64,000 bases of DNA from Dysidea avara (lineage: Eukaryota > Porifera > Demospongiae > Dictyoceratida > Dysideidae), in assembly GCF_963678975.1 (NCBI RefSeq), contig NC_089274.1, forward strand, positions 33,351,790 to 33,415,789, given 5' to 3'. The notes under the pieces were generated by a model. It was given only the letters and a program-made list of their open reading frames with translations. It was not told where the DNA came from and did not search any database. Of this stretch, positions 1 through 64,000 are shown piece after piece. The stretch's first letter is position 1. Each line of letters starts with the position of its first letter. The translations under genes and the position numbers were made by a program.

Positions 1-588
1 TATAGATTTTTGGTACCAGTGATTTATGAAATTTTATTTCCCAGATTATTTGTTTACAAATTTTTAATCCTTGAACATACTTCACTATCTGGTTCTCTTT
101 CATTACATATGATTACATATGACCAATAATATGGGAAATGCTCTACCTTTACACATGGGGAGGCATGGTACAAAAATTATGGACATATCCCATTTCGGTT
201 TTAGAATAACATAAGCCATATATATGTCATTGACACACTAGTGGTCAAAAGAAATGGGGCACAAAAAAGAACAAAAAGTACATCTTATTGTGCTGGCATT
301 GTGGGCCACATTGAATAACAATTGTACTCAACCAATGCTACCAATTAAGTCAACATGAAGGAAACATGACAATGAAGTCCAGTCAATATTTTTGGCAATC
401 TTTGTGACTCCTACTATTTGTACATGGGCACATTTTTTTTCAAACTTCTTACACTTGTAAATATTTAGCAAGTTACAGTGAGTAAGTACTACTACAGAGA
501 GTTCACTTTTGGACTGTACATTTAATCTGCATACACTGGATAGCTATGTAGTTATGTATGATGTGTGTTTGCAAATTTTTCTTTTCAG
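1..588 (+). other. Intron sequence of the 7TM receptor gene (left part)
   Basis: There is no coding exon here that I can support. The stretch ends in a good 3' splice site (pyrimidine-rich run then CAG at 586-588) directly before the first recognised receptor exon. It is therefore most likely the end of an intron whose upstream exon lies outside the window. Confidence 0.5.
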
Positions 589-702
589 TTTTTATTCTAT
601 CCTTTCCTGTCCTAATTGGATCAAGCAACCTATTTTGTAGCCATGATAGTTTTCTTGTTGCTGCTAATCCAGAGGAATCAACTGTGTTTTGCAAGCTGCA
701 AG
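589..702 (+). CDS. 7TM Frizzled/class-F-like receptor, internal exon 1 of 3 seen
   Basis: This exon lies between a 3' splice site ending at 588 and a GT donor at 703. It encodes about 37 residues: a hydrophobic segment with a proline (FILSFPVLIGSSNLF), then a loop with cysteines and CKLQ. The pattern resembles transmembrane helix 2 and the first extracellular loop of Frizzled/Smoothened-like receptors. It ends in phase 1 (CAA G), and the exon at 9786 supplies GG to give LQGF. The start of the gene, including any extracellular ligand-binding domain, lies beyond the left edge. The class-F assignment rests on overall pattern; another 7TM class is possible. Confidence 0.65.
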
Positions 703-933
703 GTGCATTTGTATAATTAGTATTGAAATTTTACATACGTACATATGTATGTGTTTGTAAAATGTTTTCTGAAAATGAATCTTCAAAGTCACCTGTGAAC
801 AACACAAACTGACTATTTTACCGCATTTCCTTGATTAAATGTCAAACTTTTAATAGTTGCCACATTTGAATAGTGGCCACACTGTGTTCTTAAAGATAGA
901 GCATACAGTAATTTAAAAAAAAAAATTTAATTT

Positions 934-1575
934 CAAGACACACGGTAGTGTGTTGTGAGGCCAAGAAAGCTGGCAACCACACCACGAGTATATTTACAGG
1001 AAGAAAGAAAGTAGCTTTTTCATGTGTGCATACCTCCATGGCCCCTTCTCCAAAGCACACCATTTTTGCATTATAGCTGTCCCCCAAGTAGGGTACACCA
1101 CACAGAAAAGTTGATTAAATTTGCAACAGCCATTTGCAAGATATGGACGTTCAAAATTTCATTTTAATTTCTTCGTTTTTTTCTTCTTATGCCGTATGGT
1201 GGCTACAGGGTCTTCGATTTCTTTTCGCACACTTAGCAAAAATTGCTATAAAATACAAATGTGTAACTCAATTGCCACGATCTTTGGCACAAATGACCAG
1301 CATGTACTGGTGGATTCACGTACTAAGTTTGTTGTGAATCTGAGTAATATTCAATGAGTTATGAGCATTTATTCACGTAAAAAAAGACCAAACTTCTGTC
1401 ATGGCTACAGGGTAAACCAAGCATAGAAATAACTTGAAAATTGGTGTATAGATAGGCTGATCATCGTAGCAGTGCCTTTTGTTAGTTTGAATAGCAGTAG
1501 AGTTACAGTGACAAAGTTATAAAGCAAAAACTAAAAATGGTGGGATCGAGATACTCTAATAGAACAGTCTCCACG
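934..1575 (+). repeat. Interspersed repeat family A copy
   Basis: The copy opens with CAAGACACACGGTAGTGTG and continues through a segment rich in TTCTTCTT. It ends near a motif reading GATCGAGATACTCTAATAG. The same opening recurs at 10342 and, in degraded form, at 20410. The TTCTTC segment and ending recur at 16790-17440. No coding capacity is visible. The family is probably a non-autonomous mobile element, but no target duplication was resolved. Confidence 0.55.
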
Positions 1576-1616
1576 GGGTAAAAAAGGTGTGCAAAAAATG
1601 TCGAAAAAAAGCTTAC

Positions 1617-1688
1617 CAGAGTTCAAACCAGGGACCTCCATACCTAACATCTGCATCCTTAACCACTGAACCACTGCTACCTTGGCTG
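1617..1688 (-). repeat. tRNA-like (SINE head) sequence
   Basis: Read on the minus strand, this segment has an A-box-like run (TAGCAGTGGTTCAGTGG) followed about 40 bases later by a B-box-like GGTTTGAAC. That is the spacing of an internal RNA polymerase III promoter. I could not form a full cloverleaf with a matching acceptor stem, so it looks like a tRNA-derived SINE head or a decayed tRNA. Confidence 0.4.
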
Positions 1689-1976
1689 ATCACTTCACTT
1701 AATTTCTGCTTTATAAATGAATTTCTAGTTGAAACCTGCTCATAATCAAACGTTTGCAATTTCATAGATCTACCAATAGAAGTGCTAGATTGTTCTAGAA
1801 CATTCTATGTACGTTCTTTTAGAAGTCCTCAAAACAATGTGCACTCTATTAGAGTATTGCAATAATGTTATCAAATATTGAATTAAATCATGCAATGAAA
1901 TACATTTATAAGTCTGTCTTCAATAATCATCATTGTATCTACATAGAAAAGAAGAAATGTGAGTAAAAACAAACCT

Positions 1977-2305
1977 CAAAGTCAGCTATAGGCTGGTTTT
2001 GGGGCCTTATAAAGTACAAAAAGGAGTGAAATCCACACAAAAACAGCCAAGCTGGAAAAAATGGTGCGGCCTTAAAAAGCCTGGGTGAAAAAAGTTGTGA
2101 GATCAAAGGTGGCGGCCAAGAAATGGCTGCAATGATGTTAATGCTAAAAAAATTTAATAATGGCTGTGTGCATTGTTAAAAATTTATTAGCATTAACATC
2201 ATTGCAGCCATTTCTTGGCTGCCACCTTTGATTTCACAACTTTTTTCACCCAGGCTTTTTAAGGCTGCACCATTTTTTTCACAGCTTGGCTGTTTTTGTG
2301 TGGAT
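1977..2305. mobile_element. Foldback/MITE-like element with near-perfect inverted repeats
   Basis: The left arm begins ATCCACACAAAAACAGCC at 2031. The right arm ends with the reverse complement at 2305. Arms of about 120 bases flank a short AT-rich loop near 2150-2180. A leader containing TATAGGCTGGTTTTGGGG (about 1989-2006) lies upstream of the left arm only. A relative with the same leader and arm ends is found at 19105-19390. No protein is encoded. Confidence 0.8.
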
Positions 2306-3617
2306 AAGGCTTTACAGCACAAATGCCATCCTTGAATAAATACCACGGCTATTATTTGAGTCTGTAGTCCTTGATTGTTCTAAAGAGTTTTCTGTTTATT
2401 CTTGGATTAGGAAAAGGTGAGGTAGACTATCCTGCAGTATTATTCTCATTAAGGACGAAAGCAATAGTTGTTCTACATGTAGAGACCATATTTTTCATCT
2501 TTAGTACACATTGCAATGAAACATGAAGTAATTAACTATGTACTGTTCTTATAGCAACAATTTTTGTTTGCTATACTGAATGGTCGTTGCACTTTAAAGC
2601 TGCATGTTATAAACACTGCCCTTGAATAGTAGCCAAACTGATTTTGTACACTAGGCTAATAGGCATTTAACCAAGTAAATGCGGTATGTTAATAGGAAGC
2701 CAGACCATTTTGTTAGAATACAATAAATTACCTGTTGATGTTACCAAACTTATGGTCTATAGACCATATACTCTAAATGATTATGGTACAAAATAATCAG
2801 TACCATCACATAACAATGTAAGAATGTTTAGGCAGAAATTTAGGGTCTAAATAAATGTGTAACTAGAAAGCAGGGTTTAGGTGCTGCACTGATATTAATT
2901 TTGTTAGTGTGAATAACTAAACGTATTGTGTTTATAATTAAGTGTTTATAATTAGGATGAGTAATATAGCAATGTAATAGTCTTCATGTGTTGGTAAATT
3001 CATGTTTCTGTTGTGATTTACTGTGGTGGCACCATGTATGGTTTCTATGTATTATTGGTGACCAGACTTTGTAATGTAAAGGTAGTGCTTACATACAATC
3101 ATTTGTATACTGGTGTATAGCTGATTTGTAACACTGCAGCAGCCTTTGATCTAACTACACACCATACCACAACAATTATTACAATATTTGCAGCACACTA
3201 CAATGGGTACACTATGTACAGTACGCAGTATTAGTGACCAGATTTTACAACACTGATCCAAATTGTACGTCATGTAAAATCAAACTAGCACCACCATTGG
3301 CTACGTGGGTTTATAAATTGTGAAATGAAAGGATCAAAAGTGGTACCCAAGAAATTGCTGCAATGATGCAAATGTTAACAAATTCAATAATTGCTGTATG
3401 TTAATCAAACGGTATGATATCCTCCCAAAATTGATGTGAGCCGCCTAAATTACCCCCTTCAAAAATCATCCATAGAGACATCTTATGCCACGAAAATCAC
3501 CTTTTCAGAATAATATTAGTCCATCTAACATGAAATACAGCATTAAAAACATTAAAACACATACTGGTGGCCAGATATAGAATTTAATCACCAAAACTTA
3601 AAATTTGGTCTGCCTGC

Positions 3618-3755
3618 CTCACTCACTCACTCACTCACTCACTCACTCACTCACTCACTCACTCACTCACTCACTCACTCACTCACTCACTCACTCACTC
3701 ACTCACTCACTCACTCACTCACTCACTCACTCACTCACTCACTCACTCACTCACT
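3618..3755. repeat. (ACTC)n microsatellite, about 34 units
   Basis: This is an uninterrupted ACTC/CTCA array, preceded directly by two CCTG units and followed by (ATT)n. The open reading frame across it (Leu-Thr-His-Ser repeats) comes from the repeat and is not a gene. Confidence 0.97.
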
Positions 3756-3950
3756 ATTATTATTATTATTCTGTCCCTAATGGCACTCCCATCCTCCCCG
3801 ATCTCTAGCTAGAAGTTAAACCTATTTTAATTTAAAAGACAAAAAGCAGAAAAAAGCAGCTAAACCTACAGAGCCTACACAGACCTACGAAAACACTGTA
3901 TGAACCGCCAGCATACACACAGCAAAACCCCCAGGCAGGGGCCTTAAGAC

Positions 3951-4040
3951 TCACTCACTCACTCACCCACTCACTCACTCACTCACCCACTCACTCACTC
4001 GCTCACTCACTCACCCGCTCACTCACTCACTCACTCACTG
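3951..4040. repeat. Imperfect (ACTC)n array
   Basis: This second ACTC array is interrupted by ACCC and GCTC variants. It lies about 200 bases from the longer perfect array, with unique-looking sequence between the two. Confidence 0.93.
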
Positions 4041-4320
4041 ATCACAGTCAAAAGCCTAGAGGCCAAACGAAGCAGCACGCGGCCACCATTTTACACCACA
4101 ATAACAAACTCACCACTGGGATGTGCCCTTGGAGTTCCAATGGGTGTAGGCCCTCGGCGCCATGTCGTTTATTTTATCTTCAATCAGGCTGCTTGTCTTC
4201 TTCTTCGTTCAACGAAATTATATCGATGCATTAATTTTCTGTTTCAACACTTTCTTTCAGCAGCATATTTAGACGCCACAGAATTATTTCAGAACTGGAT
4301 TTCAGAAGCACTTCAGTCAC

Positions 4321-4500
4321 TCTAATGGTGGTGTTACAGTGTAGCTCAGTGGGAAAGTCCATACTTTGGCACATTAGCTATAATTTTGTTCAATGCCAAA
4401 GTAGGGACTTTTCCACCGAGGTATGTTGTAATACCATCATTCATCTCTTGTTTCACTACTTTGTATTGCATAGATCCCTACTTCATTCCTAAATTAACAA
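4321..4500. repeat. Foldback-related repeat (relative of 45731-45985)
   Basis: This segment contains an inverted pair around 4340-4440 (GGGAAAGTCC... and ...GGGACTTTTCC) and a tail ATCATTCATCTCTTGTTTC. Tail and core match the palindromic element at 45731-45985, so this is a shortened, diverged copy. Confidence 0.6.
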
Positions 4501-5172
4501 TTTTTAAAATACTAATATTAATAACTAGGTGTACCTGCACAAAATGTGCTTGATACTAAGACAATTGTTATGTGCTATTGTGTGAATACACTTAAATTTG
4601 AACATTACTGATGATCAAGGAGTAATCACATCATTACATACCAACAAAGACATGATTACGCATAGCTACTAATGTGCACACATAATTTCTTCAATGGTGT
4701 GTGCATCAACAAAGAGTGACTGATGTCGTAGTTTATGTAATGTAGGTTGGCCTTGTGCACTGCACATCTGTGCAGTACTCATGCAGATGGCTTGTCAAGA
4801 TGCATGTGTACACAGTCCTCATGAAGGTGGTGTATCAAGATGTGTCCCATTACAACCATGCACATACACAAAAGAGATTAGCTTTTGAATGGCAGACAAA
4901 TGCCACAATTGGGATGTACTCTACTTCATTTGGATGATGTTGCATGAACTACCATAAAGTGTCTGAGTGTGGTATGAGGTTTACCAATAGTTGGTACATC
5001 ACCACAATGACTAATTCAACTTGCGTTTCACATACAGTGGTTTATATTTAGTTAGATTGTGTTGTTAGAGTAACTGAATTGGAGTTCCGTTTCTACATCC
5101 TAGTCATAGTATTGCTGTGTTGTTTACTTAGTACATGACAATGTGTGTATGCAGTGTAGCATTGAGTATGGG

Positions 5173-5248
5173 TATTCAAGTTAATCGGCTATACTGAGCA
5201 AGAAGGGGTATATTCAAGTTAATCGGCTATACTGAGCAAGAAGGTCAA
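5173..5248. repeat. 38-bp tandem duplication
   Basis: A segment beginning TATTCAAGTTAATCGGCTAT at 5173 is repeated with almost no change at 5211. Confidence 0.9.
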
Positions 5249-5599
5249 CACCAGCATGTGCATTTGGATAGAGAAGAGTTGCTTATTATAATTGCTCTCA
5301 GAATTAAGATATCAGTATAGCCCAGGTGAATCCTTCATACGAAGAGCGGTTTCCCAATTAGAGGTCGTGTATGTTCTATTAGGGTACACTGTAAGAACGA
5401 TTTTGTCATTTTAACAAATTGTTTGTTACATTATGATGAATGTTCTATTAGGGTAGTTAAAGTAATAGAGCTTCTGGAAGTTTCAGCTGTCCCTGTAGAG
5501 TTAACCAAAGGAGTGAAAATGTGTCTCCCTACACATTGAAGACTGCAATAGTAACTTCATGATCTTGTCCACAATTCGTCGCATGGTAAGGTAGATGTA

Positions 5600-6020
5600 T
5601 GTTCTATTAAAGTAGTTGAAAGGTGATCTTCCGTTCAGTTCCTCGCTCACAGTAAAACCATCCTGCAGGGTGCAGAGTGTCTTAGGCGAGTCTTCCTTGT
5701 GTAGTCTGTTAGGCAGCCTGATTGGAGTGATCATCACTCTCTAATTTGCCACACCCACTACAAAACTGCTTTTTTGACTGTTTCCTTCTCCCTTGTTGCT
5801 GGTAATCCTCCGTTTTCGTGTCACAGTAGCTATATGTAGTACACAGCGGTGTAGGTCTCAGGACGTCCATCCTTGTAGTGGACAGTGCAGCAGGGTACAG
5901 AGTGTGTGTGTGTGTGTATTGTCAGCGAGTCTGCCCATGTAGTCTCTGTCAAGTAATCTGATAGGAATGATCATCACTCGTAGACTTGCCACACCCACTA
6001 CGGAACTGTCCTTTTATACT
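5600..6020. repeat. Diverged direct duplication, two copies of about 150 bp
   Basis: The copies at about 5625-5775 and 5860-6010 share blocks around TGATCATCACTC and TTGCCACACCCACTAC in the same order. A short (TG)n run at about 5900 lies in the second copy. No function is visible. Confidence 0.6.
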
Positions 6021-7729
6021 GGTGGATGTGTTTGCCAGATGATAGCGTACACACCAGATCACATGATCAAATTCGCTGATGTGATTGGTTAAATCATGAA
6101 AAAGTGATTGATCCTATCTCACTGTACCGTGGATTGCGCGTCCATTGTCATAACTTTTTTTTGGGTTTGACCAAATAGCTGATCAAATGTGAGTAATTCC
6201 ATTCAAATTTCATTCTCATTGGCCCATTTTCACGTGACACCATAGACATTGGTGACCACAGATGTGCAATCCGCAATAAGCTTTCAGATATTAAATTTTA
6301 ACCATGGCGTCATCTGATTTCTATTAGCAATGCATGAATACCAGAACGCTGTATATGCATATCGTAAACTTATAATGGCTTTTGACAGTGATAAGTATCT
6401 CGCAACCAAGGTTTGCATGTAATTATAGACACGAAAACCACCTTATGACGCATTGATTTGGATGGGTAGTCGGTCTAGTGGGTTTGAAGCTAATCGGGGG
6501 GAAATCTGGGAGGAGTTTGTGTTTGAAATTTTTATGGCCTCGGTTTTTACGTTTCTCGTTCTGTTGTCCACAGGGGAAAGAAACGTCTAGTGTAGGCTGG
6601 GATGGGGAAGGCTGGTAACACGATAAGCGTCTCCAGAAAGTTGTGTGGACGAGTTTGTGTCTTCCTCAGGTAGTTACGGTGGTTTAAAGGTGTTTCTTGT
6701 AGTTTATCAAATCTCCACCAATCCTGGATCAAAAGATTTGTCTCAAATTTTAGATTTGAATGGTACCAATGCGATTGTAATCCAATCAAGAATGACAGAA
6801 CAGTGCTCAAAAAACACGTGTGTGGGCGTTATTGAATTAATATATAGATTATGTATTAACGTTAATACTGTTGTAGCCATCTGCTGCCTTAATTTCACCA
6901 CTTTTAAACCTGCCGCACTTTTTTTCACAGTTGCTTTGGTATGCATGATGCATATTGTTCATGCAAAAAAAACTATTTAGCAAACCACCAAGACAGTAAC
7001 ATTCCCTGGACAAAGTTCTCATCAACAGCCAATATTTGAATAGCTTTAGCCAGAACCTTAAGTGCTTAGTGTTCTTTTCTCCTTCCACCTACAAATATTA
7101 GTCCCTTTGGGTAGATCCATGCATACCCCATACCACAAAACAATAACACACCCAGTATCTTGAATTGTAACCACTTCACACTTGAGTGTCAGGCATCATG
7201 TTTACAAATCAGGTACAAACGTAATGGGTGTGCTATAACTATTACCTCTGTACTGTAAATATTTTATCCATTGTAATAAATGCTGTGTACTGCAAAATTT
7301 AGGGTTACACTATGGTGTTGGGTCCTCACAGATCTGCTCTATTACATTGTGTAATCAGAGTACAATATAATGGTTGGCCACCAGCTATGTTTAATGCTGT
7401 TTACAAATAAATGCAGCCATTGGTAGGAAATTTGTGGCAATCAATTCTTAATTGTTAGCTTACAACATGTATTGAGATAGTTATTATTATTATTATCATC
7501 GAATCATTACCTTTCATTATCAACCGCTGTGTAAAGTCTTTATCCCATTGAAGGATTGACTTGATGTTCATGCTTAAACTAGAGCAATTATTGAATTGTG
7601 GATTACAGTTTATGTTTTTTCCCAAGAGAAGAAGAGGAAAATAATCGTACAGTACAGCAGTACTGTACAGTAGGGATCGTGCAGTTTTCTTGCCCAAAAA
7701 TATCACCTTAAAATCAGCCTCAAATTTCC

Positions 7730-8200
7730 TTCATAACAGCTTGGCAGCATTGGTTAGGCATAGCCAAGCCCAAAAATGCCTTCAGAGTGACCCCAAACCC
7801 TTCCAACATGTTTCTACATAGAATTTTTAAAGATGTTCTATTTAACTGAATTTTCTACTGATTAACTAACTGATACCTTCGGGCAAGCATAACTCAACAA
7901 TGGATAAGGCTACGGGCTTGATTTTTTCACTATTCGACATTGCTTCATCCTGAGACGTACCTTTTCACCAACTACAATACATACAATGCACGAATCATGG
8001 ACCTACCTTTTTCCTCCTTTGTGGTCCAGTTCTTTTTGCTGACAACACAAGGTGTCAATTTGCAATAGTGCGATACAGCTTCCCTCTGGCTGTGTCATGC
8101 TTTTCACCCACATTTTCCATAGCGACTGGATTCATTGCAGAGAAGTTTCTTGTACTGTTCTTCGTTTGTAACGCTGTGTAACAAGTAGAGTATAGCTACA
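7730..8200 (-). repeat. Interspersed repeat family B (microsatellite-bearing), minus-strand copy
   Basis: The copy shares ordered blocks (ACGGGCTTGATTTTTTCACT, then TACATACAATGCA, then TTTTTGCTGACAACACAAGG) with copies at 23210, 25650, 50638 and 53550. A degenerate tetranucleotide stretch (ACTGATTAACTAACTGAT) at 7856-7873 marks the position where other copies carry long microsatellites. Confidence 0.7.
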
Positions 8201-8357
8201 AACGAAGCGTAATGGCCACCTCACTTTCCAGTGCGTAATTTATTATTGGGGCGTGCGTTCAGACGCAATTTATTTTATGGATTGCCTGGCACCTCGCCTG
8301 GCCATTCTTTCTTTTAATGTGATTCAGTAGTCATAATTGTGTTATTTAAAAAGTGAA

Positions 8358-8644
8358 CAAATAAGTAGACGGAAAAATTAGGAAGTTTAAGCTGGATTAG
8401 GGATCAAAGAACAAAAAAAGCAAGAAAACAAGAGAACAGCTAAATCATTGTGAAACAAGGGAGGTTGCCTATACCTGCAGATATACTAGTGGGCATCTAT
8501 AGGGATTACATGTCCACTAGTATATCTGCAGGTATAGGCAACCTCCCTTGTTTCACAATGATTTAGCCGTTCCCTTGTTTCCCTGCTTTTTTGTTCTTTG
8601 ATCCCTAATCCAGCTTAAAATTCCATTTTTTCCTTCTACTTGTT
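8358..8644. mobile_element. Near-perfect foldback element
   Basis: Arms of about 130 bases read inward from both ends (inner part CTGCAGATATACTAGTGG, outer part GCTGGATTAGGGATCAAAG) around a loop of about 20 bases near 8495-8515. It has no open reading frame. Fragments of the arm (TTAGGGATC..., ACAAGGGAGG) recur at 23070 and 53890, so this is a multi-copy family. Confidence 0.85.
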
Positions 8645-9257
8645 ACAGTATTTTTATAAAGTGGAGATATGATGTTGAGTTTAAGATGGTCATTTCGTGG
8701 TTAGAATGTGCAAATGTTGTTGAGAGTGGAACAAAAATGCCTAAGTGTTCTGCATGCAGTAGCCCTGCTGAAAAATATGTAAAAAAATCTTGGGGAAAAG
8801 CTGCATTATAGATTGGCGTTGTTATTTTTAGCATTTTGAATGTTTTTAGCATAAATTTTAGGCTGTTTTCAAGCCTTCGAATTGCAAATATCCTGAAGCT
8901 TCCCCTAAAATTCTACTTTATATTACAGCCATACAACAGTAGTCATGCTGTTCCCTACTTGGCCCCCCTGTAGGTAAGGTCTAGAATCACCATTGATTAT
9001 AACTAATTCCACACTACCATTTGTATCACATTTATCCAATGTACAAAAGATAATGTGGCATATGTAGGGATACAAACTGAAACTGTACATCTGATAACCA
9101 TGTACATATTCAATTTCATGCAGTACATGTACATTCATTCAGTTTATTATTTTGAAACACTGCATCCTACAAATTGTACACGTATTACTGACAAATGCAA
9201 TTTATTCTCAGTAAAAGTATGTACATCAATTCAGTGATAAATAGTTGAAACTGGTCT

Positions 9258-9346
9258 CAAATTCAATCTCAGAGCGTTCCATTTTAATGGGCGGGGGGGA
9301 GGTATGTCCCCAGACCCCCTTGAAAGGTTTGTGCTTTGCACCCAAG
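9258..9346 (+). repeat. hAT-element end remnant
   Basis: CAAATTCAATCTCAGAG, then a G-rich run and CCCCAGACCCCC, matches the region just inside the right end of the hAT element (about 30980-31060). Similar remnants are seen at 51360-51430 and 55975-56060. Confidence 0.55.
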
Positions 9347-9785
9347 GCACTATGTCTTATAGCCATGCAATGTTGCAGCAAATGTCCAAATAAGTTTTAC
9401 TCTTGAATAGCCATTAATTCTGTCTGAACAATAATTTTCCCTTATATTGTAGTCTGTTAATATTGTAGTAGCTGGCTAGAAACCATCAGCCAACATAATG
9501 AAGTCATGCTACAAGTGACAGACTGTTGATTGATTGCACACACCTTTTTAGCCATAAGTAAACAACATCTGTTCATTGTCTTTGCTTTTGTATAAATGTT
9601 CTACACGTTCATCCAAATCATAATAAGAACATGCTACCTTCACCAATCCTCAAGTCCATGAACGCCTCTCACCTACATATATTAACATTGCAATATATGT
9701 ATTGTAGTCTTCATACATGTGTATGTATGTATACATACTGCATTATAATATAATTATTTTGTTATTATTTTTCTCTGCACTTTAG

Positions 9786-10129
9786 GGTTTGTTCTTTTAG
9801 GTGGTGGAACAATGTTTGTCATGTTCTGGACATTTCACGTGGTTCATGTGTTCAGCAGTTTGGCGTTTCCTTTTAAGTTTGAACATTGGCTGGATTCCAA
9901 ACGATTCAGAAGGCTGGTTTATGTAGGAGAAATGACTGTCATATTGATCAGTGGGTTTGTATCACCTACTATTGTGTCAATTTTTAGTGATTATAAATTT
10001 GCTGGCTTTCCGTTATTTTGTGTTCCTAGTTCTGGACCAATAACGTTTTATTTATTTCTACTACCACTTACACTGGTATCCACAATTAGTTTGTGCCTAT
10101 TGTTTGCTTCATTTTGGATTTTACGTAAA
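9786..10129 (+). CDS. 7TM Frizzled/class-F-like receptor, internal exon 2 of 3 seen
   Basis: The exon runs from a TTTAG acceptor at 9781-9785 to the donor GTAAGT at 10130. It joins the 589-702 exon in frame (phase 1) and ends in phase 0. It encodes about 115 residues with three hydrophobic helices: GFVLLGGGTMFVMFWTFHVV (helix 3 type), YVGEMTVILISGFVSPTIVS (helix 4) and FYLFLLPLTLVSTISLCLL (helix 5). A loop with a cysteine (LFCVPSSGP) separates the last two, as expected for the second extracellular loop. It ends in a basic stretch (WILRK) typical of the start of an intracellular loop. Confidence 0.7.
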
Positions 10130-10341
10130 GTAAGTGCATATTTACATGTATGTGAATTATTGTACATGTAACGCTTTTGGTTGATTGTTCAGCAGCTGCT
10201 AAAACTCTTATCACACTTTGCAAGTAACTGTATCTTGACAGGAATGACAACATGTACAATGCCTTAGTTTAGTTTATATTTACATAGTTACATTGTATGC
10301 ACACACATATTTATTTAGCACTATAATAAGAGTATATCATA

Positions 10342-10965
10342 TCAAGACACACGGTAGTGTGTCGTGCGGCCCAAGAAGCCGGCGCGCCACACCGTGAGTA
10401 TAATAACAGGAAGAAAGAAAGCACAATTTTCACACCTATGTAGCTCTGTGATCCCTTATCCAATTGGAACCAAATTTGCTACAGACGTGCCGCCCAGTTA
10501 TGGGAGTCTACATACCAAATTTGAAGAAATCGCTCGAGCCATTTCCGAGATGGGTTTCGTTACTTTCACATCGTTTGATGCCCTATGTAAAATTACGTAA
10601 CAACACTGCGCTATAGGTACTTTTATAAAATAAGCACACTGACGCACTTTATCAAACCTCGATTCTGGGGAGAGGTGACAGCAGCCAGTGGCCTGTGATG
10701 ACGTGCTACTAAGGGGTCTGCCAGGATAACAGAAGTGAGTTATGTATGTATGAGTATGTATCACATCACCACCAAGATCACCACTATTTGCTTGGTTGTA
10801 ATGTTTTATGCTACAATGCTATGAACAGAATTCTTAACATAGACATGGTGATAATTCCATTAGTCCAGATATATTTCAACTTGCCTTGGTCAATTATAGT
10901 AGAGGGGCAGAGGCTTAGATTGTCCCATGCAGTTGCAGTGGTGTTGATGGTTTTGCAGTGTTGTT
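10342..10965 (+). repeat. Interspersed repeat family A, long copy
   Basis: The copy starts with the CAAGACACACGGTAGTGTG motif. It continues through AGGTGACAGCAGCCAG, GGTCTGCCAGGATAACAGA, CATCACCACCAAGATCAC and GTTGATGGTTTTGCAG. The later blocks recur in reverse complement at 15440-15720 and 15835-16745. No conserved ORF is present. Confidence 0.65.
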
Positions 10966-13900
10966 AGTTGAACTAGACCTACAGAATCCCCCCTTCCCCT
11001 TAGAATTGCCTGTGAGCATAACTACGTAGCTGATGGATAATACTATAGTACAATTTCTGAAACAATATTAACTGTAAATTTACAACAGGAAAATTTTTAC
11101 AAAAGTAAAATTTGACAAATTGGTTAATTTGTCCAATAAGCACCTCAAAAGTCAGCATTTAGACCTGTTATTTTTTGCTTTTCGTCAAATTTTATTTCAT
11201 CAAAGCTGATTAATAATATTGTGAATTCTTCAAATTTTTCTTTCGTCAGTACTTCCTGTTGTATCTGTAAAACTTTGTTAAATATCTGCATACCTAATCA
11301 TCTGTGCAGCGCTGTCTGCCTTTCATTTGTGACAGTTAGCTATAGTGTGTGGGTCATGCCATTCTACAAGTGTATGTTATATATTACTCCACCATTACTG
11401 AAGCTCAAAGCAGCCACTGAAATCAATTTATTGTCATGCACAGTGCTGTATAGGTTGAGTAGCTGTATTGCTTGATTAAACACCTTAAATTAATTTTTAA
11501 TATTTCATTGAATTAGTTAATACAGAAATATTGGCATTAAATTACATTTGCAATCTTTGCTGATAGTACAGTCTCGTGCAAGGTTTTGTATCCTGCCCCA
11601 TGTTGCGCATGCAGATAACCTTTGTTATTTTATACAATTAGGCACGAGCAGCTGTTACTTCATAACATAAACACAATGGACTGCTTATGTTGGGACTGGT
11701 GGGATACAGGGAATTGGGGGATTCACCCATTTACCATAGGGACCTGCAATATATTAGTACAGACTGTCCCAATATTAAGTAAACTCAAGAGGGTTATCAT
11801 TTCTGCCATTTGTTATCCAGCGTGTGCAAATTCAACTCTTGCTCGTGATTAGATATAATTGAATCACTCCAGTCTAACAGTTAAATTTCAAGTACATTTA
11901 CTGCAAAATGGTGTTACACTGCACACAATCAGTAGAGTCTGAGTTAAAATACAAACCAAGTGAATCGCCTCTGTTGGTAGGCATCAAATCATCCTCCATA
12001 ATCAGTAGCAAACAAATTAAGGTACAGCAACATGTGTGTGCCTTCAAAATACCAACTATATTGTTACAGTATGTACTAAATTGAAATCGTTTACAAGAAC
12101 TTTGTCCTGTACACTGTCATTGTAAGGCATGCCCACAGAATGTGGACCATGTCAGCGTGTCCAAATTTATTTAGCTGGTCTGCACTATATTGAACAGCGA
12201 CAATTCAGCACGTGCACTATTCTCTTTCCCGACATCAGGACCCTTTCCCCCTTCACTAAGGCTTGAAACATGCTATTACTATGTAAAGCTGCTCCTGTAC
12301 AACTGTAACTACTGTATTTATTAGACTGAAATGTTGTTTAAAAATCCATTGCTTTCGTATCATGTACAGCACAGCATGTTTTGCACTGCTAGGGACATTA
12401 AGTACGTATAGGTTTCAGATGAAGTGATCCAATTCATGTATGGTAACCCAGGGGTTTAAATCAAAGGTAAAGTGCAGTTGTGATTCTGTGTACAGTGAAT
12501 ATGTATGGGGTTTGTTGGAGAGTCAACTACGGAAAGGTTGTGAATAATACTTAATGGTGAAATCGTACTTAGAACAAGTAATGTCCCCTCTGTTGGAGAA
12601 GCGACAAGTTCCTGGTGATAACAATCTGACTGAGTGTACAAATGATAATTATGAAGTTGTAGATAATGACACTCTTGAACTGTCTAAACTTACATGAACA
12701 TTATTGTTAGTGTCTCTATTGATTATGCATTCCCCCTCCCCCCACTGGATGCATCAATAATTACTGACTGTCCAGTATAATAAATAAAGATATAATGGTT
12801 TGGTTCCAAATTCAGAAAAGAAGACCAAATGGTGTGTTTCCTAGTACATATAAAACAGTGAAATTGTCGGACCACATAGGACATTTGAAATAAAAGCTTC
12901 AGGATGTTTTAGCAGGTCAAGCATTACTACGAATAAGCCACATTCCATTCATAAATTATTAGGGCTACCATCTGAATGTAATAGAGGTAACATACTGTAC
13001 ACGTTCTGTTACAGAAAGAAGTTACGGTAATATTGCATCTACTATAAAGATGTGATAACAAAGGGTTAGTTATTTGTAAATAAAAAGATGTGATATTTAA
13101 ACAGCAATAATATGATCAGTTACAGCATGTACATAAAACTTGGAACAAAAAGTTATTGAGCGATGTACCACAGTGTAGCATCACACTATTGCAAATGCTG
13201 CAGCTCTTCAGCAAAAAAGTCACCCTTGATGATAGAGTTCTATGTACAATATGAGGAGATACTGGCCAATTTCACCTTCTGTGCGAGTAGTCATGACTGA
13301 CCCACAATTAGACGATGACATCATTGCTACCTGCATTAACAAAAACAAACAAAACAATTACTATTGTATTTCATTTTACAGAGTATGTCTAAAAAAAACT
13401 TTGCAAAATGACATTTGTATTAGGAGAACGGCAGAATTCTACATGGAAAGTCACTACTGTCATCAAAATGAAGAAGTGAACACATACATAGCTACAGATA
13501 GAAACTCAGTCATTACTGATGTGCGTAACATGCGTATGTGGGTAAAACCCAGTGGGTTTTTCCCTGAATCATCTTGGTGCTGGATGGTTCAAAATTTTTA
13601 TGTTTTGATTTCTTGTTGCTAGCCCTCACTCTCCATTGTTGTATTTAGTCTTTCATTATATTCTATTCACTTATGAATGTAAGTTTTCAGGTAGTCGTGC
13701 TCCTGGACTTACGTATGGTTATTGTCTTGTATCTATGGTTACTAAGTATGTTGTTGGTTGTTTGGTAACAATGATAGATAGCCTGCTACAGTTGCTAGTA
13801 GTGGTGCAAAACCCAGATGTTATAGATTACAATGGGCAAACAGGGTGTGGGTTATTTGGAGTATGGTGGAGGGGGTTAGACTGTGACTTCAGAATCACCT

Positions 13901-15439
13901 GTTTAATTGTAGTGCTAGGCTTATAAAACAAAACACTAGGGGTATCACGTATCACTTACTAAGTCAATCTCAATCTGTGATTGTGGTCAAACTCACAGTC
14001 AACAGTCAAGACTACAAAATATCACTACAGTGGGAGATGGGAAGAAGTGTTAAAACTCAGAGTTACCTATAAATAAATATTAAAACTTACGAGATAGAAA
14101 AACTTAAAATGTTTCAAAGCTCTGTAACAATTTCACTGTGATTTCAATGATGTATCTTTCACAGTTGTAGATCAGAGGGGTAAGACAAGATCACGTGCAC
14201 TACAAAGCACTAACAAAAATGTTTTATTAAACCATAGTCATACTACCTGTTGAAAGTAACAGATCATACAACAACGATTGTATTGTAATCATTGATGCCT
14301 ACTGTTACTGTTGACGTGAAAGTCATGAGACAAAGTGGCAGTAAAGAGGGATTTCTAGGGGTCTGGGCATACTCCCCAAGAATTTTGAAACATAAGTGTG
14401 CCAAGATTGAACCTGGAAATGATTTTAGAGAATGATTGAGATCTGGAAATAATTAGCAAGTTGAAGGGACAAAATAACTATGTATATAATTATGTGCATG
14501 AAAGCATTGATTTGATGAATGTGTTGATTTTCAGTTTATAGTGAACTGTAAGAAAGAAATTAAAACTAGTAATTTTTAATCAGAGTAGTAGACCATGAAA
14601 TAGAAAATTTTTGAGGAAATGGCTATCTCAAGATGTATCTTTAGACTTTTAGTCAAATCCCTGTGGTAAATTGTAGAAGAGTTAAGAGGTACAATACGTA
14701 AGTATACTTTCCTGTAGTAAACCTGGCTATTTTGTCTAAATTTTAGAACTAGCCCAATCACCATTTGCAACTAGCCAAAAGTCATTTACAACTAGCTTTT
14801 TGGCCACAACTAGCCCCCTTTTTAGCCCTTTCCATGACAGCAGCATCTTTCCAATCATGAATCACGCCATTGCAAGCAACAAACTAAATAGAGCAAAATA
14901 TGTATCAAGCCCCTTCCTCTACTTTTTGTACAGGGTCTATTCAGTTCACATGAAATACTTTAAGTACTTGTGGAACATTATTACGCATTCACGTGGTCTT
15001 GTCCTACTCCCCTGGTTATTATATAGTTAGCATGTATTAAGAAATTTTAAAGCACAGGACTGGTGTGTTTGGTAAATGGATATAATAAACCTAAATAGCT
15101 TCAACACTTAAAGTAACAATGAAGGTGTACGGATTTATATCTAGCTGGCTCACATGGCCCAGACAGCAGCTTTCTTGGTTTACTATAGCTAGTTATACTA
15201 ACTTTTAAAAATGCTAAATGGCCACATTGGATGTGGCCAGGGATGAAAACCTAACAATTAAACCTAAAACAGTAGACAAAATTTCAGGAAGATGCATTCA
15301 AGTCAGGTCAAAAGCTGTAAGCCAAAGGCTAAGGTAAATTTTGTCTTTGACGCAGATCATCCAATAGTGAGTGCTTGTGTGACACCCCAGTGAAACAAAC
15401 GTACACTAGGTCCCTATTAAAAGATGGTCACCAGTAGGT

Positions 15440-15760
15440 TGAAATATCCCTGAAGTAAATTATCACCATGCTTACATGTGCTAAGAATTCTGTTCATAGC
15501 ATTTTTAAAACAGTACACTCAAGGATAATAATGGAAGGTTGCAGAGGTGATGTGATACATAATGCATACATACCTCTGTTATCCTGGCAGACCAATTAGT
15601 CGCACATCATCTTCAGTCATCACAAGACTGGCTGCTGTCACCTATTGAGTTTGACGTGTCTCAGTGCTTTATCAATGTGCCTATAATGTAGTGTTGTTAC
15701 ATAATGGTATGTAGAGGTGCATCAAACAATGTGAAAGTAACAAAAACTGTTTCAGAAATT
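15440..15760 (-). repeat. Repeat family A, partial inverted copy
   Basis: Blocks GATGTGATACATAATGC, CTCTGTTATCCTGGCAGACC and GGCTGCTGTCACCT are the reverse complement of the family at 10600-10960, in the expected reverse order. Confidence 0.65.
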
Positions 15761-15834
15761 GTAAGATTATGTGAGTTTCAGACCCCTGGGAAAGAGGCTA
15801 CAGTATTATCCATTAGCTACAGTTATGCTATTCC

Positions 15835-16745
15835 TCTAGTAAAGAATACTTCAACTACGAACACTGCTGCAAAACCATCAACACCACTGCAACTGCATGG
15901 GGCAATCTGAGCCTCTGGACTTACTATAAATGACCAAGGCAGGTTGAAATATATCTGGAGTGAAGGAAATTGTTACCATGTCTGTGTTAAGACTTCCGTT
16001 CATAGCATTAATAGCAGTATTACAGCATAAAACATTACAACCAGGCATATTAAAGTGATCTTGGTGGTGATGTGATACATACTGCTGCATACATTACTTA
16101 CCAGGGGCGGATCTAGGAGTTGGCAAGGGAAGGGGCACAAACAGGCTAAGTTGTAAGTGGTTGGGGAGAGCCAGATTCTCTAGTTCAGTGCTGCATTTTA
16201 GTAGTGTTTCACTGTTGATTTTTGCCATTTTGGCCTTTTCAGATAGTTGTACAGTCTTACAAGTTGTTTTAAAGGCCCTGAATGTCTTAAACAACTGCGA
16301 CGCGATAATTATTTTTAGAGGCGCTTAGTACGAAGGTGCTGAAAGACAATTTCACGGCTAGTTTGACTTTGGTTCGCTTTGGTTTCAGGTGAATTTGTAA
16401 TAAATGCTTGTAATATGTGCATATTTTCATGAGTTTCTTGGCCTGACAAAGTTTAGTAGCTATTTTAATCAGAAGTATGGCTGGCTCCTCCACAAGGTTA
16501 GGGAGGGGCATTTGCCCCAAATGCCCCATCCTGGATCCGCCATTGCTTACCTCTGTTATTCTGGCAGACCCCTTAGTCTCAGAACACTAGCTGGCTGCTG
16601 TTACCTCTCCCCATTAGATTCTATGTATCTGGTTTGATAAAGCGTGTCCTCGCGTGTCTCAGTCAGTGCTTAATAATTATTTTATTAAAGCGCCTCTAAC
16701 GCAATGTTGTTACCTAATTTTACGTGAGGCATCAAACGATGTGAA
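15835..16745 (-). repeat. Repeat family A inverted copy, split by a MITE
   Basis: The copy reads as the reverse complement of 10560-10965. It is interrupted at 16102-16545 by a hAT-type MITE; removing the MITE and one copy of CTTAC restores the continuous family sequence. This gives the order of insertion: repeat first, MITE later. Confidence 0.75.
16102..16545. mobile_element. hAT-type MITE with 5-bp target duplication
   Basis: The ends are CAGGGGCGGATC on the left and, read inward from the right, CAATGGCGGATCCAGG. CTTAC directly precedes the element (16097-16101) and directly follows it (16546-16550). The CAGGGG..GGATC end matches the right terminus of the 3.4-kb hAT at 27734-31128. An internal TTTTAGAGGCGCTTA also has counterparts in that hAT and at 41931. 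It is non-coding, so it presumably depended on a hAT transposase. Confidence 0.8.
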
Positions 16746-16914
16746 AGTAATGAAACCCTTTCCGAGATAAGAGCGAACAAAATTTTGCTTTATTTTCTTC
16801 GTTTTTTCTTCTTCATCTTCATTTTGCACACTTCGCAAAATCCGCTGTAAAACACGAATGCGTACTCCAATCGGGCTGAAATTTGGCACACTTGAAAGGC
16901 GGATCTCAGTACCA

Positions 16915-16998
16915 ACTTTGGTTTATTTTTTTTAACCTGGGCTTGATGGACTGCCCTTTCCTACCACCCCCAGCACAGATTGCAAGTGCTACTTTGGT
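16915..16998 (-). mobile_element. 68-bp 5'-truncated retrotransposon stub with 8-bp target duplication
   Basis: ACTTTGGT at 16915-16922 and again at 16991-16998 flanks a 68-bp insert. The insert is the 3' terminal segment (minus strand: GCACTTGCAATCTGTGC...CATCAAGCCC) followed by an A-rich tail. The same 3' segment and tail lie downstream of the reverse transcriptase ORF at 37040-37090. Removal restores a continuous host sequence. Confidence 0.85.
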
Positions 16999-17439
16999 AG
17001 GAATCCGATGAACATTCACGGAGGTATGACCAATTATGTGCGTAAAATAAGGTCGAAGGTCTATCACGCCTAAAGGGTAAACCCCTAGGAGGAATGAGTT
17101 AAAAATTGATATGTAGATGGAGTAACCATCGTAGGAGTGCCTTTTTGTGGTTTGAAAGGAATCGAGATAAAGACCATGGAGATATAAACACAAAACCCAA
17201 CCTGTGTCAAAATTACGCGATCGATTTTTATGAATAAAAAAAACTATTAGTTTTCACCTCTACGCGGCAAACCGCTTAGAGCAATGACCTGAAAATCAGT
17301 ATGTAGCTGGAATAAGCATCATAGAAAGTCCTTGCAGTAGTACAGAAGAATCGGATTACAAACCACTGAGTTATGATTCGAAAGGCAACTACGTGTAGCA
17401 AATGCGAGATCGAGATACTCTAATAGAACAGTCACCCTA

Positions 17440-18957
17440 ATAGAGCATTCAGCTACGTTTATAACTTACTCCATTATAGAATTATATTACATTGCAAGAT
17501 ATTCTGTACGGAATTCAGCTACAAACAGTTAATCTGATAGACAATTCAGCTACATGTAAGTCACCCTGTAGAGAGTTCATCTAGAAACCAGTCACCCTGT
17601 AGAGAGATCAGCTAGAAGAAGTCACCTTGTAGAGAGTTCAGCTACAAAGAAACCATCATATAGAGAGTTCAGCTGCAAACAAATCACCTTGTAGAGAGTT
17701 CAGCTATGAACAGATCACCCTGTAGAGAGTTCAGCTACAAACAAATCACCCTGTAGAGAGATCAGCTAGAAGAAATGACCTTGTAGAGAGTTCAGCTACA
17801 AAGAAACCATCATGTAGAGAGCTCAGCTGCAAAAAAATCAATCACTCTGTAGAGAGTTCAGCTAGAAGAAGTCACCTTGTAGATAGTTCAGCTGCAAATA
17901 AATCACCCTGTAGAGAATTCAGCTACAAACAAATCACCCTCTAGAAAGATCAGCTAGAAGAAGTTACCTTGTAGAGAGTTCAGCTACAAAGAAACCACCT
18001 TGTAGAGAGTTCAGTTGCAAGCAAATCAGCCTGTAGAGACATCAGCTAGAAAAAAATAATCTGTTGAGAGTTCAGCTAGAAGAAGTCACATTGTAGAGAG
18101 TTCAGGTACAAAGAAACTACCATGTAGAGAATTCAGCTGCAAACAAATCACCCCGTAAAGAACTCAACTACAACAAATATGCCCTGTAAAAAGATCAGCT
18201 AGAAGAAGTTACCTTGTACAAAGTTCAGCTACAAAGAAACCACCCTGTAGATAGTTCAGCTGCAAACAAATCACCCAGTAGAAAGTTCAGCTATGAACAG
18301 ATCACCCTGTAGAGGGTTCAGTTAGAAACAAGTCATCCTGTAGAGAGATCAGCTAGAAGTATCACCTTGTAGAGAGTTCAGCTACAAACAAATCACCTGT
18401 ACAGAGTTCAGCTACAAACAAATCACCCTGTAGAGAGATCAGCTAAAAGAAGCCACCTTGTAGAGAGTTCAGCTATAAAGAAACCACCATGTAGAGAGTT
18501 CAGCTGCAAACAAATCACCTGTAGAGAGTTCAGCTAGAAACAAGTCACCCTGTAGAGAAAACAAGTCACCCTGTAGAGAGTTCAGCTAGAAGAAGTCACA
18601 TTGTAGAGAGTTCAGCTACAAAGAAACCACCGTGTAGATAGTTCAGCTGCAAACAAATCACCCAGTAGAAAGTTCAGCTATGACCAGATCATCCTGTAGA
18701 GAGTTCAGTTAGAAACAAGTCATCCTGTAGAGAGATCAGCTAGAAGTATCACCTTGTAGAGAGTTCAGCTACAAACAAATCACCTGTACAGAGTTCAGCT
18801 ACAAACAAATCACCCTGTAGATAGTTCAGCTGCAAACAAATCACCCTGTAGAGAACTCAGCTACCAACAAATCGCCCTGTAGAAAGATCAGCTAGAAGAA
18901 GTTACTTTGTAGGGAGTTCAGCTACAAACAAATCACCCTGTAGAGAGTTTCAAACAA
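17440..18957. repeat. Minisatellite, 31-bp unit, about 45 copies
   Basis: The unit is about 31 bp, typically CACCCTGTAGAGAGTTCAGC plus TACAAACAAAT, with variants of 29-31 bp. Variants alternate between AGCTACAAACAAATCACC and AGCTAGAAGAAGTCACC types, giving a higher-order pattern. The first recognisable unit-like sequence (CACCCTAATAGAGCATTCAG, about 17433) belongs to the end motif of the adjacent interspersed repeat. No long ORF crosses it. Confidence 0.92.
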
Positions 18958-19104
18958 GTTATATCTATAGGGAAAAATTAACATGTAATAAATGTGTTAT
19001 TATATATATAATTTGTACATTTACTGATAAAATCAGAATTAGTTAACGTATTTAAAAACTTCATCTTTCTCTTCTTCCTGTGGTAAAGAAAAAAGATAGG
19101 TTAA

Positions 19105-19390
19105 AAAAGCCCCAAAGCTGGCCATAGGCTGGCTTTGGGGTATACAAATACAAAAAGAAATGAAATGTAATCCAAAACAGCCAAGCTGTAAAAAAAAGAG
19201 TGCAGCCCTCAAAAAGGCTATGGTGAGGTCAGGCGGCACCAAAATTCACCTGAATTGTCATTATTAAAATTTTTACCATTAATTTACCATCACAGCCATT
19301 TCTTGGCCGCCACCTTGGATTTCACATCTTTTTTCACCATAGCCTTTTTGAGGGCCGCACTCTTTTTTACAGCTTGGCTGTTTTGGATTA
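19105..19390. mobile_element. Foldback element, relative of 1977-2305
   Basis: Arms TAATCCAAAACAGCCAAGCTG (left, about 19169) and its reverse complement (right, to about 19390) flank a short AT-rich centre. A leader with CATAGGCTGGCTTTGGGG precedes the left arm, as in the 1977 copy. It is non-coding. Confidence 0.75.
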
Positions 19391-19777
19391 GATAGTATAA
19401 GCAGGACTCTTGAGAGCATGCAGCGCTTGAGGGAGAGTGCATATATTTCAGTCATATCCTGAGTGATGCTACACCCCAGTAGATGAAACAAGCAATTTGT
19501 AGTGAAAAAGTACCAGTTAGTGATAGAAATCGGTGCAGTCAGCATTCAGGTTTAGACGAATGTACACCATTCTGAAGTATCCATGCTAGGAGGAAGGTGA
19601 CATTGAGTTATGTTTTCAGGTACATTATGTTAAGATGATAGTAAGTCAATCTAGGTGCTTGTTATTGGGCTTGTTTACCATTATACCTGAGGATTTTGGG
19701 GATAATGTGAAATTATGGCAAGCATAGTCACAAACCATAGTACATCCCACAGTGCAGCACCTTTGATCTTTACCACA

Positions 19778-19905
19778 GGTGTATATGTGATAGTTATACC
19801 ATGGGAACGAGTGCTATGCCTGATATATACGCACAAGTACGAGGGCTGCAGGCCCGAGTGCGTATATACAGGCAAAGCACGAGTGCCCGTGGTATAACTA
19901 ATATG
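19778..19905. repeat. Imperfect palindrome
   Basis: GTTATACCATGGGAACGAGT... on the left and ...ACTCGTGC..GTGGTATAAC on the right form long arms. The inner stem (ATATATACGCAC / GTGCGTATATAC) closes a loop containing GAGGGCTGCAGGCCC. Confidence 0.75.
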
Positions 19906-19955
19906 TTCTACTTTAGCATGTAGACCCACCTAATTAACAAAACTTTTAGTTGCTA

Positions 19956-20208
19956 TACCCTTCTCTTATATAGGGAACCACGTAAACTGTGATTGTGGGA
20001 TTGAATTTTGCCAAACAAACTGTGATTGTGGGATTCAATTTTAATACATTAAAGAGTAGTTTTTGCTAATATAGCAATTTTAAGAGACTAGTATGTTACT
20101 TTAATTGCTACATTTACAAAAGTAAAAAACAAACTACTATTGATGTATTAAAATTGAATCCCACAATCACAGCTTGCTTGATTTTTTATATAAGAGAAGA
20201 GGATAACA
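19956..20208. mobile_element. Foldback element
   Basis: Arms with GTGATTGTGGGATTCAATTT (left, about 20021) and the reverse complement (right, about 20153-20172), plus an outer TTCTCTTATATA / TATATAAGAGAA pair, bracket an AT-rich centre. A partial tandem copy of the arm (19989-20005) precedes the left arm. Confidence 0.75.
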
Positions 20209-20271
20209 GTATAACATCAAAGAAATTTGATGATTTCTGGATATAGTGTGCACTCCCACAAGGTGTGCAAT

Positions 20272-20330
20272 GTCTCAAGTTAACAAGATATACGCACTGG
20301 TAGCAGTGCGTATTATCTTGTTAACATTTT
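20272..20330. repeat. Short palindrome
   Basis: TCAAGTTAACAAGATATACG... pairs with ...ATTATCTTGTTAACATTTTGA around GCACTGGTAGCAGTGC. It is the third palindrome within about 550 bp. Confidence 0.75.
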
Positions 20331-20409
20331 GAGTCAGTGCGATATGTGATATATATGCACTGGCTTTCCTTTGATCTGAGGTGTGAAAGTGGTACATATA
20401 TAAATACAT

Positions 20410-20725
20410 ACATCAAGGCACATGGTATTGCAGCGCCACAGGTATATTGACAGGAAGAAAAGAAACATGTTTTTAACAAATGCATAGCTCCAGGGTCCCT
20501 AATCAAAAACACATGATTTTTGCATTATAGCTGACGGCCACCTTTGGCACCTCACATTCCAAATTTCAGCAAAATCATGTTATATGTTCGTGAAATACAA
20601 GCCCTCAAGTTTTTTTCTTTGCTTCCAGGGACCTATTTTTTCTTCTTTTCATACAGTTCAGTATAAAATGCAAATGTGCAGCTTGGTTACTCCTCGACAA
20701 AATGTGCACCCTGTTAGGGTATTAT
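20410..20725 (+). repeat. Repeat family A, degraded copy
   Basis: AAGGCACATGGTATTGCAG, the AGGAAGAAAAGAAA run, TTTTTGCATTATAGCTG and a TTTTTTCTTCTTTTC segment follow the order seen at 934-1300. Confidence 0.6.
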
Positions 20726-23039
20726 AAACAAATAACATGTTAGCAAATGAAACCGTATCACTACAACTGATCCACATGACCTGCTGACCCAGATAGCAAT
20801 CTGGGTCAGATCTGGATTTCACCTGGATTAATTTTAAGTGAAGTGTGCATTCTGTGCAACAAGGCTAACTAGCCAAGAGCAATGTTTTGGGTAATCGACT
20901 AGCATATTGAGTTATATAATGGGTAGCTATATGATATAACTAAGTAACGATCAGTTAGTAGGCATGTTTCCACATCTGTTTACAGACAGGAAAACACATT
21001 TCCCATAAGTGTGTGGCTTCATGCATACAAACACACAGTATACTGATAAATCAACATGGTTCCACATATGCTGACAAATAGTATCACACAGTACTGATTT
21101 TAAAATGTATGATGGTTAACTTACACCGATACCGATTTTTAAGTTATTACCACAAGCAGTTTACCCTTTAGGTGTGACAAAAAGTCGACCTTTTTATGCA
21201 AATAATTGTCTGTAGCTTTATGAATATTTATCAGATTTGCACCAAACTTGGTACATGATTTTGCCACAATGCATTCTTAACATGCACCAAAGTTCAAGAA
21301 AATTGAGATACGCATTTGCATTTTATATGGGTTTTTGTAAAGTGTGCAAATAGAATAATCTAAGTCCCATCACCCAGCTCTGCAGTGTTTGCTTTACAAC
21401 TTAGCAAGATCCTATATTCTTGACCACTACTGGGGTAATTGGTAACTACTGACATGCATTATGCCAATCAGGTAAAAATGCATTTTCATATGGTGTCCCA
21501 AATTGTGTATCTAATTTCCTCATACAAAAGCCACATTTGAATAAACACCTGTCTTCAATTATAAGCCAGGGGTGTTTCCAGCACATTTGGAAAATAAATT
21601 CCTGGAGGTCTGGGAGTCTACTGTTGGTGACTTCAGTACTTTCCCTTGCTGGTGCTATTTCTTTAAACTTATTTTAGAGCCCTCTGAAGGATGAAGGTAT
21701 TACTAGTAATCACGTGAGTTGTCCATGCAAGCCCACGTGTATGCAAATATGCATCAAACGCCTGTTTTCCAATCATTTTAGGCCTTCACTACACTTGCTG
21801 ATGTACTCAACACACTGTACAAAGGTTCTGTATGCTTACTGTTTCAATTATAGTGTTCTACCATAACTCAAATTCAATTGAACACTGGGTGTCACTTGCA
21901 CCTTTCCCAAATAAATGGTTTCTTTGGCCTGGTCAAAATCTTGGAATGAAATAGAAGCCTACGAGAAAACATGATAATTATCTGATATGTTGGCATGTAA
22001 ATACTATTGCTGATTTAAGTGTAAAAAATGGTATGGAATGTGTGGCCTGGAGTGAGAACTTGGCTTGTTTACATAATTCTTTGTTTTAGATAAATGCCAT
22101 TGAAATACGTTGGGTAAAAAATGCTTGCAGCATAAATAAATTTAATCGTTTTAGTAAACAGTGGAGGAAGACACTAATTGAAATATCTATTATTCACTCA
22201 GTCATGGAGAGTAAGAATATCTTTGTTTTGTTTTTGTACCATGAAGCAAACATTGAGTTATGTGTGTTTGTTTTATATGTTGTGGTAAAATGTAACTTTA
22301 TTGTCGCCATTTATAAGTTTGAACAGCCTTCTTGTTTGATAGCATGGGCCAAAAACTATACCCTGATGAATGCCCCAGTTTATGGTGAATAGAATGACAT
22401 GAGTCCCAACTCTGTAGTCCAGGATTTATGATCAATTAATTGAGCACATGTAATTTTTTTCCATACAAGCACTGTACGAATCGATTGTTTTACTTTTCTG
22501 GTTGTCTATTGTTATAACTCCGAAAGCACTTACCAGGTAAGGCTGAAACTTTAACAACCCATTGGCTTTTCCTTCTAAGCAACAAAAAGTCATAAAAAAA
22601 TGAAGTTTGAGGGAAATGCAAACAATTCAGTTTTTTGCTCAGGGGTCACATATGACATAGTTAAAGTAATTATAATGAACGAGTATAGCATGTCTTGTGT
22701 TGACACACACCAAGGTCAACAAATCCAACTGTAGTCCCCTTTTCCCCCAAGCTGCAGGTAGCCTATTATTGGCCATCGCTTTCTATACCTGTAAGCGTAC
22801 TGTTGTGTGAACATAACTATCATAAAAAAAAAGAATTGTATCCCTTTTATCACTTAGCGTTAAGTACAGAGAGGATGGGAATCCGTTTCTGGAATTTATT
22901 AAGTGCACAAGTAAGAAGAAAATTTTGGAAATTTAAATTGGATGAAGTACCAAAAAAAACAGTAGTGAAACAAGGGAATAGCTAAAGAGTAGTCCTTACT
23001 TCAGTCCATGTAGTTATTCCCTGTAACGTTTATTAGGTA

Positions 23040-23812
23040 TTTAAGCTTCCTAGTTCAGTCTATACCCATGACTGAATTAGGGATTAATGTCCACTATAGT
23101 ATATCTTCAGATGCAGGCAACCTCACAACTTTTGATCTCTAAAATTCCTTGTTTACTTTTTGTTACATTATTCTGACTGGTGGATCCATGCATACGGCAC
23201 CAGGCTTATTGTTTTTGTCCGAACAAGTGTCCCAACTATCAAAAGTAGCCATCATGCTTATTTTCAGCTATGTTCAGCCCATTGTACAGCAATACAAACA
23301 ATGAACACTGTGAAAAGGACCTCTGCAATCAATGCAGTCACAACAGAAAACTCAAATGAATGATTCATGTTACTAATGCAGGGAAGCCATCACACAGTGT
23401 TACCGTGAATTGACACCTTGTGTTGTCAGCCAATATAGATGGTACACAAAGGAACACAGGTAAGTCTGTGAAGCATGCATTGTATGTACTGGATATGCCA
23501 AAAGGCACCTGTCGGGCTGAAGTGACATCAAACAGTGAAAACATTAAGGCCATGGCCTTAGCCATTATTGAGTTACACTTTTCTGAAGACATCAGTCAGT
23601 CAGTCAGTCAGTCAGAAAAAGTCCACTACATAAAGTTTTTTTGTTGTTATTTTTTTAAATTTGTAGCAACCTATTAGAAGCACTTCAGGTCATACTGAAG
23701 GCCGTTTTGAGCTTGGTTATATCTAATCAATAATGTCAGGGCACCATGAAGGTATTGTGAGGGTGGTTTCTGATTAATATCTTTTGTGAGGAGGTGCAAA
23801 CCTCCATGATCC
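23040..23812 (+). repeat. Repeat family B copy with (CAGT)n
   Basis: The copy runs from TTAGGGATTAATGTCCACTA through GACTGGTGGATCCATGCATA and GGTAAGTCTGTGAAG to a perfect CAGT microsatellite at about 23590-23612. It then continues TTTGTAGCAACCTATTAGAAG. Block order matches copies at 25650 (same strand) and 50638 and 53550 (opposite strand). Confidence 0.7.
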
Positions 23813-24450
23813 CTATGCAGTACTACTGTACTATATGATATCTGACTTCATTGGTTTGCAATCAAATTTCAGGCAGTGTATTCTGAGGTACAATAGCCAC
23901 ACATGCATACACAAACTCATAAACACACATAAAGGTACAAAGAGACTGGGAAAACTTGGGTGTAAGCTAAATATTGGATGGTACCACAGATGCAAAATTT
24001 TGTAGATTATCCTAAACATTTTCCAATAGTGTAATTTGGGTATTAGTACTGAAGTACATATTACAGTATGTATACCATATTGTACCGGTTAATTGCCTCA
24101 CAATATTAACTGCATGTCCCTAAAGTATAGTCATACCACAGCGACAATCGTTTAAAATGTCGCCCTTGAAGAGCTGCAGTTTGTACCTAAATATGCTGCT
24201 GTTAGTGCATGTTTGAAGTAGAAACCAGGATTATGTACTGTCTTCTTAATTGAAATATTGTTTTGAGATGAACCATGTGGATTTAATAAAAATGATTGAG
24301 GTCAGTCATTTAAAGATTCAAATAAAATCTATGGATATGCTACTACTACACAAACGTGTAGTAGTTAACCTTGGATAGCAACCACCTTCATATAGTTGGT
24401 GCATGCTTTTCCTTGCTGAACATTATAGTAGCTGAAGCTATTATGCTGTA

Positions 24451-24520
24451 CAAGTACACAGAAAAATTTGGAATTTTCAACTAGGGCTAGTTGAAAATTC
24501 CAGATTTTTCTGTGTACTTG
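24451..24520. repeat. 70-bp near-perfect palindrome
   Basis: CAAGTACACAGAAAAATTTG reads to its reverse complement at 24501-24520 with a tiny CTAGGGCTAG centre. It sits directly before another partial family B copy (24540-24790). Confidence 0.85.
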
Positions 24521-25649
24521 TTTGTTAAATTTTTTTTGTAAATAATTATTATGACTGGTGAATCCATGCATACCGCATCTGAAATGATGCTGCGTGCCCC
24601 AGCTATAGCTATAAATTATCGTCTGAAAAGTGAAGTATCCATTACACTTCGTTGTCAGCCTATGTTCAACCCATTACACATGCAGCATTTTGGATCAAGA
24701 ACTGTACGAAAAGCGCCTCTGCAATCCATACATACCGAAAGAAAAAAGGTGCCGCCCGCCCCAGTTATATCAATTATTGTCTGAAAATAAAGTATCCATT
24801 ACCATATCAAAACTAATGTCAAATTTACCAGATTCTGCAAGGTTTTGCCTGTTTCCGGTAAAAATTACACCACCTCATAAACAAACCACTATATCTTCCA
24901 GATACTTCAGTTTTATGGAAACACCGTTTGGTTTATCGAATTCATTAATGTCATGCGAGTCCTGTGGTGTATTAGATTTTGCTCTGAGATGAACGGGAAG
25001 GACAGAAAGAGCCTTGTTCTGGTGAATTACACATCATCAGGTATGTAAAAAAATGCTGGAAAAACAAGGTTTTTTGAGTACTTCTCTGTAAAATTACCAG
25101 TTAAACACTCAACGGGTGGATTCTTAATCAGTATGCTTCAACACATACAATGATACCAAGTTTTGGGGATTTGGTGGAGGATAACAGTCTGTACTTTTGG
25201 GATTTGTCCACCCGCGTAATCAATTTCTCCAATAGGCTATTGTATGGAGTGTGCATTATACCGTAATCAACAATGAATAAGTGACACTGTGGTAACATTA
25301 CAACTCCAGTATGGGCGGCATTGTATACGGCATTTCTTTCATTGTATAATGTGCTGTAGAAATTATGGGTGCTAATGCCTGTACTTTTGTGTTTTCTGAA
25401 TATATTACAAAATGCATGTATTTTGTATTGGACAAGGGAATTACAAGGAATGACAAGGTGTTTTTAATCAGCTTGTTTGACAAGCCTGAGGTAGTGAAAA
25501 GGTTATAAAGTAGATATTACATCTTTTTAGTGATTAATTCTTTAGAATTAAGGGTAAAACTTAGAATTTTGTGAAAAAAAATTTTGACCATTGAAGTTTT
25601 GGCTGTGATTTGACAAAATATTCAGAGTAGTTTTGATATGCACTTTGTT

Positions 25650-26170
25650 GTCGGCTATGTTTAACCCGTTACACAGCAGTATGAATCAAGAACTGTTTGA
25701 AAAGTACCTCTGCAATCAAAACAGCCACTATGAAAAGTACGGATGATTTTCATTACAAAGGCAAGCCATCACGTGCTACCACCAAATCGACACTTTTTGC
25801 TGTCAGCAAAGATGAATGGGACACAAAGGAGGACACTGGTAAGTCCATGAAGAATGCATTGTACGTACTGCAGTATGCCAAAAGACACCTCTCGAGCCGA
25901 AGCAATGTTGAACAGTGAAAAAATCAAGCCCGTAGCCTTAGCCGTTATCAAGTTACGCTTGTCTGAAGGCATCAGTCAGTCAGTTACTTACTCAGTCAGT
26001 AGAAAATTCCGTTAAATTTTTTGTTTAATTCCGTAGCAACTTGCTGAAAACATTTCGGGTCGATCTGAAAGCTTTTTTGGGCTTAGTTTTACCTATCCAA
26101 TACTGCCCCATTGTCGTCAGGGAAAGTCGAGGCTGTTTTTGGGGTGATTTTATTTCGTGGGCCATGCCTA
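25650..26170 (+). repeat. Repeat family B copy with degraded CAGT array
   Basis: Ordered family B blocks (GTTTAACCCGTTACACAGCA, GGTAAGTCCATGAAGAATGC, CAAGCCCGTAGCCTTAGCC) lead to CAGTCAGTCAGTTACTTACTCAGTCAGT at about 25973-26000. CCGTAGCAACTTGCTGAAAAC and a short tail follow. The copy lies just upstream of the last receptor exon, within the intron. Confidence 0.7.
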
Positions 26171-26253
26171 CTCCTTTGTGGTCCCTACTATACACTACTA
26201 TTGTAGAGTATGTATGTCTTAATAACTATTTTAATGTTATGTATATTTTGCAG

Positions 26254-26664
26254 AATTACAAAAAACAGTCTAACCACCAAGCAACTGGATTTTCACTCAA
26301 GAAGTTCATTTTTACTGCATTTTCAGTTGCAGAGATAAAGTTACTGATAGTTTTTTGTTATTTCTGGCTAACAACAGTTTTACTGACAAATGCCATTAGC
26401 TTTCAATTGCGTAACTTTAATGCTTTTGTAGATGATTTATCAGCTTTTGTTGTTTGCACAGCTGGTGGATACAGTCCTGAATGTGAACCAATCAGAGAAA
26501 TGTTGATGAATGGAGATGCAAACATTAATTTGGCTTTGCATTGGATTGCATTCACATTGTTTGCTTGTACCAGTTGGGCCTATTTATTTTTTGTGATTCA
26601 AGTGTCAGATTTGAAGACACTGATCAATACATTGTTTGAGAAATCAAAGACATGCTGGAAATAA
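26254..26664 (+). CDS. 7TM Frizzled/class-F-like receptor, last exon
   Basis: The exon follows a TTTTGCAG acceptor and joins the 9786-10129 exon in phase 0 (WILRK then NYKKQ). It encodes 136 residues ending at TAA 26662-26664. The residues include a basic intracellular loop, helix 6 (IKLLIVFCYFWLTTVLLTNA), a loop with two cysteines (VVCTAGGYSPEC) that could be disulphide-bonded, helix 7 (LHWIAFTLFACTSWAYLFFV) and a short cytoplasmic tail. The tail lacks an obvious KTxxxW motif, so coupling through Dishevelled as in canonical Frizzled is not supported. AUG-initiated reading upstream of 26254 is intron read-through. Confidence 0.7.
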   Translation, partial: NYKKQSNHQATGFSLKKFIFTAFSVAEIKLLIVFCYFWLTTVLLTNAISFQLRNFNAFVDDLSAFVVCTAGGYSPECEPIREMLMNGDANINLALHWIAFTLFACTSWAYLFFVIQVSDLKTLINTLFEKSKTCWK

Positions 26665-27423
26665 ATCTTTATAATTATATTGTTTATTCTACAGTTTGTA
26701 TAAATACATTTACACTGTATACAGCGCTACTACTGTAGTTCGCTTTATTTTCGTGCAAAAGAATTCATGATAAAAATTTTCGTGTAAAACTATTTTGGAT
26801 GATTTACATGAATGATTGCTCTATTAAAATTTTTGTATAAGAAATTTTGTACAAGGTTCGGCATACAAAAATTATTTTACAACGAAAAAAAGCAAGTTAC
26901 GGTATACAAATAACTATATAGCAAAGCTTGCATGTGTATAACGATAAAATTCCCAAGGTCAACCTGGGACTGTACTCATTATCATGTTATGCACAGTATC
27001 TCATGCATATTTATCCATAAATGTATTTATAATAGTGCATAAACTAGTGCAATAATGTCTTTATAAAGTATTGAAATAGAGGTTGCTGAAAAGAAAGGAA
27101 CAAGAGTGAAACAAGTCAGCATGTTTAACTATTCTAGGACTACAATGGAGCATGTCAAACCTAACACTTGAAATTATCACATAGATCTCTCTTCAGATTC
27201 AATGGACATTTAAACAGGCAATCAAGGGGCCCCTTTTGGGCTGGGGCAGGGGGAAAATACCCCAGTTACCCCCCCCCCCCCCCCCCATGTGGGCGGCCCT
27301 GGCCACTAAAATTACAGTTATATTTTAATATTCTGTCACTGTAATCTGGGGTTTCTGTCAAAACCATGGAAACTCACCTACTGTTATCAACAGTGCATTG
27401 CTTATTCTAACAAAAAGTATTGA
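26665..27423. other. 3' flank of receptor gene; no gene seen
   Basis: AT-rich sequence follows the receptor stop. ATAAATC at 26661-26667 is the only poly(A)-signal-like string close by. A C-run (about 27270-27287) and GGGCGGCCCTGG at about 27290 resemble the terminus of the MITE at 36339-36676. Nothing codes. Confidence 0.5.
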
Positions 27424-27733
27424 AATCCCATCCAAAAACAGCTTATAGCTGTAAAAAAGTGCGCGTCCAAGTAAAGCAGAGTTAACTGCGACAAAAAGTA
27501 ATGATATCATAATGCGGCTATGTGCGAGGTGTGCAAGTTGTAAAATTTATATTAGCTAATCAGATAATACAATGTTATTGTTAAAGTGTTAATGAGAACT
27601 ATGTGCTGCTAGTTTAAAAGTGTGTGAGCATCTTCATAAATGCCACACAAATTTAATTCTCAATAAAGCAATATGTATAGATTCTCTGATAGCAATAAAT
27701 AGTTTGAGTTTGGCCGCCTTTCCTGTATACGTC

Positions 27734-30700
27734 CAGGGGGGGTCTTTGGGGTCTGGAGACCCTCCCTTCAGGATATATATATATATTATAGGCGCTTACT
27801 AATAAGCGCATAATGATAATTAATTAAGCGTTGGCTATTACTCACGTGCGATATGGCTGCAAAGCGTTACAGGAGTAGTGATGAGGCTAGCAACGCCGGT
27901 TCGTGGACGGATTTCTGAGACATTGCCAGTGACAAAGAGCCAATTTGCAACGTTATTTTACAAATACAACGTCCACGTGTACAAGGTTAGTTACAGCGCA
28001 ATGATGCCGACACGCAGCTGCACGCCAACTGAGCTACTGTGTGGCTTCGCCGCTAATTATATTTTTAAGGCTTCTATGAATTGCTAGATAATCCGCAAAA
28101 CTAATTTTACCGCATCATCGCGTATCATAGCTAATTGTAACTAGTAGTGCAATGTAGCTAGCTAGGTAATTTAAAACTTACAGCATAGTTATGTACTTTG
28201 TATTGTCACAGCACTGGTAGTGTTGATGACGAGCTCGAGGCTGATGACAGAACAATTTCTGATGATGATGTGATTGTGTTGGATTCAGAAGAGGAATCTT
28301 CACAGCAAGATGATCAGGCCATTGTACTGAGTGAGGAGAGCAATTCAGACAGAGTCGGAAAATGACCTAGAGGGGCATAACACTAGTAGCAATGATGGCG
28401 TTGCAGTTGACACCACCAGTCATCTATCATGGTCCACTCGGTCAGAGATTGCTAACAGCAGTGATCTTCCCACTTGTGATGCCCAACAGTCTGCTAGTGC
28501 TGGTAATGACCAGACTCAATTAGCTATTCAGGATGCAATAAGTAGTGGGGATTTTGGAAAGATTGCACAATTAAAATTTCGAATCAATCTCGCAGATCAA
28601 TAAAAATATTTTCTATTGAAAAGGTATTATGTTCTTTCTATCAACTACAAATTTCTCACTCATGTGATTAACAAGATTCATCGACATTTCCAACACAGAT
28701 GGCTAGAGAAAAATCCTGGCTTGGTATATTCTGAGTCAGAAAGTGGAAGATACTGTAAGTATTGTGTTCTATTTGGTAAGACCGAGCCAACTGTGAAGGA
28801 ACTTGGTGTTTTTGTAACCAGGCCCTTCACTAATTTTAAAAAAGCCACGGAGCTATTGGGGAAGCATTTTCGTGGCCTTGGAAATTCCAAAGGAAACAAA
28901 ACTCATCAAAATGCAGTACAAGATGCAAATATGTTTGTTAGAAGTATGGAAAACATTGATGCAAGAATAGATTTCCAACTAAACACCGCAAACATCAAGA
29001 CACCAGCTGAGAACAGACTGAAGCTCCGATCAGTAGCAGAGACAGTATTTTTTTGTGGAAGGCAAGGCCTTGCTTTTCGTGGTCACTGCGATGATAGACC
29101 TTTTGTTGAAGAAAACCCAAACAACTATCATGGTAATTTCTTGGTTTGCTCAAGTTTCGTGTACAGGCTGGTGATAAAGTTCTTTCAAATCATCTTGAAT
29201 CTGCTGCTGGCAATGCTATATACACCAGTAAAACTATTCAAAATGATCTCATTTCAATTTGTGGTGACCTAATTCGTAACAAAATTTTAGAGAAGATTCG
29301 TCACGCATGTTATTTTTCTGTCCTAGCAGATGAAGCTACAGATGTGGCCAATGATGAGCAGCTATCAATTAGCATCTGCTATGTTGATGAAGGATCTCCA
29401 ACAGAAGTGTTTATGGGATTTCATAAATGTGTCTCGGGGGTTACTGGACAAGCAATTGCCAATGACATAGTTTCACAACTATAAAAATGGCAATTGCAGT
29501 TGCAATTTCTTCGTGGTCAAGCATACGATGGAGCTGGAGCTATGGCTGGGAAATCTAAAGGTGCAGCTGCTTGTATAACCGCAAAACACCCTAAAGCATT
29601 GTACACTCACTGTGCTTCACACAGACTAAATCTCTGTGATGCCAAATCTTGCACTATCAGAGAAATCAGCAATATGATGCAGTCAGCTGATAAAGTATCA
29701 CGATTTTTTAGCAATTCTCCAAAAAGGCAGTTGGCTTTGGAGAAGTGGATTGACAATCTGTTTTCCAATGAAAAGCGTAGGAAGATAAAGGAGATGTGTC
29801 GTACTCGCTGGATTGAGCGACATGAGGCTTTTGAAAGTTTTGTGGATTTATTTATGCCAATAGTATGCTGCTTGGAGGAAATAGCCAACAGTTCTCCAGC
29901 AGAATGGAATGCTGAAACCAGATCAGATGTCCAGTCACTGTTTTTTACAGTGTTCAGATTTTCATTTGTCATAGCTTTGGTGGCTACACAGAATGTGCTG
30001 TCATACATCAAAGGGCTATCCGTGAAACTTCAAGGTCACTATGTCGATGCAATTCGGGCTCACAGAGATATTCAGAATGTGAAATTCACTTTGGTTAAGC
30101 ATAGGTGTGATGTGGAGAGATATCATTCACAAATATACAATGAAGTTACAGTATTATGTCAGAGTGTCGGAATTGAAGAATCGGTACCAAGAGTTACTAA
30201 CAGACAGCAAAACAGGCAAAACCTTCCATCCGATAGTCCCAGTGAGTATTATAAGCGCACAACAACAATTCCTATGCTAGATCACCTGATCATTGAACTA
30301 AATGTTCGGTTTACAGAGTCTTCATCTCAATTTCTCTTACAGTTGCTCAACTTTTACCATCAGAACTAATTAAAAACCTCACAAAGACCAAGAATTCAGA
30401 TTTTGATGAGTTAATAAAGTTTTATGAAGATGATTTACCTCTATCTAGGGGCTTTTCTGCAGAATTAGAGTTATGGAAAAACTACTGGTCGTCAAAAACA
30501 TGTAAAGCTGATGCAGAAGCCTTAAACACCCCTGAGAAGGCATTAAAACAGCTTTACAAGGATTTGTATCCTAACATTTATACGTTGTTGACATTCGCTG
30601 CCACTGTTCCAGTCACTAGCTGTGAATGTGAAAGATCCATCAGTATGCCCCGATTAATCAAAACTTCTTTAAGGAGTACTATGACACAAGAAAGACTAAA

Positions 30701-31128
30701 TGGGCTAGCAATGATGCAGTATCATCATCAAATTCCACTTGAGGCTGATGAAGTAGTTGAGGAGTTTGCCACTCGACAGCCAAGGAAACTTCTGTTGTAA
30801 TTTACCTGCATGGGGACAATTCAAATGACATAGTAGTAATCCACTAGGCTGTAGCTACCTATAATTGTACATAACAATAACATAATAATACAGTCAATAG
30901 ACATTCAATCAAAGTACATTAGTATAATATATGGATCTTTGATGTGTACTCATACCAGGCCATAAATTTGTGTCAAATTGCATCAAATTCAATCTCAGAG
31001 GGTTGAATTTTCAAATTTTTCCTGGGGGGGCATGCCCCCAGACCCCCCTAGAATGTTCGTGCTTCGCACACTGTGCAGTGACTTTTACCTTTAGACCCCC
31101 CCTTCTAAAAATCCTGGATCCACCCCTG
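27734..31128 (+). mobile_element. hAT superfamily DNA transposon, 3.4 kb
   Basis: The left end is CAGGGGGGGG and the right end, read inward, is CAGGGGTGGATCCAGG. The flanks ACGTC (27729-27733) and ACGGC (31129-31133) are a likely 5-bp target duplication with one change. The element encodes a broken hAT transposase on the + strand. Its right subterminal region recurs as remnants at 9258, 51360 and 55975. Confidence 0.8.
27853..30800 (+). pseudogene. hAT transposase (TTF-type zinc finger, DUF4371, hAT C-terminal dimerisation), broken
   Basis: A first short exon (ATG about 27853, MAAKRYRSSDEASNAG) and an acidic segment (28210-28600) precede the core. Next come a TTF-like finger with YCKYCVLFGKT (about 28755), PFTNFKKA, and the RNase-H-like core with DEATDVANDEQ (about 29331), YDGAGAMAGKSKG (about 29525), YTHCASHRLNL and TRWIERHEAF. 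The C-terminal dimerisation region is at 30564-30760 (VTSCECERSISMPRLIKTSL). The reading frame is broken by a stop near 28600, a frameshift near 29145, a TAA at 29482-29484 and a frameshift near 30340. It is too damaged to act; relatives could move its ends. Confidence 0.88.
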
Positions 31129-31454
31129 ACGGCAATGCTACGAACAAAGGAAAGGTGGCCAAACTCAAACTATTTATTGCTATCAGAGAATCTATACACA
31201 TTGCTTTATTGAGAATTAAATTTGTGTGGCATTTATGAAGATGCTCACACACTTATAAACTAGCAGCACATAGTTCTCATTAACACTTTAACAATAACAT
31301 TGTATTATCTGATTAGCTAATATAAATTTTATAACTTGCACACCTCGCACATGGCCGCATTATGATATCATTACTTTTTGTCGCAGTTAACTATGCTTTA
31401 CTTGGACGCGCACTTTTTTACAGCTATAAGCTGTTTTTGGATGGGATACTTTTA

Positions 31455-33459
31455 ACAAAAGATCGAGATACTCTAAAATACTCAGAGCAGTCAGCCACTC
31501 TAACAAAACAATCTCATATTCTGTCTCTTAACTGCAATAACAAAGTGAACAGTCCTAGAGCTTTCAAATTAAAAAAATATCATGTTCCCAGAATGTCACC
31601 TAAATCATTGTCTTCCTCTTGTATAGCTGTATGCTTCACTCCATGTATGACTTTCATTGCTATATGTTCACCCAGACTCTTTGACCTGCTCCACTTCCAC
31701 TGATTTTATTGTACCAAGTTATTATTGCTCTACATGGTTGTGTAGACAGTTGCTAGATCCAGAGTGCGTGCACTTTCACAGTTAGTTTATAAATTCAATA
31801 GATTTTGGAGTTTGTACAGCAAGAAATTTGTTTGTCAGTTAGCAATAAAAGTTTCTTAAATTATCAGACTGATTTGATTTATAAATTATAATTACCCTCT
31901 GACAATTGGCAACTACCATTCTTCCTTGTCAGAGCAGCATACAATACAGACAAAATAATGAACATCTACAAGTACAAAACTTAACACATGGATACAAAAC
32001 AAATATACATTTCCATTCCTAATGGTCAATTTTTCTCTTTTGTAGCTAAAATATAAGGGACTGAATATTTATCTATATAATTATTGTGTTAAATATTAAC
32101 TTGATACCTTGAAGCATTCCAGAGATATGACCAATGTATATAGACAATGATACATGTTATTTTATTTAAGAAAAGGACCAAGAATGTAACTATCAGAAAT
32201 CTCTTTTATATAATTATTAGATAGTATAGGAATAGAAATTTGTCCTCAAAGTCATGGTAGCTACACCAAGCCAAGATAGATCATTTTCAGTCATCAGTGT
32301 TGCAGAGCAAGAATTGTCCCCAAAAAGCTTCTTATGTGTAGTCATGCGTTAAGAACATAATTGGAAGAATTGATACCATAAACGCAGCATTGAATGATTC
32401 ATTTACTTCAGACTCTCTTATAATAGCATCACATCAATCTGCTAGCTGACAACTTTGCAATGCCTACTACTTCATGTGACACCAATCCGTTCACATTTGC
32501 TGAGATTTTTGAATCTTTGGTCCTCTTTCATCTGAACTCTCTGGATCCTAGGAAGTCCACAGGTCCAGATGGCTTGTCTTAGGTTCCTGAAAAAATAGGC
32601 TACTCCATTGGCTACCTTATACTCTTAACGCTCATTGCAAAGTGGGGTGCTCACATATATACTCCAGTTCATAAAGGTGCATGGTGCTTTGGACAATCCT
32701 GGCAACTTCAGACCAATCTCTGTTGTGTCTGTTCTTGCTGTTTGTTTGTTTTTTTCACGTATTTGTTCAGTCATTTTTATAATTTTGCTTTAAGTTATAT
32801 TGTTGCATTTGTATTCATGTATATTTGTTTTGTATGCATGTGTCAAGTTTTGTACTTGTTAGCTAGCTATGTTCATTAATTTTGCTTGTATTTTATGCTG
32901 CTCTGGCAAGGAAGAATGGTAATTGCCAATTGTCAGAGACTCAGAGGGTAATTTATAAATCAATCAATCAAATCAGTCTGAAACTTTTATTTCTAACTCA
33001 CAAAGAAGAAAATTTCTTGCTGTACAAACTCTAAATATTTATTGAATTTATAAACTGACATGCAATAGCTAACTGTGAAAGTGCACGCACCGTCTGGATC
33101 TAACAACTGTCTACACAACCAGAGCAACAATAACTCGGTAGAGTGGAGCAAGTCAAAGAGTCTGGGTAAACTTATAGCAATGAAGGTCATACATGGAATG
33201 AAGAATACAGCTATAAAAGGGAAGACAATGATATAGGTGACATTCTGGGAGCATGATTCCCACCATAGATATTTAACCCCCCATCTATGTTCCCACCTAG
33301 CAAGATATTTTTTTAAATTTGAGAGCACAAACTTTTCACCTTGTTATTAAATATACATTAACAAGCTACTGGCAGTCAGTGGCAGTTAAGGGACAGAATA
33401 TGAGACTGTTCTATAGAGTGGCCAGCTGACTGCTCTATTAGAGTATCTCGATCTTTTGT
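31455..33459. mobile_element. Long-inverted-repeat element 2
   Basis: Arms 31455-32005 and 32818-33459 are inverted copies. Their outer ends read AAAAGATCGAGATACTCTA and its reverse complement. The arms include AGAATATGAGA.., GCACTTTCACAGTTAG.. and a LINE-3'-end-like hairpin with (AATC)n. The right arm is longer because of an insertion around 33230-33310. The centre (32006-32817) contains a decayed LINE piece. There is no transposase of its own, and it directly abuts the palindromic element to its left. Confidence 0.75.
32470..32745 (+). pseudogene. LINE reverse transcriptase fragment
   Basis: Translation gives LNSLDPRKSTGPDGLS, a stop, then a shifted frame with NFRPISVVSVLA-like residues. 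These match the start of the reverse transcriptase domain of jockey/CR1-type LINEs, from the fingers (..S.GPDG..) to the NFRPIS motif. It is too short and broken to be active. Confidence 0.7.
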
Positions 33460-33571
33460 AAGTTCGTATACGAAGTTGCTATTGTTCCGGCAGCCGGAAA
33501 TGTTTTGTCAGTGCTATTGTTCCGGCAGTCCACTAAATTTCTCACTATCAAGCACACTAGTTGTATGCTAT

Positions 33572-33725
33572 GCCACGAGTATTCGACTTTAGGGCACACG
33601 TCTAGTAGGTCGCCCCGAGTATTCGACTTTAGGGAATGCGTCTAGTAGGTTGCCCCGAGCATTCAACTTTAGGGAACGCGTCTAGTAGGTTGCCCCGAGC
33701 ACCTGATTCAACTTCAGGCCGGGGA
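33572..33725. repeat. 40-bp minisatellite, about 3.5 units, next to TTAGGG-like sequence
   Basis: Units start at 33572, 33612, 33652 and 33692 (GCCCCGAGTATTCGACTTTA, AGGGAATGCGTCTAGTAGGTT). GATTAGGGTTAGGGTCGGG follows at about 33749-33767. The same combination occurs inverted at 47100-47250. Confidence 0.9.
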
Positions 33726-33869
33726 CGCGAAAAGTAGTTCTAGTGCTAGGATTAGGGTTAGGGTCGGGTTCAGCTTTAGTTTCTTCTTCACCTTCAATAT
33801 CTATTACATAGAAGTTACTCCACTCGTAGACATATAAGCATAGATATAAGGTACAAACTAAAGGAATTC

Positions 33870-33952
33870 GGTAGTTGGGAGCCACGTAGCACAATGGGTA
33901 GGACTCTGGGCTCAAGCACTGGAGGTCCTGGGTTCGATTCCCAATCAAGGAA
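33870..33952 (+). repeat. tRNA-like (SINE head) sequence
   Basis: An A-box-like GTAGCACAATGGGTAGGA (33886) and a perfect B-box GGGTTCGATTCC (33930) are at tRNA spacing, followed by a T-rich stretch. The bases outside the T arm do not form a normal acceptor stem, so a functional tRNA is unlikely. Confidence 0.45.
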
Positions 33953-34010
33953 TTTTGTGTTTTTCCTTTTTTTTTTCGTTTGAGGACCTTTTTTGTCTAC
34001 ATTTTATATT

Positions 34011-36684
34011 CACGTGACCAGGGCTAGGGTCCGCAATCCGAAAAATTAACTTCTACAAATCAATCCCCCTATCATTGTGGGATGTTCATTGTAGTATCTC
34101 ATTGCTTGATCCACCATGAAACCGGAGGCACGATTGTTGTCTTCACAGAAATATCATTTTCAGTATCTCACAAGATGCAAGATTTATTTTTAAAATTTCG
34201 TGCTCAACACAAAGGACCGGATGAAACTTGCTACTTAGCCAAATCGTATCCAGAGTTGTTGTAGTTGAAAACTACGCACAGAAATAAGTAAATGGTTTGC
34301 TGGGTGCCCGGCACAGGGTTGCTTTCTTTGAAAAAACAGACAAAGAAATACGAAGTTTCGAATTCAAACTGCCCTACCACCCAGGGCAAGAGAAGCCAAC
34401 TCTTCCTCATAGTGTTTCGATACGGTTGGGTGCATGGTCTGTCTATGCTGTTAGTTTGGAAAAGATCTGAGACTTCTCACCATTTGGGTGACGAGCGTCA
34501 AAATGTTTTACAGCATCAAAGAATTGTGTTGCGAATTCTACCCATTTCCAGCGCTTCTGCAGCCACAACAATCATCAATTATAGACTAAAACTATGGCAA
34601 AAGATGTCCCTGAACGTTTGGTAACAGCGGTTGTCAATTATTATTTCATCCACAGCTTCTACGCCTCGCTCTGAAGCTATTCATCAAGGGAGGCAGCAAA
34701 ATCGTCCAAATTTGACTTCACCTCTAATGCTCCACAACAGCTTCAAATCTTCACTAGATCACCCTACATCACCATTATGCTGCAAAACATCCCAAAACAA
34801 ACCGAAAAATGCACAAAATCTTTCATTTTTTATTCGAGCTGGGTGGAGCTGCTGGTATACTGCATCATATGAAATCACAGAAACACCAACTTCTACTACT
34901 ACCAAACGTTTTGAACCATCATTTATCGTCATTCTAAACAAAATTAAGTGACCAGTGTGGCATCAGAAGTACCGGAAAGCACTTTGGTACCATTGAGAGA
35001 ACATATCAAAACATATGTATGGGATTTGTAAACTCAAGCATTTTCAGGTGGTCAACATTAAAAGTTTTCAAACAATGGGTTAAACCTTTAAAAATTAAGA
35101 ATTATGCATTAAATAAATCTAATATCTGTTTAATATCCTTTTTGAAACCTTAACTTGGTAAAACAGGCTGATCATAAAATCTCATCATTCCTTGTCATTT
35201 TTTGTCCAATACAAAATACATGTATTTTACACTACACGCTAAAACACTAATTTACAACCTTTAACTCACAAAATTTCTACAGCACACCATACAATAAAAG
35301 AAAGCCCTTCAATTTCTCTATCCAATTCCGACCGTACAAATGGGAAAATGTCGCCATAGCGACAGTTATTTACTGCTGATGATGACATAATACGCGCTCC
35401 ATACATTAACCTATTGGAAAATTTAATTATCTCGCCGGGAAAATCCCAATTTACAAGTTGTTATCCTCAACCAAATTCGCTAAATTTGGTATCATTCTAC
35501 GCAGCGAAGGATGCTTAATAAGACTCCGACCGTACAAATTGTTAAACAGGTTAGTTTATAGAAATATGTTTAAAAACACGTGTTTTTACGGGCATTCTGA
35601 ACACGGAAATTTCGCGGTACAAGGCTCCTTTCTAGCTTCCCCTTCGTTACTACACAAAGAACTTACACCTGAATCGAATCGCCTTTCATCAAGGAATCTG
35701 ATAAACCAAATTTCGTGTCTGTCAACCAAAGTACGCGGAAGTTATGGCGCCTTGTTTAGAGGACGGTGTTATTTTATACGAAACGGGCGTAACCCATTCG
35801 GAAATCCGGAATATCTTACACAAGTTTTGATATGATCCCTTGAAATGATGCACGAAAATTTTGACGTTCTTCACCCAGATGGTGAGAAGTCTCAGATCCT
35901 TTCCAGACTAACAGCATAGACAGACTATGCATCCAACCTTATCACATCACTATGAGGAAGAGTTGGCTTTTCTTGTCTTGGCTGGTAGGGCAGTTTGAAT
36001 TCGAAAATTCGTGTTTTGTTTTCTGCTTTTTGAGAGAAAGCAACCCTGTGCCGGGAACCCAGTGAATCATTTGCTTATTACTGTGCGTACTTTTTAACTA
36101 CATTAACTCTAGATAATATCTAGCTAAGCAGCAAGTTCTATCCTGTTCTTTGTGTGGAGCCCGAAATTTTAAAAATAATTTTTGCATCTCACGAAATACT
36201 AAAATCGATAGTTCTGTGAAGACAACAACCGTGCCTCCAGTTTCATGGTGGATCTAGCAATGGGATACCACAATGAACATCCCACAATGGTAGGGGGATC
36301 GATTTGTGAAAGTTGATTTTTCGGATTGCGGACCCTACCAGGGCCACCCACAGGGGGGGGGCAACTGGGGCCCCACCAAGGCCCCCGAATACCTGCTTAA
36401 AAGATCGATATACTCTAATAGAGCAGTCAGACCTAAATACTCTATAAATAGAGCAGTCACAGTATTCTTCAGAGAAGCAATGTAGTAAGCTTATAGATTA
36501 GGAGATACGGTTGGTGAGGGGTAGCTATTGTCATTGTTAGCAGGTCATGACCTTTTTTTTTGGTCTTCAACTTACAGCTTGGGTAAAGTTGTGATTCAGA
36601 ATGGAAACCTCCTTGCCTCTGGGGCCCCACCTTAACTCTTTTGCCCTGGGCCCCTTAATTTCTCAGGGCGGCCCTGCACGTGAC
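34011..36684. mobile_element. Long-inverted-repeat element 3 (unclassified)
   Basis: Arms of about 490-515 bases (34011-34525 and 35855-36338) begin CACGTGAC..AGGGTCCGCAATCCG and are inverted copies. Segments such as CACGATTGTTGTCTTCACAGAA and GCACAGGGTTGCTTTC occur in both. A MITE at 36339-36676 splits the right end, leaving CACGTGAC at 36677. The centre (34526-35854) holds unique sequence. An ATG at about 35740 opens a 28-residue ORF (APCLEDGVILYETGVTHSEI) that looks like the helix-turn-helix start of some integrase-like transposases. This is weak evidence; no catalytic domain is seen. Confidence 0.65.
36339..36676. mobile_element. hAT-like MITE inside inverted-repeat element 3
   Basis: The ends are CAGGGCCACCCACAGG on the left and, read inward from the right, CAGGGCCGCCCTGAG. 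The interior carries GGGGCCCCACC twice in opposite halves. It separates AGGGTCCGC from CACGTGAC, which are adjacent in the left arm at 34011, showing insertion after element 3 was formed. No clear target duplication was seen. Confidence 0.65.
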
Positions 36685-37009
36685 TACCGGAACAATAGCA
36701 GCAGCCAATAATATAATATTACTGATCTCATGTTTTAAGGAGGGGAAACTACTTGCTTGAGTCCTCTTCTGCATCAATAAACCATCTTTAGTGCAAAAAT
36801 AACAGTTGCTTGTAGTATTTATTTTATTTATTTATTGTTACTGGGCAGACGGCAATTGCCGATGCGCCCAGGGGGTGATCAACACCCCAAAGAAATCACA
36901 CATACAAATAAGATATATAGCAAACAATTAGATAGACAATAAGTAATTAGTATTGTGTACGGGATCTCCCAGCTCCCGGTCCCGGTTTTACCGGGAAATC
37001 TCCCGCTCC

Positions 37010-39600
37010 CCGGTTTTTTTTTGTTTTGTTTTTTTCCCGGGCTTGATGGACTGCCCTTTCCTACCACCCCCAGCACAGATTGCAAGTGCTGGACAACTGA
37101 ACAAAATTAAGCAGACAAATGGGATTCCACAGTCACTAAGTCCACTGACTGGAGTCCTGGTGTAAACACCAATAGAAGACCGTGCCCCACAAATACACTG
37201 AATTGCCGAGCGCAACAACGCAGCCAACCCAGAACCACAGAATAATCATCTCCCCACTTTGTGGCCAGAAGAGAAGCAAGTCGCTTATAAAAAACAGTAG
37301 CCTCATGGGCTAAACCACCAGTGGCAGCCAAAACAATTGGAGTGAAAGTGGCATGCTCCACTTCTCGAACCCGCTGACCATAAGCACAATGCTTAATCTT
37401 TTCATGCTTCCTAAAGGTGGACGACAGAGAGGAGGAACTATTAGAAGGAGCAAAAGGGTTAAAAACACGGACATCAATGAAACATCTCTCCGAACGACCA
37501 CCCCAGAAACCGTTTACAACAACATCCAAGCGAGCCGAATCCTGAGTATTAGAGGTGGCAAGAGGGAACTCATCAGAATGCTGAACTGGCTGTAACTCTG
37601 GCTCAACACACACCTGGGAGCAAACCTCAGTAAGAAGGGTAGCAGTAAGGTCCCTAATCTCGTTATGACGCAAGGAAGGTAAACCCCCTTTGGGACAGGA
37701 CAAAGCATGCTCAACAGAAGAGGAGGTTCCGCAAGCACAAAGGGAAGGAGGATGAAGTGGGGACCAACCATACCTCAAAGCCAAAGCATCCTGGAAAGCA
37801 GATCTATGGAGAGTGAAACCATGCTCACTCAAAGGTAAGGTGGTGAGCCAGCTTGAAGCACCTCTAACAGTAGCCAAGTCCATCGCACGCCTCAAGGAAG
37901 GCCCAAGTTGTTGGTATAGCTCAGCAAATTGTGTAGAACAGTGTTCAGATTTGGCTTTCCTTAAAAGGGCCTTTCTGGCCTGCTGAGAGGCAACAGCCTC
38001 AACAAAACTCAAATCATGATTCAATATACATTGGCTAAGAGGTTCCGTGACATCACGGGATGCAGCCAACTTACTAACACATCTTCTTGTGGGGACAAAA
38101 ATACCCAGGCCTCCCCACCGAGCAGGACGGGCAAACAGGAGCCGTGAACTATCACTGAGCGGTGAACAACCAGTTAAAGTAGGAATAAATACTTGGCGAA
38201 TCATATCTTCAAGTGGCTGAAAAGCATCACACACACAAGGAACTGTTCGAAAAACAAACAGCCAACGACTGGATAGACCATGGGTGAAGGCACAGTATGC
38301 AGCATGGGGCTGACTCTCCGCAAATCTTGATAACCTCTTAACCTCTGCAGACCAGCCCTTAACCTTCTCAACAACAAAACTATTCACATAACTATCAGAC
38401 CCAATAGCAGCCCCCAAATAAGGGCGGCCCTCCATAGATATTCTAATTCCAGAACCACTGAAGACTGAAGCAGCATCCTGCTGCAAATGTCCCTTGATGA
38501 TAAGCCAAGTTTTGGTCGCGTTAACAAAGTACCCAAACGAAGGGCCAATTTCGGCACACAGACAGTCCCACCACTTACGCAAAACAGTCAACTTTCCACA
38601 AGCACAAGCGTCATCAGCATACCAAACCTGCTCCACTCCCGAAGGGAGACACCTCAGAAGTGGAATTGTGGCCAAAGCATAAAAGGACATGGCCAACGGA
38701 TCCCCTTGGGTAGTTCCCTCTTCCGACAGTATTACATCACCTGAAATGAATAAACTAGCTGGAGACCGGTAAATATTAATCAAGATTGGAGCAAAGGGTG
38801 TGCAGAGCTATCTAATGTTGTGTAAAGCAACTATCCTGTTCAACGAGTTAAAAGCATTACTTGCATCCACAAGTAAAACAGCATCACAATCCTCATTACC
38901 AAAAAGCTCACGTACTGAATGAACAGCAGCCTCCACACCCACCATTTGACTGGCACACATTTGCAGAGGACCAGCCACAATCTGGATGTCCTCTCTGATA
39001 ACGGAAAGGACTGCCTTGGCCACAATTCTCCTCACAACTTCACAAACTCCAATAGGCCTCATTCCTGGCCTCTTGTCTAAAGCAATCAACCTACAAGCCA
39101 CAAAAGGGGAAAGAATTTCTGGGGAGATAAATGAAGTACAGATACGTCTAGCAAACAAAGCCAAAGCAGCACACAACTCACTTGAAGCTGAGTGGAAACC
39201 AGTGCAGAGACGTCTCCAACAGCGAGCATCCACACCAGATGGACCAGCCGCACCCGTGGTCCGGAGTGCAGCAGAACGAATGACACAGCCATCTAAAGGG
39301 TCAAATATTACAGGATGGATGACAGGTGGATTAGTCCAATCAGGCAGTAAACAGTTCACATGTAAAGGCTGTGCAGAAGGATGCTTAGACTTAAGGACAT
39401 CTCTAACTGAATAAGTTGTGGAATCAACAACAACATTGTCATTCAAATTCAGAACTCCTCCATGTCCCTGTTCATCCAATAGCTGGAGGGCAGCCTGTTG
39501 TGCCATATTGGCTTGATTGAGATCCGTTGTGCCATGCTAATTGACCCTTTAGATGGATGAATTGCTAATTGTGCCTTCACCATATCCCTTATTCTGCACA
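37010..39600 (-). mobile_element. Non-LTR retrotransposon, near complete 3' part
   Basis: The element reads on the minus strand. The ORF is followed by a short 3' UTR with GCACTTGCAATCTGTGCTGG and CCATCAAGCCCGGG and then an A-rich tail (T-rich on + at 37013-37037). The same 3' end is seen as a stub at 16923. No N-terminal ORF or 5' end was recognised upstream of about 39600, so it may be 5'-truncated. Confidence 0.75.
37107..39506 (-). pseudogene. Reverse transcriptase with C-terminal zinc motif and putative nuclease; one in-frame stop
   Basis: The ORF begins ATG at 39506 and has a single in-frame TAG at 38808-38810; otherwise about 800 codons are open. The N-terminal half has GPSGVDARCWRRL, LIALDKRPGMRPIGV and VLLVDASNAFNSLNR (catalytic Asp A). 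After the stop come GTTQGDPLAM and VWYADDACACG (catalytic YADD), then the thumb. The C-terminal part has CACGTSSSVEHALSC (a CCHC-like knuckle), SLRHNEIRD and SARLDVVVN..ERCFIDVRVFNPFA. That resembles the PD-(D/E)XK restriction-like endonuclease arrangement of RLE-type LINEs (R2/NeSL-like). The nuclease assignment is inference. With one nonsense mutation only, the copy is young or selected relatives exist. Confidence 0.85.
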
Positions 39601-39805
39601 GCCTCACTTCACTGCTGAGTCATCTTCAGAGACACGTCACACCTACAATATATAGTTACTTTCAATATAGCTAACTTAACTTGGTTTTTTGTGTAGGTTG
39701 TGTTTTAGTATTGTGGTTTTCTGATGCCAGTTAAACTCCCTTGCCTGTGTACGTATGCATAAGTACGAGGGGTCCGCCACTTTCTCGAAGGGCGTACGAG
39801 ATTTC

Positions 39806-39912
39806 GAAATCACAGTGATTTCTCTGAAATCAATGATTTCATTAGTGATTTCATGATTTCAATTGTGATTTCGTGATTTCAATTTTGATTTCGTGATTTC
39901 CGTGATTTCACC
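39806..39912. repeat. GATTTC subterminal repeat cluster (left)
   Basis: About ten GATTTC/GAAATC words lie within about 105 bases, mostly spaced 10-22 bases apart and in one orientation. The matching right-end cluster is at 42176-42246, also as GATTTC on the + strand. Confidence 0.85.
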
Positions 39913-41930
39913 ATTGTTGACTCTCATGGAGCTAGAACAGGTCCAGAAGCTTCGTCATCAGTAAACTGGATGGTAAAAGTTATATCTTCACTAGAGTCTA
40001 GTTCGTAAGCAAAGATGCTGGGGCCAAAGCCGTCTGGCTGAGATGATTCCAGGCACCAGTAGCGGTGATGGTTTGTGGTTGTGGTCGTACGGTAGTGCTG
40101 ATGATTAACAGGCAAGCTAACAGTGTAAAGAGGCTGTCTAAAAATGAATGGAAGCCGTCCCAGAACTTCGTGCATAAGTTATATTCTAACAAGGGTAAAA
40201 AAATAATAGGCGTGGATCAAGGAATGCCGCACTGGCCTAGTTATAGCTAGCCGCCGGCATTTTTACGAGGCAATCCACGACTTATCTGCAGCCTATCAAT
40301 ACCATTATCCTCTTAGCCACATAATGTTCAACTAGACACCACTACCCTTACCACTTCATCCAGGTACTTAGCTACATGAACCGGCATTCCTTCTTTCCAA
40401 GAGCTGTCATCGCCGGACTGGAATAATTTGCCAACTTCAGTGATTGAGTCAGAAAGCATGCATTATCAAAAAGCTACTACATACTTGTGCTGTAAAGTAA
40501 AAATGGTATAGGCAATGTTAGGCATTGTCGAGTATCGTCTTTACCGGTAGATATAATAAAGCAGTATTGTTGTTATCTTGTGTATTTTTTCCTTGCAGCA
40601 TTACTCACGTCCCCTTGGCACATCGGCATGCCCAGCAATAATAATAATAAAAGTAGCTGATGGTGATACATGTAATTAATTAAGTATATTGGAATTGGTT
40701 ACTATTACATGGTTGCGTGTCATCAGTGGGTCCACATGATTTCAGTTACACTTTTATCACTGAGTTATGATGAATTTAAAACAGTATCTTTGGTAGGAGA
40801 TAGACTTGGACTCAATCAGTAATGATTAGGTAATGAAAAAGGTGTAAAATTATTTACAAAAATAGATAACAAACAAGTACACAGAAAAGTTAAGCACAAA
40901 AGAATACAAAGACTAGCAAATTACAAACTATCACACTAATTACAATAAACTAAACTACTTACAAGCTACACCTACTTAACTACATTATAAAACCTAAACA
41001 AAATCTATAATGTCCTCCGAGCAAAGAGCATAGTGTCTGAGGACCATTTTGGCATTGTATTTCCATAAAGTCACTGATTAGGTAATTGTTCTCCGTAAAA
41101 TTTGTGTGCTATACACTGTTAGCTCCAATGCATCCTGCATCGTCAGTTCTTCAGATAATATAATGCAAACCAGTATGATGCATTGCCAGCAATGAACATA
41201 CCTGCAAAATTTAGCAGAACTTATAAACCTTATCTGATCAATATGTGATGTATTTAATCTGCATGAAGCTGACTTAGCTATATGCAGAAAGATAGCTACT
41301 TGTATGTATTACCTACCAGTTTTATAATACACAATAGATTAAATCACACCTGAAAGTTGACATAAACAATATCTCTGCTAACATCAGTAACGTGCACATC
41401 CCTTCCTTCACAATGGTATTGAAAACTGGAATGGCTCTCTGTTAACAACCCTGATCTCATTTCATATTGACTAACAACCACAGTGGCAGGAAACACCTAA
41501 GTTCACAGTTGACTGATCTGGATACATCCATGCATGGTCTTCATTGTGTATGCCAGGATTGTTTTATATGAAATGTTTGCTTGCGAGTTATGTAAAGATG
41601 TTTAGTGGGTCAGCTGAACAAGCAGAATCATATTATGTGAGCTAATCTTTGAAAAGTTACACCTAGTAGCTAGTTACTAACCAGCACTGACATACATATT
41701 TTCTAGACAAGCTGCATAATTATTTGTCCTGAAGCTAATGCTGGGAACTACTTTCTTTGCAAAAGTGTGCTTATAGTTTGCAGCCCTTCTACATGGTTTA
41801 CCCGTTTCATCATTAACCCATGCAGTCACTATGATGTACCGTCACTTGTGGCTGCGAGTAGAGCCTAAATTGCTAGTTAAAACTGAATAAGATTCTGAGA
41901 TGGATTCTCAGACCACTCGTGTGGCTCCAG

Positions 41931-41975
41931 CATAGATTTTAGAGGCGCTTACGCACCTCTAAAATCTATGGCTCC
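41931..41975. repeat. 38-bp perfect palindrome
   Basis: ATAGATTTTAGAGG and CCTCTAAAATCTAT flank CGCTTACGCA. The word TTTTAGAGGCGCTTA also occurs inside the hAT-type MITE at about 16313, and AGGCGCTTA occurs inside the hAT at about 27790, so this may be a relic of a hAT end or footprint. Confidence 0.8.
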
Positions 41976-42354
41976 AGTGATGGAAGCTTTTGACCATTAG
42001 TGGACTCAGCTTGGGCTGTAAAATTCTAGAGATTGGCAGCCGAACCAGTGCCAGATCAAGTGATTCGGGCCTTAAATCGCTTCTGTTATGTTCCAATTAA
42101 TAATATCGCGTAATTCAATGCGACCGTAATTTACGGAAATATACGGAGTTTTACGATTTTCGTTTTCAAAAAGTGTGATTTCTGATTTCTTTTGAGTGTG
42201 TGATTTCATGATTTCAAATGTGATTTCTGACGAAGCGTACGAGATTTCAAGAGTGTCGGACCCCCCGCATAAGTATCATTTCCACAGGTACACGCACACT
42301 GCTCTGAGTGTTTCCTATGGCACTGTTTATACTTGCCCATGCAATGGGTAGGTT

Positions 42355-42412
42355 GCAACGTTGGTGTATGTACTTGGTTGTATGTGACGCGGTCCTAGTA
42401 ATAATTATATAA
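42355..42412 (+). repeat. LINE 3'-tail-like repeat, copy 1
   Basis: ACGTTGGTGTATGTACTTGG and TTGTATGTGACGCGGTCCTA, then AATAATTAT, repeats at 43448-43507 where it is followed by (AAT)n. The pattern is that of short LINE 3' tails ending in TAA repeats. Confidence 0.6.
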
Positions 42413-43447
42413 CCAAGTACTAAGAATAATACGAAACGCGGTTAAAATTACGTCATAATAAATAAATAAATAATTAATAATTAATGTTTGAGAAAACTAC
42501 GAGGCCTAGAGACATGAACTAACCGGGGATAGATTCGCCTGTGAATGAAGGCACAAACGTATAATCGTCGCTCCTGTTTGTGCTGATGACTTGACCATAC
42601 GTGTAATTCTATATAACGCCCAGTACCACACCCTTGCTTAATTACTTACATATTGCGCGAAGAAGATTAGTGATGCCCGTGCAGGAGAGCCAGAAGCCAC
42701 TTGTGTAAACAAGAAGATTACAAGTAAGTTTTTATGTTTGTAACATCTCAAGTCTCCATGCCAGCTGCCAGTGGATTCATTCACGTAAATAAACAATACA
42801 AGAAAACATTAAACTGACATATGCCACGCTCTTTACAATAAGCTTACAGTTACATATAAAATACAAGTAAACAATTTTGTCTTGTGCAGCTGGCATGGTT
42901 AACTTTCTTTGTGTTGGTGTCAGGCAATTCAATACGTGCTTAATCTTTTTTGCCTTCACCTGGCGTAGCTACTAGGCTCTAGTGGCTTGGCTGTCTTCCT
43001 TTATCTGGTTCATCTGGCTTGCATACGCCTACAGCATTGTGTAGCTATCTCCTGAAAGTTGTGTATGCATAACTATAGTGTGTCACCCATCACTGTGCCA
43101 TTGCTACATCACTGATGAACCTTACTTAGCTCTAGTTGATGTTGATATGCATTGCTGTATATTGGCTAATAATTTTTATCTGCATGGTGATGTTGCCTAT
43201 AATGTATTGCTGCATACAATACTGCAATAATGTATAGTTCTCTCCTGTATGTTTTGTATACATAATTACATATACTGTGTACACATCACTGTGCCATTAC
43301 CATACACACCAATGATGTACTGGCACTTAGCTACTGGTGGCCTTTAGTTACGATGCCACTATTGTGTTGTATCTGTCACTACTGTGACATATTGAGTTGA
43401 TTTGGGGATAATGCATTCACCACCTAATAGCCTCACCGGGGGGCTGT
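42413..43447. other. Intergenic; no gene seen
   Basis: AT-rich sequence without a recognisable domain on either strand. A possible direct similarity between 43020-43110 and 43200-43290 (CTCCTG..GTTGTGTATGCATAA / CTCCTGTATGTTTTGTATAC) suggests an old local duplication. Confidence 0.4.
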
Positions 43448-43510
43448 CACGTTGGTGTATGTACTTGGTTGTATGTGACACGGTCCTAGTAATAATAATA
43501 ATAATAAAAG
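43448..43510 (+). repeat. LINE 3'-tail-like repeat, copy 2
   Basis: This is a near-identical copy of 42355-42412, ending in an (AAT)n run. Confidence 0.65.
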
Positions 43511-44274
43511 TCAAAATATGCCCAAAAACATACCTGGTACGCATGCATAGTCTACTTCCTTCTAAATTAAAACATTAGGAGTTCCGCCTTATTCCGGGGG
43601 CTAACTTGTAGGATTACGAACAACGCCCCTGGGATTAGGAACAGTGCCCCAGGTGTCTAGCAATTTATTTAATTATTATCAATTCGGTGGATCTAACCGT
43701 GCATGGTCCGGGTGTCACACGGAGAAACACGGCTGATTATAAGGCATTTTACCAGATGAACTAAAGTAACATAGCAAAATCTTTAAATGTATCAGTGATT
43801 TAATTAGTCTTTCATGATCACTGATTTGCAATTAAGACTTGCAAGCTACACTTGCATTACCTGCAAGAATTTTGCAAGAAAAAAGGACATTTTTCGTGTA
43901 AGAATCTTGCCTGCAAACTTGCAAGTCTTGCCAGCACATCATTTCTCCCTGGGTAGCTAACTAGTCTCGTGTGCCCAGACCACTCAGTTCACGGTTTGTC
44001 ACACACAAAGCGCGATCTGGGCATGAGACTAAGTGAAATCATGTGCAGATGATATAGCCTGAACAATTTTTTTTGCCGCATAGTAGCTAGGCCTACTTCG
44101 AAAGTTGCCTTGATTCTGGTACCTTTGAAATGATAGTTGTGATTATGCGGGTAGCTAATGATAACTGGAAAGGAAGCATATAACTATGCTGGTTACATCC
44201 AATGAAAGAAGTAAGCATAAAAAAGATTAGGGGAAGTAAAAGTATGTGTGTTAATTACAACAAAGTCATGGATA

Positions 44275-44575
44275 GCTCACCTCTATTTACTCTTTGATCA
44301 TCTTCTATAACAAGGGGTCATAATTTAAAGATCTACAAACCACACTGCTTGCCACATGTCACTTTTATTCAGTAAAAATTGTAAATGGTTGGAATGGACT
44401 CCCACATGATTCAGTTAATTTGTTAAGACACACCTAAATAGATTTTATTATGATTACCATGCAGTATATATGATATAGTTATTTTTGTAGCAGCTTGATC
44501 AGTTGTTTAGATCAGGCTTTTACAGGCTTTGGCCTTCTTACCTGTACCCCCAATAATAATAATAATAACAATAGT
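44275..44575 (+). pseudogene. LINE 3' end fragment
   Basis: Broken-frame translation resembles the C-terminus of jockey/CR1-type reverse transcriptase proteins (NGWNGLPHDSVN, cf. WNDLP at 55200). A 3' UTR and (AAT)n tail at 44552-44569 follow. Confidence 0.6.
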
Positions 44576-45483
44576 AAAAATGAAGTCTCTATAGCTAACA
44601 TGAGGGGGTAGTTCATTCCATCCTTGAACAGATCTGTAAAATCATCATGGGTGGATTCAAGTGGTATACTTAATACTACAAAAACGGACATTATTATTGT
44701 ACTTTAAAAAACACTATAAATTTCACAAAACTAATTCTATACCTGCAGAGCTAGTTCACAACTCTTTTGTTTCCATGTAACACGTAGTGAGGGTTAATGG
44801 GTGTCAAGAGGTCGGAATGCCATTTGAGCATTCCTTTCCAAATATCCGCCACTGGATTCGCCATAGAACAAGAAAGTGAGTTTCAACCTGAAAATGATGC
44901 ACTTAAATTTCCTCTAATTTCCTTTTGCTATAGATTGCCATTCATTGCTCTTTCTAAATCTAGTCTGGAACCTGAGGTATCTACCATGTCATGGGTCACC
45001 ATTAATTTGTTACATGGCCCTGATACAAAATGTATATGGGGAATTTGCTTGTTTTGATGCACCAAAATTTCTGTGAATTGGGCCATCATTGTGCTTGCAG
45101 AGAGTTGTACACGTATTACATCCAGAAAGTTGGTAAACGGACACAAGGTAGGTGCATGACAATATTTTCATTTTTAATAGTATTTAAATAGAAATGTATT
45201 GGACATGCCTGTTCTAGCTGGCATTTTTGCCATTGAACAAAGTATAGTAAATGTTTGCAAACTTCTTCATATGAAATATGTACTGATAGTAGCTATTATC
45301 TGCTGGCACTGAGCAGGTATCAAGAGTTCATAACATTGAACTCTTGGTAGTATTGTCTGGTGTTTGCTTGGTATATCTTCAACTGTCTACAGCACTTTGA
45401 CATCAGACTAGTTGGGAATATAATGTAATTTACTTGGGTAAATAATGCTAGCACTAGTGCCTTCAACATTTTTGTGTAGTAAT

Positions 45484-45559
45484 GAGTAGAATATCTCTGT
45501 TATTAACAGATCACTAGAGTCTGAGGTGAAGATGAGTGTTAATAACTAAGATATTCTAT
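45484..45559. repeat. Short inverted repeat
   Basis: AGAATATCTCTGTTATTAAC pairs imperfectly with GTTAATAACTAAGATATTCT. Confidence 0.8.
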
Positions 45560-45730
45560 GACTGCTATGATATAGTCCTATTAAGGCTTCACACTTTCTA
45601 GCTGCTTTTTAAAATTAATGCCTTCTTGTTAATTTTTAATGAGATCATATCAGGCTGCAATAACCATCCCAGTGGCTGAAGTGGGTTTCTGTGGTAGAAT
45701 CCTCAGTGGTAGCCTAACTGTGCTACTAGT

Positions 45731-45985
45731 ATACTAAAAATTATTAATTTAAAAATGAAGTAGGGATCCAAGCAATATAAAGTAGCACAACAAGAGATGA
45801 ATGATGGTATTACAGCTGCATAGCTTTGTGGGAAAATCCCTACATTGGCATGTTATTACAATGATTTTGTTCAATGCCAAAGTGGGGATTTTCCCACCGA
45901 GCTATGCTGTAAAACCATCATTCATCTCTTGTTTCGCTACTTTTATTGCTTGGATTCCTACTTCGTTTTTAGATTAATAATTTTT
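45731..45985. mobile_element. Foldback element
   Basis: Arms AAAAATGAAGTAGGGATCCA.. and the reverse complement (..GGATTCCTACTTCGTTTTT) enclose inner arms GTGGGAAAATCCC / GGGGATTTTCCCAC and a short centre. The 4321-4500 copy is a relative. Confidence 0.8.
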
Positions 45986-46544
45986 AATATAGCTACTAGT
46001 TTGGATAGCATACAGCTATGCACATGTGACTGTTTTATTAGAGTGACTGCTGTATTAGAGTATCTTGACTCGGCCTTTCAGGAGTGTGTCACTGTTTCAT
46101 TGTGCCAGCATACAGATAGGCCAATAATAACAAACGGGGTGTGGCATCGTGATAGATTGTTAAGAGGTATGGTCTCAGTGCTCGATCGTTTGTTGATCGA
46201 TAGTCAAGTTCGTACCCGCCTACCCGGACCCTATTTCTACAATCGATAAGCGCTACCCCTGAGGAGGTAGACGGCTGGGTACGAGACTAACTATAGTCCA
46301 TCAATTCACAGGCTATCAATGTGAGTCCCTGATGGGATAGTTATCAAAACATTCTTGACTACTCTATTAGAGTATTTTAATACAGGTGACATTTTAATTT
46401 TTAGGCAGTGGATACACTCGTAGTGAACCGAAAGTTGGTTCAATTAGCCGGACTTGCTATTGAACCGACAGTGATACTTAGACAAAAAAAAGTGTCATAA
46501 AACAAAAAATAATAACCACAAAACTCAACAAAAAATAATATTCA

Positions 46545-46613
46545 GCCAGGGCTTGAACCCTGGACTACTGGAACTTGCTCTGGGACTTTACCTGTTCAGA
46601 CACCCTGGCCCCA
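46545..46613 (-). repeat. tRNA-like (SINE head) sequence
   Basis: The minus strand carries GGGTTCAAGCCC, a B-box-like block, and about 35 bases upstream an A-box-like GGTGTCTGAACAGG. An acceptor stem is not convincing. Confidence 0.35.
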
Positions 46614-46713
46614 TCTAATTTATCCACTACTGCAAGTGGTGCCAGCTGGCTGACAAACTCTGCATAAGTTCAGAAAGTATTCTTCTCTGATTCCATCTTT
46701 TCACTTCTCCCCT

Positions 46714-46935
46714 TTGTGTGTTGAGACCCTGGGTGCTTGGGGATCATGTGCACACTCATTAGTGAGGCAGATAGGTTCCCAGGTAATGGAACAGTCTGGT
46801 GATAATAGGGCCACCCAATTTTTGATTCAGAAGGTTGCCATTGATGTTCAATGTGGCAATGCTGCTTCTAATACCATCATCCCAGGACTGAGCAGAGTTT
46901 GCCTCTCTGCCCACTGTTTAAGTTTTTATTATTGA
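46714..46935 (+). pseudogene. Fragment of an RLE-type retrotransposon ORF C-terminus
   Basis: ETLGAWGSCAHSLVRQIG, then GDNRATQFLIQ and QCGNAASNTIIPG, resembles the extreme C-terminal segment of reverse-transcriptase ORFs of the kind at 37107-39506 (ATGGLAHEATVFYKRLASLL at the equivalent place). It is isolated, without the polymerase part. Confidence 0.45.
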
Positions 46936-47099
46936 TTTATGTTATTATCTTTTTATTCACATTTTTTAATAATAACTATATACTGTACAGTGTGCTAACC
47001 ACTGTGCTACTGCTGCTAGCTACCCACTACCCTTACTTTTCTACCTTATAAATGTTACACATGTAGTAGTCTCACTATATATAGCATGAAGAATGTAAC

Positions 47100-47250
47100 C
47101 TAAAGGTGAAGAAGAAACCAAAGCTGATTATGAACCTGACCCTAACACTAGCACTAATGCTACTTTTGTGTCCCCTAAAGTCAAATGCTTGGAGAAACTA
47201 CTAGATGCGTCCCCTAAAGTTGAATGCTCAGGGCAACTACTAGATACGAA
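47100..47250 (-). repeat. 40-bp minisatellite relative, inverted
   Basis: Two 40-bp units (CCCCTAAAGTTGAATGCTCA, GGGCAACTACTAGAT) and the adjoining GAAGAAGAAACCAAAGCTGA / CCCTAACACTAG segment are the reverse complement of 33572-33810. Confidence 0.8.
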
Positions 47251-47438
47251 AATAAAAACCTTTCAGTTCAGTAACCACTTCCTAATTTTTAATACAGGTG
47301 ACTGCTCTATTAGAGTGTTTTTTCAAATATTTAGTTAGGGAAAACAGCATTAACCAAGGAAGGCTGTTTTTCAGCTGTGCCTGAGAACACACTAAAATAC
47401 AAGATACAGTACACATATACACACAAAAGAAAAATTAG

Positions 47439-48788
47439 CTACATAACACAATACAATTCATCGACAGTTTTTGCACCATACAGCTGCTTTAGGTGAACTG
47501 TTCCAAATGGCTGTGCCCCTAAACACCAGTGACTGCTTACCATAATTAGTCCTCGCACTAGGAACAAAAAGTCTGTGTACATTTCCACAAGAGCGACCTG
47601 TGACATCCACAGCATAAGAGAAAATTCCATGTAAATATGGAGGAGAGATCTATTAACAATTACATAAACCTGTAACACTGTATGAAAAGTAAGAGTTGAT
47701 CGCAAGTTAAAATTATTGGAAGAAGAAGTAAATTTAGAATGAAGTCTATTCAGACGATGAATACTAGTAGGTGACCACACAGTATCACAGTATTCCAAAA
47801 CTGGTAGTATATAAGCTTGATATAACAACTGAATAACTCTAGAGGAGTAAGCTTAACACGATATACAGCACAAAGTTTCTTTCTAACTCTACTCAGAACA
47901 AGTGAGATGTTGATCTAGATACACACCTAGATACTTGTGTTAATGTAAGATTCTGTCCTTCAGTTCTCTGGCGGGAATCAATCAGCATACATAATGACTT
48001 ATCACATTCAATCTCAATCTGTTAACAATCTGCCATGTGGATACATTCTCAACATCAGCTTGAAGAGTATTCTCAACTACAGAAAGGTCACTGTGGCTGA
48101 AATGCAGCTCAGTATCATCTGCATACATATTAATGTCTGACAAAGAAATAACACTTGGCAAGTCATTGACACCAATTGAAAAAAGTAAGGGCCCTAGAAT
48201 TGAACCCTGAGGAACTCCCACTTTAATAGACCCACTGGATGACAAACAGCCTTCATAGGTAACCTGTTATTTGTGTTCTATTATTCAGAAAACTCCTTAA
48301 CCAAGAGTGAACACTATCACTAAAACCATAACAAGCTATAACTTCTGCAATAGAATAGTATGATCCACACAGTCAAATGCCTTAGACAAGTCCAAAAACA
48401 CAGCACCAACATATTCCCCACAGTTCAACAGCACTAGAAAAAGAGTTTGAAACATGTAAAAGAACATCTTGGGTTGAATGTCCATAACGAAAACCAGATT
48501 GTCTTTGGGAGAACAAATTGTACTTGTTAAAATGAACAATAATCTGATCTGATACAATCCTTTTCAAAACTTTGGAAAAAAGGTAACACTGAAATGGGAC
48601 GAAAATTAGATAGTGAAGAGCCAGTGTGCGATTTTGGGACTGGCGTTACAAAAGCAGACTTCCAACAATCTGGAAAGACAGCTGATGAAATATTTTTATT
48701 AATCAATTTAGTCAAAAGCATAGCCATACAAACAGGTGAAGCCTTAATAAACTTTGTTGGAATGCCATCAATCCCCACTGCCTTATGA
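47439..48788 (-). pseudogene. LINE (jockey/CR1-like) reverse transcriptase, decayed
   Basis: In minus-strand order: GIDGIPTKFIK (48770), LSNFRPISVLPFF, a shifted frame with FLDLSKAFDCVDHTILLQKL (catalytic Asp A, about 48370), VPQGSILGPLLF and NMYADDTELHF (YADD, about 48120), then the C-terminal connection with LYQAYILPVLEYCDTVWSP (about 47800). At least three frameshifts separate these blocks. Further family-like minus-strand sequence may extend to about 49000. Confidence 0.85.
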
Positions 48789-49439
48789 CTATCCAGATGG
48801 CAAATGCACTCACTTTAGATAAATTCAATGATGACACATCAATTTTGTTAATATATGAAGTAGGAGATGTGTGAGAAGATGGTAAATCACAAACAGTCTT
48901 CTGGGAGACAGAAAGGAAATGTTGATTAATATCATCACTAGTTGTATTTAAATTAATTTTTGTGTTTAGCCTAGTTCTCTTAATACACAGCTAGTTAGTC
49001 ACTCTAAAGTTTTAGAAGCATGCAGAGCATATGCGGCTTTACGCATGCGCACTAAACCACACTATAAAGAGTGCCACGTGTTTGCCACCTCAGCCTTTTG
49101 GCATGAATGATGTGTGAGCTGCCAAGTTGGGACAGGGTGGGTGGGATCATTGATATGCTTGATTTCACCTTCATCATATAATTCCAAATAGCATGTAATC
49201 ACTTCGTGATCTGAGCCATTTGAAAATTATATTTCAGAAGGCTCAGTCTCATATATCAATGGTGTTGTTTGTAGTTTCATATAAGGTCCCGATCTCGGTA
49301 CTACTGAAACACTAGCACTACTGTGAAGTTGAGTGTGCAATTAATCATTAGCTATTGAACTATTATTAATTAGTTATTCACTGTCATTGCCACAGGTTTG
49401 GGACTGTGACAACACTGCATGTCCGTACCCAGGATTATA

Positions 49440-49995
49440 GATAGAACGGTTGTAGAATTTTCAGAAAACAGATTCAGAAATCCAATCTGCTGCCTTCAAT
49501 ATGTCATTTGTAGTAATCCCAGCTCCTGTGGCTGCTGACGCTGAGGCTCCTCATACTGAATGTGCAGAGAAATACTCACATCAATTCCTGTACCTTTTAA
49601 CACTTCACATAGCCATCTTGCAATTGTGCAAGAGGTCACCAGGTGGTGAGGCTTGACTACGGAAAGAAAAAGCTTACCAAAGTCTGACTTCCTACACCTA
49701 AACTCCTCTGTCAGATGTTCATAACACTGAAGAGTCCTAACAGGGCACAATTCATTGTTATGCGGGAAGGTAGGAAAGAAGAATTTCACCAACTGTTTGC
49801 TTTGTCTTGATTGTTTTGTCAAAGCTGCAGAGATCCTTCTCCTGTCTATGTGCAGTGAAGCTAAGTCAGCTAAACGTGATGGCCTTGTCAGAGCAAGCAA
49901 CATTACTTGCATGTCAACAACTTCAAAGGTAGAGTAGTAGATGGCACTAAGCCTTCTATATACTGAAGAACTACTTGAACATCCTAGGTAGCTTT
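49440..49995 (-). pseudogene. Tyrosine recombinase fragment (DIRS/Crypton-type)
   Basis: In minus-strand order: YIEGLVPSTTLPLKLLTCKV (about 49950), LLALTRPSRLADLASLHI with the first catalytic Arg region, FFFPTFPHNNELCPVRTLQC, LFLSVVKPHHLVTSCTIARW, a scrambled HxxR region (ISLHIQYEE), and GITTNDILKAADWISESVF, where a TGA follows just before the residue position where the catalytic Tyr (FYNR) appears. The catalytic box is frameshifted and the C-terminus has a stop, so it is inactive. No linked reverse transcriptase was seen, so DIRS versus Crypton is open. Confidence 0.75.
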
Positions 49996-50093
49996 TAGAA
50001 ACAATGCTGCAAAGAAACGTTGTGCTGTAAAATCCAACTTGTATATTGCATGATGATCTTCATCAGGAATTTTCCATGGGTCATACTACTTAC

Positions 50094-50637
<544 letters not shown>

Positions 50638-50965
50638 AACAGCCAAGGCTACGGGCTTGATTTTTTCACTGTTAGGCATTGCTTCAACCTGACAGGTTCC
50701 TTTTGACATACTGGAGTACATACAATATACACATCATGGACTTACTTTGTCCTCCTCAATTTGTGTCCCATTTCTTCTTGCTGACAGTGCAAGTTGTTGA
50801 TGCACAGTAGCTAGTGCATGATGGCTTCCTTACAAAATTGTCCTTATTTCCGTAGTGACTAAATCGATTGCAGATGCACTTCTCGTAATATTCTTCATTT
50901 GTAGCATTGTGTAACTGGCTGAGCATAACTGCTATGCACAAGTTCACCAGTCATAATTATGTTAC
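50638..50965 (-). repeat. Repeat family B half copy beside (CCTG)n
   Basis: Blocks ACGGGCTTGATTTTTTCACT, TACATACAATATACA, CTTGCTGACAGTGCAAG and GTGTAACTGGCTGAGC follow the family B order seen at 7910-8170. The part of the family normally on the far side of the microsatellite is not recognisable left of 50095. Confidence 0.7.
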
Positions 50966-51896
50966 AGATCCAAACAAGTAGAAGGAATTTTAAATTTGAT
51001 TAGGGATTGTAGTCATAAAAAGTAGTGAAATTTCTATTCGTACTTAAATTCCCAATACTTGTTATAATAAAGACCACCCTGTATTCATTCTTTCCCACTG
51101 CCCTACACCTGACTTGACCGTATCATTGCAGTAATGCTTTATAGTATTATATAGCTTGGTTTTAGTAGAGTAATATCCATGGAAAAAATGGCTACAATGA
51201 TAAGACTATCGTATAAGAGTATAATCATGTGTGTCTGTACAATTATGTATATGCATCACTAAAAATAGTCAGTTGCTACATTCCTCCCTCTCAGTGTGGT
51301 GTTAGAACAAAATCTGTTTGGTACAGGGGTGTCAGAGTGAAAGTGGTATAGGCTCAGTAGTCCTATTGGTGCTGAAGCTAGTTTAGGGGGTGTGGGGGGG
51401 CATGCTCCCCAGAAAATATTTTTGAACATTTCACATGTTGAGATGCTATTTGGAGGCAATTATGGCTGTACTACTCTGTGCAAGGTGATATAGTATGGGA
51501 TAAAACTGAATACTGACCAAAAAGCACCTCTGTAATACTGTTTAACTCTTAAAATTTACCATTTAATTAAGAGATAAACTTGTAAGAGATATTTCCAAAG
51601 TAGCTACACAGAGAAAGGTAATATCTACATAGTAAGGACTTAATTACCATTATATCCCTTGTATTTTGAAAAAGAATAAGCCAAGTTTGTAGGAAATGTT
51701 ATCGACTTACTGAAAACAAAACAGTTACTCTTATATTTGCATGATTATTCTGTTCAGAGAGCTGCAGTCCACATAGTATATTGCATTATTTGGACAATTG
51801 TGTATATAACATGTACCAGTATGAATACATGTAATATTTAGATAGACAACATTATAACTATATTTTCAACTATTTGTTTAATTCACCATTTAGAAT
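50966..51896. other. Intergenic and possible 5' intron of the sulfotransferase-like gene
   Basis: The stretch contains a hAT-end remnant (about 51375-51430: GGGGGTGTGGGGGGGCATGC). The rest is AT-rich without recognised coding sequence. TTCACCATTTAG at 51882-51893 would serve as a 3' splice site just before the ATG at 51897. Confidence 0.4.
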
Positions 51897-53233
51897 ATGG
51901 ATGATTTAATAGAAAATGTTGATATTGAAGATGACCAACAGAAGCCAAAATTCAGCTCAACTGTAGTGGCAATTTTATTTCAGTGTGTCACCACATCATT
52001 GTGGCTGATCATATCAGTAGCTTGTCTACCACTGTTCTTGTTAGGTCTCCTCATATGGGGATTACCCCCTACAATACCAGTTTGGTCCAGATTCTGTAAA
52101 TATTTTACTGCAAGGCAAGCCGAAAGAAAATATACCATTTATAAATCGAGTGTTGCTGTTTCTGATACTTTTCAATACACTTCTTAAGGTACCAGTCAAT
52201 GGAGTGTGCTGGTATATAGATGAACTGTTATATCCTTTGTACCACAAGATTAATATTGATGAGCCAGTGTTCATGATTACAGCATCTCATACTGGATCCA
52301 CCCAGTTATGTCATTATTTGGAGAATGATACAAAAAATTTTATTTCTCCAACAGTAGCAGAAACTGCTTTACCTTACCTTTGGGTATGGAAGTTAACAGT
52401 GTTAGTTGCTAATTCATTAGGGTTAAAACAAGAGCAAATGCTTAGCTTTACCCTATTTGGTAAAGAAGCTTTAAAACGTCATGAATTTGTGCTAAATAAA
52501 TCTGATACATGGGATGGTTTAATTCGATCCTGGCATTTTGGTGTTCTTTCATCATATTTAGGGTGCTCTTTTATGAAATGGGGACTTTCACCTGTTAAAA
52601 CAAATGAACCTTTCGATTATGAATTTTGGAAGAGTCATGAACAATTCACACATTGCATACTGAAAAAAGTAATATACTGCTGTGGTAATCCTAATCAGCG
52701 TATGATAATCAAAGGACACTTTCTGACAATAGCAAAGGTCTTAGAGAAACAGTATCCTAAAGCAAAAATTTTTGTGGTTGTACGGCATCCACAGTTTGAC
52801 TAACCTATTAAAAGTAGTTTCATGTGATGGACCATATAAAGTGATGTATGGCTTGTTCCCTATGACTTGGAGGATCGCTCGTGAATATGCAATTCATACA
52901 CAAATTCCTTATTGTGAACAAGAAATGTTATTTTACAAAGATCCTGCTGACAACAAGCTTGTTATTCCATTTACCATGTATGTGAACAACTTGAGTGCTA
53001 CTCTTCAACGTATTTACTCATTTTGTGATCTCCCAATACCAGATGATGTAGTGTCTAATGCTATTAGAATACAAAGCACCACACATGATCGTACAGAGCA
53101 CCGAGCTAGCTATGATCCTAACTTCAACAAAAGTCTGACCAGTTTAGGAGTCAATGAAACAAAGATAAAAGAGCATCTTAGTGAGTACATTGCATGGATA
53201 AATACACTTGATGACTTCAAGAAAACAAATTAA
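51897..53233 (+). CDS. Sulfotransferase-domain protein (PAPS-dependent), with two frameshifts
   Basis: The first ATG (51897) starts a protein with a strong N-terminal membrane anchor (TVVAILFQCVTTSLWLIISV, then LPLFLLGLLIWGLPP). A frame change near 52107 leads into KENIPFINRVLLFLILFNTL and the nucleotide-binding core: PVFMITASHTGSTQLCHYLE fits the 5'-phosphosulfate loop, and KIFVVVRHPQ fits the 3'-phosphate motif. A second frame change at about 52795 leads into SLTNLLKVV and the C-terminal half, ending at TAA 53231-53233. The type II membrane layout suggests a Golgi enzyme sulfating a glycan or similar acceptor; the substrate is unknown. The rest of the frame is intact, so the shifts may be sequencing errors, a tiny unrecognised intron (first site) or early decay. 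Confidence 0.75.
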
Positions 53234-53549
53234 CACTATTACTATGTACCCAAAGAACTTAGTAAGCTAACTATGATTGTACATATTAATTACATTATAC
53301 ATGTAGATATAAACATTTTAGACCAGTTACTACAATGATTCCTGCAAGATCACAGACCTGTGCATGTTGATGTGAGTAAAGCAACTGCGGTATATAAATG
53401 CACTTACAGATAGTTTGAATGCTGCATTTTATACTATGTACTTTTAGTTGCTTGTTATATAATCTCTCAAGATGTGTATAAAAGACAATAAACAGTATCA
53501 TATAGTATGGTAGTAACTGTATATACTAGAGGTCATAGAGGTTTGCACT

Positions 53550-53960
53550 TTCTCACAAAAGAAACTACTGACCAGAAACCAACCTCGCAATGCCTTCATG
53601 GTGCTTTGGCAGTATTAGTGAGTATAACCAAGCCCAAAAGTGCCTTCAATACAACCTGAAACGCTTCCAATGGGTTGCTATAAAATCTTAAATTTTTTTA
53701 GAGAAACTTTCTACTGGCTGACTAACTGATGCTTTCAGACAATCATAACTTGATAACAATTGGGCCTGCACATTCATATGAAAACAATAAGTCCAGTATA
53801 TACCATTCTTTCTTTTAATGCAGTATGCGCATGTTCACCAGTCATACAAAAAGTAAATGGTACAAGGAGAAATAAGGAATTTTAAGTTTGATTAGGGATC
53901 ATAGAAAAACAAGGGAGGTCACCTACATCCGAAGATAAATTATACTATTGGATGTTTGCC
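53550..53960 (-). repeat. Repeat family B copy, minus strand
   Basis: GCAATGCCTTCATGGTGC, TATAACCAAGCCCAAAAGTG, the tetranucleotide remnant CTGGCTGACTAACTGATGC (about 53714), then CATGTTCACCAGTCATA and TTTGATTAGGGATCATAG follow the inverted order of the 23040-23812 copy. Confidence 0.65.
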
Positions 53961-54689
53961 GTATTTGCTTGGGTAAATGCCATAACGATTAATACCTTAG
54001 TTCCAAAATTCGATGTGGAGACTATGGTAATAATTTGGCTAGTTTTTATAGACATTGGCAAATTAATAAAAGTTGTGCAAAGCCAGGAATACAGTACATT
54101 ACCAGTGGCATAGCCAGGAAAAAATTTTTACCGATGCGAAGTTTATAATTTATATTGATCTAATTGAGAGGGTCTGCTTTTGACTCAACTACATGATTCA
54201 CAAACGCTTTGTCTTTCAAACATGAGTGGTACAGCATTTTCATGTTGACTCTCTGGCTTGATGGAAGAAACTGTTTCAGAAGCTAAGACTGTGAACATTT
54301 TTCTACATGCCATGAGTAATGCTCCTGGACCAGCTTAGTTAATGCTACAGTATGCTATGCTTCAATTATTAGACTAGTTCAACGCAAAAAAACTGACTTA
54401 TTCCGGAGATATATGAGTGGTCAGGCCATCCATGGACTGCAACAGAGCTAGGTCATAGCCATGCATGTACACCATATGTGACTTGACTGGATTTGACAAA
54501 ACTCAGGCCTGCTCAGCCTGAAGTATTGAGCATTTTTAGCTGCCTCGGTTGCCTCAATGGCACTGCATTGCAGCACGAGTCCAAACAAACTTGAATTTAC
54601 ATTGCGTGCAGGGTTCAAACAAATTCATTAGCTAAAGTTCACGAATACTTTGAAATTTTATTGATACATACAAAACTACTAATCACAGC

Positions 54690-55380
54690 ATGTTTGATAT
54701 ATACAAGCCTCACAAGTTAGCAATACAATGTCTTTTATTCCACATATTAACAGCATCACATCCAACTTTGAATTTTGTTAAACGAAACTTGTGTAATTGC
54801 TCCCAGCAAACTAAATCTAGAGCCTACACTAGCCTCGTCAGGCCAACACTTGAATATGCTAGTTCTGTGTGGGATCCCCACCATAACAATCACATTGCCT
54901 CTATAGAAAAAATTCAAAGGAGAGCTCTTAGATGGACATTTAATGACTATAATTTCAGTCACAGTGTTACCACCATGCTACAAAGTCTCAATTGGCCTAC
55001 ATTACAACACCGTCGTAAAAGGATGCATCTTACCTTGCTTTACAAATCTATTAATGGCCTTTTAGCTCTAAAAATTCCTAATTATTTCACTGCGATTTCC
55101 ACAAACACAAGAGTTCATCATCATCAATCCTACCATTTTACACATATCAGAACAGATGCCTACATGAACAGTTTCTTCCCTAGAACAATAAGAGAATGGA
55201 ATGATCTCCCTCAACATGTTATTGATTCTAACTCACTATCAGGAACAATTAGATACTTATCTTAATACTGTTTTATTGTAATTATTGATTTTTTTTGTAA
55301 TTGTTTGGGACAGGCCTTGTCCCCTAGGCAAAATCAGCTGGTGCTGTCTGCCCAGTATTATAATAGTAATAATAATAATA
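54690..55380 (+). pseudogene. LINE reverse transcriptase C-terminal part with 3' UTR and (AAT)n tail
   Basis: 191 open codons carry the post-polymerase region of jockey/CR1/L2-type elements: RAYTSLVRPTLEYASSVWDP, IEKIQRRALRWTFNDYN, TLLYKSINGL and FFPRTIREWNDLPQHVI. The stop at 55263 is followed by a short 3' UTR with GGGACAGGCCTTGTCCCCTA hairpin and (AAT)n ending near 55379. It is 5'-truncated: the polymerase core is missing. Confidence 0.85.
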
Positions 55381-55554
55381 CTTGAAAACACAGTTTTACT
55401 GACTCAACACTTTACAGATCTATAGAGAAAACTTGAAATCACAGGTATAGAAGTTTGTCAAAGGTTTGGTTCAGTGTTTATCATAAAACTGACCCATTCC
55501 CTAGGGTATCCATTTGTGCTTAGGTAAAAATTGATTCTTCAATGTGTCCATCAA

Positions 55555-56060
55555 GGTCGGATTTAGGTGGGGGGCCTCCAAGCCCCCCCCACCCCTCCAA
55601 AATTTTACCATTTGCTAGCTAGAAAAATAGTAGAAGCTACAGTACAGGTGCAGTTACATCTAAAGCATGAAAACATGGAAAGAGTGAGAAGAGAAGAGCT
55701 AATCACTTCTAGGAGCCAACAAGAGGGGAACAAAGGGGTAAAAACTGCTAAACATCGAAATACTCTAATAGAACAGTCAACTACTCTAATAGAACATCCA
55801 TCATTAAAATTCTTTAAACTATAAAGAATAAAGACCAACTCTCACTTTGAACTTATACTGCAGCATTGATATTGTGCCCTTTATATGAAAGCTATATAGT
55901 TACCACTGCTGGAAAATAATGATTTCACTTAGTTAAAGTGGCTCACAACACTTGATAAGGTTCAGTCAATATTATTGCCAAATTCAATCTCAGAAAGCTA
56001 AATTTGCAAAACTTTCCTGTGAGGGCATGCCCCAATTAAGACCTCTTAGATAAAGCATGC
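55555..56060. repeat. hAT-related and end-motif repeat fragments
   Basis: GGTCGGATTTAGGTGGGGGG (55556) resembles hAT ends. AAATACTCTAATAGAACAGTC (about 55759) is the dispersed end motif. CAAATTCAATCTCAGAAAGC with GAGGGCATGCCCC (about 55980-56035) matches the subterminal hAT region. These look like pieces of more than one decayed MITE. Confidence 0.5.
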
Positions 56061-57960
56061 TCCTTGTGCTGAATGTTCTTCTCACACTGCACTACTAGTT
56101 GTATCAACTAGCTGCAGATTCCACATTTGTTAGCCCCACTATAAATGCCCCTAGTTTAGCACCTCCCGGCCCTTGGGAAATCCTACCTATTGCTACCTAT
56201 TGCTACCATACATGGCCCCACACCAGGCCTGCTAGTGTGGTTCATCCAAAAAGGTAACATCCCTTTCACAATTAACTTCATATCTTTTCTTTCAGATATC
56301 GTCATGCATAGATAACTGGTGGTCTGAAGAATAGGAGACCAAGTTTACGTAACATTTTTGCTAGGGACTCTGGCAGTTTGCGAATGTAGAGCTGATAAGC
56401 ATCACTCTTCCATCTCCCCATCATCTTTATATCAGTGTTTGTTATGCCTACCTCTTTTGCTATGTTGCTGCTTCAATCTGGCAGCTGTGTGTTATATGAG
56501 GTGTCATTTAACCCTGATTGCTTACATATGCATACACTTAATATTGAACACCTGTACATGTACACTTGACAAACATAGTAGGACATGTGCCACAAGCATG
56601 TATATCTCTTGCACACATTCCATATGCGTATGATCAGCATGAGATTTCTATAAACTGTGTGTAGGGAAAGGCTGTGGCCCAGTATAATATTCTTGTGACT
56701 TCAAACTGCTAAACATGTAGCTATTTAGGACAGAAATAAATGTATATTAGGCCATGTACATAAGTTTCTCATCCCCACCCACATTGCCATTTTTCTTAGG
56801 ATTTGTTGCACCACTGGTGGCAATAGAGGCCAATCAACACCTTTTATAGTTGGTATCTAGCAAGAGCAGTCTAAGAAAATTACATTTTCAATTAACTAAT
56901 TCAGCTATCTAGTTTGTAAAAAAGTAAAAGTCCACCCTCCCGCACTGCTATTTAGACAAGAAATTACTAATTAAGTGTATGTGTCCTAAAGAAAAGTTAG
57001 ATAAAGTGGCGGCTGTGATCAGTGCCACTACAGCAATCCTGTACACCACCATCAACGGATGGGTCATAAGTGTTTTACAATGATCAGGTGCTGCCGAGTA
57101 ATTTTCAAGAATGCAGCAGTAAAAGTAGTAAGCAGCAGCAGTTCAGTAATTATAGTAAGCCCGAGTCTCTGCAATGCAACAGATATAGTAGTAGCAGTAT
57201 AGCTGTTTTAAAGAGCAGCAGCAACAAAAGCCACAAATCATTTTTTGCTATTAATCATCTAGACTAGATGGTAGTGTGTATTTATTTATTAGCAGCTATA
57301 GCTACTGCATGAAAGTGCAGTCAGCAATTCCGTGTGCTTAGGGGAAAAAAAGAGAAAATTATACATATAGCCACATTGGTGTAGTAATTTGAAATGTTAA
57401 TAGAAAATCAGCCAAAGCAATTCAGTACTGGAACCAGTGTTAAATGCAGCTACGAGGACTCAGAATGACTGATTCAAGTTGAGTATAGCATACACCCTTG
57501 CACACATGTACAGATAAAATTGATTTGGTATATACTATATAAATGATCTTCAAAAAGTGTTGTAAAATGATTGAAGTCTAGATCTGGTGAGCTAACAGTT
57601 TCTTCTGGGAGGGAGTTCCATATCTGCATGCATGATCACTCCACTGGTGGATGGGAAGAAGGGTGCAGATATGTGTTTGGTTATGAGTTCCACTCTTGTA
57701 TTGTTCTGGAGGTGGAAAAAGCTTTTGTGTACAGTAGCGATCAGTCACTTAGGTGGTAGCGCCTGGGTGTGACCCTCTAGGGCACAAGATTACCCTGACA
57801 AAAGTAGCTAACAAAGTAACAATACACTATAACTACACGAACAAACTTTCAACTTGGGCAGTCTAGTTTTTGTAAAGTGACTATTCTATCAAGTTATTTA
57901 TTGACTGCTCTATTAGAATATTTTGCTTACAAGCACTGTCTAATAAGTGGGCACTACTGG
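56061..57960. other. Intergenic; no gene seen
   Basis: Short ORFs only, none with a recognisable domain. The AGCAGCAGC-type run around 57110-57230 gives a serine-rich short frame without support as a gene. The dispersed motif GACTGCTCTATTAGAATATTTTG occurs at about 57903. Confidence 0.4.
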
Positions 57961-58096
57961 CGCATGAAAATGTTTGAAATACCTATAAGTATATTTCATG
58001 GGCATGAAATTGATGAAATCCAGTGAAATACACATGAAATAAAACCATGAAAAAAATCATGACTGAAAATAATCATTTCATAGGGTTTTCACTTCA
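57960..58096. repeat. ATGAAAT-rich palindrome arm (left flank of the helicase transposon)
   Basis: GCATGAAAATGTTTGAAATACC and TTTCATGGGCATGAAAT are mirrored, in reverse complement, on the other side of the transposon at about 63600-63665 (CCCATGAAATTTGTGGTATTTCAAG..TTTTCATGG). The transposon therefore lies inside an older inverted repeat. Confidence 0.65.
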
Positions 58097-58161
58097 TAGT
58101 CTCGCGTACCAGACGGTTTGTGTGGGGGTGGTAAATAAACCGTCTGGTCACTGTTGCACAC
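58097..58161 (+). repeat. Left terminal inverted repeat with internal hairpin
   Basis: Within the repeat, CCAGACGGTTT (58109-58119) and AAACCGTCTGG (58137-58147) form a perfect 11-bp stem with a 17-base loop. Confidence 0.92.
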
Positions 58162-58252
58162 TTTCCGTGATCACCAGGAATGCAATTAAGTGCTGGTCAC
58201 TGTAAAGCGCTAATAACAATAAATTGCTGGAATCTAATCGAATTGCATCATT

Positions 58253-61200
58253 TTGGCGCGTTTGAAATGGCAGTTGTGTGCTAAATCCCTACGAGCAGAT
58301 CAGAGGCGACGGTTAGATCGACTTCAAGAAGTAGCTGAAACTTTATTAAAGCTTTGCCTCAACAGTTCAACCTTGCCCAAAATCTTTTCCAGCCCAGACT
58401 CTTTCCTTTGTAAGCCTTGTGTTAGAAAAGTGGAGAACTTGAAAAGGCTAGAGGACGATTTATCAAAAACGAAATCAACCATTAAGTACCACCTGGATAT
58501 GCTGAAAGAAAGACTTGGAATAAAGTACTTACAAAGTTATTTGTTTTTAATTTGTATGCCATAGTATGCATGCCTTACCATATTAGCCAGATGCCCATCT
58601 CTGGATGCACTGGTAGTTACAGTCTAGCTACAAATATGTAATGTTCTGTTTATAGCAATGAAGAAGCTGATATTGGTATGCACAGTTCCTCGAGCTTAAC
58701 ACCTCAAAGGAAATGATCAGCAACCACTGCAGGCTTGCAATGTGGACTAGAAACACCAAAGAGACGATGTCAATTGGACTCACCAATGCGACGTAAGATT
58801 GCTACAATTCAGCCCTCAGATACTTCTCCAGCTGTGGCGGTAAGTAATGATTTTGACTATTACACAGTCCTTGAATTGACTACATCAGGTATTGGTTAAA
58901 AGTGCAAAACGCACTCGCTGTCAGGTTATGACAAAGAAATCAGGATTCAAAAGGATTGCCAGAAGTCTAACCAAAAAAAAGCCAATCAGTATGGCCAAAC
59001 ATTTATTAAAGTATGTCAGAATTCGACAGAGGGTGCTATACTTGCTGGTAAAACAAATACAGTGTGAAATGTCTGTGTTGTGTGCTAAGAAGAGTAATTC
59101 AATGTTAAGAGAAACATCAATAGAAGAATTGGAAAAATTCAGCTGGAATAGTCTGTCAGAAGAGGTTAAGAGTGTTGCTCCAACCTTTTATACAATCTTG
59201 AAAGGATGTACAGAAGTGAAACGTAAGAAAAGAAATATACAGAGAAAAAGCAACTGTGTGTCTGATGTTGCTGTGTTTGGTGTTTGTACTGGTGCTCTAT
59301 TACGACACCGGAAAATTCACATGAATGCTCTTCAACGTATTATCTCCTTAGTGTTACACAGTGGTCACAGTGGAAAACAGGTATAAACTGTGGTAATAGT
59401 ATTGTAAATGTGTATTGTTGTATTAAATGTCAAGTATTTTGCTTTTCCCTTCACTAAGGTTTATGACAGGCTTCAAAAACTGCTTCTGTGCTTATCGCGG
59501 TATCGTACTTTAATCTACCTTGATCACGTTGGTGAAACATTTGACAAGGAAGTCGTTGAATGGAAAGAGACTGTTGTAAACTCTATGGTTGCTTCTGAGG
59601 TAATTACAACGTCACTATACACATTTGTTGTATCTGAAGATATTTTTAGAATGAACAACCTGCATTTGAGGCTCTTGATGCATTTAACAGTGCTCATTTA
59701 AAGGAAACTACTGATGAGACAATCCCAAACAACACACAATACATTGATGATGAATCCAGTCATGATGTGGAAACTGATGAAACAGACACATCTTATCAAT
59801 CCACACCTCCATGCTCACCAACAAGGTTTACTGAAAGTACAATATGTAGTCCAGGTGTATCAGTGTTAACTGAAACAAGTTGCTGCAGTGATGATGAAGA
59901 TGGGTTTCCCAATGATGAGTCCACCTCCCAACAAAGTATCAGTGTGTTGTCACCTAAAAAGATCCCATATAAACTGGTTGGAGACAACATTGATAAGAAC
60001 ATTACCCCAAGAGACATGCGATCGGATCATCAAACACGTTCATTTCATTTTTTTCACACATATGCTGTCAGACCTTAGTGGATTTAGTGAGAGTTGTGAG
60101 AAGGCTGAAGTGTTTATCGCTGATAAACTATTACCATCACAAAATGACAAGAAAGAAATCATTGAAAACTATACACAGTTATTTATTCGTGTTTTGATGA
60201 AGCATATCCCGTATTTTAAGAAACTTGGAAAAGGAATGGCAAGACACATTATGCATGAATATTATGCTGAGATGTCTCAAAGATCAGAAGTGGTACGGAT
60301 GTTTTGTTTGCATGCATTATATGCATAGTTTATAATTTATTGAATAGGTACCTCTTGGAATTGAACTAAAGTCAGAGCAACATTTGGATGAAATGGTTGA
60401 CATCTTATCATCTTTGCATAAATATTGTCAACCGTGACAACAGAAAAAGTTTTTGTTGAGGGAGAAGAGGATGAAATAGTTCATGATGAGTTCTCAAAAG
60501 TATTACTAGATATGATATCGTAGAATCAATAATTAATATTACCTCCGCATTCATATTTTTGCTGGGGTCATTCACAACATTCCTCCATTGTATTAAATTT
60601 CTTAACTGATACAATGTATCACCATTGCCACCTGAAGAACACTTGTACAATCTTTTCCAGATTACCTGCACACAACAGTGAGATGGGTCTACACTATAAC
60701 ACACATATACTCTTACACCCAAAAATGACATTTTAGCATGCCAATATTCAGTAACACCAACAAGACCACCAAGACAATCGATTTCCCTCTCAGAATTACT
60801 GCAAATACCCTTTCACCCTTGCACAAGTCATTTGATCTCCACCTGCCATTAGATAATGGTGACAAAAATTAAAATACCATATCAAACATACTTATGATAA
60901 CCATTAGAATTATAATGTTTATTTTTGTGTACTGTGCGTGTGAAGATTTTTTTACACTTATTGTTGAAGCACACATCCTTGCAGCTGCTATGTCAGCATT
61001 TGAAATGTCGTCTGTAGATGACATACCAGTCAGTGTCCTATTCAGTAATGACCGTTGTTCCCTCAACAAAGATGACAGGCACACCATACTACAACTTGAA
61101 GTTACCAATGTAGTTGAAAAGTACGTACGTAATTAATCATGATAATGCATTAGATTCATTTTACCACACATATGTAGATCTAAACTATGGTGAAGATACA

Positions 61201-61853
61201 GAGAGACCAGAAGACAGGGACAAAATTTTCTCATATGCCTGCAAGGTGTTAACACTGGGTTTATTGTATCTAGAGTTTGTAGATGCCATTCGGGAGGCTG
61301 ATGGCACACGTATCCTATGATGCTAGAAGTTTTTTTTACTTTACTTCAAAGTCAGTGGAAGGACTAATTATTCTATTGAGGCATTTGTATTGTTAGCCCA
61401 AGAGAAATACCTATTCTCTCCTCGCATGGCCATGCAACTAGGACTGTAAATATGCATGGTCTGCCAGGAAGAAACGTCTCATGTGATCTCTACATGGAAC
61501 ATCTCAATAGAGAATGCAAGAACTGTTTGTCTGGGCTTGGCTCGAACATTGCTGATTCATCAGTTACACGCATTAGAAAGTGTATTGGGAAAACAGAAAA
61601 GGTTTTAAGGAATTTTGATAGGAATAATAATTTACCACAATAAAGTGGTTCTCACACAACAAAGTCATCTAGAGAAGATATGAAGAAATTGCTACTTCAG
61701 TTGACAGAAAAATCAAAGGTATTTATTATGAATGAAGGACGATCACACAAAAACTTTTCATACTTTAAATTAAACATGCTTCGTCAGTTAGACGTTACAG
61801 CATTAAAACAGTGGATGTCAGAACAAATGCAAAAGTTGAACACATACACCTGA
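58253..61853 (+). pseudogene. Academ-like transposase (DUF6589), multi-exon, broken and partly inverted
   Basis: Inferred exons with GT-AG borders: about 58253-58524 (FLCKPCVRKVENLK, a CxxC pair; no in-frame ATG), 58656-58839 (in-frame TGA at 58714), 58889-59380 (ALLRHRKIHMNALQRIISLV), 59459-59599, 59650-60292 (GDNIDKNITPRDMRSDHQTR with the first likely catalytic Asp; frameshift near 60065), 60348 to about 60513 (frameshift near 60425; VFVEGEEDEIVHDEF). The next two exons lie on the minus strand (60842-60717 with GGDQMTCARVKG; 60665-60543 with LYQLRNLIQWRNVVNDPSKN). The + strand resumes at about 60945 (FFTLIVEAHILAAAMSAFEM) and 61178-61853 (MHGLPGRNVSCDLYMEHLNR with a likely catalytic Glu). 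Stops at about 61318, 61324 and 61641 and a frameshift near 61446 complete the damage. Confidence 0.82.
60514..60900 (-). other. Inverted internal segment of the transposase gene
   Basis: Two exons with correct splice borders and the family order (GGDQ exon, then the RNLIQWRNVV exon) read on the minus strand between plus-strand exons of the same gene. The segment must therefore have been flipped as a block. TATGATA occurs near both breakpoints (about 60519 and 60893). Confidence 0.75.
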
Positions 61854-62057
61854 TGGATACCGATACTGTGTTATTACATAAAAAAGTGGTACAATCACTA
61901 CAGTTACAAATTAACTCACACACATCACAACACTTGCACAAAATTACTTTATCGTCAGATTTTAGACCTACTTCATCAAAATGTTGCATCAATAGATTTC
62001 TCTTACATTCAGTTTTGTTAGCAGTATACGACTTCTGTTCATTGATTCTTCAACGTG

Positions 62058-63369
62058 TTAAACCCCAGAAATATTGTACAGAGTGGCAGTAGCTGGTAGG
62101 CCATCTCTACCACCCCGACCTGTTTCCTGTAAATACATTTCAATGTCTGACGGGGAGCCCCAGTGAATAATATACCTCACATTTGGACAATCAATACCCA
62201 TACCGAATGCCACTGTTGCAATCACTATACGCAACTTAGACTGGAGGTTACAGAATCCTTGTATGATCTTTTCTTTCACTGTGGGGTGTGTACATGATGT
62301 AAACATATCAACCATTCGATATTTAGCTTTGTCTGGAGCTCCTATGGGATCTGTAAACTCCTCTTGTAACCTGCTTTTTATGTACAGATAAACCTCACTA
62401 CACCCTCCTGTAGTATTATCATGTGTCCTACAAAATATAATTGTTCTTTCTGTGTTTGTTCTCTTCAATTTCAATTTTTCAACTAATGGTGCAAATACTT
62501 CTTCAAGTGGTCCTGGTTTCTGGATCACAGTATATTTTACATTTGGCTTATTGGGTGAAACAGCAACGATGCTGACATTCCTCATACTTAGTATTTTGCA
62601 AATATCTCGACGAGATTTGGTGGTGGCAGTTGCAGTCAATGCCATGATGTGCACATACTCTGGAATCAAACTGTGAACTTCTCCCAAGTTTGCAAACTCA
62701 GTTCGAAAATTAGCTCCCCTACATAATAAGCAAATAACATTGGCTATATTTTAGTACATATTACTATAGTATTAAACATATTATATGTGTGCATCGTTTA
62801 ACCATAATGTATCTACAGCTATGCAAAACCCACTGTACTTATTCATGATGACCCATCAAGTATGCAGTACTGCTGATACATGGTAGCTACGTACCACTTC
62901 TTAACACAATGGGCTTCATCTACTACAAATGCAACCAGCCTCTGCTGGTACACAGGACCGGCTTTGCAGCATGTCTCTCCAAGTTGAATCTTTATTCTGG
63001 GCTCATGTAAACTAATTGATACTCTCTTTCGCACACTTTTCTTATTTCCTCATCACTGTTGGCACCTCCAACATACACTGCAGTTAGGTTCCTTTCCATC
63101 ATTGCTCTCACTTGATCCTTCATTAGACATATTAAAGGGCTCACAACAATAGCTACTGACTGGTGCAGTTGTTCAGGCCGCATCACACCAAAAGCTCGGG
63201 GAAGAATTGAATAACAGAGCGACTTTCCACTGCCTGTAGGTAAAGCAACAAAAACATCTCATCCTCTAATAAATTCTGAAATCGCTTCTAACTGCTTTGG
63301 CCTAAGTTCTCTATAACCAATGGTATTCACAACTTTGGTTAGAATTGCTTGTAATCGAGAATCACCCAT
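62058..63369 (-). pseudogene. RecQ-type superfamily II DNA helicase of the transposon, broken
   Basis: Start ATG at 63369. Order on the minus strand: zero-motif-like GYRELRPKQLEAI, Walker A ALPTGSGKSLCYS (63240), motif Ia SPLICLMKDQV, DEAH box VVDEAHCVKKW, then an intron (62894-62719, GT-AG) joined in frame to GANFRTEF. Motif III is [10 protein letters not shown] is TIIFCRT, V is [18 protein letters not shown] and VI is [10 protein letters not shown]. The frame ends at TAA 62058-62060. There is no RQC zinc or HRDC domain, so it is a core helicase only. Damage: TGA at 63259-63261 (RG*DV, explicable by CGA to TGA) and two frame changes between about 63010 and 62950. All catalytic motifs remain legible. 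A cellular RecQ is unlikely because the gene sits within the transposon's terminal repeats. Confidence 0.88.
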
Positions 63370-63526
63370 TTTCTGGCACAAGAACAGTGCAGTGCAATTC
63401 GTGTAGCTAATTTGTCATTGTTCACAATAAGTATGTAAAAAATTCATATTTGATAATTTGTTTCGTCATTAAGTGCGCGAAGCGATTTGATTGGCTCTGC
63501 CAACATTCCGGCAGTGGTCCCAGAAT

Positions 63527-63589
63527 GTGTGCAACAGTGACCAGACGGTTTATTTACCGCCCTCACAAACCGTCTGGCACGCGAGACTA
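63527..63589 (-). repeat. Right terminal inverted repeat with internal hairpin
   Basis: CCAGACGGTTT (63541-63551) and AAACCGTCTGG (63567-63577) form the same 11-bp stem with a 15-base loop. The outer end is GCGAGACTA. Confidence 0.92.
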
Positions 63590-63593
63590 TTCA

Positions 63594-64000
63594 CTTCATT
63601 GGTAAGGTTAAATTTCATCAGTAGGCATCCCATGAAATTTGTGGTATTTCAAGTCTTTTCATGGTGTTTCTATAATGGTAAATTCTCCACTAGCTCCATT
63701 TTCCATCTATCAAAAATAATTTCAAATATAGTAGCGTATTTATAAATACCGTGGACAGGTCTAGGAGGACTCTGAGGACGACTCACTTCACTTGGGAGTG
63801 ACCTGTAGTGAGTGCCGTGACGAGTGTATTGCGAAGAAATACTGTAAGTAATGTGACAGTGTATATTTATTGAGGTGAATACAATGTCAGGCGGATTTTC
63901 CGATCCGTCCTCGATCAGTTGGAATATACGGAACCTAGCTACCTAAAATTAGGGAAAAGCGCTCGTAGGATTAGAAACAGCATCTCTAGGATTAGGCCAC
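63594..64000. other. Right flank of the helicase transposon; no gene seen
   Basis: The first 70 bases mirror the left flank (ATGAAA-rich palindrome arm). Beyond 63730 I see no coding sequence. GTAGGATTAGAAACAGC and CTAGGATTAGGCC near 63968-63998 resemble the GGATTACGAACAACGCC.. words at about 43610, so another dispersed repeat may start here. Confidence 0.4.

What the first reader, a model, noticed from the sequence alone, without database searches (positions are those of the whole stretch)
58097..63589. A complete-ended DNA transposon pairing an Academ-type transposase with a RecQ-like helicase
Seen directly: 65/63-bp TIRs, a TTCA duplication, a + strand transposase with DUF6589-like blocks and a - strand helicase with motifs I-VI. 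The architecture fits the AcademH lineage (known from memory). The convergent opposite-strand arrangement with an intron in each gene, and the host lineage, may be new. A helicase as an accessory transposition protein outside Helitrons is rare.
Basis: partly seen in the sequence, partly recalled or inferred. Interest (0 to 1): 0.82.

Follow-up and report, generated by a model that had tools for sequence, protein, structure and literature searches.

The report
Decayed helicase-carrying Academ transposon (AcademH)
This is a worn-out copy of a known kind of jumping gene (AcademH) that carries its own DNA-unwinding enzyme next to its transposase; the same genome holds many relatives, one family of them so alike that it probably jumped recently.

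Summary
Window 58097-63589 is a two-ended DNA transposon with a + strand DUF6589 transposase and a - strand RecQ-like helicase, tail to tail. Its target-site duplication is 9 bp (TTCACTTCA), not TTCA; 22 of 25 two-ended copies examined show an exact 9-bp duplication. Kojima gives 9-10 bp for AcademH, 3-4 bp for AcademX (passage). This copy is dead: both genes have broken frames, and about 393 bp of the transposase gene is inverted relative to sister copies. The helicase is no passenger: 88 of 95 DUF6589 loci found in the genome have a RecQ-like helicase in the same convergent order, and the two proteins' distances correlate over nine families. In one sister family nine copies have identical 120-bp ends and exact 9-bp (eight) or 10-bp (one) duplications; seven of them are 99.7-99.9% identical to an eighth over the stretch compared. 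New member of a known kind. Host unnamed; the primary AcademH paper was not held; DUF6589 = Academ is recalled.

The parts
58088..58096 (.). left target-site duplication TTCACTTCA (9 bp)
58097..58174 (+). left TIR, begins TAGTCTCGCG; holds a subterminal palindrome at 58108-58148 (12-bp stem)
58238..61853 (+). transposase gene (DUF6589), several exons, broken by stops, frame breaks and an inversion; cysteine pairs near the N-terminus (about 58270-58520) look like a zinc finger (label recalled)
58840..58888 (+). possible GT-AG intron of the transposase (placed by eye)
59381..59458 (+). GT-AG intron of the transposase; joined frame stays open
59600..59649 (+). GT-AG intron of the transposase; joined frame stays open
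60293..60347 (+). possible GT-AG intron of the transposase (placed by eye)
60546..60938 (-). internal inversion: transposase segment reversed relative to sister copies A and C; the - strand reads the peptide with TLYQLRN (frame 60408-60812), and GGDQMT can be read by eye from the letters at about 60825-60845
61121..61177 (+). possible GT-AG intron of the transposase (placed by eye)
61882..63369 (-). RecQ-like helicase gene, two exons, with DEAD, Helicase_C and a C-terminal cysteine cluster; in-frame stop before motif I and a frame break before motif II; limits set by hand from the frames and from sister copy A
62719..62894 (-). GT-AG intron of the helicase (176 bp, placed by eye)
63514..63589 (-). 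right TIR, ends CGCGAGACTA; subterminal palindrome at 63541-63577 (11-bp stem)
63590..63598 (.). right target-site duplication TTCACTTCA (9 bp)

Best explanation
A dead copy of an AcademH DNA transposon. Inferred life cycle: the DUF6589 transposase binds the TAGTCT... ends, cuts the element out and inserts it at a staggered cut of 9 (rarely 10) bp; the element's own RecQ-like helicase, made from the opposite strand, works in the same reaction, either opening DNA at the ends or the target or unwinding during the repair that follows. Shown: ends, duplications, multiplicity, association and co-divergence of the two genes, decay of this copy. Inferred: recent activity of a sister family (from near-identity), cut-and-paste chemistry, catalytic residues, and every step given to the helicase. 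Since losing its genes the window copy could have moved only in trans, as the roughly 540-bp gene-less copies with the same ends must.
For: TIRs and exact 9-bp duplication in 22 of 25 two-ended copies, and in copies A and B by their flanks; 401 TIR starts against 0 in the control; DUF6589, DEAD, Helicase_C in sister copy A and in other families, RecQ_Zn_bind in two other families under its cut-off; recQ_fam E 4.6e-41 for the window exon, 141 bits under the whole-protein cut-off of 219.8; 88 of 95 DUF6589 loci convergent with a helicase match; correlated distances, Mantel r 0.70, reached by 1 of 20000 permutations; nine two-ended copies of a sister family with 9- or 10-bp duplications; AcademH 9-10 bp against AcademX 3-4 bp (passage in PMC10045372).
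Against: No reference Academ sequence was compared. 43 of 133 helicase loci have no DUF6589 match within 3 kb; host RecQ genes and decayed copies among them were not told apart. Three DUF6589 loci have the nearest helicase match on the same strand and four have none within 3 kb. No empty site or excision trace was examined. L010 shows no duplication; L007 has one and L023 three mismatches. Both genome tallies are lower bounds, since only the best candidates were scored.
Confidence: 0.9

Rival explanations
1. An AcademX-type element without helicase dependence; the helicase is a host gene captured by this copy.
For: DUF6589 is shared; one DUF6589 locus (L073) is a single frame of over 1616 aa with no helicase match within 3 kb.
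Against: Duplications are 9-10 bp, not 3-4; the helicase lies in the same place in many families, with distances that follow the transposase.
Confidence: 0.03
2. KolobokH or another superfamily that carries a DEAD/Helicase_C helicase.
For: KolobokH is named beside AcademH as a source of these domains (passages in PMC10799480).
Against: The transposase matches DUF6589, and the duplications are 9 bp of mixed sequence; Kolobok's TTAA target is recalled.
Confidence: 0.02
3. The helicase serves the repair after excision or insertion (gap repair, copying from the sister chromatid) and does not set the stagger.
For: RecQ helicases act in recombination repair (established knowledge). Micro-elements of 64-86 bp made of little beyond the two TIR arms, with differing junctions in the five found by pattern, look like internal deletions of the kind that interrupted gap repair or palindrome processing could leave (inference).
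Against: Does not explain why helicase-bearing and nuclease-bearing Academ lineages differ in duplication length.
Confidence: 0.4
4. The helicase is a passenger kept only by linkage.
For: It is a separate gene on the other strand and could ride along.
Against: Across nine families it is at least as conserved as the transposase part compared: pN 0.376 against 0.439 with pS saturated; 33 invariant columns (206-214 codons compared) against 20 (136-167 codons).
Confidence: 0.05

Closest known systems
AcademH (Kojima 2020, Mob DNA 11:15; seen only as a citation and in a passage of a later paper)
   Same: Helicase plus transposase in one element; 9 or 10 bp duplications; found in animals and fungi (title)
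   Different: Not comparable in detail: gene order, introns and end sequences of the published families were not seen
AcademX
   Same: Academ superfamily (by the recalled equation of DUF6589 with Academ)
   Different: Nuclease in place of helicase and 3 or 4 bp duplications; here 9-10 bp
KolobokH
   Same: DEAD and Helicase_C helicase carried by a DNA transposon
   Different: Transposase here is DUF6589, duplication 9 bp of mixed sequence
RecQ helicases
   Same: Window exon matches RecQ 4tmu (E 7.2e-30; bacterial, recalled) and WRN (best E 2.6e-25), and recQ_fam (E 4.6e-41)
   Different: Short protein with a C-terminal cysteine cluster, carried by a transposon

Membership tests
AcademH | 9 or 10 bp target-site duplication | tested here: met
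   22 of 25 exact 9 bp; sister family: eight of nine 9 bp, one of nine 10 bp
AcademH | DEAD/Helicase_C helicase inside the same TIR element | tested here: met
   window, copy A, sister family
AcademH | transposase of the Academ superfamily | tested here: inconclusive
   DUF6589 match; DUF6589 = Academ is recalled, no Academ reference compared
AcademH | place in an Academ transposase tree | not testable with these tools
   no collection of eukaryotic transposases at hand
AcademH | DDD/E RNase-H-like catalytic fold | not tested
   structure prediction was not called: its stated rule does not list loci taken from whole genomes, and the window gene is broken
AcademX | 3 or 4 bp duplication | tested here: not met
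RecQ helicase family | RecQ-type helicase core | tested here: met
   (recQ_fam scores below the whole-protein cut-off for these partial proteins)
RecQ helicase family | RecQ zinc-binding region | tested here: inconclusive
   RecQ_Zn_bind 1.7e-4 and 6.2e-3 in two sister families, both under the cut-off
KolobokH | TTAA duplication (recalled) | tested here: not met
   9-bp duplications of mixed sequence

The most novel reading that the evidence does not exclude
In AcademH the RecQ-like helicase is an obligate part of the transposition machine that sets the 9-10 bp stagger, kept in a conserved tail-to-tail gene pair; and this genome holds a family so recently active that the claim can be tested directly.
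Probability: 0.3. Interest if true: 0.7.

Novelty: new member of a known kind. Interest (0 to 1): 0.42.

Why it matters
Why some DNA transposons carry a helicase is open. Here a large natural set of helicase-transposase pairs shows that the two genes stay together and diverge together, and a near-identical family offers material to ask what the helicase does and whether it fixes the length of the target duplication.

Tried and rejected
Covariation of the subterminal palindrome arms between nine families: not significant (5669 of 100000 permutations reach the observed total). The longest perfect stem in the first 90 bases was rare among 200 shuffles (0 to 6) in 8 of 10 ends, and ordinary in L037 (183) and L032 (165).

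Target-site preference in 37 duplications (22, 2, 8, 5): not significant (188 of 2000 null sets reach the observed information).

Micro-elements as mobile units: set aside, because the five found by pattern all have different junctions, which fits separate internal deletions.

Nuclease domain in L073: no Pfam or solved-structure support. Print: no paper with DUF6589; seven papers matched AcademH-like terms, of which I saw passages of two (PMC10045372, PMC10799480) and only the listing of the rest; one search found no paper with Academ, helicase, sponge and transposon; one search listed 15 of 717, one of which holds the word Academ (once, not opened). The primary paper is not held.
Full report
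What is in the window. The element spans 58097-63589 (5493 bp). On the + strand DUF6589 matches 61380-61643 (E 1.4e-7) and 61114-61320 (E 5.1e-4); on the - strand Helicase_C matches in 62058-62750 (E 4.9e-14) and DEAD in 62992-63258 (E 4.7e-10). The two genes end tail to tail roughly 30 bp apart (by hand, from the frames and sister copy A).

The copy is dead. Frames of both genes are broken by stops and shifts. About 393 bp (60546-60938) lie reversed compared with sister copies C (L009) and A (L059+L030). In copy A this stretch reads on the coding strand through GGDQMT, DWHAKM and TLYQLRN; in the window the part with TLYQLRN appears on the - strand (frame 60408-60812), and GGDQMT can be read by eye there from the letters. 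Copy B (L031+L060) keeps a 64-bp piece of it in the sister orientation beside a deletion. Over their corresponding pieces A, B and C are 92.2-96.9% identical to the window element. The helicase stretches of A, B and C contain stops, and that of C is partial; no intact member of this family was seen among these four.

Multiplicity. The first TIR search listed 41 places (40 of 491 candidates scored); I examined 26 elements from it and left 14 places unfetched. Of the 26, 25 have both ends (the window, L004-L008, L010-L028; L009 has one end). 22 of the 25 have an exact 9-bp duplication, L007 has one mismatch, L023 three, and L010 none. Copies A and B carry CCCCAGACC and TCACATGTC at both ends (letters). 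A 26-base TIR start is found 401 times (208 + 193) at up to two mismatches, and 0 times in the reversed control. Only 100 of the 401 places were listed; among these I counted 30 adjacent facing pairs: 22 of 534-574 bp, one of 841, one of 2729 and six of 64-86 bp. The 540-bp class that I aligned shares only about 93 bp at one end and about 135 bp at the other with the window element, so I read these as gene-less MITEs.

The helicase belongs to the element. The window helicase exon has 152 matches in the genome (150 listed; 150 of 283 candidates scored), and DUF6589 has 111 (102 of 249 candidates scored; none in 14 control genomes); both are lower bounds. Merging neighbours gives 133 helicase loci and 95 DUF6589 loci. 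Of the 95, 88 have a helicase match within 3 kb in convergent order, three have the nearest one on the same strand (all on C15; one of these helicases is also counted convergent with another DUF6589 match), and four have none. Of the 133 helicase loci, 43 have no DUF6589 match within 3 kb; these include the window itself, whose DUF6589 pieces are not in the list, and L058, where weaker transposase similarity is present; the rest were not sorted into host genes and decayed copies. In direct comparison of the 29 best-scoring loci besides the window (L030-L058), 28 show transposase similarity in convergent order. The 29th, L046, has its DUF6589 match further off, in a copy 1.1 kb longer than its sisters.

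They diverge together. I sorted the 29 loci into ten groups by eye; one locus each of nine was compared, L058 being left out for lack of a match to the transposase part used. Helicase and transposase distances correlate with r 0.70, reached by 1 of 20000 permutations. Over the 36 pairs the helicase is at least as conserved as the transposase part (pN 0.376 against 0.439; pS 0.78 and 0.81, saturated).

A probably recent family. Seven copies are 99.7-99.9% identical to an eighth, L042, over 2.0-3.0 kb of the helicase half. Nine copies have both ends, all eighteen ends identical over the 120 bp searched. All nine have exact duplications, eight of 9 bp and one of 10 bp; lengths run from 4877 to 6914 bp, five of them 5802 or 5803. 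The ninth copy (C6) was not compared along its length; its helicase match is 43% against 45% for the others, with three stops noted in its frame, and it is the one with 10 bp. Recent movement is inferred from near-identity. The duplications fit the published statement that AcademH makes 9 or 10 bp and AcademX 3 or 4 (passage in the Discussion of PMC10045372), where the author links the difference to helicase against nuclease. Other families begin TAGTCTCGTC, TAGTCTGGCG or similar; at the boundaries printed no such start is seen in L039, L052, L055 and L057.

How it probably works. Cut-and-paste by a DDD/E-type transposase is inferred from family knowledge and from TIRs, duplications and gene-less copies. 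The helicase's step is unknown. Two readings stand: it opens ends or target during strand transfer and so shapes the stagger, or it serves the repair that follows. The ends of all nine families examined hold a GTCTGG motif within the first 90 bases, and 8 of 10 ends hold an unusually long perfect stem, but the test for covariation of the arms was not significant, so I do not claim a hairpin. Six micro-elements of 64-86 bp consist of little beyond the two TIR arms; five of the six have exact 9-bp duplications, L077 has none. A whole-genome pattern with at most 17 bp between the anchors finds five, three of them among those six, all with different junctions, so they look like separate internal deletions.

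Comparison and novelty. Filing as AcademH rests on duplication length, helicase and DUF6589. That DUF6589 is the Academ transposase is recalled; no paper in the library holds the term, and no Academ sequence was at hand. PMC10799480 (passages) names DEAD and Helicase_C among the domains of AcademH and KolobokH. The primary paper was not held, so I cannot say whether the tail-to-tail order or a recently active family has been described.

Noticed in passing
L074-L079 (C1, C3, C4), 64-86 bp each: Micro-elements made of little beyond the two TIR arms, five of six with an exact 9-bp duplication; the five found by a whole-genome pattern, three of them among these, have differing junctions.
   Followed up: partly
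L073:1152-5999 (+): Single open frame of over 1616 aa with DUF6589 at residues 705-1005 and no helicase match within 3 kb; possibly an AcademX-type protein, nuclease domain not confirmed.
   Followed up: partly
C15:10611439-10613671, C15:1511626-1513259, C15:10842307-10844191 of the window's genome: The three DUF6589 loci whose nearest helicase match is on the same strand all lie on C15.
   Followed up: no
window 17514-18949: Minisatellite of about 47 units of 31 bp.
   Followed up: no
window 50095-50637: 543 bp of perfect CCTG tetranucleotide repeat.
   Followed up: no
window 37107-39536 (-): Two adjacent long frames (566 and 242 aa) with a YADD motif, read by eye as a retrotransposon reverse transcriptase.
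   Followed up: no
window 28604-30800 (+): Frames that look by eye like a hAT-type transposase remnant.
   Followed up: no
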